In this document: positions 1 to 64,000 of the stretch, in pieces
How positions within the stretch are numbered: the stretch's first letter is position 1
Layout of the letters: each line of letters starts with the position of its first letter
DNA from: Sphingopyxis sp.
GTDB taxonomy: Bacteria > Pseudomonadota > Alphaproteobacteria > Sphingomonadales > Sphingomonadaceae
DNA length: 64,000 nt
NCBI GenBank assembly: GCA_016463225.1
Contig: JAEMRT010000006.1
Span: 32,917 to 96,916 of the forward strand
Direction of reading: 5' to 3'
Position numbers and translations under genes: made by a program
Notes under the pieces: model-generated
Databases searched by the model: none
Told to the model about the DNA's origin: nothing
Seen by the model: the letters and a program-made list of their open reading frames with translations, nothing else

Positions 1-833
1 CTCTGCGACACCGCCTCGACCGCGCCGGCCGCCTTGTCGAGGTCGAGGCGGTGTCGCAGAGCGAGATCGACCGGCTGCGTGCCCGCGTCAACGCGGCAAA
101 TGCCGCGCTCGCCGGGGCCGACGCCCGCATCGCGGCGCGGTCGCTCGATGTCGAATTCACCATCGTGCGCGCGCCGCTCAGCGGCCGCATCTCGGACCGC
201 CAGATCGACGCGGGTAACCTCGTGTCGGCCGGTGATGCTGGCGGCACGTTGCTCACCACGATCAACGCGATGGACCCCATCTACTTCAGCTTCCAGGGCT
301 CCGAAGCCCTGTTCCTGAAGGCCAAGCGCGCCGCCGCCGAACAGGGCGCGACCGTCGAGGTGCGTTTGCAGGACGAAAGCGATTATCGCTGGAAGGGTCA
401 GCTCGACTTCACCGATAACGGCCTCGACCCGCGTTCGGGCACGATCCGCGCCCGCGCCAGCTTTGCCAACCGCGACATGTTCCTGACCCCCGGCATGTTC
501 GGCAACATGCGGCTGTCGACCGGCCAGACGGCGCGCGCGCTGTTGATCCCGGCGGCTGCGGTGCAGACCGATCAGGCGCGCAAGATCGTTTATGTCGTCG
601 GCAAGGACGGCACGGTCGCGGCGAAGCCTGTCGAGCTTGGCCCCGAAGTCGATGGCCTGCGCGTCATCCGCTCGGGGCTAACCCCGACCGACCGGGTCGT
701 CATCACCGGATATCAGTTCGCACGGCCCGGCACCAAGGCGGTGACCAAGGCCGGCAAAATAGCCGCGACGGCGGAGAAGTCGGCTGCCGCTGCGGTCGAA
801 CCGGTGTCGGCGCAAGCGAGCTTCACGCGGTAG
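1..833 (+). CDS. RND efflux periplasmic adaptor subunit (HlyD/MexA family), 5' truncated by window edge
   Basis: Reading frame open to the window start; motifs FTIVRAPLSGRISDRQIDAGNLV and YFSFQGSE; followed by RND permease and OMF genes. Confidence 0.9.
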   Translation, partial: LRHRLDRAGRLVEVEAVSQSEIDRLRARVNAANAALAGADARIAARSLDVEFTIVRAPLSGRISDRQIDAGNLVSAGDAGGTLLTTINAMDPIYFSFQGSEALFLKAKRAAAEQGATVEVRLQDESDYRWKGQLDFTDNGLDPRSGTIRARASFANRDMFLTPGMFGNMRLSTGQTARALLIPAAAVQTDQARKIVYVVGKDGTVAAKPVELGPEVDGLRVIRSGLTPTDRVVITGYQFARPGTKAVTKAGKIAATAEKSAAAAVEPVSAQASFTR

Positions 834-841
834 TTTACCAT

Positions 842-985
842 AGACCCCTCTCCTTCGGTTGAGGGGTCGGGGTGGGGGCTTTGCGGTGTCCCCCAAGGCC
901 GATGGCCCCCACCTCGCTGCGACCAGGAGAACGCTCCCGGGTCTCGCTGCCCCTCCCCGGAAGGAGAGAGGCTAGTCAAAACGGT
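842..985. repeat. GC-rich intergenic stem-loop repeat of the type common between genes in sphingomonads
   Basis: cccctctccttcggttgaggggtcggggtggggg ... gcccctccccggaaggagag; self-complementary segments; no plausible CDS. Confidence 0.4.
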
Positions 986-1006
986 TTTTCAGACAGGGGC
1001 TCTCCC

Positions 1007-4000
1007 ATGCGCCTATCCCGCTTTTTCATCGACCGGCCGATCTTTGCTGCCGTGCTCGCCGTCATCATCACCATTGTCGGTGCGGTCGCCTATATCGGCC
1101 TGCCGGTCTCGCAATATCCCGACATCGTTCCCCCGACGGTGACCGTGACCGCGACCTATCCCGGCGCCTCGGCCGAAACCGTTGCCGACACGGTGGCGGC
1201 GCCGATCGAGCAGGAAATCAATGGCGTCGACAAGATGCTCTATATGAGCAGCCAGTCGACCGGCGACGGCGTCGTGACGATCACCGCGACCTTCAAGATC
1301 GGCACCGACCTCGATGCCGCGCAGGTGCTGGTGCAGAACCGCGTCGCGATCGCAACCCCGCGCCTGCCCGAAACGGTACAGCGCCTCGGCGTCGTAACGC
1401 GCAAGACCTCGCCCGACTTCCTGTTGATCGTGAACCTCGTGTCCCCCGACAAGTCGCTCGATCGCGCCTATATCTCCAACTACGCGCTGACCCAGCTCCG
1501 CGATCGCCTCAGCCGCATCGACGGCGTCGGCGACGTGCGCCTGTTCGGCAGCCGCGACTATGCGATGCGCGTGTGGATCGACCCCGGCCGCGCGGCCGCG
1601 CTCGACCTGACCGCGGGCGAGATCGTTGCGGCGCTGCGGCGCGAGAATGTGCAGGTTGCCGCGGGTACGCTGGGCCAGCCGCCGCATGCCAATGGCAGCA
1701 GCTTCCAATTGAGCGTCGAAACGCAGGGCCGCCTGACCGATCCCAAGGATTTCGCCAATATCGTCATCCGCAGCGATGCCGACGGGCGGCAGGTCCGCGT
1801 CTCGGACGTCGCGCGCGTCGAGCTTGGCGCATCGGACTATAATTCGAACACTTATCTGTCGGGCGACCCGACGGTGATCCTCGCGACCTTTCAGCGGCCT
1901 GGATCAAATGCGCTTGCTGCAGCGCAAGCGGTCGAGGCCGAGATGGCGGCGGCATCGAAAAGCTTCCCCAAGGGCCTCGAATATCGCGTCATCTACAACC
2001 CCACCGAATTCATCGCCCAGTCGATCGATGCGGTGATGGAAACGCTGCTCGAGGCGGTATTCCTCGTGGTGATCGTCATTCTGGTGTTCCTGCAGAAATG
2101 GCGCGCCGCAATCATCCCCGTGCTGGCGATCCCGGTGTCGCTGATCGGCACCTTCGTCGTGCTCGCGGCGTTCGGCTACAGCCTCAACAACCTGTCACTG
2201 TTCGGACTGGTGCTCGCAATCGGCATCGTCGTCGACGACGCGATCGTCGTCGTCGAGAATGTCGAACGCAACCTCGAACGCGGGCTTTCCTCGCTCGAAG
2301 CCGCGCGGACATCGATGGACGAAGTGTCGGGTGCCCTTGTTGCCATCGTGCTCGTGCTTTGCGCGGTGTTCGTGCCGACCCTGTTCCTCACCGGCCTGTC
2401 GGGCGCCTTTTATCAGCAGTTCGCGGTGACGATATCGACCGCAACGATCATCTCGCTGGTCCTGTCGCTTACCCTGTCGCCTGCGCTGGCCGCGATCCTG
2501 CTCAAGCCGCATGCCCCCGCGCAGGCCGACGGATGGCTGATGGCGCGCCTTCACCGTGCCGGTGACAGCTTCAATCGCAATTTCGAGAAGATGAGCGATG
2601 GCTATGCACGCCTGACCGACCGGCTGGTGCGCGCGCCGAAAAAGATGATGATCACCTATGCCGCGCTGATCGCTGCGACCGCGGGCCTGTTCTGGGCGAC
2701 GCCGACCGGCTTCATCCCGGCGCAGGACCAGGGCTATTTCCTCGTCGTCGCCAAACTGCCCGCGGGCGCCTCGGTCGAACGCACCGATGCGGTGCTGAAA
2801 AAGGTCGCTGGCCGCGTGTTGCCGATCAAGGGCGTGCTCGGCTCGGTGATGCTCGCGGGCTTCGACGGCCCGTCGCAGACGCTCGCGCCGAACTCGGCCG
2901 CCGCCTATTTCCCGCTCAAGTCGTTCGAGGAGCGCGGGAAGCTCGGCGTCAATTTCGAGGACATCATGAATCAGGCGCGTGCGAACACGGCGGATATCAC
3001 CGAGGCGCAGATCGTCATGATCCCGCCGCCGCTGATCCAGGGGATCGGCTCGGCGGGTGGCTACCGGATGATCGTGCAGGATCGCGGCGGAAACGGCTAT
3101 GCCGCGCTTGCGAACGAAACGAACAATCTGATCGGCAAGGCGAACCAGACCCCGGGGCTCGCCAACGTCTTCACCTTCTTCGATCCGTCGAACCCGCGCG
3201 TCTATGCCGATATCGACCGGGCCAAGGCGAATATGCTCGGCATACCCCCCGAACGCGTTTTCGAAGCGCTGCAGGTCTATCTGGGGTCGGCGTTTGTCAA
3301 CGACTTCAACCTGCTCGGCCGCACCTATCGTGTGACCGCGCAGGCCGATGCCCCCTATCGCCAGACCGTCGCCGATATCGCGAACCTGCAAACACGGTCG
3401 AACAGCGGCGCGATGGTGCCGATCGGGTCGGTCGCGAATTTCGAGGACCGCACCGGACCGTACCGCGTCACGCGCTACAATCTCTTCCCCGCGGTCGAGA
3501 TCGACGGCGACACCGCCCCCGGTTCGTCGTCGGGCGCGTCGCTTACGACGATGGAAAAGCTCGCGGCGGACTCGCTGCCCGCGGGTTACGGCACCGAATG
3601 GACGGGCATCGCCTCCCAGCAAAAGGCGGCGGCGAACACCGCGGGCATCGTCTTCGCGCTCGCCGTGGTCTTCGTCTTCCTCGTACTCGCGGCCCAATAT
3701 GAAAGCCTGATGCTGCCATTGGCGATCATCTTCATCGTGCCGATGTGTCTGCTCGCGGCGATGGTCGGGGTGAATTTGCGCGGCATGGATAACAATGTGC
3801 TGACGCAGATCGGGCTGGTCGTGCTCATCGCGCTTGCGGCGAAGAATGCGATCCTGATCGTCGAATTCGCCAAGCAGGCCGAGGAACAGGATGGCCTGTC
3901 GCCGATCGAAGCCGCGGTGCGCGCCGCGCGCGACCGTCTGCGTCCGATCCTGATGACCAGCTTTGCCTTCATCCTCGGCGCGGTGCCGTTGCTGATCGCA

Positions 4001-4198
4001 AGCGGAGCGGGCGCGGAGCTCCGCCAGGCGCTCGGTACCGCGGTCTTCTTCGGGATGCTCGGAGTGACCGCGTTCGGCCTCATCTTCACCCCGACCTTCT
4101 ACGTCGTCGCACGTTCGCTCAGCCTTTGGTCGGCCGAGCGGCGCGCGCGGCGCGGGTCGGACGACCATGGGACGGCGCTGCCGGTTCCGGCGGAATAA
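1007..4198 (+). CDS. Efflux RND transporter permease subunit (AcrB/MexB family)
   Basis: MRLSRFFIDRPIFAAVLAVIITIVGAVAYIGLPVSQYPDIVPPTVTVTATYPGAS; ATG at 1007 preferred over the longer ORF start. Confidence 0.95.
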   Translation: MRLSRFFIDRPIFAAVLAVIITIVGAVAYIGLPVSQYPDIVPPTVTVTATYPGASAETVADTVAAPIEQEINGVDKMLYMSSQSTGDGVVTITATFKIGTDLDAAQVLVQNRVAIATPRLPETVQRLGVVTRKTSPDFLLIVNLVSPDKSLDRAYISNYALTQLRDRLSRIDGVGDVRLFGSRDYAMRVWIDPGRAAALDLTAGEIVAALRRENVQVAAGTLGQPPHANGSSFQLSVETQGRLTDPKDFANIVIRSDADGRQVRVSDVARVELGASDYNSNTYLSGDPTVILATFQRPGSNALAAAQAVEAEMAAASKSFPKGLEYRVIYNPTEFIAQSIDAVMETLLEAVFLVVIVILVFLQKWRAAIIPVLAIPVSLIGTFVVLAAFGYSLNNLSLFGLVLAIGIVVDDAIVVVENVERNLERGLSSLEAARTSMDEVSGALVAIVLVLCAVFVPTLFLTGLSGAFYQQFAVTISTATIISLVLSLTLSPALAAILLKPHAPAQADGWLMARLHRAGDSFNRNFEKMSDGYARLTDRLVRAPKKMMITYAALIAATAGLFWATPTGFIPAQDQGYFLVVAKLPAGASVERTDAVLKKVAGRVLPIKGVLGSVMLAGFDGPSQTLAPNSAAAYFPLKSFEERGKLGVNFEDIMNQARANTADITEAQIVMIPPPLIQGIGSAGGYRMIVQDRGGNGYAALANETNNLIGKANQTPGLANVFTFFDPSNPRVYADIDRAKANMLGIPPERVFEALQVYLGSAFVNDFNLLGRTYRVTAQADAPYRQTVADIANLQTRSNSGAMVPIGSVANFEDRTGPYRVTRYNLFPAVEIDGDTAPGSSSGASLTTMEKLAADSLPAGYGTEWTGIASQQKAAANTAGIVFALAVVFVFLVLAAQYESLMLPLAIIFIVPMCLLAAMVGVNLRGMDNNVLTQIGLVVLIALAAKNAILIVEFAKQAEEQDGLSPIEAAVRAARDRLRPILMTSFAFILGAVPLLIASGAGAELRQALGTAVFFGMLGVTAFGLIFTPTFYVVARSLSLWSAERRARRGSDDHGTALPVPAE

Positions 4199-4209
4199 GG
4201 AACAAGATC

Positions 4210-5619
4210 ATGATCCTTCGCAATATCCTCACCATGGCCTCGGCGCTCGCGCTTGCCGCCTGCGCGGTCGGTCCCAACTATGCCGAGCCCAAATCTGCGT
4301 CGGCTTCCGTCGCGACCGGACCGTTCGTCTCGGCAAACAGCCCTGCCGTGTCGCTCGCTCCGGTCGCGGGCGACTGGTGGCGGCTCTACAATGATCCCGT
4401 TCTCGACGGGCTGGTCGGCGACGCGCTCGCCGCGAACACCGACGTCCGAGTCGCGGTCGCTAATATCGCCCGGGCGCGTGCATCGCTTCGCGGCGCGCGC
4501 GCCGACCGTCTGCCGCAGGGCGAGATCGGCGCCGGCGCCAACTACGGCCGCAGTCCCGAAGGCCAGCGCCCGGCCGGCGCCGACCGTGAGGATTGGGCCG
4601 TCGATGTCGGCCTGAACGTCTCGTATGAAGTCGATCTGTTCGGCCGCGTCAGCCGCTCGATCGAGGCCGCGCGCGGCGATACTGCTGCCGCCGAAGCCAA
4701 TGCCGACGCGGTGCGCGTGATCGTCGCCGCCGATACGACGCAAGCTTATGCCGATGCTGCCTCGGGGGCCGCGCGGCTCGACGTCGCGCGCCGCATCGTC
4801 GGCCTGCTCGACCAGCAGGTGAAGCTCACCGACCGGCGCAAGGAAGTCGGGATGGCGACGGGGCTCGACCTCGCGCGCATCGCGACGCTGCGCGACCAGC
4901 GGTCTGCCGACATCCCTTCCATCGAGGCCGAACGGCAGGCGGCTTTGTTTCGCCTCGCGACTCTGACCGGTCGTGCCCCCGCCGCGTTGCCCGCCATCGC
5001 TGGCGATCGCAACATCAGCCTCGAGATCACCGACCCGATCCCAGTCGGTGATGGGGCGGCGCTATTGAAGCGCCGTCCCGATATTCGCGCCGCCGAGCGC
5101 CGCCTTGCCGCCGACACCGCGCGCATCGGCGTCGCGACCGCGGACCTCTATCCGCGCATCACGCTCGGCGGGTCGGCGGGCTCGACCGGATCGGGCTTCG
5201 GCGATGTGTTCGGCGGCGGACCGATCCGCTGGCTGCTCGGGCCGCTTCTCAACTGGGCGTTCCCCAATCAGGAACCCGCGCGCGCGCGAATCGCGGCGGC
5301 CGAGGCCGATACGCAGGCGTCGCTCGCCGAATTCGACGGCACCGTGCTGCGCGCGCTCGAGGAAACCGAGACCGCGCTGTCGTCCTACGCGCGAGCGCTC
5401 GAACAGCGCCAGGCGCTACGCGCCGCGCGTGACCAGGCCGAACGCGCGGCAAGGATCGTGCGCGCCAAGCGGCAGGAAGGTGCGTCGGATTCGCTCGAAT
5501 GGCTCGACGCCGAACGCACCTTTGCCGAGACCGAGGCAGTGCTCGCGGCGCAGGACGGGCAGATTTCGCGTAAGCAAATCGCATTGTTTCGAGCACTAGC
5601 GGGCGGTTGGTCGACCTAG
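4210..5619 (+). CDS. Efflux transporter outer membrane lipoprotein (NodT/OprM family)
   Basis: Lipobox-like LALAACAVGPNYAEP; ALLKRRPDIRAAERRLAADTARIGVATADLYPRITL. Confidence 0.93.
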   Translation: MILRNILTMASALALAACAVGPNYAEPKSASASVATGPFVSANSPAVSLAPVAGDWWRLYNDPVLDGLVGDALAANTDVRVAVANIARARASLRGARADRLPQGEIGAGANYGRSPEGQRPAGADREDWAVDVGLNVSYEVDLFGRVSRSIEAARGDTAAAEANADAVRVIVAADTTQAYADAASGAARLDVARRIVGLLDQQVKLTDRRKEVGMATGLDLARIATLRDQRSADIPSIEAERQAALFRLATLTGRAPAALPAIAGDRNISLEITDPIPVGDGAALLKRRPDIRAAERRLAADTARIGVATADLYPRITLGGSAGSTGSGFGDVFGGGPIRWLLGPLLNWAFPNQEPARARIAAAEADTQASLAEFDGTVLRALEETETALSSYARALEQRQALRAARDQAERAARIVRAKRQEGASDSLEWLDAERTFAETEAVLAAQDGQISRKQIALFRALAGGWST

Positions 5620-5652
5620 TACATAAGGCAGGATTGCAGCCAATCCGTTCAT

Positions 5653-5673
5653 GCCCGCCAACGGGCCGTTTTT
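5653..5673 (+). terminator. Putative Rho-independent terminator after efflux operon
   Basis: gcccg-ccaa-cgggc stem followed by cgttttt. Confidence 0.55.
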
Positions 5674-6006
5674 ATCGGCGATGCTTCCGACCGCGCCAAA
5701 TGGTTACATTTGGTCGACGTGCCAGAACATAGTTGCTCCCAGCGGCCTGAACTCAACGCCGCGATTGATGGTGCTCGTCGCACCTTCGGTTGGTTCGAGG
5801 GGGGCATTGGCAGTCCCTAGCCGAGCGAGATGAATTAACCCTAATACAGGACGACCACGGTCCTAGATCGGAATGTCGCCATACGCCGAGCTAGGCTGCC
5901 GAGGATGTTCGCTGTTCACGGTTCGGGGCTAGAAGCAGACCGTCTGCTACCGGCCAGTTTACGCCGGGGGACTTTGGCAATATCGTCGAGCCGCGGTCCA
6001 CAAGCC

Positions 6007-7194
6007 CTACAGGGTAAAAGTTGCTTCGGCCCGTAGTCCGATGACTAGCGCGTCCGCGATCCCGCGCTCGGCCGAGGGATTGCGGACATAATGAACATTG
6101 GGCTGCACAGCGAGCCATGAGGCTATCAGGGCGCGATAGGTCATCTCGACCGCAATTTCAGATGAACGCGCGCCGGTTGCGGCGCGCCAGCTATCGGAGG
6201 TGAAGGCAGCCGACAAGGCAATGCCGAACTCGTCTTCGTCGCGCCCCGGAAGCCAGCCGCTGAACTTGATCCCGCCCCCGGCGAAGCGGTCGAACATGTT
6301 AAAGCGGCCGCTCGCGGTTCCGAGTCGAAGAAACCCGTCTATCCGAGCGCCCGATTTTTCGAGCAGAGGCAGCTCGGCCCGCACATATGTTCCGGCGTTC
6401 CCGCCATCGGCGCCCTGGCCGTCGTTGCGGTCGAAGTCCGCGGTATAGCGCCAATGGCCCAACAGCAGCTTGCCACCCCCGAGCGGCGCCTGCACTTCGC
6501 CGACGAGCAGGGCGCCGTCGCCATGGCCAAGCTTGATTGTCGTGCGCGAAGGATGCGCAGGATCGCCGGGAACGCCGTCGAGGACAGCGGCGCGAACGGT
6601 CCAGCCTTCGGCGGGCGTGACCGCGAGCCGCGCGGCGAGCGAGGTCGAGGGAAAGATCGAGGGGCCGTTCTGGCCGCTCTGGGCGAAGTCCGTGCCAATT
6701 CCGTTGGGGCTGCTGACGAACAGACCGGCGGCGTCGAGTGCGTCGAACTCGGAGTTCAGATCGTAGAGGCCGACGCGCAGCGAGAGTTGGTCGCTGATCT
6801 TCTGGTCGATCCATGCTTCGTAAAGGCGCAGCGCCGAGGTTCCGGTTTCGATATTGCTTACGGCCTGGGTGTCGCCGACTAGGTCGCTGATCGATTTTCC
6901 GTTGTTGTACAGGCCGTAGACATGCACGTGCGCGCCCTCCCAGCCGACAAGTTCTTCCATATTGGCCTCGAGCACGATGTCGAGATTGTCGAGGTAGCGT
7001 GTCCCGCGCCGCAGCCCGCCCGCAGCGTTGCCGATCACTTCGCCGGTATAGGTGAATTGCAAAAGGAGAGGGTCACGCGTCTCGTCGATCTGTGTCGACG
7101 CGTGGGTGTGGCCGTGCGGTTGATAGCCTGTTTTGGGCGGGATGGGCGCGTCTTCGCCAGCGGCGGCGAGCATCAGGGCGGAAATCAGCGTCAT
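6007..7194 (-). CDS. Carbohydrate porin, OprB-like
   Basis: DNLDIVLEANMEELVGWEGAHVHVYGLYNNGKSISDLVGD; C-terminal aromatic/Leu beta-barrel end; start overlaps upstream stop (ATGA). Confidence 0.85.
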   Translation of the reverse strand: MTLISALMLAAAGEDAPIPPKTGYQPHGHTHASTQIDETRDPLLLQFTYTGEVIGNAAGGLRRGTRYLDNLDIVLEANMEELVGWEGAHVHVYGLYNNGKSISDLVGDTQAVSNIETGTSALRLYEAWIDQKISDQLSLRVGLYDLNSEFDALDAAGLFVSSPNGIGTDFAQSGQNGPSIFPSTSLAARLAVTPAEGWTVRAAVLDGVPGDPAHPSRTTIKLGHGDGALLVGEVQAPLGGGKLLLGHWRYTADFDRNDGQGADGGNAGTYVRAELPLLEKSGARIDGFLRLGTASGRFNMFDRFAGGGIKFSGWLPGRDEDEFGIALSAAFTSDSWRAATGARSSEIAVEMTYRALIASWLAVQPNVHYVRNPSAERGIADALVIGLRAEATFTL

Positions 7195-8471
7195 AAGGTC
7201 ACCGTGAAAGCAAGGCGGATACGGTCGAGCCAATCCGATGATGGCAGCGCGCCGGCATAGGCGCGATCGAGCGGGCGGTAATGATACCAGAGCAGGTCGA
7301 CCTGGAGTTTCGACGCGGGCACGTATGAAAGCCCAAGTCCGTGCAGCCGGTAATTGGTCGACAGGTCGATATTGTCGTGGCTGAACGCCGCGAGCACCGC
7401 GTCCACCTCGACTTCCGAGAAATTATAGGCGATGCGGACGTCGCCGGGGCTGGCGGTGCGGCCCGCTGCGAGTTCGAGGTTGAAGGCGGTATCGCCGGGC
7501 ACCGCGGCGCCAACGTTGCGCACAAAGTCAGCGGTCAAGGTCACCGGCCAGCGCGCCGAGCCGGTCCAGCCGATCGAGCCGATGCCCTCGACCAGGTGGA
7601 AGTCTGAAAGGTAGCGGCCGCTCGCGAGCAGGTTGCCCCGGAAGTCGCCGGCGTCGGCGCCCGCGGCCGAGCCGAGGCGGTAATGATAATAGCTGCCGGT
7701 CAATCCGACCTTGACCTGGTCCGACACCGGCGCGGCAAAGGCAAGCTGGCCGCCGAGCATGTCGCTGTCGCGCGCGACCGCGGCTTCGTCGATCACGAAC
7801 CAGATACCGCGCGCATCGAGCTTCGCCTGGCCGAGCGGCGCGGTGTAGGTAACGGCTACCCCCTGCGGTGATACGTCGCTGTCCCACAGCATGTCGGTGC
7901 GCTGAATGATCTGCGGGAACTTGCCAGCGTAAGCGGTGAGCCCGCCGCTGCGATAGCGGATCCACGCCTGATCCAGCGCGACAGGGAAATCATCGGCGAA
8001 GTTGCCGAGCGCGACGTCGGTCGAGTTGGGATCGTCGGGATCGCCGGTGACGATCTGGGTGCCGACCGCGATGCTGTCGCCGACCGTGTATGTCGCGCGC
8101 AGCCTTGCGCGCACCGCGGTACGCGACCGGTCGCGGCCATTGACGCGATTCCATTCCTGCCGCACCCGCATGTCGCCGCCGACGTCGAGGCCGCGGACCT
8201 GCACGGCCGCCGATGGCGGCGGCACGGCGGCAAGGGGTGGCGCGAGCGTATGCGGCGCGGTGGATGTCGGTGCGGGACGCGTCGGCGTCGCCGGGGACGT
8301 GACCTGCCGCAACAATTCGGACTGTGCAGTCACCAGCGCTTCCAGTTCGGCGATACGCTGGTCCTGCGCGGCAAGCCGATGCTCGAGCGCATCGAGACGG
8401 CTATCCTGGGCATGGGCGACGGGTGCGCAGGCCAGCATGGCCGCGGTGAGCGGCAGCGAACGGATCCGCAT
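7191..8471 (-). CDS. Putative porin with N-terminal coiled coil (Porin_5-like)
   Basis: Signal peptide, coiled coil DALEHRLAAQDQRIAELEALV, then barrel-like VGGDMRVRQEWNRVNGRDRSRTAVRARLR. Confidence 0.8.
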   Translation of the reverse strand: MRIRSLPLTAAMLACAPVAHAQDSRLDALEHRLAAQDQRIAELEALVTAQSELLRQVTSPATPTRPAPTSTAPHTLAPPLAAVPPPSAAVQVRGLDVGGDMRVRQEWNRVNGRDRSRTAVRARLRATYTVGDSIAVGTQIVTGDPDDPNSTDVALGNFADDFPVALDQAWIRYRSGGLTAYAGKFPQIIQRTDMLWDSDVSPQGVAVTYTAPLGQAKLDARGIWFVIDEAAVARDSDMLGGQLAFAAPVSDQVKVGLTGSYYHYRLGSAAGADAGDFRGNLLASGRYLSDFHLVEGIGSIGWTGSARWPVTLTADFVRNVGAAVPGDTAFNLELAAGRTASPGDVRIAYNFSEVEVDAVLAAFSHDNIDLSTNYRLHGLGLSYVPASKLQVDLLWYHYRPLDRAYAGALPSSDWLDRIRLAFTVTL

Positions 8472-8475
8472 GGCG

Positions 8476-9564
8476 CTAGTCACTGGCGCGGGGTTTGCGT
8501 CGTTTTATCCACAATAATCCCCCGGCCACGATCATCGTGACCAGCCACAGGCCAATCGCGATCGACAGCAGGCGCCCGGCAAGACCCCCAGCTTCGCCCG
8601 TGTGGATCGGGAACAGCGCGCTCATGAACGCGCGTGCCGGTTCGGCCTCCGCGATGGGATATATGCCGCGAATCGATCCGTTATTGGCATTCACCATGAC
8701 GACGCTGGCGCCATAGGCGCGGCGGATCTCGTCGGGAGCGCGGACACGAAAGCGATAGGTGGCGTCTTCGTCGACAGGCCACGCCGCCTGCGTCAACGTG
8801 CTTCCCGGGACCGCCTTAAGTGCGGCGGTCGCAGCGGCGGCAAAACCTATCGGCGTCCCTGCGGGTGGATTGTCGGGAAGCGATACCGGCGCTGCGCCGA
8901 TCAGCGCGCCGAAACCATCTTCAAATTTCATGATCGTGCCTGTCGCGGCAATGATCAGGGCCGGGATGACAGCCCACAGCCCGACGGCGCGATGCCAGCT
9001 GTAGAGACGAGCGGTAACAGGACCGCGCGTGGCGGGAGTGAGCGCGCGGCGCCATGTCCCGCGCTTCGGCCATGCCGCGAGCAGTCCGAGCAGCAGGTTC
9101 GAGCAAAGCAGGATGCCACTGATCGATACGATCCAGCTGCCCCACGATCCGAGCAGATCGTGGTGGAAGCCGACGAGGAATCCCATGACATCGCCATCAT
9201 TTTCGCCCGGCGTGTCGATGACCGTGCCGTCGCCGAGGATACGAACCTTGCGGCTGTCGCCCGCCTTGTCCTCCAGATAGATGATGTAGCGGTCGGCAAG
9301 GCCGGCGGACGTCCAAATCGTCGTGACCCGGTCGCCGCTGCCCCGCGGTGCGAGCGCGTCGAGCCGCTGTTCGATTGCTGCGATATCGGTTGGACGATGG
9401 AGCGCGGAAATCGAGCGATCGGTAATTTCCCAGTGGAAAACGATCAGGATTCCCGTGATCGCCTGTAGCAGCCAGAAGATCGCGGCGCCCAGGCTTAGCC
9501 AGCGGTGCAGGGTCAGAACCGGGCGGCGCAGCCCGGGCCGGGCAGGTGGGGCAGGTGCGGTCAT
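8476..9564 (-). CDS. PepSY-associated TM domain protein
   Basis: LTLHRWLSLGAAIFWLLQAITGILIVFHWE; SWHRAVGLWAVIPALIIAATGTIMKFEDGF. Confidence 0.85.
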   Translation of the reverse strand: MTAPAPPARPGLRRPVLTLHRWLSLGAAIFWLLQAITGILIVFHWEITDRSISALHRPTDIAAIEQRLDALAPRGSGDRVTTIWTSAGLADRYIIYLEDKAGDSRKVRILGDGTVIDTPGENDGDVMGFLVGFHHDLLGSWGSWIVSISGILLCSNLLLGLLAAWPKRGTWRRALTPATRGPVTARLYSWHRAVGLWAVIPALIIAATGTIMKFEDGFGALIGAAPVSLPDNPPAGTPIGFAAAATAALKAVPGSTLTQAAWPVDEDATYRFRVRAPDEIRRAYGASVVMVNANNGSIRGIYPIAEAEPARAFMSALFPIHTGEAGGLAGRLLSIAIGLWLVTMIVAGGLLWIKRRKPRASD

Positions 9565-9596
9565 GCTTTCCGGTTTCGCGACTTTGTTCGGTCCTC

Positions 9597-9631
9597 AAAA
9601 CATCCAGCTTTTGACTATTTGAAGGGTCCAA
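9597..9631 (-). promoter_or_regulatory. Shared motif TTGGACCC-N17-TGGATGTTTT upstream of PepSY/porin operon
   Basis: Minus-strand motif recurring at three gene starts in the locus. Confidence 0.55.
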
Positions 9632-9650
9632 GCGAAAAGGAGGCAAAGAA

Positions 9651-9678
9651 ATGGCCCGGCTGTCGCCAGCCGGGCCAT
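9651..9678 (-). terminator. Hairpin terminator downstream of TonB receptor
   Basis: Perfect 12-bp stem atggcccggctg-tcgc-cagccgggccat; minus strand continues TTTCTTT. Confidence 0.65.
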
Positions 9679-9704
9679 GCGGGAGCTCCAGTTTTGTGCC
9701 GGGA

Positions 9705-11885
9705 TCAGAACTCGATCGAAGCCGAAGCCTTGAACGTGCGCGGCGCGCCTTGCAGCAGGTCGGGGCTGAAAACTTCGAACGCCGAAGCCCAGTACCGCTT
9801 GTTCGCGACGTTATCGACCCCGAAGCGCAGTGTGACCGGTTTGTCGGCGACCACGGCAACGTAGCGGGCGCCCAGGTCGAACCGGGTCCATGACGGCAAT
9901 TCGAGCGTGTTCGCCTGATTTGCGGCCTGCTTTCCGGTATGGACGACGCGCCCGGTCAGGGTCAGGCCCGGCGCGAACGGCAGATCCCATTCGACGTTGG
10001 CATTGGCCAGATATTCGGGAACGCCGGGCGCGTCGTTGCCCTGATTGACACCACCCAGGGTCCGACGGAGCTTCGCATCGATAATCGAGCCGCCGGCGAT
10101 CAGGCGCAGGCCTTTGGTCAGTTCGCCGTCGAAACTGATTTCGATGCCCTTGTTCCGCTGCTCGCCGGTGAGGCCATAGATGACCTGCCCCGCATTCGCC
10201 GGGTCGGCGACCACACCGGGACGGGGGCGGTCGATCTGGAACGCGGCGAGCGAGGCGTTGAAGCGGCCAAAGCTGTATTTGGCGCCGAACTCGAATTGCT
10301 TGGTCTTCACCGGGGCAAACACCTCGCCCGAATTGGTTACGGGCGAAGCGCCGACCGTCGCGGGCGCCGCATCGGGCTTTTCGAACCCCTCCATGCGGTT
10401 GGCATAGAAGGCGAGGCCTTCGGCGGGCTTGACGACAAGGCCGAAGACCGGGGTGATCGCATCTTCGTCATAGGTACCGGTCAGGCCGCCGCCGAAATAG
10501 CTGTAGCTTTTCTGGCGGATCGACTGGACACGCAGCCCGACGGTCAACAAGATACGCTCGTCCCAGGCGCCAATCGTGTCCGACGCGAAAGCACTGAGCA
10601 ACCGCGAGCGGCCGACGGGGAACGGATCGTTCAGGTTACCGCCAACCAGCGCTGACGCCGGGATCGGAACTTCGGGCGCGTTGTAAAGGTTGGTCGCGAA
10701 GCCAGCAAAGCCGGGGCCGTAGAGGAAGTCGTAGGCGTTGCGGTTGACCTGCCAGTTCATCGAGCCGCCGAAGTTGATTTCGTGCGTGATGCCGGTGCCA
10801 AGTTTGACGCGCAGGCCTGCCTGCGCGGCTTCGTTATTGTCGGTGCGTGGAACGTAGAGCGCGTTGCCGTTTGCTGCGCCCGTTGTGGCGTTCAGCACGG
10901 TGATGCCGCCATAGATGCCTTCTTCCGTGCCGTCGCGCGCGCCGAAAGACGCATAGATCATGGCATTGTCGGCGATGTCATATTCGGCCTTCAGGATACC
11001 GAACACGTCGCGCATCTGGGTATAAGTCCAGGGCTGCGAATAGTTGGCGTCGGCCTTTGGCACCGCCGGAATTGCGTTTACGCCAAAGCCGAGCGCGACC
11101 TTGTGGCGCAGGCCGCGAACCTTCACGCGCTGATACGCAAGGTCGAGCGAGAGCCGCAGCGGGCCATTGTCATAATCGATTGCGCCGCCGGCGGTGTACG
11201 CACTGCGGAATTCGCCATCGATCGAAACGTCACCCGAGCGTGCGACGCCGTTCACCCGAACGCCCCATTGATCATTGTCGCCGAAGCGACGCGCCAGATC
11301 GACGCTGCCGCCAAAATGTTCGTCCGAGGTGTAGTTGACGGTACCGCGGACCAGATCGCGCTTTGCTCGCTTCGGCAACAGGTTAACGCTACCGCCGAGG
11401 CCCGAGCCGCCGGGCGCGGCGCCGTTGATGAAGGCGCTTGATCCGTTGATCACCTGGACTGAGTCGTAAAGCTCGGGCGCGATCAGTTGGCGTGGGGCGA
11501 TGCCGTAAAGACCGTCGAGGCCGACATCGTCGCCGGCGAGCGCGAACCCGCGGATGACGAACAATTCGGCGGCGTTGCCGAAGGCGAACCCGGTTCGCAC
11601 CGAGGGATCGTTTTCGAGCAGCTGGCCGAGCGTCTGCGGCTGCTGATTTAGGATCAAAGCTTCATTATAGCTCTTGATCGTAAACGGCAGATCTTCGGCG
11701 GCCTTGTCGCCGAACACGCCGCCATTGCCGCCGCGAGTCACCTCGGTTTGATTGTTGCGCTGTGCGGTGACGACGATGCTGTCGTCGCCGCCGCTGTCCT
11801 GCGCCAGTGCGGGCGTGGTTGCGGCGAGCGCTGCGCCGAGCGCGGCGAAACCAGTTCCTCGAATGATGTTGCGATAGGCAACCAT
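9705..11885 (-). CDS. TonB-dependent (siderophore-type) receptor
   Basis: IVVTAQRNN plug start, VINGSSAFINGAAPGGSGLGGSVNLLPKRA, terminal beta strand TFKASASIEF. Confidence 0.92.
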   Translation of the reverse strand: MVAYRNIIRGTGFAALGAALAATTPALAQDSGGDDSIVVTAQRNNQTEVTRGGNGGVFGDKAAEDLPFTIKSYNEALILNQQPQTLGQLLENDPSVRTGFAFGNAAELFVIRGFALAGDDVGLDGLYGIAPRQLIAPELYDSVQVINGSSAFINGAAPGGSGLGGSVNLLPKRAKRDLVRGTVNYTSDEHFGGSVDLARRFGDNDQWGVRVNGVARSGDVSIDGEFRSAYTAGGAIDYDNGPLRLSLDLAYQRVKVRGLRHKVALGFGVNAIPAVPKADANYSQPWTYTQMRDVFGILKAEYDIADNAMIYASFGARDGTEEGIYGGITVLNATTGAANGNALYVPRTDNNEAAQAGLRVKLGTGITHEINFGGSMNWQVNRNAYDFLYGPGFAGFATNLYNAPEVPIPASALVGGNLNDPFPVGRSRLLSAFASDTIGAWDERILLTVGLRVQSIRQKSYSYFGGGLTGTYDEDAITPVFGLVVKPAEGLAFYANRMEGFEKPDAAPATVGASPVTNSGEVFAPVKTKQFEFGAKYSFGRFNASLAAFQIDRPRPGVVADPANAGQVIYGLTGEQRNKGIEISFDGELTKGLRLIAGGSIIDAKLRRTLGGVNQGNDAPGVPEYLANANVEWDLPFAPGLTLTGRVVHTGKQAANQANTLELPSWTRFDLGARYVAVVADKPVTLRFGVDNVANKRYWASAFEVFSPDLLQGAPRTFKASASIEF

Positions 11886-11987
11886 GATGCAATCCCCCAC
11901 TTGGTGTCCAAATCCCCGTCCGATGCGGCTCGGCGTCTGGGCCAAGCTTGCTTCGGAAATTCTACATTATTGTCATCCTTGGGTCAC

Positions 11988-12021
11988 AAAACATCCAGTT
12001 TGCTCAGCAACAGGGGACCAA
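11988..12021 (-). promoter_or_regulatory. Shared motif TTGGTCCC-N16-TGGATGTTTT upstream of TonB receptor
   Basis: Same bipartite motif as at 9597 and 14273. Confidence 0.55.
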
Positions 12022-12054
12022 CTCGCAGCAAAATGACAAGGGACGGCAAGTTCC

Positions 12055-13731
12055 TTAGCCATAGCGTTGAACGCCGCCGACGATCGTTCGCAATACCGTT
12101 GATTTTGCGAGCAAATGCGGATCGATGGCGAAGAAGTCGCGGTCCCACGCAACGAAATCGGCAAGAAAACCCGGGGCGATCAGGCCCTGCTTTTTTTCGT
12201 GGAAACCGGCATAGGCGCCCTCGTGCGTATAGCATCGCATCGCTTGCGCCAGCGTGATGCGCTGTTCGGGGTGCCAACCATCGGGATGCTTGCCGTCGAG
12301 CGTTGTGCGATTGACCGCGGCATCGAGCCCGGTGAGCGGGTCGATCGGCGCGACCGGCCAGTCCGATCCCATACAGACATGCGCGCCCGATCGGACGAGG
12401 GAGCCGAAGGCGAAACTGGTTTTGAGGCGTTCTTCGCCGATCCTGCGGACGGCCCAGCGACCGTCGTCGATGGCATGATAGGGCTGAACCGACGCAATTA
12501 TGCCCTGTTCTTTGAAACGCGGGATTGCGTGCGATTTCATATGCTGGACATGTTCGATACGGAACCGCCGGTCGCGTGGACCATTGGCCTTGGCGACGTC
12601 GGCCATCGTGCCGAGAACAATGTCGTTCGCCTCGTCGCCGATAGCATGCGCCGTGACCTGAAGAGCGGCCTTGTCGGCACCCTCGATCCAGCGGCGAAGG
12701 TCGGCAGGATCGGTGACGATGATGCCGCGCGTCGACGGATCGTCGGCATAGGGTTCATAGAATCGCGCGGTTCGCGAACCCAGCGAGCCGTCGAACACGA
12801 CCTTGCAGCCGCCCCACTGAACCCAGTCGTCGCCGCGTCCCTCGCGCTGGATCAGCGCGGCCTGCGCCGCCCAATCCTTCAGGGGCAGATAGTGGCGAAA
12901 CCGTAACCCCGTCTCGCCGGCGGTGCGGAGGCGGCGTGTCGAGTCGAACGTGGTCGCATCGAGTTCGGTGCAATGGATTTGGGTCACGCCCTTACTGAGC
13001 GCCAGAGCGATGCCCTTGCGCGTGATCGCGTCGATCTGTTCGGGCGTGGGCGCGCCAATCGCACGCTGAACAAGATCCTTGGCGGCGTCCTTGATGATAC
13101 CCGTGGGCTCACCCGCCGCGTCGCGTTCGATCACGCCGCCCGGCACATCGGGGGTGTTGCGGTCGATGCCGGCGAGCTTGAGCGCCAGCGAATTGAGCAG
13201 CAGCATGTGGAGGTCATAGCGGATGACCGCGACTGGCGTGTCGGGCGTGACGGCGTCGATCCACGCCCGATGCGGCATTTCGCCGCCCCAGCGGTCCTGG
13301 TCCCAATTTCCGCCCTCGAGCCATTGCCCTTTCGGCAGCCCCTTGGCGGCTGCGGCGATGCGCTCCACAAAATCCTGCCGGTTCGCGGCGTTGCGCAGCG
13401 ACGGCTGCGACAGCATGGTCGATGCGATCACGAAATGGACATGCGGATCGATAAAGCCCGGCGTCACAAAGGCGCCCTGCAGGTCGACTACGCGCGTGGC
13501 TTTTCCGGTGCGTACCCGCACTGCATCGGCGCCGATCGCAGCAATGCGGTCCCCCTTGGTGCCGATCGCGTCGGTACGTGTGTTCGGGCCAGCGCCGGTC
13601 CAGATTTTGCCGTTGATATAGGCGATGTCGAGATCGCTGTCGGGGCTGGGGCCAGCAAAAGCGCTGCTAGTAGCCGCCGCCGCCGCGGTTCCGCCGGCGA
13701 AGGCAATCAGCGAGCGGCGACCGAGGATCAC
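12055..13731 (-). CDS. Amidohydrolase family protein (YtcJ-like), Tat-type signal
   Basis: VTPGFIDPHVHFVIAST; GRRSLIAFAGG Tat-like signal; start ambiguous (GTG near 13731; ORF open to 13791). Confidence 0.85.
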   Translation of the reverse strand: MILGRRSLIAFAGGTAAAAATSSAFAGPSPDSDLDIAYINGKIWTGAGPNTRTDAIGTKGDRIAAIGADAVRVRTGKATRVVDLQGAFVTPGFIDPHVHFVIASTMLSQPSLRNAANRQDFVERIAAAAKGLPKGQWLEGGNWDQDRWGGEMPHRAWIDAVTPDTPVAVIRYDLHMLLLNSLALKLAGIDRNTPDVPGGVIERDAAGEPTGIIKDAAKDLVQRAIGAPTPEQIDAITRKGIALALSKGVTQIHCTELDATTFDSTRRLRTAGETGLRFRHYLPLKDWAAQAALIQREGRGDDWVQWGGCKVVFDGSLGSRTARFYEPYADDPSTRGIIVTDPADLRRWIEGADKAALQVTAHAIGDEANDIVLGTMADVAKANGPRDRRFRIEHVQHMKSHAIPRFKEQGIIASVQPYHAIDDGRWAVRRIGEERLKTSFAFGSLVRSGAHVCMGSDWPVAPIDPLTGLDAAVNRTTLDGKHPDGWHPEQRITLAQAMRCYTHEGAYAGFHEKKQGLIAPGFLADFVAWDRDFFAIDPHLLAKSTVLRTIVGGVQRYG

Positions 13732-14222
13732 TTGGCGATCGCCTTGCGCGGTGGATTTGCCGCGCGCCATGTATCGAGGCGGGCGAGCCATCTGGCAGCC
13801 GGAAGCGGGCCATATGTCTTCGAATCGGTATGTTCGGCGACAAGTTCGCGGATATTGACAAAATAAGCGGGGCCGCTCGGCAAACCGAGCTCCTTTTGCT
13901 TCCTCGCCATGGCCGCTTCCTGTTCGGGCGTCGGATCGATCCCAGTCACCGGCTTGAACAGGATGACGTCAAAATCGGCGCCATTTTCGTGGAAGAACAG
14001 CTGGGTCGGCGGCAAGCCACCTGCAGCGGCAACTTCGTCGGCCTGCGCGAGACGGCGGATGAACTCCTCCTGCTTGCCCGGTGCGAGCTTGAAGATCTCG
14101 AACCATGCTTCGGGCCAAGATGCGTCGGCGGCTTCAGCGGTCTGGGCCGGCGCTTGCTGCGCCGTGACCGGCGTCAGCGGCAGCGCTGCGGCGGCGAGAA
14201 CCAAGGCGAAATTAAGCTTCAT
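13728..14222 (-). CDS. Secreted hypothetical protein
   Basis: MKLNFALVLAAAALPLTPVTAQQAPAQTA signal peptide; coupled to the downstream amidohydrolase. Confidence 0.75.
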   Translation of the reverse strand: MKLNFALVLAAAALPLTPVTAQQAPAQTAEAADASWPEAWFEIFKLAPGKQEEFIRRLAQADEVAAAGGLPPTQLFFHENGADFDVILFKPVTGIDPTPEQEAAMARKQKELGLPSGPAYFVNIRELVAEHTDSKTYGPLPAARWLARLDTWRAANPPRKAIAK

Positions 14223-14272
14223 GCTATTCCCTCCTGTCAGGAGGGCCAAGCTCCGCCGTTGGCATGGATCGG

Positions 14273-14307
14273 AAAACATCCAATTGAACGTGGTGCAAAG
14301 GGACCAA
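14273..14307 (-). promoter_or_regulatory. Shared motif TTGGTCCC-N17-TGGATGTTTT upstream of secreted protein/amidohydrolase
   Basis: Same bipartite motif as at 9597 and 11988. Confidence 0.55.
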
Positions 14308-14311
14308 GAGC

Positions 14312-15772
14312 CTATCCCGCAGCCTCGCGCAGCGCCGCGAGCGCGGTTCGCGCTTCATGTTGGTTGAGGCTTGCGAAACCGATCCGCAATCCGCGCGGTG
14401 CGCTGTCGCGCGTCATGAACGAACGAGACGAGGCGAAGCGCAGCCCCACTGCCGCGGCGCGGGCCTCCATCTGATCGAGGTCGGTGTCGAACCGCAGCCA
14501 GAAGGCGAGCCCGCCATCGGGCATGCGATAGTCGGCGATGCCACCGAGCGTGCGATCGATTTCAGCGGCGAAATCGCCGCGCCGCTTGGCATATATCTGC
14601 CGAACCTTGCGCGCGTGGCGGCGCAGCTCGCCATTTTCGATCAGTTCCGCCGCGGCGTCTTCGGTCAGCGTGTTGCCCATGCCGTCGGTAAGCGAGACCA
14701 TATGGGCAATCGCGTCGATCACCGGCGGCGGCGCGGCGACATAACCTATGCGCAGCGCCGGCAGCAAAAGCTTCGACAGCGACCCGACGTAGATGACGAG
14801 GCCGGGGCCATATCCCGCCATCGGTAACAGCGGCTGCGATTCGAAATGGAATTCATGGTCATAATCATCCTCGATAATCGCAAAGCCGAACTGGCGCGCG
14901 AGCTCGAGCAGGCGCAGCCGCCGTTCCGGGCGAAGCGACACGGTCGTCGGAAACTGATGATGCGGCGTAACGAACACCGCGCGCACCGCGTTACGGCGAC
15001 AGGCCAGTTCGACAGCATCGATGTCGATCCCGTCCTCATCGAGCCCGACCGGTAAAATATTGGCGCCGAGCGCGCGAAAGGCGGCGACTGCAGGCTCGTA
15101 TGTGAGTTCTTCGACAATGACTGAATCGCCTGGGCAGATCAACGTGTGCGCGGCGAGAAAAATGCCGTTCTGGCTGCCGCGGGTGATGCAGATATTCTCG
15201 GCAGTCACGGGAAGGCCGCGCTGGCTCTTGAGCATTGTCGCTATACTTTCGCGCAGCGCTGGCGATCCGCGCGGGTCGCGATATTGAAAGCCGTTGTCGC
15301 GCGACGCGCGGTGGGTGGCGACGCGATAGGCGCGCGCGAGCAATTCTGCAGGGAACAGTCGCCCGTCGGGCGCGCCCTCGTCGAGTTTGAGTCCTGGACC
15401 GGATGGCAAGGCGAGCGGTCGGTCTGGCGGTGAAGCAAAGCGATAGTCGATCGCGGCAGTGCTCATCGTCACCTCCGCCTCGCCCTGATGGCGCCGCACC
15501 GGGTCGGGCAGTGCACTGGCGACCATCGTGCCGCGCGTCCCCGCCGAATCGAGCCAGCCTTGCGCGATCAGGTCTTCATAGGCGATGACGACGGTCTTGC
15601 GATTGACGCCCAATATTTGCGCCAACTCGCGGCTGCTCGGCAGGTAGGTACCCGACGTCAGCCGCCCGCGTTCGATATCGCGGATCAACGCCTGGATGAT
15701 CTGCATATAGATCGGGACGTCGCGCGCGGAATCGATCCGATCGCCGAGACTGACTTGCCATGGACGCAGCAT
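14312..15772 (-). CDS. MocR-type regulator (GntR wHTH + aminotransferase class I/II domain)
   Basis: DVPIYMQIIQALIRDIERGRLTSGTYLPSSRELAQILGVNRKTVVIAYEDL; C-terminal aminotransferase fold. Confidence 0.92.
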   Translation of the reverse strand: MLRPWQVSLGDRIDSARDVPIYMQIIQALIRDIERGRLTSGTYLPSSRELAQILGVNRKTVVIAYEDLIAQGWLDSAGTRGTMVASALPDPVRRHQGEAEVTMSTAAIDYRFASPPDRPLALPSGPGLKLDEGAPDGRLFPAELLARAYRVATHRASRDNGFQYRDPRGSPALRESIATMLKSQRGLPVTAENICITRGSQNGIFLAAHTLICPGDSVIVEELTYEPAVAAFRALGANILPVGLDEDGIDIDAVELACRRNAVRAVFVTPHHQFPTTVSLRPERRLRLLELARQFGFAIIEDDYDHEFHFESQPLLPMAGYGPGLVIYVGSLSKLLLPALRIGYVAAPPPVIDAIAHMVSLTDGMGNTLTEDAAAELIENGELRRHARKVRQIYAKRRGDFAAEIDRTLGGIADYRMPDGGLAFWLRFDTDLDQMEARAAAVGLRFASSRSFMTRDSAPRGLRIGFASLNQHEARTALAALREAAG

Positions 15773-15843
15773 TGGGCCCGCTCCTCCGTCAGAATTTAGC
15801 TCTGCAGGGACCAAGGCTATCGATCCACGGTCGCACATGCAAT

Positions 15844-15856
15844 GGTCCACTGGACC
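15844..15856. promoter_or_regulatory. Perfect inverted repeat GGTCCA-C-TGGACC between MocR gene and divergent gene
   Basis: ggtccactggacc; half-sites resemble the TTGGWCC element of the shared motif. Confidence 0.45.
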
Positions 15857-15962
15857 CCCAATTTTTTCGGTTTTGGTGCTTGTGGCGGTTCCAATGCTGG
15901 GGAACAAGCAGGGCATGACGCACGTCTGGCGGAGCCATCGCCGGGTTGCAGGGGCATCCGCG

Positions 15963-16591
15963 TGACGGACGGGGACTTTCAGGTGGGGGACGACGTGGCG
16001 CTGTTTGAGCGGTTCAACGAGAGCGATGTTCGCTCGCTGATCGCGGAATTTCCGCTCGCTTGGGTCTGCGGCGGTCGCGCGGGGGCGCTGGAGGCGAGCC
16101 TGCTCCCGCTGGTCGGGGTGTTCGACGCGGAGGGACGATTGGTTCATCTGATCGGGCATTTGATGCGTTCAAACCCGCTTTTTTCCGCGCTCAAGGCCGA
16201 GACGTTGGCGACAATTCTATTCACCGGCCCTCAGGCTTATGTCAGTCCTGAACATGCCGGGCGACGCGACTGGGCGCCGACATGGAATTATGCCCAGCTC
16301 AAGATCGCTGCCGATATCCGGTTTGACGATGCGCTGACCGAGCCTTCGCTGCAGATGCTGATTACGGCCATGGAGGCGGGAAGGTCGGAACCTTGGGACG
16401 TCGATGAGCTGGGCGAGCGCTATCGGTCGATGCTGAACCATATCATCGGCTTTCGTGCTACCGTCACCGGCGTTACGGGAAAATTCAAGCTGGGGCAGGA
16501 CGAGCGCGCCGATACATTGCATGCCATCCTAGGCGCCTTGCCCGACGCGGCAACCGCGGCCTGGATGCAGAGATTCAACCAGCGACGCTGA
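15963..16591 (+). CDS. FMN-binding negative transcriptional regulator, PaiB-like
   Basis: LVHLIGHLMRSNPLF, YVSPEHAGRRDWAPTWNYAQLKI; likely GTG start at 15963. Confidence 0.8.
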
Positions 16592-16603
16592 CAGGGGGCG
16601 AGC

Positions 16604-17989
16604 ATGACGCGAGCGATGCGGTTCGGAATGATCGTGGCGGCGGCGATCGCGTTGGCAGGGCCTGCCGTCGCGCAGCGGGTCGCGCCAGCACCTTGGCAGC
16701 TCGATCCGTTTCCTGGCCGTTATCAGGCGCCGCCGCCCGACGATATGCTGCTGAAAGGCGCGACGATCCTCGACGGTGCGGGCGGCCGGATCGACGGCGG
16801 CGACGTCCTGATCCGGGGGGGCAAGATCGTCGCGGTTGGCAAGGTCATCGCCAATCCGGGCGTGCGGGAGGTCGATGCGACCGGTCGCTGGGTCACGCCA
16901 GGGGTGATCGACGTCCACAGCCACGACGGCACCTTCGTCCTGCCGCTCACCGCGATCGACCGGGATGCATCCGACGTTTCCGAAACCAGCGCGCCGAACG
17001 TCGCCGACACCTGGGTCGAAACCGCGGTGAATGCGCAGGACATGGGATTCGATCGCGCGCTGGCGAATGGAGTCACGACGCTCCAGATTCTGCCCGGGTC
17101 GGTCCCGATCTTTGCCGGGCGATCGGTGGTCGTTAAACCCATCCACGCGCCGACGATTTGGGACATGAAGGCCGTCGGCAACGTCCAGGGCTTCAAGATG
17201 GCGTGCGGCGAAAACCCCAAGAGCTGGGGCGCCGACAAGGATAATGAGGGTCCGACGAGCCGGCAGGGCGTGATTTCCTACATGCGTCAGGCGTTCCTCG
17301 ACGCGCAGCGCTACAAACGCGCGCTCGAACAGGCCCGGATGGGCGCGGGCGCGATGCCTGCGCGCGACCTGAAGCTGGAGGCGCTGGCAGGAATATTGGC
17401 AGGCGATATCCGCGTGAATCTCCATTGCTATCGCGCTGGCGATATTGCCGCGATGCTGTCGATCGCCAAGGAGTTCGGGTTCCGCATCGGCGCGGTCCAT
17501 CACGCGACCGAGGCCTATAAGATCCCCGGCTTGCTTCGCGAAGCGGGCACTTGCGCGGCGGTTTGGGCCGACTGGTGGGGTTTCAAGATGGAGGCGCTGG
17601 ACGCGATCCGCGCCGAGGCGCCGCTGCTCGAGCAAGCGGGTGTATGTGTGATGATGCATTCGGATTCCCCCGCCGACGGTCAGCGACTGAATATCGCGGC
17701 GGCAAAGGCGGCCGCCGCGGGCCGGCGCATCGGCATCGACATCCCGCCCGAGCGCATGATCAAGTGGACGACAAGCAACCCCGCGAAACTGCTCGGCATG
17801 GACAAGCGCATCGGAACGCTGGCGCCAGGCTATCAGGCAGATGTCGTGCTGTGGTCCGGCAACCCGTTCAGCATCTACACCAGAGCCGATCTGGTGATGA
17901 TCGACGGTGCGGTCGCCTGGGACCGGTCGAAGAAGCGAACTGAACCGATCTCGGACTTTGAAGTCGGCCGGGTGGAGGTCAGCCAATGA
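16604..17989 (+). CDS. Amidohydrolase family protein
   Basis: VTPGVIDVHSHDGTF; GTLAPGYQADVVLWSGNPF. Confidence 0.9.
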   Translation: MTRAMRFGMIVAAAIALAGPAVAQRVAPAPWQLDPFPGRYQAPPPDDMLLKGATILDGAGGRIDGGDVLIRGGKIVAVGKVIANPGVREVDATGRWVTPGVIDVHSHDGTFVLPLTAIDRDASDVSETSAPNVADTWVETAVNAQDMGFDRALANGVTTLQILPGSVPIFAGRSVVVKPIHAPTIWDMKAVGNVQGFKMACGENPKSWGADKDNEGPTSRQGVISYMRQAFLDAQRYKRALEQARMGAGAMPARDLKLEALAGILAGDIRVNLHCYRAGDIAAMLSIAKEFGFRIGAVHHATEAYKIPGLLREAGTCAAVWADWWGFKMEALDAIRAEAPLLEQAGVCVMMHSDSPADGQRLNIAAAKAAAAGRRIGIDIPPERMIKWTTSNPAKLLGMDKRIGTLAPGYQADVVLWSGNPFSIYTRADLVMIDGAVAWDRSKKRTEPISDFEVGRVEVSQ

Positions 17990-19260
17990 GGGTCATCGCA
18001 AGCCTGATCGCACTGGCGATCACAGCGCCCGCATCGGCAGAGATGCTTGTCATCATTCACGCCGACGCGTGGACGATGGAAGGCGCTGAGCCGGTCAAGG
18101 ACGCGACGATCGTCATCGAAAACGGCCGGATCGTGTCGATTGCGCCTTCCGGCGCGGTGCCTTCGGATGCCAAGGTGATCGACGCCCAGGGCAAACCGGT
18201 GACGCCGGGCCTGGTCAATGCGGCGACGCAGATCGGCCTGGTCGAGGTTGCGAGCTCGCCCGATACACGCGACGATGCGTCGACCGACGAACGGTCGCCC
18301 GGCTTTGACTCTAGCCGTGCGCTCAACGGCAATTCAACGCTGGTCAGTCTCGCGCGTGCCGACGGGGTCACGCGTGCGCTGATCTATCCATCGCCCTCGC
18401 GCAACGCTCCGATGAGCGGCGAACCGGTGTTCGCACGCCTGCGCGACGGGGTGGATATCCTCGATCGCGGGGGAGCTGTTGCGGTTTACGCGGTGATCGG
18501 CGGCGGTGCCTGGGACCGGCTCGGCGCCCGCGCCCAGCAATGGACGGCGCTGCGCAAGCTGCTGGGCGATACGAAGCGGGCTATCACGGCCCCGTCCAAG
18601 GCGGCGTCCAAGGGTAAAGGCAAGCGCAGCGGTGGGCCTCCGGGCGGCGGGGGACCCGCTGGCGGTCCCGACGGCGCGCTGCGCGACGTCCTGTCGGGCA
18701 AGTTGCCGCTGGCGATCCAGACCCACCGCGAGTCCGATATTCGCCAAGCGGCGGCGCTCGTCGCGGATTTCGGGATCAAGGTGGTTGTCGTCGGTGGCTC
18801 CGAAGCCTGGCGCGCCGCCGATGTGCTCGCGGCTGCCAAGGTCGCGGTGATTCTCGATCCGCAGGTCAATCTGCCGTTCAATTTCGACCAGCTCGGCGCG
18901 CGGCAGGACAATGCCGCGATCCTTGCCAGGGCAGGCGTGCCGATCGCGATCGGGCAGGCGGGCGGGGCGATCCATACGACCTACAATGCCGGGATGGGCC
19001 TGCGCGAAGGCGCCGGCATCGCGGTTGCCAGCGGGCTGCCCTACATCGATGCGCTGCGGGCCGTAACGGTCAATTCCCTGGCGATCTGGGGTCGCGCCGG
19101 CGGCGCGCTGACGCCGGGAGCCGACGCCGATCTGGTGATATGGGATGGCGATCCGCTGGAGCCTTCGACCAATGCCGTGAGTGTGATCATCGAAGGCCGT
19201 CTGGCCACCAACCGGTCGCGGCAGGACATGCTCGCCGAACGCTATCGCGACACACGCTGA
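17986..19260 (+). CDS. Amidohydrolase family protein
   Basis: LLVIIHADAWTMEGAEPVKDATIVIENGRIVSI; LTPGADADLVIWDGDPLE; ATGA overlap with upstream gene. Confidence 0.88.
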   Translation: MRVIASLIALAITAPASAEMLVIIHADAWTMEGAEPVKDATIVIENGRIVSIAPSGAVPSDAKVIDAQGKPVTPGLVNAATQIGLVEVASSPDTRDDASTDERSPGFDSSRALNGNSTLVSLARADGVTRALIYPSPSRNAPMSGEPVFARLRDGVDILDRGGAVAVYAVIGGGAWDRLGARAQQWTALRKLLGDTKRAITAPSKAASKGKGKRSGGPPGGGGPAGGPDGALRDVLSGKLPLAIQTHRESDIRQAAALVADFGIKVVVVGGSEAWRAADVLAAAKVAVILDPQVNLPFNFDQLGARQDNAAILARAGVPIAIGQAGGAIHTTYNAGMGLREGAGIAVASGLPYIDALRAVTVNSLAIWGRAGGALTPGADADLVIWDGDPLEPSTNAVSVIIEGRLATNRSRQDMLAERYRDTR

Positions 19261-20045
19261 TGAATGTGCTGCTGGTCGGATGCGGCAGGATGGGGAGCGC
19301 GATGGCGCGTGGCTGGCAGGACCAGCATCGCGTGCTCGTTTTCGATCCGATGCTCGACAGACTGCCCGTGGGAGCCGAGCGGATCGATGCGCTCGACGCC
19401 GTCGATGCGGAGGGTGACCTTGCCGTGGTCCTTGCGGTGAAACCCCAGAAGTTCGAAGCCATCGCTGGTGACTTGCGGCCGCTTGCCGATCGCGGCGTGT
19501 TGGGTGTATCGATCATGGCCGGGATCACTCTGGGCGCGCTGGGCGAGGCGATAGGCCCTCGGGTCGTCCGGGCAATGCCGAACACTCCGGCGGCGATCGG
19601 CAAGGGAATCACGGCAGCGGTCGCGGGACAGGGCATCGGCGCAAATGACCGCGCCACAGTCGATGCGTTGCTGGCCCCGACCGGCGACGTCGTGTGGCTC
19701 GACGACGAAGCGCAGATCGATGTTGTGACCGCGGTTTCGGGCAGCGGTCCCGCCTATTTCTTCCGCTTTACCGAGGCGTTGGCGAAAGCCGGTGGCGACG
19801 CAGGATTGCCGACCGCGCTGTCGATCCAGCTAGCCCGGGCTACTTTTGTCGGGGCGGCGGCGTTGGCCGACGCCGACAGCGCCACACTGGCGCAGTTGCG
19901 GCAGCAGGTGACGAGCCCCGGCGGAACAACCGCAGCGGGTCTCGCGCCGATGGATGCGGACGACGCAATGGACCGGCTCGTCGGCAAAGCGGTTGCCGCC
20001 GCGGCGACGCGGTCGCGCGACCTCGCCGGTCGTGGTGGCGCATAA
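19260..20045 (+). CDS. proC: Pyrroline-5-carboxylate reductase
   Basis: MNVLLVGCGRMGSAMARGW; VVRAMPNTPAAIGKGITA; QQVTSPGGTTAAGL. Confidence 0.92.
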   Translation: MNVLLVGCGRMGSAMARGWQDQHRVLVFDPMLDRLPVGAERIDALDAVDAEGDLAVVLAVKPQKFEAIAGDLRPLADRGVLGVSIMAGITLGALGEAIGPRVVRAMPNTPAAIGKGITAAVAGQGIGANDRATVDALLAPTGDVVWLDDEAQIDVVTAVSGSGPAYFFRFTEALAKAGGDAGLPTALSIQLARATFVGAAALADADSATLAQLRQQVTSPGGTTAAGLAPMDADDAMDRLVGKAVAAAATRSRDLAGRGGA

Positions 20046-20069
20046 CGATCTAAGTCCGGTTCCGGATCG

Positions 20070-23000
20070 ATGAGACACGGGCGAAGGGGTGATATAGTGA
20101 GGCGTGCAATTTGGGAGGCATGGGGACTGGCAACGGCGATTGCGCTGGCGATCCCCGCGGCGCGTGCGGCGGACCAGCCGACGCTGCCGATGAAGCCGGC
20201 GCGCGCACTGGATTACGAGGTGTCGAGCGGCACGTTCATGTCGCTCGCGGTATCCCCCGACGGCAAGACGATGATGTTCGACATGCTCGGGGAGATCTAT
20301 TCGCTACCGATGGAGGGTGGGCGCGCGGTTCCGATCGCCACCGGCATGGCTTTCGAAGTGCAGCCAAGCTTCTCACCGGACGGCAAATGGATCGCCTATG
20401 TCAGCGACAGATCTGGCGGCGACAATGTCTGGATCGCGCGCGCCGATGGTAGCGGCGCGCGGCGGATCAGCACGGAAGATGAGGGCGCCGTGCGCACCTC
20501 GCCCGAATGGAGCGCCGACGGCAAATCGGTCTATGTCAGCCGCTATCGTATCCGTATCGACCGGTACGAGTTGTGGCGCCACCCGGTCGGCGGCGGGCCT
20601 GGCGCGCTGGTCGCGCCGGCGAAGCTGGAGAACGACGCGTCGCGCGCGGCGTGGCAGAGCACGCTGGGCGCGAGCGCATCACGCGACGGCAAATATCTCT
20701 ATTACGCGCGGCGCACCGGTGACCTGTCGTTCGACGCGCCGGTCCCTTGGACGATCGTCCGTCGCGATCTGGCCAGCGGCGCCGAGGAGACGGTCGTCGG
20801 CAGTTCTGGCGGGCGCGAGGCCGGGGACGAGACATTTTTTCGTCCTGCCATCTCGCCCGACGGCAAATTGCTGGCCTATGCAACGCGGCGCATGGCCGAA
20901 ACACGGCTGCGCATCCGCGACCTGGAGACCGGCGTTGACCGCGATCTCGGCCCCGCGCCGCTCGACCTGATGAACGGCGCGGCGTCGCTCGACCTTATCC
21001 CGCGCTACAGTTTCACTCTGGATGGCAAAGCCATCCTTATCGCCTGTCAGGGCAGGATCGAGCGCCGGGCGGTTGACGGTTCGGGGGTGACGCCGATCCC
21101 GTTCAAGGCGCGGCTGCGATTGGCAGTAGGGGCAAGCACGCGCATCGGCTTCCGCGAGGATACCGGGCCGGTAAGGGCCAAGTTGCTACAAGGGACAAAC
21201 CCGTCGCCGGATGGCGGCCGCGTCGCCTATGCCGCACTGGGCAGCGTCTATGTCCAGACCATCCATGGCGGCCCAGCTATGCGGCTGCCGATCGATGGTG
21301 ATCCGCCATCGCTTCCCGCGTGGAGCCCCGACGGGTCGCGGATTGCCTACGTAACCTGGGGCGAGCGCACCGGCGGTGCGGTGTGGACGATCGCGACCGA
21401 CGGATCGGGCGCGGCGATCAAGGTCAGCGATCTGCCGGCCTTTTATTCGCATCCCGCGTTCACGCCCGATGGAAAGACCATCTTGGTCGTCCGCTCGCCC
21501 GCCGCGGCGCGTCAGCAGTCGAGTTTCGAATTCGGCACCGTGCGCCAAGGCGAGTTGGTCGCGATACCTGCCGGTGGCGGCCCAGCACGAGTAGTTGCAG
21601 AAGGGTTTTTCGGGCAGCGCCCGCATTTTGTGAACGGTCAGCTCGACGCCGCCTATCTGCTCGGCGACGCCGGACTGGTCGCGGTAGATCTTGTAACCGG
21701 CGCGCAGCGCAGGGTCGCGGCCGTGGAAGCGCAGGGCTATTATTTCACGGACCTGCCCGCCGACGCCGACGACATCCGTATCAGCCCCGACGGCAAATGG
21801 CTCGCGGCGCAGACGAGCGAACAGCTTTACGTGCTGCCCGTGCCGACCGATCCGACGGTTGCGATCGACCTGACCGCACCCGGCAATAGCGGTCGCAAGG
21901 TTACCCGTATGGGCGCCGATTTCTTCGACTGGCGGGCGGACGGCAGCCTGATCTGGTCGGTCGGCAATTATCTGCAGATTCTGCCCAGCGCGGCCGCCCC
22001 GCTTCCCACCAGCCATGTCGAATTGATCGCCGAACTGCCCCGCGCGCGACCGATGGGAAATATCCTGCTGCGCGGGGCGCGTGCGCTCACGATGGCGGCA
22101 GGCGATCAGGTGATCAACGATGCCGACATCCTGATCGCCGGCGACCGCATTGCTGCCATCGGCCCGCGCGGCAGCTTTGCGGTTCCTGCCGCCACACCGA
22201 CGCGCGAACTCGGCGGCAAGACCGTTGCGCCTGGCTTCATCGACGCGCACGACCATATCGGCGGCATTCGGCGCAACGTCATCGGTTACGAAGAATGGGA
22301 TCTGCACGCGCGGCTCGCGTTCGGCGTTACGACGTCGTTCGATCCGTCGACGCTGGGCATCGATCAGATCGCTTATCAGGACCTGATCGATGTCGGCCTG
22401 ATCGTTGGACCACGACTGCGTTCGACCGGGCCGGCATTGTTTTCGAAGGAACGATTGACCTCGCTCGACCAGGTGCGCGGCGTGCTCCAGCGCTATCGCG
22501 ACGCGTGGGGTCTTCGCAACATCAAGCAATATCGCGGCGAGAGCCGCATCGTGCGCCAGTGGATCGCCATGGCGGCGCGCGAGCAGGGACTGCTCCCGAC
22601 CACCGAGGGCAGCCACAATCCGAAGCTGATCCTGAGCCAGATCATCGACGGTTATGCGGGCAACGAACATGCGCTGCCGATCGCGCCATTCGGCGAAGAT
22701 GTGGTGAAGCTCTATCAGCTGATGCGCACCAGCTATGTCGCCACATTGTTGATCAACACAAGCGGGCCGGCGGGGCGGAACTATTATGTCGACAAATACG
22801 ACCCTGCGCTCGATGCGAAGGTGAAGCGATTCTGGTCGCCTGCTGCGATCTCCCACAAGCTCGCCCATCGTGATTGGGCATCGCTCGACGCATCGCGGAT
22901 GCCCGCACTTGCTGCCGACGCCGCCCTGCTGGCGAAGAACGGCGCATTGGTCGGTATGGGATCGCATGGCGATGAGCCGGGAATAGGCTATCATTATGAA

Positions 23001-23312
23001 ATGGAAGCGCACGCGCTGGGCGGCATGAAGCCGATGGCGATCCTTCATGCGGCCACCGCGGGTTCGGCTGAGACCATCGGCAGGCTGGCCGACATGGGGA
23101 CGCTCGAACCGGGAAAATATGCCGATCTCGTCATTTTCGACGCCGATCCGCTGGTCGATATCCGCAATAGCCGAACGGTCAAGCTGGTCATGCGCGGCGG
23201 ACATCTGTTCGACGCCGATACGCTGGACGAATTATGGCCCGTCGAACGCAAACTGCCTCCGCCATGGTTCGCCGAAGGCGAAAAGGAGATGCAATGGCTG
23301 CCCGCGAAATGA
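20070..23312 (+). CDS. TolB-like beta-propeller + amidohydrolase fusion protein
   Basis: Repeated SPDGK propeller blades, then KTVAPGFIDAHDHIGG and LEPGKYADLVIFDADPL; true start may be about 20097. Confidence 0.9.
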   Translation: MRHGRRGDIVRRAIWEAWGLATAIALAIPAARAADQPTLPMKPARALDYEVSSGTFMSLAVSPDGKTMMFDMLGEIYSLPMEGGRAVPIATGMAFEVQPSFSPDGKWIAYVSDRSGGDNVWIARADGSGARRISTEDEGAVRTSPEWSADGKSVYVSRYRIRIDRYELWRHPVGGGPGALVAPAKLENDASRAAWQSTLGASASRDGKYLYYARRTGDLSFDAPVPWTIVRRDLASGAEETVVGSSGGREAGDETFFRPAISPDGKLLAYATRRMAETRLRIRDLETGVDRDLGPAPLDLMNGAASLDLIPRYSFTLDGKAILIACQGRIERRAVDGSGVTPIPFKARLRLAVGASTRIGFREDTGPVRAKLLQGTNPSPDGGRVAYAALGSVYVQTIHGGPAMRLPIDGDPPSLPAWSPDGSRIAYVTWGERTGGAVWTIATDGSGAAIKVSDLPAFYSHPAFTPDGKTILVVRSPAAARQQSSFEFGTVRQGELVAIPAGGGPARVVAEGFFGQRPHFVNGQLDAAYLLGDAGLVAVDLVTGAQRRVAAVEAQGYYFTDLPADADDIRISPDGKWLAAQTSEQLYVLPVPTDPTVAIDLTAPGNSGRKVTRMGADFFDWRADGSLIWSVGNYLQILPSAAAPLPTSHVELIAELPRARPMGNILLRGARALTMAAGDQVINDADILIAGDRIAAIGPRGSFAVPAATPTRELGGKTVAPGFIDAHDHIGGIRRNVIGYEEWDLHARLAFGVTTSFDPSTLGIDQIAYQDLIDVGLIVGPRLRSTGPALFSKERLTSLDQVRGVLQRYRDAWGLRNIKQYRGESRIVRQWIAMAAREQGLLPTTEGSHNPKLILSQIIDGYAGNEHALPIAPFGEDVVKLYQLMRTSYVATLLINTSGPAGRNYYVDKYDPALDAKVKRFWSPAAISHKLAHRDWASLDASRMPALAADAALLAKNGALVGMGSHGDEPGIGYHYEMEAHALGGMKPMAILHAATAGSAETIGRLADMGTLEPGKYADLVIFDADPLVDIRNSRTVKLVMRGGHLFDADTLDELWPVERKLPPPWFAEGEKEMQWLPAK

Positions 23313-24256
23313 CCATAGACCCCGAGATCCAGCGCTTTCTCGACGAGATGAAAGCGGGTTGGGCGAAGCATCCTTCATTCGGCACGCTGAGCTTTCCCGA
23401 GCAGCGCGCGGTGTCGGAGCAGGTGCGCGCGCGGTGGACCGAGGGCGGGCCGGTCATGGCGGAAACGCGCGAGCTGCGTTTCGACGCAGGGGCGGGGGGC
23501 CTTCGTATCCGTATCTATCGTCCCGAAGCCGTCGGCACCGCGGCGCCGGCGCTCGTCTATCTGCACGGCGGCGGCTTCACGCTGTTCTCGATCGACACGC
23601 ACGACCGGCTGATGCGCGAATATGCCGCAGCCGGCGGCTTTGTCGTGATCGGCGTGGATTACCCGCTATCGCCCGAATATAAATATCCGGTCGCGCTCGA
23701 CCGGATCGAGGCGCTGATTCTGTGGCTCAAGGATCATGGCGCTGATTGGGGAATCGACCCGGCACGCCTGGCGATGGGAGGCGACTCCGCTGGCGCCAAC
23801 CTGTCATTCGCAACGGCGTTGCGTTTGCGCGCGCTGGGCGAAGCGCTGCTCGTTCGGGCAATTCTTTCCAACTATGGCTATTTCTCGACTGAGGTGTCGG
23901 ACGAGGCCGAGGCGCGGTTCGGCGGCCCGGGCTCAATCATGGATCGCGCCGAGGCGCAGAGCTACTATGCCAATTATCTTGGCAACTGGGGCATCGAATC
24001 GCGCGATCCGCTCGTTTGCCCGCTGCTCGCCGACATGACCGGCATGCCGCCCGTCTTTCTGGTGATCCCCGAATGCGATCTGTTGACCGAACAATCGATC
24101 GCCATGGCGGCATCGTTGCGCGAGGCAGGGGTTGAGACGGAGGCGAAAATCTACGCGGGCGCGACGCACAGTTTTCTCGAAGCGATGTCGGTGGCACAGA
24201 TCGCACGCAATGCGATCAAGGATGGCGCCCAATTTGTCAGCCGCCGTCTGACCTGA
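23294..24256 (+). CDS. Alpha/beta hydrolase (HSL/lipase family)
   Basis: LVYLHGGGFTLFSIDTHDRLMREYAA; GGDSAGANLS. Confidence 0.92.
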   Translation: MAAREMTIDPEIQRFLDEMKAGWAKHPSFGTLSFPEQRAVSEQVRARWTEGGPVMAETRELRFDAGAGGLRIRIYRPEAVGTAAPALVYLHGGGFTLFSIDTHDRLMREYAAAGGFVVIGVDYPLSPEYKYPVALDRIEALILWLKDHGADWGIDPARLAMGGDSAGANLSFATALRLRALGEALLVRAILSNYGYFSTEVSDEAEARFGGPGSIMDRAEAQSYYANYLGNWGIESRDPLVCPLLADMTGMPPVFLVIPECDLLTEQSIAMAASLREAGVETEAKIYAGATHSFLEAMSVAQIARNAIKDGAQFVSRRLT

Positions 24257-24541
24257 TCCATCTTGCGGGAACCACCCCGCATCCGTGCGCAATTTTAAGC
24301 CTATTCAAGCGCGGTTACTACACGCCTGAATCATTTGGGTGAGCGCGGACACCCACTATCGCAATTGTCTCATGGAAATCTGAGGGGCGCTGACGGTAAT
24401 TGGAGCCTCGGTTGATCTAGCGCTTTCGGATTGCTCCTTACGTCCGCTAATTCCAATGGGTGGCCGTAAGCCGACGGCCGGGTATCGGCCATCGTTGCGT
24501 GGAATGGACGCCTCAGTGCGGCGCGGCGACGTTTTTTCCGC

Positions 24542-25615
24542 CTACGGCAGAATCGTCTGATAACGTGGGTCCAAATTAATTGCCTGTTGTTCGTCTGCGC
24601 TGGCGCGCTTGGGATCGCCATATTTCCTGAGTAGGACGCTGCGGTTGTAATAGGCGCGCGCCGACTTTGGCGATAGTTGCACCGCACGGTCAAGGTCGGC
24701 GAGCGCGGCCTCGCTATCGCCCTGGCTATCATGCGCGAGGCCGCGATTGAGATAGGCGACCGAAAGATTCGGCGCGACGGCGATCGCCTCGCCGAACGCA
24801 GCGACCGCCTTGTCGAGATTGCCGTCCCAGGCCTGTTTGAGGCCATCGGAAAGATGGGCATCGGCCTGACGTCGTACCGCTTTGGGCGCCTTGTCGGCGA
24901 GCTTCTGGCATCGCTGCAAGGCCTGGCGCGGGTCGTTCACCGTGCAGGCGTTCCAGTCGCCGCGGCCGATCGGTCTGCTTTTCGACATGCGCGTGCCGGT
25001 GACAACGACTTCTCGCCCGTCGCGCGAATATTCATCGGCCGACACGACCGAAAGGGCGGTCGGCGCATCTTGCAACTGGGCCGCCGATCTTGTCCGTCCT
25101 TGGACCAATATGGGTGCGGCCTCTTCGGCACGCATCGCTGGCGGCGGGGGCGGCGCGAGAGGCGCGGCCTGCGCGATCTCGATCCGCTTGGTCGTCGGCG
25201 CGGCCTCGTCCAGACGGGAGAGCGGCGGGGAAACGTTGGCTGAGGCGGCTGCGGTGACGGGCCGCGTCGCCGCCGGATTCACGGCCGGTGCCGCGGCGAT
25301 CTCGCGCTTGGCGGCAGGCGCCTCTATTTTCGTTTCGGGCAGAAGCTGTTCGTCGGCTGCCGGCGTGAAGGGGAGCGGCCCCCTCAAGGCGAAGGGCAGG
25401 CCGATCGCGACGACCATCAGGGCGGCGGTCAGTAGCCCGGCCTGTGGGCGTTGAAGCTTTTTCCACCAGGATACCGCCGCGCGCTGCGGCCTGTGCTTCG
25501 GAACGGGAGCGCCGTCGAAGCGCGCGAGCGCCCCGGCGATCGCGGCTTCGCGCGGTTTTGGCGCAGCTGGCGGCGGATCGGGCAACATCGCCCGGATATC
25601 GTCGTCGCCGGTCAT
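24542..25615 (-). CDS. TPR-repeat protein with N-terminal membrane anchor
   Basis: VAYLNRGLAHDSQGDSEAALADLDRAVQLSPKSARAYYNRSVLLRKYGD. Confidence 0.8.
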   Translation of the reverse strand: MTGDDDIRAMLPDPPPAAPKPREAAIAGALARFDGAPVPKHRPQRAAVSWWKKLQRPQAGLLTAALMVVAIGLPFALRGPLPFTPAADEQLLPETKIEAPAAKREIAAAPAVNPAATRPVTAAASANVSPPLSRLDEAAPTTKRIEIAQAAPLAPPPPPAMRAEEAAPILVQGRTRSAAQLQDAPTALSVVSADEYSRDGREVVVTGTRMSKSRPIGRGDWNACTVNDPRQALQRCQKLADKAPKAVRRQADAHLSDGLKQAWDGNLDKAVAAFGEAIAVAPNLSVAYLNRGLAHDSQGDSEAALADLDRAVQLSPKSARAYYNRSVLLRKYGDPKRASADEQQAINLDPRYQTILP

Positions 25616-25763
25616 CGACGTTTTCCGTCGGTCGGCAGGCCTTCACAGCCGCCTGGACTATTGGGAAGGGGCATCGGCATTATCTTGCTTATACGCAGAA
25701 TTGCCCGGCGGTCGATACGGCGACGCTTGCGCTGAAGCGCCGCCGTATCGGAGTCCGCCAGCG

Positions 25764-27542
25764 CTATTGGTCCAGCCGCGCCATCGCGCCGGCGGTCTTG
25801 GCCGCGCGGACGAGATTGACCAGCTCCATGCGGTACCCGAACTCGTCGCGCCCTCGTGCGCCGCCGAGAATGCGGAGCACATCGTCAAGGGTCATCGGGC
25901 CATTATATTTGCCGCCGCGGAGCAGTTCGGCGAAGGATGCGACCCCCGCGGCGAAGCGCGCATCCTGCGGCGCGTCTTCGAAGCGCGCGAACTCCACGCC
26001 GCGGTTAATCGGTGTCGCGATCAGCTGACTCGTCTCCGATTTCGGCAGTTTGTAGCGGATCTTGACGAAGCCATATTCGCCCGCGCGGCCCGCATCGGCG
26101 ATCTGCGCGGCCGGCTTGGCATAGCGCAGACCGCCGATCGCGCGCGGCCCGCCGACGGGTACGATCTCATAGATCGCTGTCACCGTCTGGCCCGAACCGA
26201 CATCGCCGGCATCGACCTTGTCGTTGTCGAAATCCTCGCGCTTCAGCATCCGCGTCTCATATCCGACGAGCCGATATTCGGCGACCGTCGCCGGGTTGAA
26301 TTCGACCTGGATCTTCACATCCTTGGCTATCGGAAAAAGCGTCGAGGTCGCTTCGTCGACAAGCGTTTTGCGCGCCTCAGCGAGCGTGTCGATATAGGCG
26401 GCGGCGCCATTGCCGTTCTGGGCCAGCGTCTGCATCAGCGCGTCGTTGTAATTGCCCATGCCGAAGCCGAGCACCGACAGGAAAATGCCCTTGCTGCGTT
26501 CGCGCTCGATATAACCCTTCAGCTCATTCTGGTCGGTGATGCCGACGTTGAAATCGCCGTCGGTCGCCAGAATGACGCGGTTGACGCCGCGCGGATCAAG
26601 ATTGCGTTCGGCGAGCGCATAGGCCTGACGAATGCCTTCGGCCCCGGCGGTGCTGCCCCCAGCGCCAAGTTGGTCGAGAGCCGCCAGGATCTTGCCCTTT
26701 TGGCTCGCCGGGGTCGGCTCGAGCGCGGTGCCCGCGCTGCCGGCATAGGTGACGATCGAGAACCGGTCGTTGCCATCAAGCTGTTCGAGCAGCATCGCGA
26801 GCGACTGTTTGACCAAGGGCAGCTTGGCGGGATCGTTCATCGAACCCGAAGTGTCGACAAGGAAGACGAGGTTCGCGCGCGGCCGCGTTTCGCGCCCGAC
26901 CGCAAAGCCCTTGATGCCGACGCGCACCAGCTTGCGTCCTTCGGTCCAGGGGCTGGGGAACACCGCGACATCGGTACCGAATGGCCGCTCAGCGCTTTGC
27001 GGCGCGGCATAATCATAGGGGAAATAGTTGACCAGTTCCTCGGTCCGTACCGCAGCAGGCTGGGGCAGCGTGTTGCGGTTCAGCGATGCGCGAACGAAGG
27101 AATAGGAGGCGGTGTCGACATCGATCGAAAAGGTCGACACGGGTTCGTCGAGCGCGACCTTGAACGCATTCTGCTCGGTCACCGTGAATTTGTCACGGCC
27201 CACGTCCTGATAAAAGGGCGTCGTCAGATCAGCACGCGGCGCGACCGCGCGCACGTAGCTTCCCGTCGCGACAACTTTGCCGGCGGTTGGCGGAGGCGGT
27301 GCAGCTGAAAGTCTTTCGGTTGAGATTGCGGTGACCGCAACCGGGGTATCCTGAAGATACTCCTGACCCGGCCGCCCCGTAACGACGATATCGCGCACCT
27401 CGTCGGCCTCGACTCGCTGGGCGGTGACGACGATATTCGGGGACGACGCCGCGGAAGGCGACGCGACGTCTTGCGATTGGGAACAGGCAGTGACGAGTGA
27501 GATCGACAGCCCTGTGGTCAGCATCAGATGAAAACGGGACAT
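25764..27542 (-). CDS. VWA domain-containing lipoprotein (DUF3520-type C-terminus)
   Basis: NLVFLVDTSGSMNDPAKLPLVKQSLAMLLEQL; VNYFPYDYAAP; lipobox-like VTACSQ. Confidence 0.9.
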   Translation of the reverse strand: MSRFHLMLTTGLSISLVTACSQSQDVASPSAASSPNIVVTAQRVEADEVRDIVVTGRPGQEYLQDTPVAVTAISTERLSAAPPPPTAGKVVATGSYVRAVAPRADLTTPFYQDVGRDKFTVTEQNAFKVALDEPVSTFSIDVDTASYSFVRASLNRNTLPQPAAVRTEELVNYFPYDYAAPQSAERPFGTDVAVFPSPWTEGRKLVRVGIKGFAVGRETRPRANLVFLVDTSGSMNDPAKLPLVKQSLAMLLEQLDGNDRFSIVTYAGSAGTALEPTPASQKGKILAALDQLGAGGSTAGAEGIRQAYALAERNLDPRGVNRVILATDGDFNVGITDQNELKGYIERERSKGIFLSVLGFGMGNYNDALMQTLAQNGNGAAAYIDTLAEARKTLVDEATSTLFPIAKDVKIQVEFNPATVAEYRLVGYETRMLKREDFDNDKVDAGDVGSGQTVTAIYEIVPVGGPRAIGGLRYAKPAAQIADAGRAGEYGFVKIRYKLPKSETSQLIATPINRGVEFARFEDAPQDARFAAGVASFAELLRGGKYNGPMTLDDVLRILGGARGRDEFGYRMELVNLVRAAKTAGAMARLDQ

Positions 27543-27651
27543 AGAATGTCTCCCTGGCAACTGCGGTGCAAAATTGCCCGCATGTTCCTGAGATGCGCGG
27601 GCGCCGGAAATCCTTGGCGGCCTCGCGAAAAAATTCGGGGAGATTTGGAGT

Positions 27652-28188
27652 TTAGTCTTCCGTACCGGCATTGGGCGCAATCTGGCGCCGGATCTCATGC
27701 ATCCGCCACGACACCGTCGCTTCGGCGATTCCCAGGATCTGTGCGGCTTCGCCATGCGTCAACTGCTGACCCGCGACGAGGATCGCCGTGTCGCGAAGCT
27801 CGGGCTTCAGCCGCGAAATCGCGCTCTCGATCCAGATCGCGTCATAGAGATCGCGCCCGTCCGGCCCTTTGGTCAGCCCCGCCATGACGCTCAGCTTGCT
27901 GGCGAATCGCGTAAAGGCCGAGCGTTGCCGCCGGAAATCGCGGCAGGCGTTGAAGACGATGCTGCATAGCCATGTCGTAAACTTCGCGTCGCCGCGAAAG
28001 TCGCCAAGCCTTTCGGCGAGGATACAGCAGACGTCCTGCGCGATATCGTCGGCGTCGGAGCGCGACCCCGTCAGCTGCCATGCGAGGCCGTGGATGCGGT
28101 CATAATGGCGCCGGAGCAGTGCGGCGAAGGCATCGCGATCGCCGGCAATCGCCGCCTTTACGATATTCGGATCGTCGCCGACCGCCAT
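27652..28188 (-). CDS. ECF-type RNA polymerase sigma factor
   Basis: [37 protein letters not shown]; region 4 [25 protein letters not shown]. Confidence 0.9.
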
Positions 28189-28455
28189 ATGTCAGCGGCG
28201 TATGCGCTGCGGGCAATCGGGACTGTCTGCGAACGGGAAGTATCTCCCGGGCCAAATATGTCCCCCGTATCGCGCCATTGCGATGGTTGTGCCTCAACGG
28301 CCGCACGAAGGCTATACCATAGTTGGTCCCGCTTTCGGTTCGAGACACGCCAGTGTCGCGCCGTCTCAAGGAGAATATTGCCGGTCGCGTGCGTGGTCTG
28401 CATTTGAATTTCTCATGCCGGAAGCGTTCGGTCGGCAAACGGCCAAAGCTCGCCG

Positions 28456-29388
28456 TCATTCCTGCATCCCGAAATACCGCAGCACTTCGTTCTTGAATTC
28501 AAGCGTCAGGCGCGAGGGCCGTGACACGTTTGATACCGCAAAGGCATATTCGTGCAGGATCGGTGGATCGAAAGCGCGCGCAACCAGTGGTTTGTGCAGA
28601 TAGGGTTTGACCAGCAAAGCATTGAGGATCGCCATGCCGTTGCCATGCGCTGCCAAAGCGCAGGCCGAGCCATGGGTATGCGTTTCTACCGCGACGACAG
28701 GGCGCAGCCCGAAGGCGGCGAAGCTGCTGTCGACCTGCGTGCGCCAATGGCGTCCGGCGCCGAGCAGGATCAGCGGGTGCTGGCCTATATCGGGGGGCGT
28801 GATCGTTTCAAGCGACGCCAGTGGGTGATCTTCGTGCATCACGCACACCGAACCGCTCGATACGATCTGCTGAATGGCAAGATCGCTCTCGTCGGTCGGC
28901 AGTTTCAGGAACCCGCAGTCGACATAGCGCATCGCGATCATTGTCCGCGCCGTTTCGACGCTGCGCGAATCGATGCTGAATTCGACCCCGGGAAACCGTT
29001 CGCGAAACCGCGAGACGATGTCGGGCAATATGCCTTCGGCAAAGCTGGGTGGCGCGACAATGCGGATCGTCCCCGCCGAATAGCCGGCGATATCGCGGAC
29101 CAGACTGTTGAACCGGTCGAGGCTGGACAGCGTCAGCTCGACCTCCTGGATTAGCTTGATACCGTCGGCGGTCGGCACCAGCTTACCGCGATCGCGATAG
29201 AACAGGTCGAAGCCGACATTGGCTTCCAGCTGGGCGATCAGGCGGCTGACGGCGGGCTGCGACAGCGACAATTGTTTGCCTGCGGCGGTCGCCGATCCGG
29301 TTCGCATGATCTCTGAAAACACGCGCAGCGCGCGAAAGCTGACATCCTTGTCGGGGGACAGGCCGGGCGGCGTCGGCAGCTTGTCCAT
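28456..29388 (-). CDS. LysR family transcriptional regulator
   Basis: SFRALRVFSEIMRTGSATAAGKQLSLSQPAVSRLIAQLE; ATGA overlap with upstream gene. Confidence 0.92.
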   Translation of the reverse strand: MDKLPTPPGLSPDKDVSFRALRVFSEIMRTGSATAAGKQLSLSQPAVSRLIAQLEANVGFDLFYRDRGKLVPTADGIKLIQEVELTLSSLDRFNSLVRDIAGYSAGTIRIVAPPSFAEGILPDIVSRFRERFPGVEFSIDSRSVETARTMIAMRYVDCGFLKLPTDESDLAIQQIVSSGSVCVMHEDHPLASLETITPPDIGQHPLILLGAGRHWRTQVDSSFAAFGLRPVVAVETHTHGSACALAAHGNGMAILNALLVKPYLHKPLVARAFDPPILHEYAFAVSNVSRPSRLTLEFKNEVLRYFGMQE

Positions 29389-31223
29389 CAAGGCGCCACG
29401 ACGGGCAGCAAAATGCGAGATGCCTGCCCGGGGCCGAAATGCACGCAATTTTCGGCCGACCGCGGCGGTTGGTCGGGCAGGCGCCAGTCGCTGTTGGGGT
29501 TAATGTCGAAATGCGGGAAATTGCTGCTCGCGATTTCGATGCGGATGCGGTGGCCACTGGCAAACAAATTGCTCATCGGGAAGGACGCAATCTGCACCGC
29601 ATAGACCTTACCTGCCTCCATTGCCTCGGGTTCCTCGAACGAGTTCCGGAACCGCATCCGCAATATACCGTGCGCGATGTTGAGCGCATAGCCCTCGGGA
29701 TAATCGGCGCTCGGCGGATAGACGTCGACGACCTTGATCGTGAAGTCGGTATCGACTGCGCTGGAGCTCACAAACAATTCGGCGACTGCCTGACCGGTCA
29801 ATTCGACATCGGCGTCGAGCGGGTCGGTGTTGAATATCAGCACGTCGGGACGCTCGGCCAGCGGGCGATAGGGCGGCTTCGACCCAAAGAAATCCGGGCT
29901 TTCGCGCTGATCGAAGCCGCCTGCCTCCATCACCGGGGCGCCCGATGCAATCGCGCCGCCGATGGTCGGGACGGGATTGTGCGGGTCGTGGGTGAAACTG
30001 GCATATGCCGTCGCCGCGGGTTGCTCGCCCAGACAGCCATTGGTCCGCAAATAGAGCGGCTGCATCGTCACATCGGGTAGCGGCCATGCCGACGCGGTAC
30101 GCCAGCGTCCGCCATGGTCGATCCGGCCGGTGGGCAGGCGGCGACCCGACCCGCCGCCCATCGTGAAGAGATAGACGGCATCGGGCAGCGGGTCGGCAAC
30201 ATTGGCGTGCCTGAGATAATGGTCGAACCAGGCGCGGCGCAGCGCGGTGTAGTCGCCGAACTGAAAATCGAGCGTTGAGGCGGGGCCGAAATCGGCATCG
30301 CCCGAAAAGGTCAGTGATCGTTTGCCGTGCGTCCATGGCCCCATGATCAGTTTTACGGGGCCGCGTTTGCGGCCGACAAGTCCGGTGAAATTCTCGATCG
30401 CGGTCAACGCATAGGGGTCGTACCAGCTCGACATATGCACCATCGGCACATCGGCGAATTCGTCGTACCAGCCGCGCGCGTAAATGCCGCGCTGTTTCCA
30501 GAAGTCGGTGAACCGATCCTCGCCCCACTGTTCCAGGATGAAGGCTTCATATTCCGGCGCCGCGCTGATCGGCGAATGGCCCGGCGCCCAGCGATCGACC
30601 CCGATCCAGTCGCGGATATCCTGCCCCTCCAGCGCTGCTCGCCGGGCCGGATCGGCGGTCGTTTCCCGCGCCAGCAGCGCATGTTTCTGCGCCCAGGTCA
30701 GCTGTTTCAGCTCGTAGGCGCCGCCCTGACGAATGCCGCTGTGATAGGCGCTCGAAAAGCCGCCGGAATCAAGAAACATCGCGGACAGGCCCGGCGGGTC
30801 AAGCGATGCCATCGCGGCCTGAACATGCGCGCCATAGGACAGTCCTAGCGTACCGATCCGGCCATTGCACCATGGCTGAGCGCGGATCCACGCCAGCGTG
30901 TCGACGCCGTCCTCGGCTTCCGACAGATATTTGCGAAAGCCGCCTTCGGAAGCGTAGCGACCACGACAATCCTGAATGGCAAAGGCGTAGCCATGGGATG
31001 CGAATATTCGCGCGATGTCGGGTTTCGACAGCGGTTCGGTGGCCGCAACCGAAAAGTCGGCGTGGTTAGTGCCTTCCTTGTCGTAGGGGGTGCGCTCGAG
31101 CAGCACGGGCAATGGCGTCTTCAATGCACTGCTCGGAAGATAGATGTCGGTCGCCAGATGGACGCCGTCGCGCATCGGCACCATCGCGTTGCGGATCACA
31201 CCGCTCGGCTTTGCTCCGCTCAT
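29388..31223 (-). CDS. CocE/NonD family hydrolase (X-Pro peptidase S15-like)
   Basis: MRDGVHLATDIYLP; DCRGRYASEGGF; GLSYGAHVQAAMA. Confidence 0.9.
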   Translation of the reverse strand: MSGAKPSGVIRNAMVPMRDGVHLATDIYLPSSALKTPLPVLLERTPYDKEGTNHADFSVAATEPLSKPDIARIFASHGYAFAIQDCRGRYASEGGFRKYLSEAEDGVDTLAWIRAQPWCNGRIGTLGLSYGAHVQAAMASLDPPGLSAMFLDSGGFSSAYHSGIRQGGAYELKQLTWAQKHALLARETTADPARRAALEGQDIRDWIGVDRWAPGHSPISAAPEYEAFILEQWGEDRFTDFWKQRGIYARGWYDEFADVPMVHMSSWYDPYALTAIENFTGLVGRKRGPVKLIMGPWTHGKRSLTFSGDADFGPASTLDFQFGDYTALRRAWFDHYLRHANVADPLPDAVYLFTMGGGSGRRLPTGRIDHGGRWRTASAWPLPDVTMQPLYLRTNGCLGEQPAATAYASFTHDPHNPVPTIGGAIASGAPVMEAGGFDQRESPDFFGSKPPYRPLAERPDVLIFNTDPLDADVELTGQAVAELFVSSSAVDTDFTIKVVDVYPPSADYPEGYALNIAHGILRMRFRNSFEEPEAMEAGKVYAVQIASFPMSNLFASGHRIRIEIASSNFPHFDINPNSDWRLPDQPPRSAENCVHFGPGQASRILLPVVAP

Positions 31224-32758
31224 CGTGCGAGCACCGCATATGTTGCGGGCGCGCCCGGGCCAACCGGCCAATCGAAACTCGTCCAGACGGCGATCAGCGA
31301 CAGGCCGGTGATCCCGATCGCGATCGAAAAGGGCAGCATCATCGCGATGAGCGACCCGACGCCGAAATCCTTACGCCACCGCTGCGCCAGCACAAGGACA
31401 AGGACGAAGTTTGCTGCGACCGGGGTCACGATGTTGAAGATGGAATCGCCCATGCGATAGGCGGCGGTCGTCATTTCGGGCGATACGCCGAGCAACATCA
31501 GCATCGGCACGACAATCGGCGCCATCGCGCTCCACTTTGCCGAGGCCGAGCCGATCACGAGATCAAAGATGGACGACATCAGCAGCAGCAGGATCAGCAG
31601 TGCGGGGGTCGCCAGTTGCTGCGCGCGCAGCCAGTCGGCACCGTTGATCGCCATCACCGGCCCCAGGTTCGACCAGGCGAACATTGCGATAAAATGCGCG
31701 GCGAAAAAGGCGATGACCAGAAACGGGGTCATGGTCGCCAGTCCCGCCGTCATCATCCGCACGACATCGCGGTGCGATGTGATCGATCCCGTTGCGGCGC
31801 CATAAGTCCAGCCGCAGACGAGGAAAAGCAGCATGAAGGCCGCGACAAGCGAGGCATAGAAGGGGCTGTAGCGCGCCGGACCGGCTGCCGCCTCGTCGAC
31901 CAGCGGGGTGTAGCCCGGCCACAGGGTCAGCGCAGCGAACAGCACGGTGATCGCCAGCGCGGCGATACCGGCGTGGCGCAGGCCCTTTGCTTCCCCCTCG
32001 GCCGTCGCTTCGGCGGGGCCGTCGCCTTGTGGCGGGGTGCCGGTCCATGGCCCGAGCCGCGGTTCGACGATCCGGTCGTTCACATACCAGGTCACAGGGA
32101 TCAGCAAGATTCCGAGCGCAGCGGTGAACCACCAGTTGCCCAGCGGGTTGAGCATATGACCTGGCACCAGCAGCGCCGCCGCCGACTTGGTGATGCCCAG
32201 CATCAGCACATCGAACTGGCCGGGTACCAGATTGGCCGCGAACGCGCCTGATATGCCGGCATAGGCGATCGCCATTCCGGCTAGCGGGTGGCGTCCGGCG
32301 GCGGCAAAGACGATCGCCGACAACGGGATCAGCACGACATAGGCGGCGTCCGCGGCCTGATGCGACAGCAATCCGATCAGAAAGATCGCGGGGCTGAGGA
32401 AGCGGTTCGACACGCCGCGCATCGCGCGCGTCATCAATGCGGTGAACAGTCCCGACCGTTCGGCGACTGCCGCCCCCAGCATGACGACCAGGATCAGCCC
32501 GAGCGGCGGAAAATGCGCCATGGTTTCGGGCATGCTGGTCAGCAACTGTGCGACATTGTGCTCTGACAACAGGCTTTTGGCGACCAGCACGTCGCCCGTA
32601 ACCGGATTGACCGCGCCCCAGCCGAGCGCGGCCGCCACCGCCGACACCGCAACGAGCAGCGCGATCAGGCCCAGAAAAATGAAGACCGGATCGGGCAGGG
32701 CGTTGCCCCAGCGTTCGACCCGGTCGAGCCATTTGCCCGTTTTTCTATCCGCTGGCAT
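31220..32758 (-). CDS. AbgT family transporter
   Basis: LDRVERWGNALPDPVFIFLGLIALLVAVSAVAAALGWGAVNPVTGDVLVAKSLL. Confidence 0.9.
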   Translation of the reverse strand: MPADRKTGKWLDRVERWGNALPDPVFIFLGLIALLVAVSAVAAALGWGAVNPVTGDVLVAKSLLSEHNVAQLLTSMPETMAHFPPLGLILVVMLGAAVAERSGLFTALMTRAMRGVSNRFLSPAIFLIGLLSHQAADAAYVVLIPLSAIVFAAAGRHPLAGMAIAYAGISGAFAANLVPGQFDVLMLGITKSAAALLVPGHMLNPLGNWWFTAALGILLIPVTWYVNDRIVEPRLGPWTGTPPQGDGPAEATAEGEAKGLRHAGIAALAITVLFAALTLWPGYTPLVDEAAAGPARYSPFYASLVAAFMLLFLVCGWTYGAATGSITSHRDVVRMMTAGLATMTPFLVIAFFAAHFIAMFAWSNLGPVMAINGADWLRAQQLATPALLILLLLMSSIFDLVIGSASAKWSAMAPIVVPMLMLLGVSPEMTTAAYRMGDSIFNIVTPVAANFVLVLVLAQRWRKDFGVGSLIAMMLPFSIAIGITGLSLIAVWTSFDWPVGPGAPATYAVLAR

Positions 32759-32843
32759 TGCCCCGCCGCCCCGCAAAATGTTCACCGATGCCGTTCCGCG
32801 CAGCGCCGCCCCAAAACAGACCGGCGCCGGACGGATGCCTTGC

Positions 32844-35753
32844 TTACATCTTGACCGAGAAGCGGGCGTAGAAGAACCGGCCGCGCGCGTCATAGGTATA
32901 GATGTCATAATTGATCGGTGCGTTGGCGTAAGAAGCGGGCGGCTGCTTGTTGAACAGATTGTTGATCCCCAGATTGAACCGTGCCGCATCGTCGTTGATG
33001 CCGAAACCGATTTCGGCGTCGGTGTAGATGATCGACCGGGTGCGCGCGTCCTTGACCGCGTTGACGACGTCGGTGGTCGGGCCGATGTAGCGCGCGCGCA
33101 GCGTCATATCGACCGTGTCGCCGATCCAGCCGAGCGATGCCTGCCCTTTCCAGCGCGGATAGGTCGAGCGCGGCTGGTCGCCCTTGCCGGCGCGTTCGTC
33201 GACGATGGGGTCGCCACCCGCCGGATTGGGCGAGGTCGTCTTGAACGAGTTGAGATAGGACGCATCGACCATCGTCGTGAACCGCCCGATGCCGGTATTG
33301 AAGTCATAGCGCAGCGTCGCGTCGACCCCGTCGGTCTCGATCGAGTTCAGATTTTGCGCGCCCTGGAGCAATTCGAGGATTGCGCCCGTGCCGGCGTCAC
33401 GGCTCACCAGATCGCAAAACACATCGCCGCGCAGCGCACACAGCTGCATGATCTGGGTCGCCGACTGCGATGCGATCGCATTCTTGATCTTGATCTTGTA
33501 ATAATCGACGGTCAGCGACAGGCCGCGGATACCGCGCGGCGAGATTGCGACCCCGGCGCTGAAGGTGTCGGCGGTTTCGGGCTTCAGGCCGGTGTTGCCG
33601 CTGATGACCCCCGGAATCAGGCCGTTCAGATTGAAGTTGGCCTGATTATAACCGGTGGGAACCCCGGCGCATCCCGGGCGGCCCGGGTTGGCGGCGGCAC
33701 CGCCATTACAGGGGTCGGTCCCCTGAAAGCTCGTTTGCCGGGCGCCCTGATACAGCTCGAGGATCGACGGCGCGCGAAATCCCTGCGAGTAGGTGCCGCG
33801 CAGCAATATGTCCTCGATCGGACGGTAGCCGATTCCCGCCTTGAGCGTCGTCTTGCTGCCGACCGTCGAATAGTCCGAATAGCGCGCCGCAAGGCTGACA
33901 TCGAGGCTTTGGGCGAACGGCTGGTCCTTGAAGATCGGGATGTTGAGTTCGCCATAGGCTTCGTGAAGATCATAGCTGCCCACGGTTGCCGTGCGCGTCT
34001 GTCCCGTCGTTTTGGTGTACAGCGACGCGTTCAGGTAGATCGGCGGCGCATTGACGATCGGATCCGGCGCATCAACGCCGCGATTCTGGCGATATTCATA
34101 CCCCACTGCGAGCGCGACCGGCCCGGCCGGCAGGTCGAACAGATTGCCGGTGACGTTGAATGCGGCATTGTACAATTCGGTGCGGTTATATTCGCGCGTG
34201 GTGAAGCGGATATAGTCGGCCTGCTGCGCAGTCATCGGCGCGAACAGGTTGATCGGCACGCACCCCGCATTGGCGGCGCACGTCGCAAGCGATCCCAGGC
34301 CGAGGAACAGATTGTCATAGTTTATGCCATTTTCGGCGATCGTATGGATGCTGTTCTTTGAATAGGAACCAAAGACGTCCCAGCGCCATTCGCCGCCCAG
34401 GATCGGCAGGATGCCGTCGACGCCGACCGACACGCGGAAGGTTTCGACATCCTGCCCGTTGTTACGGTTGCCGACGTCGCTCATCACCTTGCGGATGCGC
34501 CAGGCGCTGTTGGCGGCAAAGCCGATGGCATTGGCGGCAGGAACACCATTGGCGGTGCCGAACGGGTTGAACGCCTGGTTGTTGGGAATGGCAAAGCCGC
34601 GCACCGTCCCGGCGCTGCCGCCGACGTCGAGCAGCACGGGCGAGAACAGCTGGTTCGATTTGCGCCGGTTATAGACGCCCTCGATCTTGATCGTCGCATC
34701 TTCGGTCAGTTCATAATCGAACCGGCCGTACACCCCGTACCGCTCCGACGGGCCGGTCGAGTAGATGCCCTGCGCCTGCGTGTTATAGGCATCGCCCGGC
34801 AGCGCCCCGACGTGGAATGCGTTGTCGGCCTGATTGCCCGCGCCGATCGCGGCACCATTGTTCAGCACGATCGGATTGGCGCTGCTCGCAAAGCCTGCGG
34901 CGGTGCCGAAATAGGCGTTGTTGGCGAGCCCCGGCAGGATGAACAGGCCGTTGGGATTGGTGCCAACCGCGGTTTGGGGAACCAGCGTCAGCGTGGTCAG
35001 GTCGCGCGCATCGGTACGGATCGGGCGCGACTTGAAATAGCTGCCCGACAGGATCACCGACGCCCGGTCCCACGTCTTGCCGACCGTTAGCATGCCGCCA
35101 ACTTCGGCGCCGTCGCCGCGGCTGGTGACGCCAGCGCGCACCGACCCGCGCAGTCCGTCGAAGGGCTGGACCGTCTTGATGTTGACGACGCCCGCAATCG
35201 CGTCAGCGCCGTAGATGGCCGATGCGCCGTCCTTCAAAACCTCGATGCCATCGATCATGCCCTGCGGCAGCGTGTTCAGATCGACGAAATCGCGAAAGCC
35301 GCGCTGGCCGACGCCGTCGACCCAGCGATGTCCGTCGACGAGCACGAGCACGCGGTTGCCGCTACCCTCGGCCCCGCCCAGATAGCGCAGGTTGATCGAG
35401 CTGGCGCCATAGGACGTCCCCTGCGTCCCGTTGGAATTGAGGCTGACTCCGGCGGACGGGATTTTCTGGAGCAGGTCGCCGATCGACGAGGTTCCCGACC
35501 GGGCGATATCGTCCGAGGTGATCGTCAGCAGCACGCCGACCGAGTCAGCATCCTTGCGGCTGATCCGCGATCCCGTGACGATGATATCGCCACCGCTATC
35601 GGCGTCGGCTTCGGCGTCCGCAGCAGCGACGTCTTCGGCGTCCTGCGCCTGCGCCATGGTCGGCCAGGCCAGCGCGGCCAGGCTGATGCTCGCTGCGGCC
35701 GCGAATTTTGCGAGACGGCGTTGCCGGTCGCCGTGAACGATTGCACTGGTCAT
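32844..35753 (-). CDS. TonB-dependent receptor
   Basis: GGDIIVTGSRISRKDADSVGVLLTITSDDIARSGTSSIGDLLQKIP; terminal FFYARFSVKM. Confidence 0.93.
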   Translation of the reverse strand: MTSAIVHGDRQRRLAKFAAAASISLAALAWPTMAQAQDAEDVAAADAEADADSGGDIIVTGSRISRKDADSVGVLLTITSDDIARSGTSSIGDLLQKIPSAGVSLNSNGTQGTSYGASSINLRYLGGAEGSGNRVLVLVDGHRWVDGVGQRGFRDFVDLNTLPQGMIDGIEVLKDGASAIYGADAIAGVVNIKTVQPFDGLRGSVRAGVTSRGDGAEVGGMLTVGKTWDRASVILSGSYFKSRPIRTDARDLTTLTLVPQTAVGTNPNGLFILPGLANNAYFGTAAGFASSANPIVLNNGAAIGAGNQADNAFHVGALPGDAYNTQAQGIYSTGPSERYGVYGRFDYELTEDATIKIEGVYNRRKSNQLFSPVLLDVGGSAGTVRGFAIPNNQAFNPFGTANGVPAANAIGFAANSAWRIRKVMSDVGNRNNGQDVETFRVSVGVDGILPILGGEWRWDVFGSYSKNSIHTIAENGINYDNLFLGLGSLATCAANAGCVPINLFAPMTAQQADYIRFTTREYNRTELYNAAFNVTGNLFDLPAGPVALAVGYEYRQNRGVDAPDPIVNAPPIYLNASLYTKTTGQTRTATVGSYDLHEAYGELNIPIFKDQPFAQSLDVSLAARYSDYSTVGSKTTLKAGIGYRPIEDILLRGTYSQGFRAPSILELYQGARQTSFQGTDPCNGGAAANPGRPGCAGVPTGYNQANFNLNGLIPGVISGNTGLKPETADTFSAGVAISPRGIRGLSLTVDYYKIKIKNAIASQSATQIMQLCALRGDVFCDLVSRDAGTGAILELLQGAQNLNSIETDGVDATLRYDFNTGIGRFTTMVDASYLNSFKTTSPNPAGGDPIVDERAGKGDQPRSTYPRWKGQASLGWIGDTVDMTLRARYIGPTTDVVNAVKDARTRSIIYTDAEIGFGINDDAARFNLGINNLFNKQPPASYANAPINYDIYTYDARGRFFYARFSVKM

Positions 35754-35906
35754 CGATAAGCCCCCAAATTTGTGATGTCCCGACCAGCTTAGAGCGAAGT
35801 GCGACGCGGAAAAATATTATGACACTCCGTGATGCTATCATAACGAAAGTGCATGGCGTTGCCGGTGAATGCGCAATCTTTGTATGAGGAGGCAGGGAGG
35901 CGAAAT

Positions 35907-37067
35907 ATGGGTTTCGATCTATTGCGCGTACCAACGCGCCGGCATCTGATCGCAGCAGGCGTGTCGATCGCCTTCTTTCCGTTGCCCGCAGCGGCGCGGC
36001 CGGCACCGCTGCGGATCAGCCTGCTCGGGCAGGCGCTGATCAAGACTGACCTTCGCGTGATCGGCTGGCCAGCCATGGGCGATTTCCGGCGCCTGCTCAA
36101 AGGCAGCGATGCCGTCTTTACCGATCTGGAGACGGTGATCGCCGGACCACTGTCCGGGCAATCGACCCGGCCTGCGGACAGTGAGGTGCTGCATATTGGC
36201 GCGCCCGAGGTCATCGATTGCCTGCAGGCGATTGGCGTGAACATTGTCGCGACATCCAACAATCACGCCTGGGATCTCGACGCGGGCGGAATCTTGTCGA
36301 CGATCGATGCGTTGAAAATGCGCCGGCTGGCCTTCGCCGGATCGGGGCCAGACCTGGTATCGGCCAGCGCGCCGGGCTATTTGAAGGGACGAAAGACGGT
36401 GGCGCTTGTCGCCGCGGCCGCCGGTGCGATCCGCGACGGCGCCGCGGCGACAGCGACCCGACCGGGGGTCAATGAATTGCGGCGCGGCGCCGACGGCGCG
36501 CTCGATGCCATTGACGTCGAACGCTATCTTGCGGCCATTCGCCTTGCGGCATCGACCGGGGCGATCGTGATTGCCTATCTGCACAGCCATTATTGGGAAC
36601 CGAAGAAATCAGACACGCCGGAATGGCAGCGCGATCTGGCGCGCCGGGCGATCGACGCGGGGGCAGTCACCTTTGCCGCGCACGGCGTACCCGAACTGCA
36701 AGGCATCGAATATTATCGCGGCGCGCCGCTGTTCCATGGGCTCAGTTCGTTCATCTTTCAGTCGAAGAAACCCGATGACGCCTATGGACCCGAAGCGTGG
36801 CAGTCGATCATCGCGCAGCTCGAAATCGACCGCGGCGCGGTCACCCGAACCCAAATCATCCCTGTCCAGCTCGATGGAAAGGGCGTGTTCCACGATGGTT
36901 CGCTGGTCCGTGGCACCCCGATGCTCGCCGACATCGGGCAAGCGCCGGCCATCATAGATCGTGTCACAGCTCTCAGCGCGGTTCTGGGAAATTCCGTGAG
37001 CTTTCGGCAAACGTCGATGTCCGGCAGGCGGTTTCTACGTTCAACAATCGAACTGCGGCCACAATAG
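35907..37067 (+). CDS. CapA family protein (poly-gamma-glutamate synthesis CapA-like)
   Basis: SDAVFTDLETVIAGP; VNIVATSNNHAWDLDAGGILSTIDAL; YLHSHYWEP. Confidence 0.85.
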   Translation: MGFDLLRVPTRRHLIAAGVSIAFFPLPAAARPAPLRISLLGQALIKTDLRVIGWPAMGDFRRLLKGSDAVFTDLETVIAGPLSGQSTRPADSEVLHIGAPEVIDCLQAIGVNIVATSNNHAWDLDAGGILSTIDALKMRRLAFAGSGPDLVSASAPGYLKGRKTVALVAAAAGAIRDGAAATATRPGVNELRRGADGALDAIDVERYLAAIRLAASTGAIVIAYLHSHYWEPKKSDTPEWQRDLARRAIDAGAVTFAAHGVPELQGIEYYRGAPLFHGLSSFIFQSKKPDDAYGPEAWQSIIAQLEIDRGAVTRTQIIPVQLDGKGVFHDGSLVRGTPMLADIGQAPAIIDRVTALSAVLGNSVSFRQTSMSGRRFLRSTIELRPQ

Positions 37068-37153
37068 TTTCGGATTGTCGAAGGTCTGTTGTCATGAAAG
37101 AATGCGCGAAAGCGACCTGGCCGCAAGCGGCCACTACCGTCTCTCGGTGCCCA

Positions 37154-38176
37154 TCACCCTTTCGTCACCTCGACAACAGTCGCCCCGTTCGACCTTTCGC
37201 TGGTTCGAAATCCAACGCCGGTAAACCTATCGATCAATGCCGCCGCAGTCAGCGTGTGCTGGCTCAGTTTTACCGTGGTAAATGCACCCCGCCGCGCAAT
37301 GGCAAAGGGCAGTAGCAGTTGATCCTGCAAATAGGGGCCGGCGAAAGCCTCGCAGGCGAGGTAGCCTGCCATACGCTTGGCCGCCGTCTTAGCAAGGCGC
37401 TCCGCCGGGACGCCGATCTTGCCGAACGCTGAGATGATCTCGGTGACGTTCTCGAAAGCCGCCTCAAGCAGCAGCGCGTTGCCCGGCCCGTGGTCGGCAG
37501 GAAGCTGGCGCGTTGCGAAGGCATCGTCGGGCCAGTCAGCCAAAACCTTGCGCGCGCTTTTCAGCTCGCGGTCGGCTACATCGAAGGGGATGCCGGCGAC
37601 AATCGCCGTCGCTTGTACGCTGCGCAGCGCCCCGCGATCGATGCAGTCGACCGGACGAAGCGGCGCGGGAGCAATATCGACCTCAATCCGGCCGCCGCCC
37701 CGCGGGAAAAAGCCGTGGCGGATCAGCCGCGCCGACACGGCCGGACCCATGCGGTTGACCACCGGCAGCAGCGTGCGTTCGAGGAATTCGAACGGCGGGG
37801 CAGCCATCGCATGCGTTCCGCCCTCGATGACGAGACGCGACGGAGCGTCGGCCAGCATCAGCGGCACGAGGATCGTCTGGAGAACCAGTCCGGTGCTGCC
37901 CGCCGTGCCCACCGCGAAATGATAGTCGCCGGGCGTCACGCGACCGGGGCGGAAGGAAATGCTGTTCGATCCGACGGCCAGCCCGCTGCATTCGGCCGCG
38001 CCGATCACGCACGCCGCTTCGATCGCGGTCACATGCTGGCGCATGAGCCCCGGCTTCTCGCGCCCGCGCCGGATGTTTTCGATCGTGAAGGGCTCGCCGG
38101 TCAGCAGCGAAAGCGCGCAAGCATAGCGCAGCACCTGTCCCCCGCCTTCGCCTTCAGAGCCGTCGATGATGATCAT
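37154..38176 (-). CDS. rtcA: RNA 3'-terminal phosphate cyclase
   Basis: MIIIDGSEGEGGGQVLRYACALSLLTGEPFTIENIRRGREKPGLMRQH; HGFFPRGGG. Confidence 0.95.
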   Translation of the reverse strand: MIIIDGSEGEGGGQVLRYACALSLLTGEPFTIENIRRGREKPGLMRQHVTAIEAACVIGAAECSGLAVGSNSISFRPGRVTPGDYHFAVGTAGSTGLVLQTILVPLMLADAPSRLVIEGGTHAMAAPPFEFLERTLLPVVNRMGPAVSARLIRHGFFPRGGGRIEVDIAPAPLRPVDCIDRGALRSVQATAIVAGIPFDVADRELKSARKVLADWPDDAFATRQLPADHGPGNALLLEAAFENVTEIISAFGKIGVPAERLAKTAAKRMAGYLACEAFAGPYLQDQLLLPFAIARRGAFTTVKLSQHTLTAAALIDRFTGVGFRTSERSNGATVVEVTKG

Positions 38177-38955
38177 TCTTCGTCTACCAGTTCCAGAAAC
38201 AAGTCGTTTGCGTCTGCCGCAAAAGCTTCGATTGGCGGTCGCGCCGGCACCTCGCCGGCACGCGCCAACTCGTCCGCGATCAGCGCGTCGATCTCGGGCA
38301 CGCGTGCGATCGGTCCCGCCTCGCGCGTGTCCGCCTTCATCGCCACCAGCTGCTCGATCTCTTCGATGGCCGAAGACGAAAGGTCAGCCTCCGCCATCAG
38401 CTGCTGCAACTGCATCGGCGGCCGGCGGGATGGATCGCGCCGCAGTACACGGATCGCCAAGGCAGGGCGCAGCGCATAGAAATAGCGCTTTACCGCCACT
38501 TCGCTCTCATCCTGCAACCAGCGCGCAATCGCGGTCCGGCCAAGCTTGGCATAATGCAGCGCAAAACCATTCGGATCGAAGTGGCGGTCCTTCAGTTCAG
38601 CCATCCGCGCGATCACGGGATGGGCATTGCGATACTCGATCGGCGATCCGATCCATTCGGAGAGCACCGAATTGTTGCGCAGCATTAACCCCAGCGCCTT
38701 GCGGATATCCCAGCCGTTCAAGTCGATCTCGTCGACGATCGGCCGCTTGATCACGTCACGCACCGGGCTGAGCGCCAGATAGTCGCGGCGCGGCCGGACA
38801 TAGAGAAAGCGCACGTCATAATCGCTGTCGGGCGACGGGAAACCCCACGCCCGCGACCCCGATTCGATCGCGAGCAACAGGCGCACGCTGTCCTCCGCCT
38901 CGACGGCGGACAGGCGGGTTTCGATTTCGCGGCGCACGGAAGCCCCAATGGTCAT
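38173..38955 (-). CDS. Nucleotidyltransferase of the RlaP type (RNA-repair-associated pol-beta family)
   Basis: IESGSRAWGFPSPDSDYDVRFLYVRPRRDYL; ATGA overlaps on both sides within the rtc operon. Confidence 0.85.
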   Translation of the reverse strand: MTIGASVRREIETRLSAVEAEDSVRLLLAIESGSRAWGFPSPDSDYDVRFLYVRPRRDYLALSPVRDVIKRPIVDEIDLNGWDIRKALGLMLRNNSVLSEWIGSPIEYRNAHPVIARMAELKDRHFDPNGFALHYAKLGRTAIARWLQDESEVAVKRYFYALRPALAIRVLRRDPSRRPPMQLQQLMAEADLSSSAIEEIEQLVAMKADTREAGPIARVPEIDALIADELARAGEVPARPPIEAFAADANDLFLELVDEE

Positions 38956-39374
38956 GTCTCCAACTTTCTCAATTCCGTTCCATCGGGATCCGCGATGAAC
39001 AAATAAGGTGTCCAGCAATCGGTCATCTTCGTGCCAATCTCTGCCTTGCAGGATTTGCAACGAATATTCGGGCCACCACATCCGGAAAGGCCACAGCATC
39101 CGCCGAGACGGCGAGAATCCCCGACCAACTCGGTAAAGGCCTCGACGTCGTCGGGATTGGTCCAAATCTGCGCTACGAAATCGAGCGAATTGGGTTCGTC
39201 GAACGATGTGATGAATGGCTTATCGGATTTATAGGCCGTACCATGATCGGTCACCGGCTGCTGGTCGGCAAGCGTCGGCGCTTCGACCGCCGGATCCTTC
39301 GTCGAAAGAAAATTCAATTCATTCGACAATGGCGCGCCGCAAGTTGTGCAAAATAATTGGCCCTTCATCGTCAT
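38952..39374 (-). CDS. Small Cys-rich hypothetical protein (zinc-ribbon-like) in the rtc operon
   Basis: FCTTCGAPL; RLGGCCGLSGCGGPNIRCKSCKAEIGTKMTDCWTPYLF; ATGA overlap with rlaP-like gene. Confidence 0.75.
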   Translation of the reverse strand: MTMKGQLFCTTCGAPLSNELNFLSTKDPAVEAPTLADQQPVTDHGTAYKSDKPFITSFDEPNSLDFVAQIWTNPDDVEAFTELVGDSRRLGGCCGLSGCGGPNIRCKSCKAEIGTKMTDCWTPYLFIADPDGTELRKLET

Positions 39375-39387
39375 ATCCCCGATAGCG

Positions 39388-39413
39388 GCGTGAAGGGGAT
39401 CACCCCTTCACGC
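39388..39413 (-). promoter_or_regulatory. 11-bp perfect hairpin with the rtcB stop codon in its loop
   Basis: Minus strand GCGTGAAGGGG-TGAT-CCCCTTCACGC. Confidence 0.6.
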
Positions 39414-40626
39414 ACACCACCTGCTTCAGCGTATGAACGATCTCGACGAGGTCGGCCTGCGCCGCCATCACCGCCTCGATCGGCTTATACGCCTTTGGCG
39501 TTTCGTCGATGACGCCTTCGTCCTTACGGCATTCGACGCCAGCGGTGTCAGCGATATGCTCGTCGAGCGTGACGAGCTTTTTCGCCGCGGTCCGGCTCAT
39601 AACCCGGCCCGCACCATGGCTGCAGCTATCGAAGGATTCCGGGTTGCCGAGCCCGCGCACGATGAAGCTTTTTGCCCCCATCGAGCCCGGGATGATCCCC
39701 AGCGTCCCCCTCGCCGCGCGCACCGCCCCCTTGCGGGTGACGAGCACATTCTCGCCGAAGTGGTTCTCGCGCGTCACATAATTGTGATGACAGTTCACCG
39801 CTTCCATCTCGGCCTCGAACGGCTTGGCGATCTGGCGCCGGAGCGCCGCGATCACATTCGCCATCATCATCCGCCGGTTCAGCGCCGCAAAATCCTGCGC
39901 CCAGCCGACCGCCTCGACATATTCGTCGAAATGGTCGGTCCCTTCGGGGAAGTAAGCAAGATCCTCGTCGGGCAGGTTGATGAACCATTTGCGCATGTCC
40001 TGCTTCGCCAGTTCGATGAAGTAGGTGCCGATCGCATTGCCGACGCCGCGCGACCCCGAATGGAGCATCACCCACACCCGCGCATCCTGATCGAGGCAAA
40101 GCTCGATAAAATGGTTGCCCGTTCCGAGCGTCCCCAGATGCACGAGGTTGTTGGTGTTCTTCAGCCGCGGATGCTTCGCGACGAGATGCCCGAAGCGTTC
40201 GGCGAGCGTTGCCCACGCGTCGACGATCGCCGGGGGCGGATCGCCCCACGAACCGGTGTCGCGCTTGCCGCGCCCGACCGAGCGGCCGTGCGGCACCGCC
40301 TGCTCGATCGCACTGCGGATGCCTTCCAGCGTATCGGGCAGGTCGTGCGCCATCAGTGAGGTGCGCGCCGCCATCATGCCGCAGCCGATGTCGACGCCGA
40401 CCGCAGCCGGGATCACCGCACCCTTGGTCGGGATCACCGATCCGACGGTCGCGCCAAGGCCGACATGCACGTCGGGCATCGCCGCGACATGCTTGAACAC
40501 GAACGGCATCCGCGCGGCCTTCGCAAGCTGCGCGCGGGCGCCATCTTCGACCGGGACGCCGCGCGTCCACATCTTGACCGGGCGTCCGCCCTCGACATTG
40601 AGCACTTCGTAAGTCGTCTGGGTCAT
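39400..40626 (-). CDS. rtcB: RNA-splicing ligase RtcB
   Basis: MPDVHVGLGATVGSVIPTKGAVIPAAVGVDIGCGM; HSGSRGVGNAIGTYFIELAKQDM; SHGAGRVMSRTAAK; AAGGAGG ribosome binding site. Confidence 0.96.
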   Translation of the reverse strand: MTQTTYEVLNVEGGRPVKMWTRGVPVEDGARAQLAKAARMPFVFKHVAAMPDVHVGLGATVGSVIPTKGAVIPAAVGVDIGCGMMAARTSLMAHDLPDTLEGIRSAIEQAVPHGRSVGRGKRDTGSWGDPPPAIVDAWATLAERFGHLVAKHPRLKNTNNLVHLGTLGTGNHFIELCLDQDARVWVMLHSGSRGVGNAIGTYFIELAKQDMRKWFINLPDEDLAYFPEGTDHFDEYVEAVGWAQDFAALNRRMMMANVIAALRRQIAKPFEAEMEAVNCHHNYVTRENHFGENVLVTRKGAVRAARGTLGIIPGSMGAKSFIVRGLGNPESFDSCSHGAGRVMSRTAAKKLVTLDEHIADTAGVECRKDEGVIDETPKAYKPIEAVMAAQADLVEIVHTLKQVVCVKG

Positions 40627-40654
40627 CGCTGACCTCCTTCTCTTCATTCATAGG

Positions 40655-40758
40655 TGCCGGCGACGAGTTTTGGCGAGACATTCCGGATTTCTCCGGCGCG
40701 GATTCGAACCGCTAGCCTTTCGGCCTACCCGATGTAGTCCCACCGGCATTCGCCAGCA
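40655..40758 (-). ncRNA. Y-RNA-like ncRNA 3 (minimal form: Y stem, GAAA hairpin, T-arm, GAAA-capped hairpin; no D-arm)
   Basis: Stem TGCTGGCGA/TCGCCGGCA; T-arm GCGGTTCGAATCCGC; CCGGA-GAAA-TCCGG; conserved GGACTACAT and AATGTC. Confidence 0.75.
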
Positions 40759-40768
40759 TGTTTGATAG

Positions 40769-40904
40769 AGGGTCACGGCGACGAGGATTGAAAAGACATT
40801 CGTGCTCTACCAGACTGAGCTACCGCTCGTTTCCGACCGGGCGGGATTCGAACCCGCGACACCGACATTATCAATGTAGTCCTTCCGGCATTCGCCGTGA
40901 TCCT
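40769..40904 (-). ncRNA. Y-RNA-like ncRNA 2 with permuted tRNA-like module, acceptor-like stem capped by GAAA
   Basis: Stem AGGaTCACGGCGA/TCGCCGTGAcCCT; GCGGGTTCGAATCCCGC; CCGGTCG-GAAA-CGAGCGG; D-arm GCTCAGTCTGGTAGAGC. Confidence 0.82.
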
Positions 40905-40918
40905 GTTGGCTCTTCATT

Positions 40919-41080
40919 CGAAGTGTCACGGCGACGAGGTTTAGCAAAGACATTGCCCCTAAGGGCGCCGCTCTATCCGCTAAGCTACAGGCCCGCATCA
41001 TGGTGGACCCGGCGGGATTCGAACCCGCGCCTGCATCGTGACAGGATGTAGTCCTTCCCGGCATTCGCCGTGACACTTCG
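40919..41080 (-). ncRNA. Y-RNA-like ncRNA 1 with permuted tRNA-like module
   Basis: Perfect 16-bp stem CGAAGTGTCACGGCGA/TCGCCGTGACACTTCG; T-arm GCGGGTTCGAATCCCGC; acceptor-like CGGGTCC+ACCA pairing GGGCCTG; D-arm GCTTAGCGGATAGAGC. Confidence 0.85.
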
Positions 41081-41083
41081 TAG

Positions 41084-42631
41084 TCATACCTCCACTTCGT
41101 TGACGATCTGGACCCAGTCGCGCGTTTCGCCAGCAGCGAAGCGCGCCATTGCGCCAAAGACCGCGTCGGTGAAACCACCGACATTCATGATATCCTTCCG
41201 GTCCCTGGCCTGCGTGGTGCCATAGGGCTGGATGTCGATGCAGATCAGCTTCGCGCCCGGGTTACGGACCTTCAGCTTCGTCCACTCGTTCATCGTCGCC
41301 GTGGCGCCACGCCGGGTCGGATCGACCCAGCTTTCATTGTCCGAAACGATCACAACGGTATCGACCTTCGCGCGCTCGGCGTTGAGCCGGGCGAGCGGAG
41401 CCGAGACATTTGTCCCGCCGCCGCCGATCGCTGCCAGCCGCGCGGCGTTGACCGCAAGGCGTGCCTTGGGATCGAGCGCCATGTCGACGACATCGACTTC
41501 GAACGGCATCACCCGCGCCGACCGGTTGGTGCGCAGCATCGCCGCCGCGACCAGCGCCGCGATGTCGATGCAGCGGACCTTCGAGGTCGCGCCCTTGCGG
41601 TGGCCGGTCGCTGCCGAGCCCATCGAGCCCGACACGTCCGGACAGACAATGATGTTGCCCGCCAGCACCGGAACCGTTGCAAGCGACAGTTCGAGTGCCT
41701 TTTCGAGCGATGCCTGGACCGCTAGCGGAACCGCGTCGCCGACCTGATCGAGCGCGATCATCAGGTGATAGGGCGCGGGCTTGATCTTCGCGATCGCCTC
41801 CGCATCCGCCAGCCGTGCCGCGACCGCTTCGGTCACCCCCGCCACGTCGAACGCACCATTGCGCGCCAGCGTGTTGAGGTTCATGCGCAGCGCCTGCCAG
41901 CCCATGCGAACCGCAAGATCGCCCCACTGTTCCGCCGAGAGCGGAAATGCGGTCAGCCATTCGAACGGCACCGGGGGGAGCGGCCCCGAGGGGTCGCGCT
42001 TCCAGGCTTCGAACGCTGCGATCTCTGCCGGCAGCGCAGCGACTTCATAGGGCTTGCCGATCAGCCAGCCGTAGAAGGCGCGTCGCTCCGCCGAAGCCGG
42101 CGCCGGGTGGACCATGCGAACGATGTCGGCGAGGCTCGGGTCGTTGCCCGTCGCTGCCGTCATCAACTGGCGCATCGAAGCCGTTTCCAGCCATTGACGC
42201 ACCAGCCGCTTCGGCCGCGAGCCGAGCGAACGGCGCCCGATCTGGCCCGACCGCATGATCTGCACGAAATTGCGCAGCATGCGGCCGTTATCGATCACGC
42301 GGCCGAATACCGGCACGGCGAGATCGGGATCGGCGACGGTCAGATAAGCGGCGAGCAGCGCCGGCATATCCTTCATCGCACCCGACTGGCGCGCATAGAT
42401 CGCCGCCTTGGCAACAAACCCCGGCGACACCGCTTGCGCCGCCGACAGGACATCGGCGAGCTGCGCGTCGGCGCCCGAATAGAAGCCATCCGACAGCGTG
42501 CCGGTCGCGGCCAGCTGTGCAAGCTTCGCTTCGGCGCCATAGGCATAGGCCGCGCCGCCGGCTTCATTCACCGTGTCGGTGCGCGGCAGGAAGCGCGAGA
42601 GCGCCGTGGAAAACAGGGACTTGTTGGCCAT
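41084..42631 (-). CDS. rsr: TROVE domain protein, Ro60 ortholog (Rsr)
   Basis: HEAT-like TROVE region AAIYARQSGAMKDMPALLAAYLTV; vWA-like IIVCPDVSGSMGSAATGHR; adjacent Y-RNA-like genes and rtcB. Confidence 0.92.
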   Translation of the reverse strand: MANKSLFSTALSRFLPRTDTVNEAGGAAYAYGAEAKLAQLAATGTLSDGFYSGADAQLADVLSAAQAVSPGFVAKAAIYARQSGAMKDMPALLAAYLTVADPDLAVPVFGRVIDNGRMLRNFVQIMRSGQIGRRSLGSRPKRLVRQWLETASMRQLMTAATGNDPSLADIVRMVHPAPASAERRAFYGWLIGKPYEVAALPAEIAAFEAWKRDPSGPLPPVPFEWLTAFPLSAEQWGDLAVRMGWQALRMNLNTLARNGAFDVAGVTEAVAARLADAEAIAKIKPAPYHLMIALDQVGDAVPLAVQASLEKALELSLATVPVLAGNIIVCPDVSGSMGSAATGHRKGATSKVRCIDIAALVAAAMLRTNRSARVMPFEVDVVDMALDPKARLAVNAARLAAIGGGGTNVSAPLARLNAERAKVDTVVIVSDNESWVDPTRRGATATMNEWTKLKVRNPGAKLICIDIQPYGTTQARDRKDIMNVGGFTDAVFGAMARFAAGETRDWVQIVNEVEV

Positions 42632-42739
42632 CGTCCAACTCCTTCGAAATCATTCCGGATCCTCGGGGGCGGCCAGCCCATTCCGGCCGCCCCTTCGTTC
42701 CACTGTGCCGGGAGACGTGAGCCCCGACGCAAACATCGT

Positions 42740-42757
42740 TGCAGAAGACGTGCCAAA
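42740..42757 (-). promoter_or_regulatory. Sigma-54 (-24/-12) promoter for the rsr-Y-rtc operon
   Basis: Minus strand TTTGGCACGTCTTCTGCA; GG-N10-GC spacing, near consensus TGGCACGNNNNTTGCW. Confidence 0.8.
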
Positions 42758-42771
42758 CGCGGAAGGTGGAA

Positions 42772-42800
42772 GTGATATTCATATAACTAACTGATATCAC
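42772..42800. promoter_or_regulatory. Inverted repeat GTGATAT-N15-ATATCAC, candidate RtcR upstream activating site
   Basis: Perfect 7-bp arms in the AT-rich rtcR/rsr intergenic region. Confidence 0.4.
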
Positions 42801-42897
42801 GTAATAAGATTATAAATCTTCTTGAGATGTGGAAACGAGGCGTTAGACCTATATGATTATCTTGTATCGTAATTTATCCTAGAATATAAGTGTGATC

Positions 42898-44493
42898 ATG
42901 AAGCCCACTACCGTCATCGGATTTCTCGGCTCGACTCTCGATGCCGCCAAATTCGGACCCTCGCGCTGGAACAAGTGGCGGCCGACGGTCAGCATCTGCA
43001 TGCAGGAAGACTTGCGGGTCGATCGCTTCATCCTGCTGCACGGCCGCTATCACAGCCGTCTCGCTGAATATGTGGCCGATGATATCCGTGACATATCGCC
43101 CGAGACTGAGGTCGTCCCACAACTCCTCGACTTCGACGACGCCTGGGATTTCGAGGAAGTTTATGGAAAGCTGCTCGACTTCGCGCGCGCCTTTCCCTTC
43201 GACCCCGACAATCAAGATTATCTGGTCCACATCACGACCGGCACCCATGTCGCGCAAATTTGCCTCTTTCTCCTGACTGAGGCGCGCTATCTGCCCGGGC
43301 GGCTGCTCCAGACCCAGCCGCAGCGTGGCGCACCGCAGCCGATCGGGACGTGGAGCGCCATCGACCTCGACCTGTCGCGTTACGACAGCATCGCGACGCG
43401 CTTTGCCGAGGCGAGCGCCGAGAGCACGAGCTTTCTGAAAAGCGGCATCGAGACGCGCAATGCCGCCTTCAACCGAATGATCGAGGAGATTGAGCAGGTC
43501 GCGGTACGCAGCCGCGCGCCGATCCTGCTGATGGGTCCGACCGGCGCCGGCAAGAGCCAGCTCTCGCGCAAGATTTACGAGCTCAAGAAGCTGCGCCACC
43601 AGATCGCGGGCCCTTTCGTCGAAGTTAATTGCGCGACGTTGAAGGGCGACAGCGCGATGTCGGCGCTGTTCGGCCACCGCAAGGGCGCTTTTACCGGCGC
43701 GGCACAGGATCGCCCCGGCCTGCTCAAGTCGGCCGACAAGGGGTTGCTATTCCTCGATGAAATTGGCGAGCTTGGCCTCGACGAGCAGGCGATGATCCTG
43801 CGCGCGATCGAGGAAGGACGCTTCCTTCCCGTGGGCGCCGACAGCGAAGCGAAGAGCGAATTCCAGCTGATCGCCGGCACCAACCGCGACCTCGTCCGCG
43901 AGGTTGTCGCCGGTCGCTTCCGCGAAGATCTGTTCGCTCGCCTCAACCTGTGGACCTTCAGCCTGCCGGGGCTTGCGGCGCGCCGCGAGGATATCGCCCC
44001 TAATCTCGACTACGAGCTGGAGCGCTTCGCCGAACGCGAAGGGGCACGGGTCACCTTCAACAAGGAGGCGCGCGACAAATTTTTGAGCTTTGCCGAGAAC
44101 TCGGCCGCGCTGTGGAAAGGCAATTTCCGCGACCTTGCCGCCAGCGTCACCCGCATGGCAACGCTCAGCGCGACAGGGCGCATCGATTCCGATGCGGTCG
44201 CCCTCGAGACGGGCAGGCTGCGGTCGCTTTGGTCGACCGACGATGCTCAGGGCGATGCGCTCGACCATTTGCTATCGTCCGACCAGCTCAAACGGATCGA
44301 TCCCTTCGATCGGGTTCAGCTCGGCTATGTTGTCGATATCTGTCGTCAGAGCGCTAGCCTTTCGGCGGCGGGGCGTTCGCTGTTTTCGGCGTCGCGCGAA
44401 GAGCGTCGATCAACCAACGATGCGGACCGGTTGCGGAAATATCTCGCGCGCTTCGATCTCGACTGGAGCATTGTCACGGCAAGCAGCGATTAA
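42898..44493 (+). CDS. rtcR: Sigma-54-dependent transcriptional activator RtcR
   Basis: N-terminal KPTTVIGFLGSTLDAAKFGPSRWNKWRPTVSICMQ (RtcR/CARF-like); GPTGAGKSQL Walker A; GAFTGA motif. Confidence 0.93.
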   Translation: MKPTTVIGFLGSTLDAAKFGPSRWNKWRPTVSICMQEDLRVDRFILLHGRYHSRLAEYVADDIRDISPETEVVPQLLDFDDAWDFEEVYGKLLDFARAFPFDPDNQDYLVHITTGTHVAQICLFLLTEARYLPGRLLQTQPQRGAPQPIGTWSAIDLDLSRYDSIATRFAEASAESTSFLKSGIETRNAAFNRMIEEIEQVAVRSRAPILLMGPTGAGKSQLSRKIYELKKLRHQIAGPFVEVNCATLKGDSAMSALFGHRKGAFTGAAQDRPGLLKSADKGLLFLDEIGELGLDEQAMILRAIEEGRFLPVGADSEAKSEFQLIAGTNRDLVREVVAGRFREDLFARLNLWTFSLPGLAARREDIAPNLDYELERFAEREGARVTFNKEARDKFLSFAENSAALWKGNFRDLAASVTRMATLSATGRIDSDAVALETGRLRSLWSTDDAQGDALDHLLSSDQLKRIDPFDRVQLGYVVDICRQSASLSAAGRSLFSASREERRSTNDADRLRKYLARFDLDWSIVTASSD

Positions 44494-44555
44494 TTGGCGT
44501 GACGGCAGCGCGGCGATCCCTTGCCAAGAAATCACATAACCGCCAGTAATCGCCG

Positions 44556-45176
44556 ATGACCGAACAACTGCTTGCTCCGGAGAATGTCGTTTTCAGTTCA
44601 GCACTATTGCTGATGCTGCTGATCGGCGTGGTTCAGGCGATGGGTCTGTCCGCAGACGTCGATACCGATCCCGGGGCCGACGCCGACGCCGGTTTCGCCG
44701 ACGCGCTGCTTGCCTGGGCCGGCATAGGCCGCGTTCCTTTCCTGATGTGGCTAGTGCTCTTCCTTGCGTTCTTCGGTGCGCTTGGGTTGGGGCTTCAACA
44801 ACTGGTGACTGGATTAACCGGCGGGCCGGGCACCAACCTGCTGATGGTTCCGCTCACCGCCGCCGCGGCGCTGCCGCCGACCAGCGCCGCGGCGCGGCTG
44901 GTCGGGCGGATTTTTCCGAGCCTTGAAACCACCGCCATCGAACGTGATGAATTGGTCGGACTCTATGCCGAGATCAGTATCGGGACGGCACGCTCGGGGC
45001 ACCCTGCGAGGGCGCGGGTGACCGATCGGCACGGTCAGTCGCACCAGATAATGGTCGAGCCCGACAGCGCCGATCAGGTATTTCAAGCCGGCGAGAGCGT
45101 CCTGCTGGTAAAACTCGAGGGCGATATATTCAAAGGCTTCACGCGGGGTGATTTCTATTTACCCCGGCTCGACTGA
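44556..45176 (+). CDS. YqiJ-like membrane protein with OB-fold
   Basis: TM segments plus C-terminal ISIGTARSGHPARARVTDRHGQSHQIMVEP; precedes flotillin gene. Confidence 0.75.
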   Translation: MTEQLLAPENVVFSSALLLMLLIGVVQAMGLSADVDTDPGADADAGFADALLAWAGIGRVPFLMWLVLFLAFFGALGLGLQQLVTGLTGGPGTNLLMVPLTAAAALPPTSAAARLVGRIFPSLETTAIERDELVGLYAEISIGTARSGHPARARVTDRHGQSHQIMVEPDSADQVFQAGESVLLVKLEGDIFKGFTRGDFYLPRLD

Positions 45177-45238
45177 GCCTAATATCCGTTCGGGGCCTTC
45201 CAATGTCGGAAGCGCGAATCGACAGCAACGGGTAGTCC

Positions 45239-46954
45239 ATGATTGAAATAGCCATTTACGCGGGCATCGGCCTCGCCACTCTCTTGATTCTGGGACTGAT
45301 CGTCACGCGGCTTTATCATCGCGCGACCAAGGAAATTGCCTTTGTCCGCACGGGTTTTCGCGGCGAGCGCGTGATCATGAACGGCGGCGCGCTGGTGCTG
45401 CCCGTTCTGCATGAAACGATGCCGGTGAATATGAATACGGTTCGGCTCGCGGTCGAGCGCAAAAATGTCGATGCACTGATCACCTTCGACCGGCTGCGGA
45501 TCGACGTGAAGGCCGAATTCTATGTCCGCGTCCGGCCTGATGCGGGATCGATCGCGATGGCGGCGCAGACATTGGGGCTGCGCACGATGAATCCCGAGGC
45601 GCTGAAGGATCTTGTCGAAGGCAAATTCGTCGACGCGCTGCGCTCGGTCGCAGCTGGCATGACGATGAACCAGCTTCACGAACAGCGCTCCGACTTTGTG
45701 CAAAAGGTGCAGCAGGCGAGTTCGAACGACCTGTCGATGAACGGGCTCGAGCTGGAATCGGTGTCGCTGACCGGACTCGACCAGACTTCGATCGAGCATT
45801 TCAATGCCAACAACGCCTTCGACGCCGAGGGTCTCACCAAGCTGACCGAGCAGATCGAGATGCGCAAAAAGGCGCGCAACGACATCGAGCAGGACACCCG
45901 CGTTCAGATCGAGACTAAGAATCTTGAGGCCGACAAGCGCAGCTTCGAAATCAGCCGCGACAATGAATTCGCGCGGCTCGAACAGGAGCGCGAGGTTGAA
46001 ATGCGCCGCGCCGAGCAGGCGTCCGAAGTCGCACGCGAACAGGCGATGCGCGGCCGCGAGGCCGACGAAGCACGGATCACGGCGAAGCAGCAGGTCGATT
46101 CGACCCAGATCGAGGCCGACCGGGCGGTGAAGCAGGCCGAAATCGCGCAGGAACAGGCGATCGAACTAGCGCGTCAAGACCAGCAGATCTTGATCCAGAA
46201 CAAGAGCCGCGAGGAAAGCCAGGCGCGCGGCGAGGCCGACGAAGCTCGTGCCAAGGCGGTCGCCGCCGAGGAACAGGTCATCACCGCACGCGACACTGAG
46301 GTCGCCGAACGATCGAAGCGTATCGAACTGATCGAGGCGTCAAAGCAGGCCGAGCGCGCCGCGATTTCGGTGAAGGTCGAGGCCGAAGCCGAAAAGGAAG
46401 CGGCATCGAACCGCGCCGCGGCGCTGCGCTTCGAAGCCGAGGGCGAAGCAGATGCCGAAAAGCTGCGCGCCGAGGCCGCACGCGTGCGGTTCGAAGTCGA
46501 AGCCGCGGGTCAGCGCGCAATCAACGAGGCCGCAAATATCTTGTCGTCGAACCAGATTTCGCTGCAGACCAAGATGGCGTTGCTGAAAGTCCTTCCCGAA
46601 GTCGTGCGCGAAGCCGCCAAGCCTATGGAGGCGATCGATTCGATCAAGATCATTCAGGTTGACGGAATCAGCCAAAACGGCGGGGGTGGGTCGAACGGCA
46701 CCGGCGGGAATGGCGGGGACGGCGGCAACCTCGCCAGCAATGCTGTGTCAGCGGCGCTCGCCTATCGGGCACAGGCCCCCGTGATCGACAGCCTGATGAA
46801 AGAGCTCGGGTTTGACGGCGGTTCTCTAGACGCTTTAGTGAAAGGGGCCGCCGACGCCGGCTATGGTTCGCCAGCCGAACTGGAAACCTCCCCGCCCGTG
46901 CGCCGCAAGTCGCGCGCGGTGGCTCCAGCAACCGAGGAAAACGACGAGGGCTGA
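45239..46954 (+). CDS. Flotillin family protein (YqiK-like)
   Basis: SPFH-like KEIAFVRTGFRGERVIMNGGALVLPVLHE; long Glu/Ala-rich coiled coil. Confidence 0.92.
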   Translation: MIEIAIYAGIGLATLLILGLIVTRLYHRATKEIAFVRTGFRGERVIMNGGALVLPVLHETMPVNMNTVRLAVERKNVDALITFDRLRIDVKAEFYVRVRPDAGSIAMAAQTLGLRTMNPEALKDLVEGKFVDALRSVAAGMTMNQLHEQRSDFVQKVQQASSNDLSMNGLELESVSLTGLDQTSIEHFNANNAFDAEGLTKLTEQIEMRKKARNDIEQDTRVQIETKNLEADKRSFEISRDNEFARLEQEREVEMRRAEQASEVAREQAMRGREADEARITAKQQVDSTQIEADRAVKQAEIAQEQAIELARQDQQILIQNKSREESQARGEADEARAKAVAAEEQVITARDTEVAERSKRIELIEASKQAERAAISVKVEAEAEKEAASNRAAALRFEAEGEADAEKLRAEAARVRFEVEAAGQRAINEAANILSSNQISLQTKMALLKVLPEVVREAAKPMEAIDSIKIIQVDGISQNGGGGSNGTGGNGGDGGNLASNAVSAALAYRAQAPVIDSLMKELGFDGGSLDALVKGAADAGYGSPAELETSPPVRRKSRAVAPATEENDEG

Positions 46955-47319
46955 CGTTCGGCGGTTCGACGCAGCCGAAGTGAAAGCTGAGCCATCGAGC
47001 GCATGCCGCGCTCGATGGGTACTGAATCAGTATATCGAGCGCACCGCAAGTTATAGACTAAATACCGGTCTTTCTAAATTTGCAGGAGTGTAAAAATCGT
47101 TACAGCAGAGTGGAAGAGGATAGCTGACAGGCTGAAATTTTGACCATGGCAATTTGAATGAAAGGTCGTTGTCATGTGAGGGTGACGAACCTCAGCGCAG
47201 CATATGTTCATTGCCGCTTCGAGGCTGAGTGGCAGCTTATGCGTGATTTTGCTTAGAAGCGGGCCGTCTCGAACCGGCCATGTTCAACAGGACAGGGATT
47301 TTTTGACTTTTGCTCGCGG

Positions 47320-49341
47320 ATGCAGAATGTTTTGCCCGTGGGGGTTTTCAGGACAACGGCGAGCCGGCTGGACTGGCTTTTGGGTTGGATGGGTCCCTCA
47401 TCCAAAGTGGTGGCGCTTCTCGCCCTGGGGCTAGCGTTGGTTGTCGCGACGCTGAGCTGGAGACTGCCCGGCATTGTCGACGCTGAGCGCGCTCTTTTCG
47501 GACTTCGCTATTCTTTATTCATCGAAAGGGCTCGGCAGGACGATCGCATCGTCCAGATCGCCTATACCGATGAGACCCTTCGCACCACCGGCAAGCGGAG
47601 CCCGCTGGACAGGCAGATCCTCGCCAAGACACTGGCCGCAATCGACGATGCAGGCGCAAAGGCGATCGGCATCGACATATTGATCGATACGCCGCAGGCT
47701 GAAGATGCCGAACTGCAAGCTGCCCTGCACAGGATGAAGACGCCTGTGGTTCTTGCCGGTGTCGAGGTGCCGGAAACTGATCTACTATCTGCAGAGCAGG
47801 CAGCATATGCCAGAAAGTTTGCAGCGTTGGCGGACAACAAGAATGTCCGCCTCGGCAACGCAAAGCTTCAGACGGATACGGACGGTGTATTGAGGCGCTG
47901 GCCTTTGATGAAGCAGGGCGAGATGCCTTTGATGTCGCTCGCGCTTGCGGATGCGGTTGGCAAGTTTCGATCCTATTCAGGCCCTCTCCGGTACCGCGCT
48001 TCCAGTTCAAGCGACCAACCGCTTTTTGCATCTTTTCCGATCGACCTGTTCACCGACGATGTCCTCATGAAAAATGATGAGACGCGTCAGCTGTTCTTCG
48101 AACAGCTGCGAGGCCGGTATGTGCTGATCGGAGCCAATCTCATCGACGTCGATCAATTCGACATGCCATTCGGCGATCCCGGTTCGGATCGTAGCTTTAC
48201 CAGCGGCCTCGACGTTCAGTCGCATATGCTGGCCCAGGTGCTCGACGATTTGCGCTACGATCCGGTCCCGGCCTGGGTCCCGATCGCGTTTTCCGCCATG
48301 GTCATTCCTCTGGGGCTCGTGACAGGCCTGTTCTACAGGCGCACGACTATCTGGTCTTCGGCGGTAATCGCGGAACTCGCTATGTTGATAGCGGTGCCAT
48401 TCGGCTTCCAGGCCGCCGTTCCCTATCCGACGTACGGGTTTCCCGCTTTCGGCCTGTTGCTCGCCTGGTTTTTTGTTTTTGGCCTGATGCTGGTGTTGAG
48501 GCGGAGCATTGTCTGGGAGCAGGGAAAAGTCGCGCAGCTCGCACTGACGCGTTACCTTCCGCCCGATATCGCACAGGAAATTCTGAACTCGCCGTCCAAG
48601 GATTATCTTTCCGGCGACAGGCGAATGATTTTTACGCTGTTCACCGATCTCGAGGGCTTCACGTCGCTGTGCCAGCGGCTCGATCCTGCGATCGTTGCCG
48701 CACTGCTGAACGACTATCTCGAGCGGTTGTCGCGGGTCGTCATCGACGCCGGCGGGACGATCGACAAATATGTTGGAGATGCCCTGGTCGCCATTTGGGG
48801 TGCGCCCCTGTCCAAGGAGGATGATGGGATGCGCGCTTATCAGGCGGCGCTCAAACTCTATGCCGAAGGGGAGGCGTTCCGCGCCGACGACCGTTGGTCG
48901 GCCCATGATATCGGCCGGACGCGGGTGGGTCTGCACTATGGCGAAGCGATCGTAGGAAATTTTGGCGGCAAGGATCGCGTTCATTACACGGCACTCGGCG
49001 ATACCATCAACGTGGCTGCCCGGCTCGAGGGAGCCAACAAGGAGCTTGCGACCAAGATACTCGTCAGTGGCGATGTCGTCAAGCGGGTCGACGGGGTTCA
49101 ATGTCGGCCAATGGGATCGATCGTGTTGCGCGGCCGCGACGCGCCGATCATCGTGTTTGAACCGGCCGAGCATATGACGGGAGAAGAGCTACAGTCCTTT
49201 TCGGATCTCTACCGGCGTTCGCTCGCTGGAGATCCGGCGGCGTGGGCCGAGATGCAGGCGCTGTCCGCCAGGAACAGCGACGACGCTGCGCTCGCCTTGT
49301 TCGTAAAGCGAATGGCGGCGGAGACACGTTTCTCGCTTTGA
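47320..49341 (+). CDS. CHASE2 domain-containing adenylate/guanylate cyclase
   Basis: CHASE2-like N-terminus; cyclase core FTLFTDLEGFTSLCQRL, GTIDKYVGDALVAIWGAP. Confidence 0.93.
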   Translation: MQNVLPVGVFRTTASRLDWLLGWMGPSSKVVALLALGLALVVATLSWRLPGIVDAERALFGLRYSLFIERARQDDRIVQIAYTDETLRTTGKRSPLDRQILAKTLAAIDDAGAKAIGIDILIDTPQAEDAELQAALHRMKTPVVLAGVEVPETDLLSAEQAAYARKFAALADNKNVRLGNAKLQTDTDGVLRRWPLMKQGEMPLMSLALADAVGKFRSYSGPLRYRASSSSDQPLFASFPIDLFTDDVLMKNDETRQLFFEQLRGRYVLIGANLIDVDQFDMPFGDPGSDRSFTSGLDVQSHMLAQVLDDLRYDPVPAWVPIAFSAMVIPLGLVTGLFYRRTTIWSSAVIAELAMLIAVPFGFQAAVPYPTYGFPAFGLLLAWFFVFGLMLVLRRSIVWEQGKVAQLALTRYLPPDIAQEILNSPSKDYLSGDRRMIFTLFTDLEGFTSLCQRLDPAIVAALLNDYLERLSRVVIDAGGTIDKYVGDALVAIWGAPLSKEDDGMRAYQAALKLYAEGEAFRADDRWSAHDIGRTRVGLHYGEAIVGNFGGKDRVHYTALGDTINVAARLEGANKELATKILVSGDVVKRVDGVQCRPMGSIVLRGRDAPIIVFEPAEHMTGEELQSFSDLYRRSLAGDPAAWAEMQALSARNSDDAALALFVKRMAAETRFSL

Positions 49342-49484
49342 ACTTCGCGGTTGTCAGCCAGCACCAAAAGAATTGCAGCGGATCAGAGCGGTTAGGCAGC
49401 CCGTCAACGACGGCTTCTCAGGAATTGCTCCCAAGAGCGGACGGTCGGCAACCGGCCATAGCCGCGCATTGAGCGTATTTGCCG

Positions 49485-49994
49485 CTATGCCGCGCCAGCG
49501 CGTCGCGGTAGCTTCCAGTCCGGCCTCACAAAATGGCAAGTATACCCGTCCGGAAGGCGTTCGAGATAATCTTGATGCTCGGGTTCGGCTTCCCAGAAAT
49601 CGCTCGCCGGAGCGACTTCGGTTACGACCTTGCCGGGCCAGAGGCCCGAGGCTTCGACATCGGCAATCGTGTCCTCTGCCACCGCCTTCTGCTCGTCGCT
49701 CGTGTAGAAGATCGCCGAGCGATAGCTGTCACCGATGTCGTTGCCCTGGCGGTTCTTCGTCGTAGGATCGTGGATCTGGAAGAAAAACTCGAGCAGGGCG
49801 CGGAAGCTGGTGAACGTAGGATCGAAGATAATCTCGATCGCTTCGGCGTGGCCCGCGTGATTGCGATAGGTGGCATTGGCGACGTCGCCGCCTGAGTAGC
49901 CGACGCGGGTCGAGATTACGCCGGGCTGCCGGCGCACGAGATCCTGCACGCCCCAGAAGCAGCCGCCGGCGAGAATTGCGCGTTCGGTGCTCAT
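49485..49994 (-). CDS. msrA: Peptide-methionine (S)-S-oxide reductase
   Basis: [31 protein letters not shown]. Confidence 0.96.
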
Positions 49995-50491
49995 GCCACA
50001 TCCTCCACCTGGCCAAGATAGGCGCCGTAGCCCTCGGCTTCCATGTCGTCGCGATGGACGAAGCGGAGCGACGCCGAATTGATGCAGTAGCGCAGGCCGC
50101 CGCGATCCTGCGGCCCGTCGTCGAACACATGCCCGAGATGGCTGTCGCCATGCGCCGAGCGTACCTCGGTCCGGACCATACCCAAGCTCCTGTCGCTCAG
50201 CTCGCTGACATTCGCGAGCTCGATCGGCTTGGTGAAGCTCGGCCAGCCGCAGCCAGACTCATATTTGTCGGAGGACGCGAACAAGGGCTCGCCGGAGACG
50301 ATATCGACGTAGATGCCGGGTTCCTTGTTGCTCAGATATTTGCCCGTACCGGGGCGTTCCGTCCCGCTTTGCTGCGTCACCCGATATTCCTCGGGCGTGA
50401 GGGCGGCGAGCGCCTCCTCCGTTTTGCGGTATTCAGTCATATCGATCTCCATTTCGTCTTTCAATATGGTGTCGGCGCCAGCTTTATCCAT
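49991..50491 (-). CDS. msrB: Peptide-methionine (R)-S-oxide reductase
   Basis: [24 protein letters not shown]; start may be internal (about 50437). Confidence 0.95.
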
Positions 50492-50528
50492 CCTTGCCTG
50501 GGCGAATGTCCGGCGCGGTAGGCAAGGA

Positions 50529-50554
50529 AACGCGGCGCCTCGCGGCGCCGCGTT
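50529..50554 (-). terminator. Hairpin terminator downstream of epoxide hydrolase
   Basis: Perfect 11-bp stem aacgcggcgcc-tcgc-ggcgccgcgtt. Confidence 0.55.
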
Positions 50555-50570
50555 CAGGATGGGACTTGGT

Positions 50571-51806
50571 TCAGACCGACCGCAGCGAGCGGAAGCCCTC
50601 GCGGAGGTCGTGGACGAGCAGTTCGGGCTGTTCCCAGGCGGCGAAGTGGCCGCCCTTTTCGGGCTTGTTGTAGTAGATCAGGTTCGGAAAAGCCTGCTCG
50701 GCCCAAGTGCGCGGGATCTGGTAGAGCTCGTCGGGGAACGCGCTCACCGCCACCGGAACCTTGACGCCCTTGGGGCTGAAGAAACCGACCTTGTTTTCGG
50801 CATAGAGGCGGGCGGAGGACACGCCCGTATTGGTCAGCCAGAAGAGCGTCACATTGTCGAGGACGTCGTCGGGCGTCAGGCCTTCCTCCACGCCATCGAA
50901 CGAGCGGGCGATCAGTTCGAGGCTGCGTGCGTCATGATCGATCAGGAAGGTAGCAAGCCCGATCGGCGAGTCCGCGAACGCGGCTCCGGATTGCGGGCGG
51001 GAGGCCATCCAGAACGCGTAGGTAACATTTTTATAGACGAACACGAGCTGGTCATAGACGCTCTTCTCTTCCTTCGAGAGGCCGGCGGGCGCCGGCGCGC
51101 CGCCAAACGCCGCTCCGTCGATTTCTGCCGGGATCGCGCCTGCCATGCTGGTGTGAATTCCCAGCAATTCGGCGGGAGCCTGGACGCCGAGCAGTTCGGT
51201 GATCACCGCGCCCCAGTCGCCGCCCTGAGCCACGAACTTGTCGTAACCGAGGCGCTGCATCAGTGTGGTCCAGGCGCTGGCGATCCGTTCGGGCCCCCAG
51301 CCGCCCGAGGTGGGTTTGCCGGAGAAGCCATAGCCGGGGATCGAGGGGATCACGACGTGGAAGGCGTCTTCGGCTTTGCCGCCGTGGGCCGTGGGGTTGA
51401 CCAGCGGATCGATGATCTTGAGCTGCTCGAGGATTGAACCGGGCCAGCCATGGGTGACGATGACCGGCAACGCATTCTCATGCTTCGAGCGCACATGGAC
51501 GAAATGGATGTCCAGCCCGTCGATCTCGGTTAGGAACTGCGGATAGCTGTTCAGTTTAGTCTCGACTTTCCGCCAGTCGTAATTGTCCCGCCAGTGGGCG
51601 AGAACCTGCTCGATCGTCTTGAGCGGAACGCCTTGGCTGAAGTCGTCGACGGTTTCCTTTTCGGGCAGCCGGGCATTCGCCAGGCGCTGCCGAAGATCAA
51701 CAAGATCGGCTTCGGCGATGTTGACGCGGAAGGGGCGAACGGCGACGCCATCGGTGCCCGGGTTGGCAAGAATTGCCGGCGAATTCTTCGAGATTTCTGA
51801 AATCAT
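50571..51806 (-). CDS. Epoxide hydrolase family protein (EHN + alpha/beta hydrolase)
   Basis: [43 protein letters not shown]. Confidence 0.92.
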
Positions 51807-51898
51807 GACACTTCTCCTTTTTTGCGCCTTGGCGCCCATCAGCGACAGTTGCTGACGGGAAGAAGATCGGGCGAAGTGTCGCCGAAATATATGGTACC

Positions 51899-51917
51899 TA
51901 GGGGTGCCGGACACCTA
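51899..51917. promoter_or_regulatory. Imperfect palindrome TAGGGGT-GCCGG-ACACCTA between epoxide hydrolase and histidine kinase
   Basis: Arms differ at one position; lies in a divergent intergenic region. Confidence 0.4.
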
Positions 51918-52049
51918 CGTATACCTTGGACCCTCGCGTTGCAGGCTCCGGATCTAGCTTTATAGACCCGGGCGAAGGGATACCTATGGACCATCGACGC
52001 AGGCCGTCTGAAGGTCGACTATGCCGTTGGAAGCCACAGCGAGGACAGA

Positions 52050-53213
52050 ATGGACATCCAGCAAAGCCGACAATCGGACGAAGCAGATCTGCAGCGCGCC
52101 TATGTCCATCTCGCCGAGGCCCAGCGGCTCAGCCATACCGGTAGCTTCACCTGGGACTTCGACAGGGGCGAGCTTCTCTGGTCCGAGGAATTGTGCCGCA
52201 TTTTCGAATTTGATCCGGCAACGACCGTCACCACCGACCGCGTCGGACAATATGTGCATCCGGACGACCTGCCGGCGTTCGCCGCTGTGCTGGAGGGAGC
52301 CGCCGCGGGCCGCGACATCGATTTTCCGTACCGGATCATTACTGCGAGCGGTGTGCTCAAACATTTGCATGCCGTTGGCCATCGCATCGAGCATGACGCC
52401 GATCGGCCCGTCATCATTGGTGCGGTCCAGGATGTGACCGAGCGGAGGGTCGCCGAGGAAGCGTTGAGCAGGGCGCGCGCCGAGCTAGCGCATGTAGCGC
52501 GCGTTGCTACGTTGAGCGCGTTGACGGCGTCGATCGCGCACGAAGTCAACCAGCCGCTGACATCGCTCGTGACCAATGCCAGTACCTGCCTGCGCATGCT
52601 GGCTGCCGATCCGCCGAACCTCGAGCTCGCGCACACAACCGCGCAGCGTACGATCCGCGATGCCAATCGCGCATCCGACGTCATCGCACGCCTGCGGGCG
52701 ATGTTCGTCCGGAAGGACGGAGCCGTTGAAGCGGTGGACGTAAACGGGGCGGCAGCCGAAGTTCTCGCCCTTTCTTCCAGCGAGCTGCAGCGGACGCAGG
52801 TCGATCTGCGATCGGACTTCGCCAGCGACCTGCCGAACATCCGCGGCGATCGTATCCAGCTTCAGCAGGTCGTTCTGAACCTCGTTCTCAATGCGCGGGA
52901 TGCGATGCTTGCGGTCGATAAGCGGCCCCGGACGCTTAAAGTTTCCACGAAGGTCGACGACACCGGCCAGGTTCTTCTCTCGGTTCGCGACGCGGGGAGT
53001 GGAATAGCGCCCGATCGGCTCGATCGGCTCTTCGACACCTTTTTCACAACCAAGAGCGAAGGCATGGGCGTAGGCCTGTCGATCAGCCGGTCGATCATTC
53101 AGAGCCACGGCGGGCGGCTTTGGGCCGCAAACAATGCCGACGGGCTTGGCGCTACATTCTCTTTCTCGATCCCGCTAGCTGGCGCGGACGGCGAAGGAAC
53201 GCACGATGACTGA
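52050..53213 (+). CDS. PAS domain sensor histidine kinase
   Basis: SIAHEVNQPLTSLVTNA; VLNLVLNARDAM; GMGVGLSISRSII. Confidence 0.92.
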   Translation: MDIQQSRQSDEADLQRAYVHLAEAQRLSHTGSFTWDFDRGELLWSEELCRIFEFDPATTVTTDRVGQYVHPDDLPAFAAVLEGAAAGRDIDFPYRIITASGVLKHLHAVGHRIEHDADRPVIIGAVQDVTERRVAEEALSRARAELAHVARVATLSALTASIAHEVNQPLTSLVTNASTCLRMLAADPPNLELAHTTAQRTIRDANRASDVIARLRAMFVRKDGAVEAVDVNGAAAEVLALSSSELQRTQVDLRSDFASDLPNIRGDRIQLQQVVLNLVLNARDAMLAVDKRPRTLKVSTKVDDTGQVLLSVRDAGSGIAPDRLDRLFDTFFTTKSEGMGVGLSISRSIIQSHGGRLWAANNADGLGATFSFSIPLAGADGEGTHDD

Positions 53214-53589
53214 ACGCAATCTTGTGTCGATCGTCGACGACGACGAATATGTGCGCGAGGCCTTGCCCGACCTGCTGCGCTCGTTCGGCATCGACGCCAA
53301 GCCCTTTTCTTCGGCCGATGAGTTCCTTGCATCGACTTCGCTTGATCGGACGGGTTGCCTCGTGCTCGACGTCAACATGCCCGGAATGACCGGACCTGAG
53401 CTGCAACGCGAACTCACCCGGCGTCGCTGTGCTATTCCAATCGTCTTCATCACCGCCAATGCCGACGAGGATCTAGGTCCGAAGCTGATACGGCGCGGCG
53501 CCAGTGCTTTTTTGAAGAAGCCGTTCAGCGAGGCGGTCCTCATCGGCGCGGTCAATGATGCGCTCGCCTCCGATCGGAATCTGCTATGA
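53206..53589 (+). CDS. Single-domain response regulator
   Basis: VSIVDDDEYVREALPDLLRSFG; GCLVLDVNMPGMTG. Confidence 0.9.
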   Translation: MTERNLVSIVDDDEYVREALPDLLRSFGIDAKPFSSADEFLASTSLDRTGCLVLDVNMPGMTGPELQRELTRRRCAIPIVFITANADEDLGPKLIRRGASAFLKKPFSEAVLIGAVNDALASDRNLL

Positions 53590-54275
53590 TGCCCACGGAT
53601 GCAGAACGTCAGCCACGGGGGCTTTCTATGGCAAAAAGTTCCGGCCTGCCAGATACGACGCTCACGGTATTCGTCGTCGACGACGACGAATACATCCGTG
53701 AGGCACTCGAAACCGCGATCGAAGTGGCGGGCTGGCGCCCGCGTTCCTTCGCCTCGGCCGAATTGTTTCTCGCATGCCCGCCGGCAAGCGGCGCAAGCTG
53801 TCTCGTTCTCGACGTCAACATGCCGGGCTTGGGCGGGCTCGATCTTCAGAAGGCGATCGCCGATGAACGCGCGGACATGCCGATCATCTTCATCACCGGT
53901 ATTGGCGATATTCCGACCTCAGTGCGCGCGATGAAAGCCGGGGCGGTCGAGTTCCTGACCAAGCCGTTCGAAGAGCCGGTCCTGCTCGATGCCATTCGCG
54001 CGGCGCTTGAGCGGAGCCAGGGGATGGTGGGAGACCGGAGCAGATTGCAGGAGCTTCGCGAACGCTATGCGGTCCTTACTTCCCGGGAACGTGAGGTCAT
54101 GGATGGCGTTGTGTCGGGTCGCATGAACAAGCAGGTGGGCGGGGATCTGGGCATTACGGAAATCACCGTAAAGAAGCACCGCGGAAGGGTGATGGAAAAG
54201 ATGCGCGCCCGGTCCTTGGCGGAGCTTGTCAACATGAGTGCGAACCTTGGGCTTTCTCCCTCGGGTAGGCGATAG
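53586..54275 (+). CDS. FixJ family response regulator (REC + LuxR HTH)
   Basis: FVVDDDEYIREALE; LTSREREVMDGVVSGRMNKQVGGDLGITEITVKKHRGRVMEKM. Confidence 0.92.
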   Translation: MMPTDAERQPRGLSMAKSSGLPDTTLTVFVVDDDEYIREALETAIEVAGWRPRSFASAELFLACPPASGASCLVLDVNMPGLGGLDLQKAIADERADMPIIFITGIGDIPTSVRAMKAGAVEFLTKPFEEPVLLDAIRAALERSQGMVGDRSRLQELRERYAVLTSREREVMDGVVSGRMNKQVGGDLGITEITVKKHRGRVMEKMRARSLAELVNMSANLGLSPSGRR

Positions 54276-54403
54276 AGACCGCTGCGGACAATCTTTAGAT
54301 GGCCGCGATGGGTCAATTGGTGGTGGGCCCACCTTCAAATGCAATTCCGCTTTGGACGTAGCCCTGGGAAAGACGGAAAATCTGGGATCGGCTAGACGCC
54401 TCA

Positions 54404-54871
54404 TCAATGATTATGCGACGGCCCATCCGCGGTCACGTCAGCTAAGTTCGGGACGATGAAGGACACGGATCTGCCGGTCAGGATCTTGTGCTCGGGCGTC
54501 GCCAGCTCGATCAATATTTTATGGGGTCCGGCAGGAAGCCCGTTCACGACGACAGCGCCATTGTCACCGGCGTCCGCCCACCGCCAAGGCAAGTCGTCGA
54601 CGCTGACGTGAAGATGGCCCGCGCGTGGCGAGACATCGACGGCGCTTGCTCCAAAGACCGGCAAGATGCGAAAATGGTTCGTCCGATAGGGAATGATGAC
54701 CGCGCCCCGGGTGAGCGGACCGGCAAGCGGGGGATCGACGAACAACTCGGCAGCCGGTTCGTTGCTTATCGGCACGAATTGCGAAGCTTCGCGTCCGGCA
54801 TCCATCGGCTGCGCGGCTGCGGTCGTGGCCAACATCGAACAGAGCACAGCATAGAGGGCGGTGCGGATCAT
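54404..54871 (-). CDS. Secreted DUF6130-like protein
   Basis: Signal peptide; HLHVSVDDLPWRWADAGDNGAVVVNGLPAGPHKILIELATPEH. Confidence 0.75.
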   Translation of the reverse strand: MIRTALYAVLCSMLATTAAAQPMDAGREASQFVPISNEPAAELFVDPPLAGPLTRGAVIIPYRTNHFRILPVFGASAVDVSPRAGHLHVSVDDLPWRWADAGDNGAVVVNGLPAGPHKILIELATPEHKILTGRSVSFIVPNLADVTADGPSHNH

Positions 54872-55305
54872 CGCGATTTCTCCTGCATTCCCGTTTCGCT
54901 TGTTGGCACCTCTGCAGGAATGAGCAGTGGCTTGCCTTTTTCGACGATATAGGTCGCAAGTTCGGCGCCGTTGCTGGCGGTGCGATTGCGCGCCATATGC
55001 GCGACGCCCGCAGGCACGAAAAGAACCTGGCCGGCCGTGACGGTGACTGGCGGTTGACCCTCGAGCTGATATTCGAGCGTCCCCTCGATGATGTAGATGA
55101 CTTCCTCGCCGGGATGGCGATGCCATGGTGCCACCGCACCCGGGGCAATGTCGATGCGCGCCTGGATGGTTTCGCGGCCCGCGATCGACAGGTCGTGCCG
55201 CTGCAGGTCGGTGCGCGTGACGCCTGCGGGCGTGGGAGTTGCAGCAGATGCCGCGCCAGTCGTCAAAAGGATGACGGCAAATAAATTTGAGATTGCGTGC
55301 TTCAC
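54868..55305 (-). CDS. Cupin domain-containing protein
   Basis: APWHRHPGEEVIYIIEGTLEYQLEG; ATGA overlap with next gene. Confidence 0.9.
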   Translation of the reverse strand: MKHAISNLFAVILLTTGAASAATPTPAGVTRTDLQRHDLSIAGRETIQARIDIAPGAVAPWHRHPGEEVIYIIEGTLEYQLEGQPPVTVTAGQVLFVPAGVAHMARNRTASNGAELATYIVEKGKPLLIPAEVPTSETGMQEKSR

Positions 55306-55306
55306 C

Positions 55307-55537
55307 TTAAGCCTCCTTGCCGATGACCCGGTCGATCCGGGCCTGCAAACGCGGCCCGATCAGAAGGATCGCGGGAATGACGATCACATAGGCGATCGCC
55401 CAGGAACGCAACCATGTCCCGACAAAGCCGGTCGCAAAACCGAGATTGAGCGCGAGGAGGGTGAAGGAAATAATCCCGGTTGTCACGATCCCCATCAAGA
55501 GGGCGAAGGCGATTTTTCGTTTCATTTGGATGTTCAT
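55307..55537 (-). CDS. DUF2798-like small membrane protein
   Basis: KIAFALLMGIVTTGIISFTLLALN, two TM segments. Confidence 0.8.
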   Translation of the reverse strand: MNIQMKRKIAFALLMGIVTTGIISFTLLALNLGFATGFVGTWLRSWAIAYVIVIPAILLIGPRLQARIDRVIGKEA

Positions 55538-55572
55538 GATCCAGATCCTTATTCATCCGCAGCTTGGCGGCA

Positions 55573-55613
55573 AAAACCGCCGCGCCATGCCATGGCACAG
55601 GCGCGACGGTTTT
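55573..55613 (-). terminator. Hairpin terminator downstream of ohr
   Basis: aaaaccgccgcgcc ... ggcgcgacggtttt stem with one mismatch, U-rich tail on minus strand. Confidence 0.6.
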
Positions 55614-55621
55614 GGGGTGGG

Positions 55622-56032
55622 TCAGACGATGTTGATGTCGACCGCGATATTGCCGCGCGTCGCCTTCGAATAAGGGCAGATCTCATGCGCGCGGGCGGTC
55701 AGCGTTTCGGCGGTTCCGCGGTCGATGCCGGGCAGGCTGACGTTGAGGCGCGCGATCAGAGAAAAGCCCCCATCGTCGAGCGCAAGATCGACTTCGGCTT
55801 CGATGGCGGCGTCGGCAGGCAGCCGCAATTTGTGTTCGCTGGCAGCCTTGCCAATTGCGCCGAGGAAGCAGGCCGACCAGCCGGCCGCGAACAGCTGTTC
55901 TGGATTGGTGCCGGTGCGGTTCGATCCGGGCGGCGACAGCGCGATATCGAGTTCGCCGTCCGAGCTGCGCGACGCGCCGTCGCGGCCGCCGGTGGTGTGG
56001 GTTTTTCCGGTATATACGATATTTTGTGACAT
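55622..56032 (-). CDS. Organic hydroperoxide resistance protein (Ohr/OsmC)
   Basis: YTGKTHTTGGRDGASRSSDGELDIALSPPG; GTNPEQLFAAGWSACF. Confidence 0.93.
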   Translation of the reverse strand: MSQNIVYTGKTHTTGGRDGASRSSDGELDIALSPPGSNRTGTNPEQLFAAGWSACFLGAIGKAASEHKLRLPADAAIEAEVDLALDDGGFSLIARLNVSLPGIDRGTAETLTARAHEICPYSKATRGNIAVDINIV

Positions 56033-56059
56033 GATTTTACTCCTGCTAGGCTTCGGGGA

Positions 56060-56854
56060 TCAAGCGGCCAGATATCGGGCCGCGGGGGTGCTGGTGGACA
56101 ATTCGCCCGCCATGGCCTGCCGGGCCGCCTCGAAGGCGTCCCAGCGGGATTCGTCGTGAAGACTGGGGATGGTTGCGAGCTCGCCGCGCGCGAGGCCGGC
56201 CAGCGCGGCGTCGACGAGCTGGTCGGCGCGCATGACGATCTCGCCAGGCAAATGCTCGACGGGGGTTCCCGCGATGTCCCAGAAATCGGTCGCGGTCGCG
56301 CCGGGCAGGACGACCTGCACGTGAACACCGGTGTTATCGAGTTCGCGGTGCAAATTCTGACTGAAGGCGAGAACGAACGCTTTCGTCCCGCCATAGACGC
56401 CGTTGAGCACCTCGGGCGCTACTGCAACGATCGACGCGATGTTGACGATCGTGCCGCGGCCGCGCGCGACGAAGGCGGGCACGACCGCATAGGTCAGGCG
56501 CATCAGCGCCTCGACATTGAGCGACACCATCGCGCTCATCGTGTCGACGTCGGCGTCGAGGGCGCGAGCGGTCGAGCCGATCCCGGCATTGTTGACCAGC
56601 AAGGTGATGCTGCGGTCGTTCGCGAGCCGCGCTTCGATCAGGCGCAGACTGCCGGGGTTTGCAAGGTCGGCGGGCAGCGTGTCGATTTTGCGGCCGGTGG
56701 CTTCGCGGATCGCTTGTGCCACGCGCTCGAGTTTGGTGGCGTTGCGCGCGACAAGGATCAGGTCATAGCCTTGGCGAGCCAGGCGATCGGCGTAAAGCGC
56801 GCCAATTCCACTCGACGCTCCGGTAATGAGGGCAGTGCCCTTTGCTTCGTTCAT
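56060..56854 (-). CDS. SDR family oxidoreductase
   Basis: ALITGASSGIGALYADRLARQGYDL; YGGTKAFVLAFS. Confidence 0.93.
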   Translation of the reverse strand: MNEAKGTALITGASSGIGALYADRLARQGYDLILVARNATKLERVAQAIREATGRKIDTLPADLANPGSLRLIEARLANDRSITLLVNNAGIGSTARALDADVDTMSAMVSLNVEALMRLTYAVVPAFVARGRGTIVNIASIVAVAPEVLNGVYGGTKAFVLAFSQNLHRELDNTGVHVQVVLPGATATDFWDIAGTPVEHLPGEIVMRADQLVDAALAGLARGELATIPSLHDESRWDAFEAARQAMAGELSTSTPAARYLAA

Positions 56855-56991
56855 CGTTCTTCCTTTCCAACAAGGGATGGATGCCGACCGGCCGTGATGG
56901 ACGGGGCGGACCAGAACGATTTAGTCGTGCGGGAAAATGCCGGTAGCGGGCGAAAGCGAGAGCGAGCCTCTCAATCGCGGCAAGGGTCGGG

Positions 56992-57894
56992 TCAGGGGCA
57001 GTCGAAACCCGTGCATGCGGCGCGCAGCCGCGGCGTCGCCCAGTCGATGAAGGCGCGCACCTTTAGCGGCAGCAGTCCCTGGCGCGGATAGACAATATGC
57101 ACAGGGCGCTGCTCGCTGTCGCCGCCGGGGAGTACACGAACGAGCGCACCCGACTGGATCTGCCCCGACAGCTGATAGTCAAAGAGGCGCGCGATCCCGA
57201 CCCCGCCGAGCGCCGCCGCGAGATTGCCTGCGGCGCTGTTGACGGCAATTCGCGTCCGCGGCGCGCAGATCATATCCTCGCCGTCGATGCGGTAGGTCCA
57301 GAACATTTGCCGGGTGCCGAACAGGATACCATCGTGCGCGGAAAGTTCGCGCGGGTCGGTGGGCGTGCCGTGCCGTTCGAGATAATCGGGGCTCGCACAG
57401 GTGATCAGGCGAAACTCGCCTGTCTTGACCGCATAGAGAGCGCTGTCGGCCAGATGGCCGAGGCGGACGGCGACGTCGATATGTTCATCGACCATATGGG
57501 TGCGCCGGTCGGAGGCGATGAGGTTCAGGGTGACTTCGGGATATTCGGCCATGAACGACAGCGCGATCGGCGTCACATGGCGCGCGCCGAATTCGACCGG
57601 CATGGTGACCGTCAGTTCGCCGCGCGGAGTGCTATATTCGCCCGATGCGCGCCGTTCCGCCTCGTCGAGGTCGGCAACGATCCGCCGCGCCGCCTCGACA
57701 TAATCGCGCCCGGCATCAGTGAGCTGGATATTGCGGCTGGTGCGGACGAGGAGATTGGTGCCGAGATGCCGTTCGAGTTCGGCAACCTTGCGGCTGACGC
57801 TGGGGAGCGGCGCATTCAGCTTGCGGCTCCCCGCGGACAGGCTGCCCGCGTCGACGACCGCCAGAATGACCCGCATGGCATCGAGCCGATCCAT
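56992..57894 (-). CDS. LysR family transcriptional regulator
   Basis: MDRLDAMRVILAVVDAGSLSAGSRKLNAPLPSVSRKVAELE. Confidence 0.92.
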   Translation of the reverse strand: MDRLDAMRVILAVVDAGSLSAGSRKLNAPLPSVSRKVAELERHLGTNLLVRTSRNIQLTDAGRDYVEAARRIVADLDEAERRASGEYSTPRGELTVTMPVEFGARHVTPIALSFMAEYPEVTLNLIASDRRTHMVDEHIDVAVRLGHLADSALYAVKTGEFRLITCASPDYLERHGTPTDPRELSAHDGILFGTRQMFWTYRIDGEDMICAPRTRIAVNSAAGNLAAALGGVGIARLFDYQLSGQIQSGALVRVLPGGDSEQRPVHIVYPRQGLLPLKVRAFIDWATPRLRAACTGFDCP

Positions 57895-57979
57895 CTGCTT
57901 CCCTCTCCCGCCTTGGACGATGATAGCGGAAATTATCTGATCGTGACAGCGTCGAGCGCCTACCGTGGGCGTCTCGAGC

Positions 57980-58014
57980 AAACACCCGCCATCGGCAATC
58001 GATGGCGGGTGTTT
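57980..58014. terminator. Strong hairpin AAACACCCGCCATCG-GCAAT-CGATGGCGGGTGTTT
   Basis: 15-bp perfect stem, A/T tract on both sides. Confidence 0.7.
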
Positions 58015-58034
58015 CGAGGTATCCTTGACGAAAC

Positions 58035-58271
58035 TCAGCCCGGGGGACCAGCGAGCTTCTTGCGATATTCTGCGACGGGCATTCCGCCCCAACCCCAATC
58101 TTCCATCTCGACCTCCTGGAAGATGACCCAGGTCCATTCGGGGGGCTTTTTGAGCACATCGAACAGGACCTGGCTCATACCCTTGTAGATCGCGGCTTTC
58201 TGCTCGGGGGTTACGTGATCGACACCGGCTTCGGTGCCTTCCTTGGTGACCTGTACGGTTACGATCGGCAT
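58035..58271 (-). CDS. Tautomerase family protein (4-oxalocrotonate tautomerase-like)
   Basis: MPIVTVQVTKEGT, N-terminal Pro after Met. Confidence 0.85.
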   Translation of the reverse strand: MPIVTVQVTKEGTEAGVDHVTPEQKAAIYKGMSQVLFDVLKKPPEWTWVIFQEVEMEDWGWGGMPVAEYRKKLAGPPG

Positions 58272-58296
58272 GATCTGTCTCCTCGCTCTCGCCGGA

Positions 58297-59007
58297 TCAG
58301 TGGCCGGCTGACTGGCCGCCATCGACATGAAGGATTTCGCCCGTCACGAAACCGGCGCTTTCAAGATACAGCACGGCCTCGACGATGTCCGAAATATCGC
58401 CCATGCGGCCGACGGGATGCAGCGCCGACAGGAAATCATGGGTTTCGGGGGTGTGCATCGGCGTCTTGATCACGCCCGGCGATACGGCATTCACGCGGAT
58501 ACCACGTGTCGCATATTCGATTGCGAGGCTTTTGCTCGCGGCGTTGATGCCGCCCTTCGACAGCGAAGCGAGGACCGACGGCACCTGCGACAGGGCATGA
58601 TCGACGAGGCTCGTCGTGATGCTGACGATGTGGCCGCGGCCGAGCTTTTCCATCGCCGCAATCGCAGCCTGGGTGATGTAGTAGAAGCCGTTGATGTTGG
58701 TCGAAACGACATCGGCGTATTGCTTCGCGCTGTAATCGGTAAACGGACCGGCGAGGAAAATGCCGGCGTTGTTGACCAACGTGTCGACGCGCCCGAATGT
58801 TTCGATCGCTGCGGCGATCACGCGCGGACCGGTTTCGGGGTCGCCGATATCGCCGGCGATCGTCAGCACGTCGGGATTGTTCGACGGCTGGATCGAGCGC
58901 GACGTGGCGACGACGCGATAGTTGCGATCGAGATAGGCGCCGACGAGCGCGGCGCCAATCCCCTGCGATGCGCCGGTAATGACGACGACTTTCTTTCCGT
59001 TGCTCAT
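58297..59007 (-). CDS. SDR family oxidoreductase
   Basis: VVVITGASQGIGAALVGAYLDRNYRVV; LVNNAGIF. Confidence 0.92.
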   Translation of the reverse strand: MSNGKKVVVITGASQGIGAALVGAYLDRNYRVVATSRSIQPSNNPDVLTIAGDIGDPETGPRVIAAAIETFGRVDTLVNNAGIFLAGPFTDYSAKQYADVVSTNINGFYYITQAAIAAMEKLGRGHIVSITTSLVDHALSQVPSVLASLSKGGINAASKSLAIEYATRGIRVNAVSPGVIKTPMHTPETHDFLSALHPVGRMGDISDIVEAVLYLESAGFVTGEILHVDGGQSAGH

Positions 59008-59157
59008 GATATTTGACCTTTCTTTGAATGAATGCGGGCCAAATTTCATTGGTCCGGCCGGCGCAATCCGCGTCGACAGGACCTATCTAAGGAAGGTCGT
59101 TTTCCGTGATAATACAGCTATATTGACAGACATCATGCCGATTAACGGCATAATAGC

Positions 59158-60087
59158 CTAGAGCGTCCGAGCATCGAGAGCTAACCGGTTGAACGCGGCA
59201 CGCAGCCGCGGCGCCGCGAAATCGATGAAGGCACGGACCTTCGGTACGGCCCGGCGCCCAGCCGGAGTCAGCAGGTGCGCCGGCTGGACCGACGGCTCGG
59301 CGTCGGCGAGCACGACCTGCAGCCGCCCCGCCTTCACTTCGTGCGCGACATGATAGGAATAGACGCGCGTCAGCCCGCCGCCAGCCACCGCCGACGCCAC
59401 CGCTGCGCGCACGCTGTTGACGATGAGGCGGGGCGCGAAGTGAACCGTCCGCGCGGCGCCGGATTTGCCGGCGGCGGCGAAGGCCCAGGATTCCAGCCCG
59501 AAATGGGTCAGCGATATGATCTGGTGCCCGACGATATCGCCGGGGGCTGCGATCGGTGGATGCTGCGCCAGATAATGCGGCGCCGCAACGATGACCCGGC
59601 GTACCCCGTCTCCGACCCGCGTTGCGAGCAGCGACGAGTCAGGGAGCTCCGCGACCCGCAGCGCGATATCGACCCCTTCGTCGATCAGGTTGACGGACCG
59701 GTCGACCAGAAGCAGGCGCGCCGTGACCAGCGGATAGGCATCGAGGAACTCATCGAGGATGGGGCGCAATATTTCCTCGCCGCTGATTGGCGGCGCGGTG
59801 AGCGTCAGCAGCCCGCGCGGTGCGGCGCGCTCGCCCCCGGCGAGCAGATCGGCCTCCTCGAGCTCGGCAAGGATGCGGCGGCACGATGCCGCATAATGTT
59901 GGCCTGTGTCGCTGAGGCGGATGCTGCGGGTCGTACGATGCAGCAGTTCCGCGCCCACATGCGCCTCCAGCGAAGCGATCGCGCGGCTGATCGCGGTCGG
60001 CGAACGGCGAAGGCGACGCGCGGCGCCAGCGAGGCTGCCCTCGTCAACCGCCGTCACAAAAATCTTCATCGCATTGATGCGGTCCAT
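59158..60087 (-). CDS. LysR family transcriptional regulator
   Basis: MDRINAMKIFVTAVDEGSLAGAARRLRRSPTAISRAIASLE. Confidence 0.92.
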   Translation of the reverse strand: MDRINAMKIFVTAVDEGSLAGAARRLRRSPTAISRAIASLEAHVGAELLHRTTRSIRLSDTGQHYAASCRRILAELEEADLLAGGERAAPRGLLTLTAPPISGEEILRPILDEFLDAYPLVTARLLLVDRSVNLIDEGVDIALRVAELPDSSLLATRVGDGVRRVIVAAPHYLAQHPPIAAPGDIVGHQIISLTHFGLESWAFAAAGKSGAARTVHFAPRLIVNSVRAAVASAVAGGGLTRVYSYHVAHEVKAGRLQVVLADAEPSVQPAHLLTPAGRRAVPKVRAFIDFAAPRLRAAFNRLALDARTL

Positions 60088-60200
60088 TGCCCATCCGAAC
60101 GCAGGTTCAATTCGTCGATGCTACATGCGACTGCAGGATCGGTCGAGCGTTGAACGTCCGCTTCAACTCCATGCCGCCGCCTACCGGACCTGTCGCTATC

Positions 60201-60365
60201 GGCCGATGTTGTTGAAAAAGTCGGCCCACAAAAGAGGGTTGAAACATCGTTACGTGAACAGCCCCTCGTGAGCAGGATTGATTCAACGCCCGAGCAATTC
60301 TCGCCCGAACGATTCAACGGCACGGAATAAAATTACGAGCTCCGACTTTTTCAACAACATCGGCC
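60201..60365. mobile_element. MITE-like non-autonomous element, 165 bp, 24-bp perfect terminal inverted repeats
   Basis: ggccgatgttgttgaaaaagtcgg (60201-60224) and its exact reverse complement (60342-60365); ends resemble IS end at 63561. Confidence 0.8.
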
Positions 60366-60374
60366 AGTTCCAGA

Positions 60375-61511
60375 CTATTCAGAAGTTTCGACAATATCGC
60401 CTGACTGTATGGAACGTGGGGCAAGTTCGAGTGGAAGGCGGACGCCGCGAAAGACGGTGGGAATCGCGCGACAGGTCGCGATGTCGGCGGTATCGCACAT
60501 CTGGAAATGAAGGTGCGGCTCGGTCGAATTACCCGAGCTGCCCACCGTGCCGATTGTCTCGCCGGTGCCTACGCTGTCGCCGGGCTTGACCCGGACGCTT
60601 TCTGGCTTGAGGTGGGCATAGACAGAAAACTCGCCGTTGCGGTGATCGACTATGACATAATTGCCTTGGACCGCCTCGATCCCTTGTGAGAGAAGTGTGG
60701 TCTGCGCCTCGATCAAACGGTCGAGATAGGCCGCGTCGGTCTCGCCAGTGCGCTTCAGCATCGCCACATTGTCGGGCACATCGGCCTTGGTGCGCGCGAC
60801 GACGCCGTCGGCGACCGCGCGTACCGGTGCGCCGTAGATGCGGTAGTCGGAGAGTACGAGGCCGTCGCCCTTATGCGTCGCGGCGCCATCGAGCATGGCG
60901 ATATCGAGGGCGAACTCCTCGACCGAAGCCCAGCGATGGTGCGACTGGAAACTGGCGCCCGCCCCGACATAGCTCCGCCCGGCGATCGGGAATAAAGCCG
61001 GCGTCGCCGAAGCCTCGGCGCGGATCGGGAAGTCGCGGACAGTTTCGCCTTTTCCCTCTTCGCGTGCGGTCAAACGCAGCGTATCGCGCGCGCCTTTCCA
61101 CGCGAACGGCTGATAGAGGAAGACGACCGCCTCGCCGGGGGCGATCAGGTCGGCGTTGGCCAGAGCGGCGCCCCGGAGCAGCGCGCCGTTACAGAATTGC
61201 GAAGGGAAAATCCGGTTCATCGCCGCGATCTGCGGCGCCGAGGCGACGGCTTTGGCCACGTCGGCGACATCGAGGCTACGCCGGTCGCGAAGCACGCCCT
61301 TTGCCAGCAGGTCGAAATCGAGCCCCGCGATCCGCACCGCCGACTTGCCGTCGTTCACGATCGCGATCGCCTGTACCAGCAGGCTCTGGACTCCCCGCTC
61401 GTCGTTCAGCGGCGCGGTACGAAGCTGGGCATGGCAGCTGCGGATTTCCATGGCGGCCAGGGGCGAGGGAAGTAGCGCGCCAGCGGCGAGCAAGGCGGCG
61501 AAGATTTTCAT
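60375..61511 (-). CDS. M23 family metallopeptidase
   Basis: GNYVIVDHRNGEFSVYAHLKPESVRVKPGDSVGTGETIGTVGSSGNSTEPHLHFQM. Confidence 0.92.
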   Translation of the reverse strand: MKIFAALLAAGALLPSPLAAMEIRSCHAQLRTAPLNDERGVQSLLVQAIAIVNDGKSAVRIAGLDFDLLAKGVLRDRRSLDVADVAKAVASAPQIAAMNRIFPSQFCNGALLRGAALANADLIAPGEAVVFLYQPFAWKGARDTLRLTAREEGKGETVRDFPIRAEASATPALFPIAGRSYVGAGASFQSHHRWASVEEFALDIAMLDGAATHKGDGLVLSDYRIYGAPVRAVADGVVARTKADVPDNVAMLKRTGETDAAYLDRLIEAQTTLLSQGIEAVQGNYVIVDHRNGEFSVYAHLKPESVRVKPGDSVGTGETIGTVGSSGNSTEPHLHFQMCDTADIATCRAIPTVFRGVRLPLELAPRSIQSGDIVETSE

Positions 61512-61552
61512 TTGCGTATCTCCTTGCGGTCGGTCCACGCGGCGACTTGGTC

Positions 61553-62800
61553 TTAGTAGGCCTTGCCCGGTATCGGAGCCAGCGCCCGTTTCCCGGGAAG
61601 GGAAAGCGGAGCAACGCTGCTTTGCCGGGGCAGTTCGCTAAACGGCCGCCTGTCGAGGCCCGAGAGGCCAAGCGCCAGCCGGCGCTTGAGGGGCGGCACG
61701 CGATTGATCAGTCGCAAGAGAAGATTGCGGACTTGCCGGCCAACGGGGGATCGCAGCGTCGCCGCGCGCGTCAGCCTTGAAGCCAGCGCCAGCACTTTTT
61801 CAGCGGCGGGCCGGCGAATCTCAGCAAAGGCGTCGAGCAATCGGTCGGACTCGCCGCCCTGAACGACGCGCGTCAGCGCCCTGCCGAGAACGATCGCATC
61901 GACGAGTCCGACATTCATACCTTGGCCGCCGGCGGGGCTATGAACATGCGCAGCGTCGCCCATCAGCATAAAGGGTCCTGCCCGGTAGCGATCGGCAAGG
62001 CGGTGATGGACGCGAAAGCGCGATGCCCAACCGATGTCGGTGACGAGGCTGCGCACGGTGGGTCCGCGCGCATCGAGCAGGCGTTGAATATCAGCGATAG
62101 TCGGTTTCTCAGGCGCATCGTCAAGGGTTGCGACGATCCGGTACGCGCCGCCGGGCAGGGGCGCGACCACCACGAGGCCTTGCGGCGAAAAGAAGAGCGA
62201 TACCTCGTCAGCGCCCAGCGCCCAGTCCATCCGCACGTCGGCAAGAATGAAGGACGCGTCATAGGCCTCGCCCTCGAAGCCGATGCCCGCGGCCTCGCGG
62301 ATATTGCTGTGCATCCCGTCGGCGCCGACGACATAGCGCGCCGTGACGATGCGTTCGCCCTCAGGCGTCATGATCGACGCGAGCGCACCTTCGTCATCCT
62401 GATCCGCATCTAGGACGCGGATGCCGCGATGGACGCATCCCCCCAATTCTTCGAGCCGCGCCTGCAGCACCGCCTCGGTCGTCGATTGCGGCACCATCAA
62501 CAGATGGCGAAAGGTTGATGGCAGGTCATCGAACGACAGCTTCAGAAGGGTCTGGTCGCGGTCGCGGATAACGAAATCGGGCACGGCCATGCCTTGGCTC
62601 TCGAGTTCGGCAGTGACGCCGATCGTCTCGAGCATTTCGAGCGTATGGGCATGCACCACCGCCGCCCGCGAACTGTTCTGGGCATAGTCCAGCGCATCGA
62701 CGAGCAGATGGTCGACACCGGCTTGCTGCAGCGACGTGGCCAGGGCCAGTCCGGTGGGTCCAGCTCCAGCGATGAGGATATCGGTTTTCAGCTTCATCAT
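61553..62800 (-). CDS. FAD-dependent monooxygenase (PHBH-like)
   Basis: DILIAGAGPTGLALATSLQQAGVDHLLVD; LMGDAAHVHSPAGGQGMNVGLVDA. Confidence 0.93.
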   Translation of the reverse strand: MMKLKTDILIAGAGPTGLALATSLQQAGVDHLLVDALDYAQNSSRAAVVHAHTLEMLETIGVTAELESQGMAVPDFVIRDRDQTLLKLSFDDLPSTFRHLLMVPQSTTEAVLQARLEELGGCVHRGIRVLDADQDDEGALASIMTPEGERIVTARYVVGADGMHSNIREAAGIGFEGEAYDASFILADVRMDWALGADEVSLFFSPQGLVVVAPLPGGAYRIVATLDDAPEKPTIADIQRLLDARGPTVRSLVTDIGWASRFRVHHRLADRYRAGPFMLMGDAAHVHSPAGGQGMNVGLVDAIVLGRALTRVVQGGESDRLLDAFAEIRRPAAEKVLALASRLTRAATLRSPVGRQVRNLLLRLINRVPPLKRRLALGLSGLDRRPFSELPRQSSVAPLSLPGKRALAPIPGKAY

Positions 62801-62815
62801 GGTCGGTCTCCAAAT

Positions 62816-62833
62816 TTGCCAACGATCGTTGAC
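62816..62833. promoter_or_regulatory. Operator-like palindrome TTGCCAACGATCGTTGAC
   Basis: 12-bp perfect core CAACGATCGTTG between divergent monooxygenase and TetR genes. Confidence 0.65.
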
Positions 62834-62853
62834 TAAAATTCTCGCTTGCATTT

Positions 62854-62871
62854 GTCAACAGCTGTTGGCAA
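62854..62871. promoter_or_regulatory. Operator-like palindrome GTCAACAGCTGTTGGCAA
   Basis: 12-bp perfect core CAACAGCTGTTG; inverted copy of the 62816 site. Confidence 0.65.
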
Positions 62872-62880
62872 AAATATCGC

Positions 62881-63453
62881 ATGACCGAACAGCGACGCTC
62901 CACGCCGAAATCGATCCGCACCCGCGAGGCGATCGAAGCCGCGGCCAAGGAATTATTCTCTATCAATGGCTTCGAGCGAACGACGGTGCGCGAAATCGGG
63001 GCGCGGGCAGGCATCGATCCATCGATGATCATCCGCTACTTCGGCAGCAAGGACGCACTGTTCGCCCGCGTCGCTACGCCCGATCTCGAGCTTCCCGATC
63101 TCAGTGCGACCGACTCGCATGCGATCGGTGAAACGCTCGTTCGGCATTTTCTTGCCCAGTGGGAAGGTGAGAAGAGCGGGAAGGGAATGACCGTGCTGCT
63201 GCGTTCCGCGACGTCCAACGAAGATGCGGCCGAACGCCTTCTCGACATTTTTCGCACGCAGGTCTTTCCAGCGATCGCCCGAGCCGGGCCTCCGGACACG
63301 GCCCCGCTCCGCGCAGGTCTCGTCGGTTCGCAGCTGTTAGGCCTTGCGCTTGCGCGTTATGTGCTGCGCCTCCCGCCCGTGGTTGCCATGTCCCCCGATC
63401 AGATTGTTCGCTCGGTTGGCGAAACGATCCAGCGCTACGCGACGGGTGCCTGA
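62881..63453 (+). CDS. TetR/AcrR family transcriptional regulator
   Basis: TREAIEAAAKELFSINGFERTTVREIGARAGIDPSMIIRYFGSKDALF. Confidence 0.93.
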   Translation: MTEQRRSTPKSIRTREAIEAAAKELFSINGFERTTVREIGARAGIDPSMIIRYFGSKDALFARVATPDLELPDLSATDSHAIGETLVRHFLAQWEGEKSGKGMTVLLRSATSNEDAAERLLDIFRTQVFPAIARAGPPDTAPLRAGLVGSQLLGLALARYVLRLPPVVAMSPDQIVRSVGETIQRYATGA

Positions 63454-63560
63454 ATATCTGAACGGGGCCCGGTCCAGCCAGGAAGCAAGCTTGCGGCACG
63501 GACGGTCAGCGAGCGACAGCTTTTCAGGCTTCTTTTCTGGAAAGCGGAACGGCAGCAATC

Positions 63561-64000
63561 GGCCGATTCTGTTGAAAAAGTCCCTCTTGCAGTGAAGCGC
63601 CGATCCTGATTCAGCATTCCCGTGATCGGGAGACTGGCAGATGATGGGCGAGCGGACGGTGATGCAGGAGGCGCTGTTTTACAGCTTCAGCCTTGAGGAT
63701 CATGTGCCGGCGGACCACCTGCTGCGGTCGATCGACCGGTTCGTGGACCTGGGCGATATCCGCGAGCATCTGCGGCCCCACTACAGCGAAATGGGTCGGC
63801 CCTCGATCGATCCGGAGTTGATGATCCGGATGCTGATCATCGGCTATTGCATGGGGATCCGCTCGGAGCGGCGGCTGTGCGAGGAGGTGCATCTGAACCT
63901 CGCCTATCGCTGGTTCTGCCGGCTGGGGCTCGATGGGGCGGTGCCCGATCACTCGACCTTCTCGAAGAACCGGCATGGCCGCTTCCGTGACAGCGACCTC
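63561..64000 (+). mobile_element. IS1182-like insertion sequence, left end; truncated by window edge
   Basis: End sequence ggccgattctgttgaaaaagtcc followed by transposase gene. Confidence 0.75.
63641..64000 (+). CDS. IS1182-like transposase, 3' truncated by window edge
   Basis: MMGERTVMQEALFYSFSLEDHVPADHLLRSIDRFVDLGDIREHLRPHYSEMGRPSIDPELMIRMLIIGYCMGIRSERRLCEEVHLNLAYRWFCRL; frame open to the end. Confidence 0.9.
   Translation, partial: MMGERTVMQEALFYSFSLEDHVPADHLLRSIDRFVDLGDIREHLRPHYSEMGRPSIDPELMIRMLIIGYCMGIRSERRLCEEVHLNLAYRWFCRLGLDGAVPDHSTFSKNRHGRFRDSDL

Follow-up and report, generated by a model that had tools for sequence, protein, structure and literature searches.

Between the genes for a Ro60/TROVE protein (rsr) and the RNA ligase RtcB, a 64,000-nt stretch of Sphingopyxis DNA (hereafter, the window) carries three minus-strand repeats, and we asked what they encode and whether their tandem arrangement is new. 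A preliminary description had read them as Y-RNA-like non-coding RNAs, each bounded by a closing stem around a tRNA T arm, and had put forward a tandem triplet of graded complexity as a possible novelty. Our analysis bore out the 457-nt gap (41083–40627, between the rsr stop at 41084 and the rtcB start at 40626), the strand and motifs of the repeats, their closing stems (Table 1; that of unit 1 is perfect) and their T arms (GCGGGTTCGAATCCCGC in units 1 and 2, GCGGTTCGAATCCGC in unit 3). The units had been under-described, as units 1 and 2 also contain acceptor and D arms.

Using the Rfam YrlA model (RF02553), we matched all three units, and these were the only YrlA matches in the whole genome. 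Unit 2 scored 78 bits (E = 2.4e-17), above the gathering cutoff of 69, and units 3 and 1 scored 36–37 bits (E = 2.1e-5 and 2.7e-5, respectively), both below it. The ends of each unit pair and carry the boxes GGCGAAUGC...GUCGCC, as in YrlA-type RNAs; in related genomes these Y stems are kept, with compensatory changes and 98–100% of cells paired. Fold z-scores were -2.83 for unit 2 and -2.90 for unit 3, and that of unit 1 (-1.26) was not exceptional. As expected of YrlA-type Y RNAs, the units are encoded beside a Ro60 protein: window Rsr matched Deinococcus Rsr (2NVO) over residues 18–503 (phmmer, E = 7e-14), and its predicted structure (pLDDT 82.6) aligned over its full length with solved structures of Ro60 (2NVO by Foldseek, E = 5e-16). 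Rfam, the sequence and fold of the Ro60 protein and the covarying Y stems in relatives all support the Y-RNA reading, and the three units are most likely bacterial Y RNAs of the known YrlA kind. They resemble YrlA, which occurs in Salmonella and other bacteria and has a crystal structure (6CU1), in the putative Ro60-binding stem made from both ends, in the two boxes and in the rsr/rtcB neighbourhood. They differ from it in forming three tandem units, in the longer stem and acceptor-loop ACCA of unit 1 and in the lack of a D arm in unit 3. A 97-aa open reading frame antisense to the units (40758–41051, plus strand), encoding GRDSNPR-type peptides, is a typical false gene call across T arms.

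Table 1. Features of the rsr–rtcB array and its surroundings, in window coordinates.
Feature	Position	Strand	Remarks
Y RNA unit 1, class A, canonical YrlA topology	40919..41080	-	16-bp closing stem; contains a permuted tRNA and encodes ACCA
Unit 1 T arm GCGGGTTCGAATCCCGC	41012..41028	-	
Unit 1 acceptor 3' strand CGGGTCC	41005..41011	-	pairs with 40994-40988, 7/7
Unit 1 ACCA	41001..41004	-	discriminator-CCA position, within closed acceptor loop ACCATGATGC
Unit 1 acceptor 5' strand GGGCCTG	40988..40994	-	
Unit 1 D arm GCTTAGCGGATAGAGC	40970..40985	-	U8 A9 at 40987-40986
Y RNA unit 2, class A, canonical YrlA topology	40769..40904	-	13-position closing stem, one A.C mismatch
Unit 2 T arm	40841..40857	-	
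Unit 2 acceptor CCGGTCG-GAAA-CGAGCGG	40823..40840	-	6/7 pairs
Unit 2 D arm GCTCAGTCTGGTAGAGC	40804..40820	-	
Y RNA unit 3, class E, without D arm	40655..40758	-	9-bp closing stem, one wobble
Unit 3 anticodon-like hairpin GGCC-GAAA-GGCT	40714..40725	-	
Unit 3 T arm GCGGTTCGAATCCGC	40698..40712	-	
Unit 3 acceptor-like hairpin CCGGA-GAAA-TCCGG	40683..40696	-	
rsr, Ro60/TROVE protein, 515 aa	41084..42631	-	Pfam vWA_Ro60; phmmer; Foldseek
rtcB RNA ligase	39400..40626	-	start set by ribosome-binding site AAGGAGG
rlaP, RNA-repair nucleotidyltransferase	38173..38961	-	
rtcA RNA 3'-phosphate cyclase	37154..38176	-	
rtcR, sigma-54 activator, divergent	42892..44493	+	
Sigma-54 promoter-like site TGGCACGTCTTCTGCA (TGGCAC-N5-CTGCA), upstream of rsr	42740..42755	-	motif found in 60/80 loci

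The locus reads as a divergent rtcR followed by rsr, the three Y units, rtcB, a small cysteine-rich gene, rlaP and rtcA, and has the hallmarks of an RtcR-type RNA repair operon: rtcB with rtcA, a divergent rtcR and a sigma-54 site. Taken alone, the sigma-54-like site did not exceed the chance expectation for the window; at 60 of 80 related loci, the 400 nt upstream of rsr contained a motif of this type, whereas a stretch of that length is expected to hold 0.036. Between rsr and rtcB, the strand carrying the array showed neither a sigma-70-like promoter nor a terminator, which makes co-transcription of rsr, the units and rtcB likely. The Salmonella rsr–yrlBA–rtcBA operon similarly places rsr, Y RNAs, rtcB and rtcA under a divergent RtcR and sigma-54 (PMC7790460). 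The window departs from it in having three units rather than two, in carrying rlaP and the cysteine-rich gene between rtcB and rtcA, and in its Rsr, which is distant from NCBI's Rsr-naming family model (61.7 bits against a cutoff of 900). The cysteine-rich gene (38952–39374, minus strand), between rtcB and rlaP, encodes a 140-aa protein with CTTC, CCGLSGC and CKSC motifs that had no match in Pfam or NCBIfam; homologues lie downstream of rsr at 6 of the 80 related loci, suggesting that it may be an accessory RNA-repair gene. The distribution of rsr is sporadic (21 of 401 Sphingomonadaceae genomes, and 0 of 10 among the congeners listed), which suggests that the operon is often lost or horizontally transferred.

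We compared the window with the 80 best rsr loci of a genome collection, mostly from Sphingomonadaceae and relatives, with some from Rhodospirillales-type and other alphaproteobacteria, and obtained 79 rsr–rtcB gaps. Because the loci were picked by similarity to the window Ro60, the array statistics describe alphaproteobacteria. In total, these gaps held 304 units (mean 3.85, mostly 3–5, up to 6), counts that are lower bounds because the units were found by pattern. With 2–6 units per gap being usual and at least three present in 74 of the 79, the proposed novelty of a tandem triplet was ruled out. Work by Chen from 2014 reportedly states that each species has at least one tRNA-like Y RNA, and by implication the presence of several Y RNAs in one species was already known.

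Assignment by pattern, with some units reassigned by hand, yielded five main classes: A (110 units), the 'D-open' class D1 (42), the pseudoknotted class D2 (67), E without a D arm (57) and S without a T arm (22). At least three classes occurred together in 71 arrays, and most arrays held 3–5. The number and order of units vary freely among loci. The closest relative (L025; Ro60 93% identical) has units 2 and 3 only, and window unit 1 shares 94% identity with the third unit of a Novosphingobium (L030). Units behave like cassettes. The 'graded complexity' of the preliminary description had a real basis, in several module classes, but these are shuffled between arrays and are not a property of the window locus. 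What looks new is how the modules differ, with D-open and pseudoknotted forms beside the canonical one. Class S units (for example, L087 unit 1 and L100 unit 2) are short Y units made of CATCCTGTCACGATG and one hairpin. The ACCA-type class A units, window unit 1 among them, have the same flanks, as though an S unit had gained or lost a tRNA module.

Read inward from the Y stem, units 1 and 2 present a T arm, the acceptor 3' strand, a loop, the acceptor 5' strand, U8–A9 and a D arm. The module is thus a circularly permuted tRNA in which the acceptor is closed and the anticodon arm is the point of opening. The same order of T arm, acceptor and D arm characterizes YrlA (PMC8394870, PMC11472068), the topology of which has already been described as a circular permutation of tRNA (PMC11472068). 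As in the permuted tRNA genes of algae and archaea, the 3' half precedes the 5' half and the two are joined through the acceptor; those genes, however, mature to tRNAs via a circular intermediate (PMC3978253), whereas the open side of the window modules is fused to the putative Ro60-binding stem. By joining each module end to end (doubled), we could apply ARAGORN without an assumed layout. Both window units were called as tRNAs, as were 82 of 107 class A modules overall, compared with 0 of 535 dinucleotide-shuffled controls; one linear unit was called. The class A acceptor forms a 7-position helix in 82 of 105 units despite very different sequences, and distinct acceptor strand pairs had a mean of 6.51 of 7 positions paired, against 4.27 (maximum 4.65) when strands were swapped between units. 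Units 1 and 2 also contain D- and T-loop sequences; YrlA is modified by the tRNA enzymes DusA and TruB (PMC8394870). An origin of unit 1 from one parental tRNA, with Arg as a candidate, was not supported: the best matches in its own genome, a CAU-anticodon tRNA and two Arg tRNAs, had near-equal scores.

In class D1, the order is D-arm 3' half, anticodon arm, variable loop, T arm, acceptor with a short closing loop, U8–A9 and D-arm 5' half, with the presumed Ro60-binding Y stem entering via the D loop. In an alignment of 39 D1 sequences, 99.2% of cells were paired and 17 pairs had changes on both sides, compared with a shuffled mean of 6.8 and at most 6 in slid controls; all five pairs of the anticodon stem covaried. 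ARAGORN called 3 of 42 circularised D-open modules as tRNAs, a low yield that is probably due to their 4–5-bp acceptor, and we therefore relied on covariation instead. The D stem is nearly invariant in D1 and varies in D2 (A–U to G–C, 10 sequences), where it is lengthened by a covarying GGNCC/GGNCC helix with 23 double changes at one pair. D2 modules form a pseudoknot in which the strand that follows the T arm pairs with one close to the 5' Y stem. Support for this pairing was partial in a fixed register (66.7% of cells) and strong in a register-free test, where the mean helix score was 3.96 against 3.31 ± 0.10 for re-paired strands (0 of 2000), both results being tempered by sequence relatedness. 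The Rfam YrlA model gave D1 units 30–34 bits against its cutoff of 69, chiefly from the Y stems, and had no matches among D2 units at the four loci scanned. For some of the tRNA-like designs in these arrays, none of the RNA-family models consulted offers a description.

A model of the D-open form (R1) was built with the acceptor pairs omitted, since the alignment had put the acceptors of two subgroups out of register. In a survey, half of the genomes yielded matches of ~30–44 bits. A few from the upper end of this range were inspected and proved to be ordinary tRNAs, or tRNA-like genes lacking a Y stem, and we therefore counted matches above 50 bits only. Across 385 alphaproteobacterial and 399 phylum-wide genomes (overlapping sets), such matches came from alphaproteobacteria only (G441, G949 with two, G1021 and G813), and the G949 and G1021 loci carry about six Y units each. 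One unit found by reading, L084 unit 3 (~3287–3430), is D-open, has a GCG/CGC D stem and resembles Leu or Ser tRNAs in its long variable arm; it is apparently modelled on a Leu/Ser-type tRNA and would then be a separate origin of the D-open layout. In another proteobacterium (L185, ~1450–1650), two tRNA-like genes in linear tRNA order lie beside a gene with an RtcR-like N-terminus; they may represent a further kind of tRNA mimic with a link to RNA repair.

Unit 3 departs from the YrlA module in that the D arm is absent and an anticodon-like hairpin precedes the T arm. Class E follows the D-open order (anticodon-like hairpin, T arm, acceptor-like hairpin) without the D strands. With model R1, unit 3 reached 31.2 bits, its missing D strands being left as gaps, against only 16.5 bits for unit 2; as ordinary tRNAs reach ~30–40 bits, the score of unit 3 is weak by itself and the order of its arms is the better argument. 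On that order, unit 3 looks like a D-open unit whose D arm was lost. Class E relatives have 100% of Y-helix cells and 98% of T-arm cells paired; their other hairpins vary little or misalign, and covariation therefore tests the mostly invariant hairpins of unit 3 weakly. Unit 3 is 87–98% identical to its ten nearest units at other loci.

Unit 1 combines a full 7-bp acceptor with ACCA at the exact tRNA position, followed by six nucleotides and the acceptor 5' strand; permuted tRNA genes likewise have CCA and a short intervening sequence at this point (PMC3978253). An N-CCA at the discriminator-CCA position was found in 25 class A units, the remainder of the loop being variable, and the tRNA genes of the window's own genome encode CCA. 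In four of these units the acceptor loop is expanded directly after ACCA (43–45 nt in L037, L041 and L045 unit 3; 24 nt in L104 unit 4), indicating that it tolerates inserts exactly where a processing site would lie. tRNA-processing enzymes are thought to act on the acceptor loops of permuted precursors (PMC3978253). The ACCA of unit 1 could be either a memory of a tRNA ancestor or the sign of a loop cut by such enzymes. On a more speculative scenario, which we think improbable, unit 1 and its ~25 CCA-bearing relatives would be processed like permuted tRNAs: RNase P would open the loop before GGGCC and trimming would expose ACCA, leaving a two-piece tRNA held by the Ro60-bound stem that might be charged or bind CCA-recognising factors. 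More broadly, the arrays would be Ro60 adaptor kits, with tRNAs cut open at different places (at the anticodon arm, at the D loop or with a pseudoknotted acceptor) and grafted on one stem.

We consider it likely that the three units are YrlA-family Y RNAs made from the RtcR/sigma-54 promoter with rsr and rtcB, giving Ro60 alternative tRNA-like adaptors. In Salmonella, tRNA fragments with a 2',3'-cyclic phosphate end activate RtcR (PMC7790460), and YrlA binds Rsr through its stem and PNPase through its tRNA-like tip (PMC8394870). In the window, damaged tRNA would trigger RtcR, and the promoter would transcribe the array together with its neighbouring genes. Each unit would be processed into a hairpin of about 100–160 nt, in which the paired ends form the Ro60-binding stem and the tip is the effector module: in units 1 and 2 a tRNA that is open at its anticodon arm, and in unit 3 a reduced tRNA with the Y stem in the place of the D arm. 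Ro60 would thereby be supplied with several adaptors, each offering a partner its own tRNA-like surface; the partner could be, for example, a tRNA-acting enzyme or PNPase, the latter being a candidate by analogy with work in other bacteria.

The modules might instead be decoys that bait anticodon nucleases, modification enzymes and other tRNA-binding factors during tRNA damage, with Ro60 merely protecting the RNA and several modules covering several factors. Such a role would suit the induction of RtcR by tRNA cleavage and the diversity of modules inside an array, and for Salmonella it has been proposed that YrlA might act as a competitive inhibitor of the nuclease (PMC7790460). However, class A modules have no anticodon loop, the Y stem occupying that place, and YrlA fragments were not detected in Salmonella (PMC7790460), meaning that YrlA is not a substrate itself. 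We regard decoys as unlikely. That the hairpins only space, stabilise or process the rsr–rtcB messenger appears highly improbable: the units do lie exactly in the intergenic gap of one operon, with unit 3 ending ~30 nt before the rtcB start, but their detailed tRNA-like conservation and the compensatory changes in both Y stems and modules go beyond the needs of a spacer, and unit number and order vary freely. Least credible is that duplication left behind tRNA genes or Y units that are now in decay. Unit 3 and class S do appear reduced, and unit 1 is missing from L025; covariation already largely refutes decay, and the close relatives of unit 3 at other loci and the fully paired Y helices of class E also speak against it.

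Read as alternative adaptors for Ro60, the units bear on why bacteria keep Ro60 and Y RNAs in RNA-repair operons, and on the partners of Y RNAs. Arrays that join a constant Ro60-binding stem to differing tRNA-like tips would allow a directly testable comparison of partners per module. To judge from the D-open and pseudoknotted forms, a tRNA fold may have more than one possible site of opening without losing its conservation as a mimic; the tRNA surface itself would then seem to be under selection.

Follow-up and report, generated by a model that had tools for sequence, protein, structure and literature searches.

The rsr-rtc locus

The window analysed here is a stretch of 64,000 nucleotides from Sphingopyxis sp. 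It contains an RNA-repair operon with the gene order rsr, three Y RNAs, rtcB, rlaP, rtcA, and a divergent rtcR gene:

37154..38176, minus strand: rtcA, RNA 3'-phosphate cyclase (Pfam RTC, 5.9e-71)
38173..39165, minus strand: rlaP, RNA-repair nucleotidyltransferase family, start codon uncertain (Pfam RlaP, 4.1e-75)
39400..40647, minus strand: rtcB, RNA ligase (Pfam RtcB, 1.2e-127)
40654..40756, minus strand: unit 3, Y RNA lacking the D-arm (RF02553, 36.6 bits; minimum free energy (MFE) fold, z -2.1)
40772..40898, minus strand: unit 2, YrlA-type Y RNA holding the sealed hairpin (RF02553 match; MFE fold)
40925..41071, minus strand: unit 1, open ACCA-type Y RNA (RF02553, 36.3 bits; same type in 19 other loci)
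41084..42631, minus strand: rsr, Ro60 orthologue (Pfam vWA_Ro60, 1.5e-15; weak TROVE match)
42739..42756, minus strand: sigma-54 -24/-12-like site TTGGCACGTCTTCTGCAA upstream of rsr (found by eye; two departures from the consensus)
42892..44493, plus strand: rtcR, sigma-54 activator of the RNA-repair operon (Pfam RtcR, 1.8e-81; Sigma54_activat)

The candidate sigma-54 site upstream of rsr is consistent with control of the operon by RtcR. A scan with a stricter sigma-54 pattern produced two matches, about the number expected by chance; neither of them is upstream of rsr, and the site at 42739-42756 is not among them. The operon also contains a reading frame of 140 amino acids with cysteines (38952-39374, minus strand), which overlaps the long form of rlaP and had no match in a Pfam search.

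Unit 2 is a YrlA-type Y RNA

The tRNA-like part of unit 2 is read on the minus strand as follows:

40841..40857, minus strand: T-arm, GCGGG-TTCGAAT-CCCGC, GCGGGTTCGAATCCCGC (sequence; fold)
40823..40840, minus strand: acceptor-like helix CCGGTCG/CGAGCGG with GAAA cap (sequence, fold, covariation)
40840-40834, minus strand: helix strand CCGGTCG (sequence)
40833-40830, minus strand: GAAA tetraloop (sequence)
40829-40823, minus strand: helix strand CGAGCGG (sequence)
40822-40821, minus strand: TA linker from the acceptor-like helix to the D-arm (sequence)
40804..40820, minus strand: D-arm, GCTCAGTCTGGTAGAGC, that is GCTC-AGTCTGGTA-GAGC (sequence, RF02553 alignment, fold)

A preliminary description of this region, which listed a T-arm, a 7-bp helix with one G/G mismatch, a GAAA cap and a D-arm on the minus strand, is exact in all these elements. 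Six of the seven pairs in the acceptor-like helix are standard, and the fourth (40837/40826) is G/G. In the closest relative, locus L023, CGACCGG stands in place of CGAGCGG and all seven pairs are formed.

All 114 positions of the Rfam model RF02553 (YrlA) are matched by the 127 nucleotides of unit 2, with a score of 78 bits (E-value 2.6e-16). This is above the gathering score of 69, whereas units 1 and 3 are below it. In the covariance model alignment and in the fold the Y stem is formed by the 5' and 3' ends, and the T-arm, the acceptor and the D-arm are inserted into it. The unconstrained MFE fold of 40772-40898 consists of the Y stem, the T-arm, the GAAA-capped helix and the D-arm; its energy of -48.1 kcal/mol was equalled by 4 of 200 shuffled sequences. 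Unit 2 adjoins the Ro60 orthologue gene rsr, and the same is true in relatives. Given the RF02553 score above the gathering score and the operon context, the hairpin very probably serves as the effector module, with a sealed acceptor, of a bacterial Y RNA that belongs to the YrlA type and is encoded in an RNA-repair operon of the RtcR type. Unit 2 thus adds one member to a described RNA family whose members normally have a closed acceptor. The earlier reading of the hairpin as a tRNA mimic was right as regards the permuted order and the sealed acceptor helix, but it missed the YrlA family, where the closed hairpin belongs to the RF02553 consensus.

A chance hairpin is ruled out by the RF02553 match, by the comparison of the MFE fold with shuffles and by covariation across relatives. 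An ordinary tRNA or tRNA pseudogene is ruled out by the permuted order of the arms, by covariation and by ARAGORN, which calls no tRNA in the window. It is likewise highly improbable that the three units are decayed or rearranged tRNA genes devoid of Y RNA function. Their T- and D-arms are indeed almost those of true tRNAs, and unit 1 resembles a tRNA acceptor; however, in addition to the permuted order and the negative ARAGORN result, all three units have a Y stem, the helix covaries, and the site adjoining rsr is conserved.

Other Y RNA topologies

For comparison, 80 loci with a relative of Rsr were collected, and Y RNA units were extracted around T-arms. Several topologies were observed besides that of unit 2. 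In unit 3 of the window, a GAAA-capped hairpin stands on either side of the T-arm (40725-40714 and 40696-40683, minus strand). Many relatives have a four-arm type, in which no tRNA arm is missing, the acceptor is short and capped, and the Y stem joins the body at the D-loop. A hairpin occupies the anticodon position, and the variable loop is usually AGGTC. This type, seen at L030:6208-6289 and in 34 similar stretches, is absent from the window. In an alignment of 31 four-arm sequences, 98.4% of cells are paired, and all five pairs of the hairpin at the anticodon position have changes on both sides. One further type, found in L030 (about 5740-5890) and L051 (about 5560-5690), comprises a T-arm, a very short closed piece (for instance CGCCGGAACG) and TAGCTTAAGG. 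An upstream AAAGC and a hairpin could complete its D-arm and anticodon arm.

Conservation of the capped helix

The segment of 35 nucleotides was aligned in 19 distinct sequences, that is, the window and 18 relatives. In this alignment 98.2% of cells are paired, as compared to 39-52% in slid controls, the segments having been chosen for at least 6/7 pairing, which favours structure. Changes on both sides of a pair were observed in 37 cells, against 11.6 in shuffles that keep the relatedness among sequences, and all seven acceptor pairs have such changes. The preliminary description had named the absence of a capped helix from homologs as the observation that would speak against it; in the relatives the helix is conserved and covarying, and it is mostly capped.

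Units whose D-arm is closed locally provide 100 distinct acceptor segments, and 53 of these are capped by tetraloops. The remaining segments are of the ACCA type or have loops of other lengths. The 53 distinct caps comprise 25 GNRA loops, 20 YNMG loops (UUCG, CUCG and similar) and 8 others, whereas the frequencies expected for loops of four random bases are 3% for GNRA and 6% for YNMG. The helix under the cap is 5 to 10 bp long across these units. Thus, the closed cap is conserved and the identity of the loop is not, as YNMG is nearly as common. Comparison of the sequences indicates that selection acts to preserve an acceptor end that is closed and stable, not one particular loop sequence, GNRA being one of two common solutions.

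A different possibility is that the GNRA loop docks specifically, on a tetraloop receptor in another part of the RNA or on a protein, and is selected as GNRA. GNRA does account for almost half of the caps in units of the same type as unit 2, for 33 of 40 in the four-arm (D-loop-inserted) type and for 33 of 58 in the group lacking the D-arm, and unit 3 of the window bears two GAAA hairpins. In the type of unit 2 itself, however, more than half of the caps are YNMG or neither class, and the variable length of the helix below the cap would shift the docking position. Docking is therefore an unlikely role, and the GNRA-receptor function raised earlier is disfavoured, since YNMG caps almost equal GNRA caps in number. 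As the loop class alternates over a conserved helix that always retains some stable cap, the cap is better explained as a generic clamp than as a ligand of a dedicated GNRA receptor.

The Y stem, formed by the 5' and 3' ends, carries a circularly permuted tRNA-like body made of the T-arm, the acceptor helix and the D-arm. On this basis the sealed unit could work as follows. The Y stem would hold Rsr, and the tRNA-like end would tether an effector such as PNPase, as published for other species. The tetraloop (GAAA here, UUCG-type elsewhere) would serve as a stability clamp whose identity matters little, and the capped module may resemble the T/D/acceptor face of tRNA for tRNA-binding proteins. 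It follows from the topology that the acceptor of unit 2, its helix being closed by a loop, should have no free 3' end for processing or charging. Without a CCA end, the sealed module is expected to escape maturation, charging and trimming. The comparison speaks for Y RNAs as copies of the tRNA body that avoid the fate of a tRNA.

The open unit 1 and its relatives

As the preliminary description stated, unit 1 has ACCATGATGC (41004-40995) at the place where unit 2 has its cap. Its acceptor region is organized as follows:

40988..41011, minus strand: acceptor region (sequence; sub-threshold match to RF04321)
41011-41005, minus strand: 3' acceptor strand CGGGTCC (sequence)
41004-41001, minus strand: ACCA (sequence)
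41000-40995, minus strand: spacer TGATGC, 6 nt (sequence)
40994-40988, minus strand: 5' acceptor strand GGGCCTG, then the D-arm (sequence)

In tRNA numbering, the two strands form seven pairs including G1-C72, G2-C71 and G3:U70 (G3 at 40992, U70 at 41007), and they are accompanied by A73 and CCA, so that ACCA occupies the exact place of the A73-CCA end of a tRNA. G3:U70 with A73 is the alanine identity, and the acceptor of unit 1 agrees with the alanine-type sequence in G3:U70, A73 and CCA. Among 47 tRNA genes located in the genome with RF00005, only the two tRNA-Ala genes have G3:U70. The fold of unit 1 is no better than that of shuffled sequences (z -0.43). Its acceptor is identical in 13 of 14 positions to that of a tRNA with the CAU anticodon (probably tRNA-Ile2) from the same genome. 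Origin from tRNA-Arg, hinted at by the D-loop, was rejected, as the acceptor identity is 10/14, compared to 13/14 for the CAU tRNA.

Units of the ACCA type number 20, including unit 1 of the window. G3:U70 was found in 15 of these 20 and in 0 of 20 capped units with a 7-bp helix (Fisher test, 8e-7, uncorrected for shared descent). Among loci whose Rsr proteins are 70-80% identical, acceptor identity is 0.87 in ACCA-type units and 0.51 in capped ones. The comparison thus indicates that the capped helix conserves pairing, whereas the open acceptor conserves sequence. A locus from Rhizobiales with 59% Rsr identity has a unit of the ACCA type with identical G3:U70 and ACCA. ACCA and the 5' acceptor strand are separated by a spacer whose length ranges from 1 to about 45 nt. 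In three loci it contains a hairpin repeat GCTTCGCTGCGTGAGCGC (exact in L035:5935 and L039:5998, variant in L043); the repeat also occurs elsewhere in L036, L041, L043 and L061. Sealed and CCA-bearing paralogs are adjacent in 11 of the examined loci. No ACCA unit was seen in the closest relative L023 or in the Sphingopyxis loci L024-L026, and viral contigs, when scanned for the ACCA-type core, contained none.

One possibility is that the array consists of graded tRNA decoys. The sealed units 2 and 3 would only tether, whereas RNase P and 3' nucleases would open unit 1, in the manner of a permuted tmRNA, to yield a two-piece RNA with a genuine A73-CCA end that AlaRS could charge. This extends the preferred explanation of unit 2 to unit 1 and, as far as unit 2 is concerned, is compatible with it. 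It is suggested by the 7-bp acceptor of unit 1 with A73, CCA and a G3:U70 pair, which among the 47 tRNA genes located in this genome is confined to tRNA-Ala, by the distribution of this pair between ACCA-type and capped units, and by the conservation of the acceptor sequence, extending to G3:U70 and ACCA in the Rhizobiales locus. The spacer, in turn, varies in length and accommodates an inserted repeat hairpin. A parallel exists in the same genome, whose permuted tmRNA has the same layout. Enzymes of tRNA processing cleave transcripts of permuted tmRNA (PMC11915505), and a G-U third acceptor pair determines the recognition of tmRNA by AlaRS (PMC3985003). By analogy, this shared layout, the cleavage and the G-U determinant make processing and charging of unit 1 plausible. 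However, G3:U70 is absent from 5 of the 20 ACCA-type units, L023 and L024-L026 have no visible ACCA unit, and unit 1 neither folds better than shuffles nor reaches the gathering score of RF02553. Moreover, the fit could be inherited from an ancestral tRNA: given the 13/14 acceptor identity to the CAU tRNA, descent from a tRNA is a simpler account of much of unit 1. Graded decoys are thus a tentative and rather doubtful reading of the array.

With similar reserve, the proposal may be generalized to alphaproteobacterial rsr loci. These would combine a sealed YrlA with an open YrlA that is cut to a two-piece Y RNA with A73-CCA and G3:U70 and can be alanylated while bound to Ro60, a further set of four-arm capped units being present in relatives. 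Sealed and CCA-bearing neighbours form a natural matched pair for studying possible maturation or charging of Y RNAs. The pair also bears on the question why one operon holds Ro60, Y RNAs and tRNA repair enzymes.

Comparison with known systems

The genome has a true tmRNA elsewhere, in permuted form (G000:C107:9665-9887, 132.8 bits), and thus unit 1 is ruled out as the tmRNA of this genome. Its match to RF04321 (tmRNA_permuted) scores 26.8 bits, below the cut-off of 47. Nevertheless, unit 1 shares with the permuted two-piece tmRNA of Alphaproteobacteria (RF04321) the T-arm, the acceptor strand, CCA, the spacer, the 5' acceptor strand and G3:U70, and the arrangement CCA-spacer-G1 is that of the permuted tmRNA of this genome. 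Unlike the permuted tmRNA family, unit 1 has a full D-arm, and no tag reading frame was identified in it. Red algae and archaea have circularly permuted tRNA genes in which, as in unit 1, the 3' half precedes the 5' half; their intervening sequence has 1-74 nt (PMC3978253). However, in unit 1 the Y stem replaces the anticodon region, which precludes decoding.

The layout of the operon in the window is close to rsr-yrlBA-rtcBA of Salmonella, where damaged tRNAs activate RtcR (PMC7790460). YrlA of Salmonella, like unit 2, adjoins rsr within the rtcBA operon. The YrlA RNAs (RF02553, Salmonella YrlA, structure 6CU1) share with unit 2 the Y stem and the permuted succession of the T-arm, the closed acceptor-like hairpin and the D-arm. 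According to PMC8394870, DusA and TruB modify the tRNA-like domain of YrlA, and YrlA links Rsr to PNPase as a tether; PMC11472068 describes the superposition of 6CU1 on tRNA with a circular permutation. The RF02553 consensus has a 6-bp acceptor and a consensus loop of 3 nt, whereas unit 2 has 7 bp and a GAAA cap. Unlike the known YrlA systems, the locus in the window contains three tandem Y RNAs, the sister units of unit 2 having other topologies.

Follow-up and report, generated by a model that had tools for sequence, protein, structure and literature searches.

An ACCA-Bearing, tRNA-Like Y RNA Unit in the RNA-Repair Operon of a Sphingopyxis Genome

The DNA analyzed here, a 64,000-nt stretch from Sphingopyxis sp. 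that we call the window, carries three Y-RNA units between rsr and rtcB. We put at roughly 0.83 the probability that the first of these, unit 1, is one of three cotranscribed Y RNAs of an rsr-yrl-rtcB operon, joining an Rsr-binding stem to a tRNA-like head that acts as a tether or decoy. What is established here is the operon context, the homology to Y RNAs, the covariation of the stems, and a moderate constraint on an ACCA motif in the acceptor loop. The initial annotation took unit 1 for a circularly permuted tRNA whose ends are fused and which is open elsewhere. The tRNA-like module, its permuted order, its fused acceptor ends, and the encoded ACCA all stand, but the module is the head of a Y RNA and not a free tRNA; the opening also exists, but it is the place where a Y-RNA stem replaces the anticodon arm, as in the published YrlA architecture. 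Because bacterial Y RNAs have already been described as circular permutations of tRNA (PMC11472068), the permuted-tRNA reading is correct but the kind of molecule is not new.

Unit 1 and Its Operon

Unit 1 is composed of the following elements (evidence in parentheses).

40925..41074, minus strand: unit 1, YrlA-like Y RNA with ACCA in the acceptor loop (RF02553, model R1, fold)
41065..41074, minus strand: putative basal Ro60-binding stem, 5′ strand GUCACGGCGA (partner 40934-40925)
40925..40934, minus strand: basal stem, 3′ strand UCGCCGUGAC (homologue pairing, fold)
41052..41056, minus strand: second Y-stem helix, 5′ strand AAGGA (partner 40950-40946)
40946..40950, minus strand: second Y-stem helix, 3′ strand UCUUU (homologue pairing)
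41012..41028, minus strand: T-arm GCGGG-UUCGAAU-CCCGC (sequence; 100% paired in homologues)
41005..41011, minus strand: acceptor 3′ strand CGGGUCC, tRNA positions 66-72 (100% paired, 4/7 pairs compensated)
41001..41004, minus strand: ACCA, discriminator plus CCA, in the acceptor loop (exact in 20/29 orthologous units)
40995..41000, minus strand: 6-nt linker UGAUGC (varies among homologues, one U invariant)
40988..40994, minus strand: acceptor 5′ strand GGGCCUG, positions 1-7, with G3:U70 (homologue pairing)
40970..40987, minus strand: UA (positions 8-9, 40987-40986) and D-arm (40985-40970), GCUUAGCGGAUAGAGC (D-arm helix 100% paired in homologues)
40955..40966, minus strand: extra hairpin GCCC-UUAG-GGGC (fold; present in a subset of homologues)

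The order first annotated (T-arm, acceptor 3′ strand, ACCA, linker, acceptor 5′ strand, TA, D-arm) matches the sequence exactly over 41028-40970 on the minus strand, and the 7-bp CGGGTCC/GGGCCTG stem with its two G·U pairs is present in the single-sequence minimum-energy fold. In this order, 3′ half before 5′ half with a short sequence between them, unit 1 resembles the permuted tRNA genes of algae and archaea, one of which, from Thermofilum pendens, likewise encodes CCA between the halves. That unit 1 is itself such a gene, with a transcript rejoined into a decoding tRNA, is barely credible: the half order and the acceptor loop agree, but the transcripts of those genes become complete tRNAs, whereas the sequence of unit 1 contains neither an anticodon arm nor a variable loop, and a conserved, covarying Ro60-type stem fills the break. 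A decoding tRNA is ruled out by the missing anticodon arm, which leaves the cloverleaf incomplete; ARAGORN predicts no ordinary tRNA anywhere in the 64,000-nt window.

Judged from its sequence, unit 1 is a bacterial Y RNA of the YrlA type, the first of three, and the permuted module is its effector module. Rfam family RF02553 (YrlA) matches unit 1 at 41071-40925 with 36.3 bits (E 2.7e-6), which is significant yet far from the family cut-off of 69 and, for unit 1 on its own, counts against the Y-RNA reading. Unit 3 is in the same position, whereas unit 2 exceeds the cut-off.

40772..40898, minus strand: unit 2, a standard YrlA Y RNA with a GAAA-closed acceptor stem (RF02553, 78 bits)
40654..40756, minus strand: unit 3, a Y RNA (RF02553, 36.6 bits; sequence)

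The head of unit 3 is a minihelix, in which the T-arm is joined to a hairpin-closed mini-acceptor and there is no D-arm. Unit 1 begins about 10 nt past the rsr stop codon, and Y units adjoin rsr likewise in 78 relatives. As expected of a Y RNA, a long stem with conserved GGCGAAUGC...UCGUCGCC joins its ends, and as expected of YrlA it carries a T-arm, a closed acceptor stem, and a D-arm. With YrlA (RF02553; Salmonella YrlA, PDB 6CU1) unit 1 has in common the rsr adjacency, the Ro60-type basal stem, and the permuted T-arm/acceptor/D-arm module. It differs in having a 10-nt acceptor loop that starts with ACCA, where the Rfam consensus loop is 3 nt, in the extra hairpin 3′ of the D-arm, and in being one of three units in the window, with two to six in relatives.

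The three units occupy the rsr-rtcB gap; RlaP and rtcA lie downstream of rtcB, and rtcR is divergent.

41084..42631, minus strand: rsr, Ro60 orthologue (Pfam vWA_Ro60 1.5e-15, TROVE 1.7e-4)
39400..40647, minus strand: rtcB RNA ligase (Pfam RtcB 1.2e-127)
38173..39165, minus strand: RlaP, RNA-repair nucleotidyltransferase (Pfam RlaP 4.1e-75, residues 78-323)
37154..38176, minus strand: rtcA RNA 3′-phosphate cyclase (Pfam RTC 5.9e-71; NCBIfam)
42892..44493, plus strand: rtcR, sigma-54 activator with RtcR regulatory domain (Pfam RtcR 1.8e-81, Sigma54_activat 5.7e-49)
42740..42755, minus strand: sigma-54-like promoter TGGCACGTCTTCTGCA, upstream of rsr (similar site in relatives)

The NCBIfam Rsr match of rsr (4.4e-17) is under that model's cut-off, and the true start of RlaP is probably internal to the annotated frame. 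Of 68 related loci, 67 have a similar sigma-54-like site ahead of rsr. Salmonella has an rsr-yrl-rtcBA RNA-repair operon (PMC7790460), and its rsr-yrlBA-rtcBA arrangement agrees with the window in gene content, gene order, and control by RtcR and sigma-54; the window differs in its three Y units, relatives having up to six with several tRNA permutations, and in the added RlaP gene.

Several other features were observed in the operon. At 72 of 78 loci the leader of rsr contains a strong hairpin, GGGGCGGCYGGAAUGGGCYGGCCGCCCC (42630-42700, minus strand, in the window). At 19 of 78 loci, a T-arm and CCA arranged as in an ordinary tRNA lie between the sigma-54-like site and the start codon of rsr, close to the latter (for example L110:4905-4983, L130:4908-4984, and L134:4907-4984). 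The majority of these leader elements resemble a whole tRNA-Pro(UGG); at locus L135 the anticodon arm is disrupted, so that at least this element is a mimic of tRNA within the leader of the mRNA. Between rtcB and RlaP, a cysteine-rich reading frame of 140 aa (38952-39374, minus strand) has no Pfam or NCBIfam match.

Stem Covariation and Variation of ACCA

The structure was assessed in 24 homologous units from Sphingopyxis, Novosphingobium, Qipengyuania, Erythrobacter, and others. Across the whole of unit 1, 99.6% of cells are paired and 11 of 28 pairs have changed on both sides. None of 500 shuffles reaches the real structure, and slid partners are 39-50% paired, a control in which the real structure is favored by having been drawn on the window sequence; the compensatory changes are independent of that advantage. 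The basal stem is 98.8% paired over the seven pairs counted in homologues, and the second Y-stem helix has double changes at three of five pairs. The acceptor helix is paired in every homologue. A lack of compensatory changes in CGGGTCC/GGGCCTG among homologous loci had been named beforehand as grounds for giving up this stem; the stem survived the comparison, with four of its seven pairs compensated, and these changes are apparently described here for the first time.

Among 98 modules arranged as in YrlA, 16 have ACCA immediately behind the acceptor 3′ strand, the rest closing with GAAA, TTCG, or other loops. Within the class of unit 1 (29 rsr-linked units) ACCA is exact in 20 and altered in nine that retain the stem (ATCA, ATAA, ACTA, AACA, GCCA, GTCC, and ACAT). 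By Fitch parsimony on an rsr tree, the four ACCA columns have changed 1, 4, 3, and 2 times and three linker columns 10, 7, and 11 times; the fourth linker column, a U, is unchanged. ACCA therefore appears moderately constrained yet dispensable, and its slower change relative to most of the linker counts against mere decoration.

The same rates bear on the idea that ACCA is a functionless fossil of the source tRNA gene or genes, left where a 3′ half and CCA were followed by a spacer and the 5′ half of the next tRNA. We regard this as possible, though on balance doubtful. Both halves of unit 1 find their best host match in the same tRNA, which has a CAU anticodon (GGGCCTG...CGGGCCCACCA), a weak hint at the origin of unit 1; the match is itself weak, however, with the D half scoring 15 of 25. 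Tandem tRNA genes, arranged as T-arm-CCA-spacer-D-arm, also seem to resemble unit 1 closely enough to give weak matches to model R1. In a wider search with R1, which covered 401 genomes at the order level and 296 at the class level, matches below about 60 bits were left unused, being probably mostly such tandem genes, as judged from coordinates and not individually. Against the fossil, a neutral loop would be expected to change at the rate of the linker, and the ACCA columns have changed less than three of the four linker columns.

A Closed or a Cut Acceptor Loop

Linker cleavage has been proposed for permuted tmRNA and for permuted tRNA precursors. If the linker of unit 1 were cut in the cell, by RNase P at the 5′ strand and, at the CCA, by tRNase Z or by exonucleases, the RNA would fall into two pieces and expose a CCA end open to charging, repair, or sensing. 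Ro60 would then hold a two-piece, CCA-ended mimic of tRNA, perhaps chargeable with alanine by way of G3:U70, as a sensor or bait, and the array would be a panel of differently permuted mimics facing tRNA-attacking or tRNA-processing enzymes. We consider this improbable. In its favor, ACCA and the linker occupy the site of the processed spacer of permuted tmRNA, to which Rfam finds a weak match (tmRNA_permuted, 26.8 bits; cut-off 47); ACCA is exact in 20 of the 29 orthologues and has changed less than three of the four linker columns; the operon encodes the RlaP nucleotidyltransferase; and G3:U70, which in tmRNA determines alanine identity (PMC3985003), is found in 22 of the 29 units, including that of the window. 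However, the other seven units have A:U, G:C, or C:G at this pair, so alanine identity was rejected as a conserved function; nine orthologues have lost exact ACCA with the stem kept; and the linker is only 4-6 nt long. A closed loop is the usual arrangement: in other YrlA-type units the acceptor stem mostly ends in GAAA, TTCG, or another short loop. Because ACCA and G3:U70 vary as well, cleavage to a CCA end is no requirement of the family. Cleavage in unit 1 itself is possible, with no support from invariance.

The likeness to the two-piece permuted tmRNA of Alphaproteobacteria extends to the T-arm, acceptor 3′ strand, CCA, spacer, acceptor 5′ strand, and G3:U70. Unit 1 differs from it in lacking a tag frame and pseudoknots, in being flanked by a Y-RNA stem, and in that its G3:U70 is not invariant; with the Rfam match confined to the acceptor part, permuted tmRNA was rejected. 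Ordinary tmRNA was also ruled out, its Rfam matches falling far under the cut-off, and the host genome has a separate alpha_tmRNA (G000:C107).

Under the preferred Y-RNA reading, we infer that unit 1 is transcribed with the operon and that its ends pair into the basal stem, where the intact RNA would bind Rsr. The tRNA-like head may be modified, pseudouridine and dihydrouridine being the marks expected of a YrlA-type RNA, and recognized by tRNA enzymes, may tether another protein, or both; the tethered protein would be PNPase, as in studied Y RNAs, one of which is modified by DusA and TruB and ties Rsr to PNPase (PMC8394870). Unit 1 could accordingly be pictured as a tether or as a tRNA decoy. 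In Salmonella, damage to tRNA switches the operon on, and the YrlA head has been suggested as a possible inhibitor of a tRNA-cutting nuclease (PMC7790460). ACCA would add tRNA likeness to a loop that stays closed, and linker cleavage would be unnecessary.

Y-RNA Arrays and a Second Permutation

Each of the 78 related rsr loci scanned has an array of two to six Y units. One class is opened in the D-loop and runs in the order D-stem 3′ strand, short-looped anticodon stem, AGGUC, T-arm, hairpin-closed short acceptor, UA, and D-stem 5′ strand (for example L085:7080-7205, L088:7042-7170, and many others). The class is a second circular permutation of tRNA, comprising a whole cloverleaf with the anticodon loop replaced. 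The pattern gave 50 candidates in 80 regions, or 47 once three of another class were removed, and none in the window. Covariation supports this structure: in the 37 aligned members, 98.1% of cells are paired and 16 of 33 pairs have changed on both sides; all five pairs of the anticodon stem covary. The replacement of the anticodon loop would fit an uncuttable decoy. Further units in the arrays include T-arm/acceptor minihelices like unit 3 of the window, hairpins with no T-arm, and tRNA-Glu-like heads; the automatic counts of these classes are approximate, a few of the units assigned being spurious and lying within rtcB.

The ACCA unit is the first of three in the window and the third in the array in all 15 other cases, and it is absent from the close relatives G028, G040, G037, G023, G059, and G027. 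From this shift of position and these absences, it follows that the arrays have been rearranged.

Y RNAs that mimic tRNA are known. We did not find the ACCA-bearing closed acceptor, the multipermutation arrays, or the D-loop-opened cloverleaf in the part of the Y-RNA literature consulted, and we cautiously describe all three as apparently new. The arrays amount to a natural experiment in which one type of Ro60 stem is combined, side by side, with many heads: the CCA-bearing permuted tRNA, the standard YrlA head, minihelices, hairpin-only heads, and the D-loop-opened cloverleaf (47 of 80 arrays). Head-by-head protein partners would bear on the purpose of the mimicry, be it a nuclease tether, the recruitment of tRNA-modifying enzymes, or a decoy for toxins that cut tRNA. 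In one array (genome G139, L062:2973-3047), ARAGORN predicts a gene for tRNA-Asn(GUU) between Y units.
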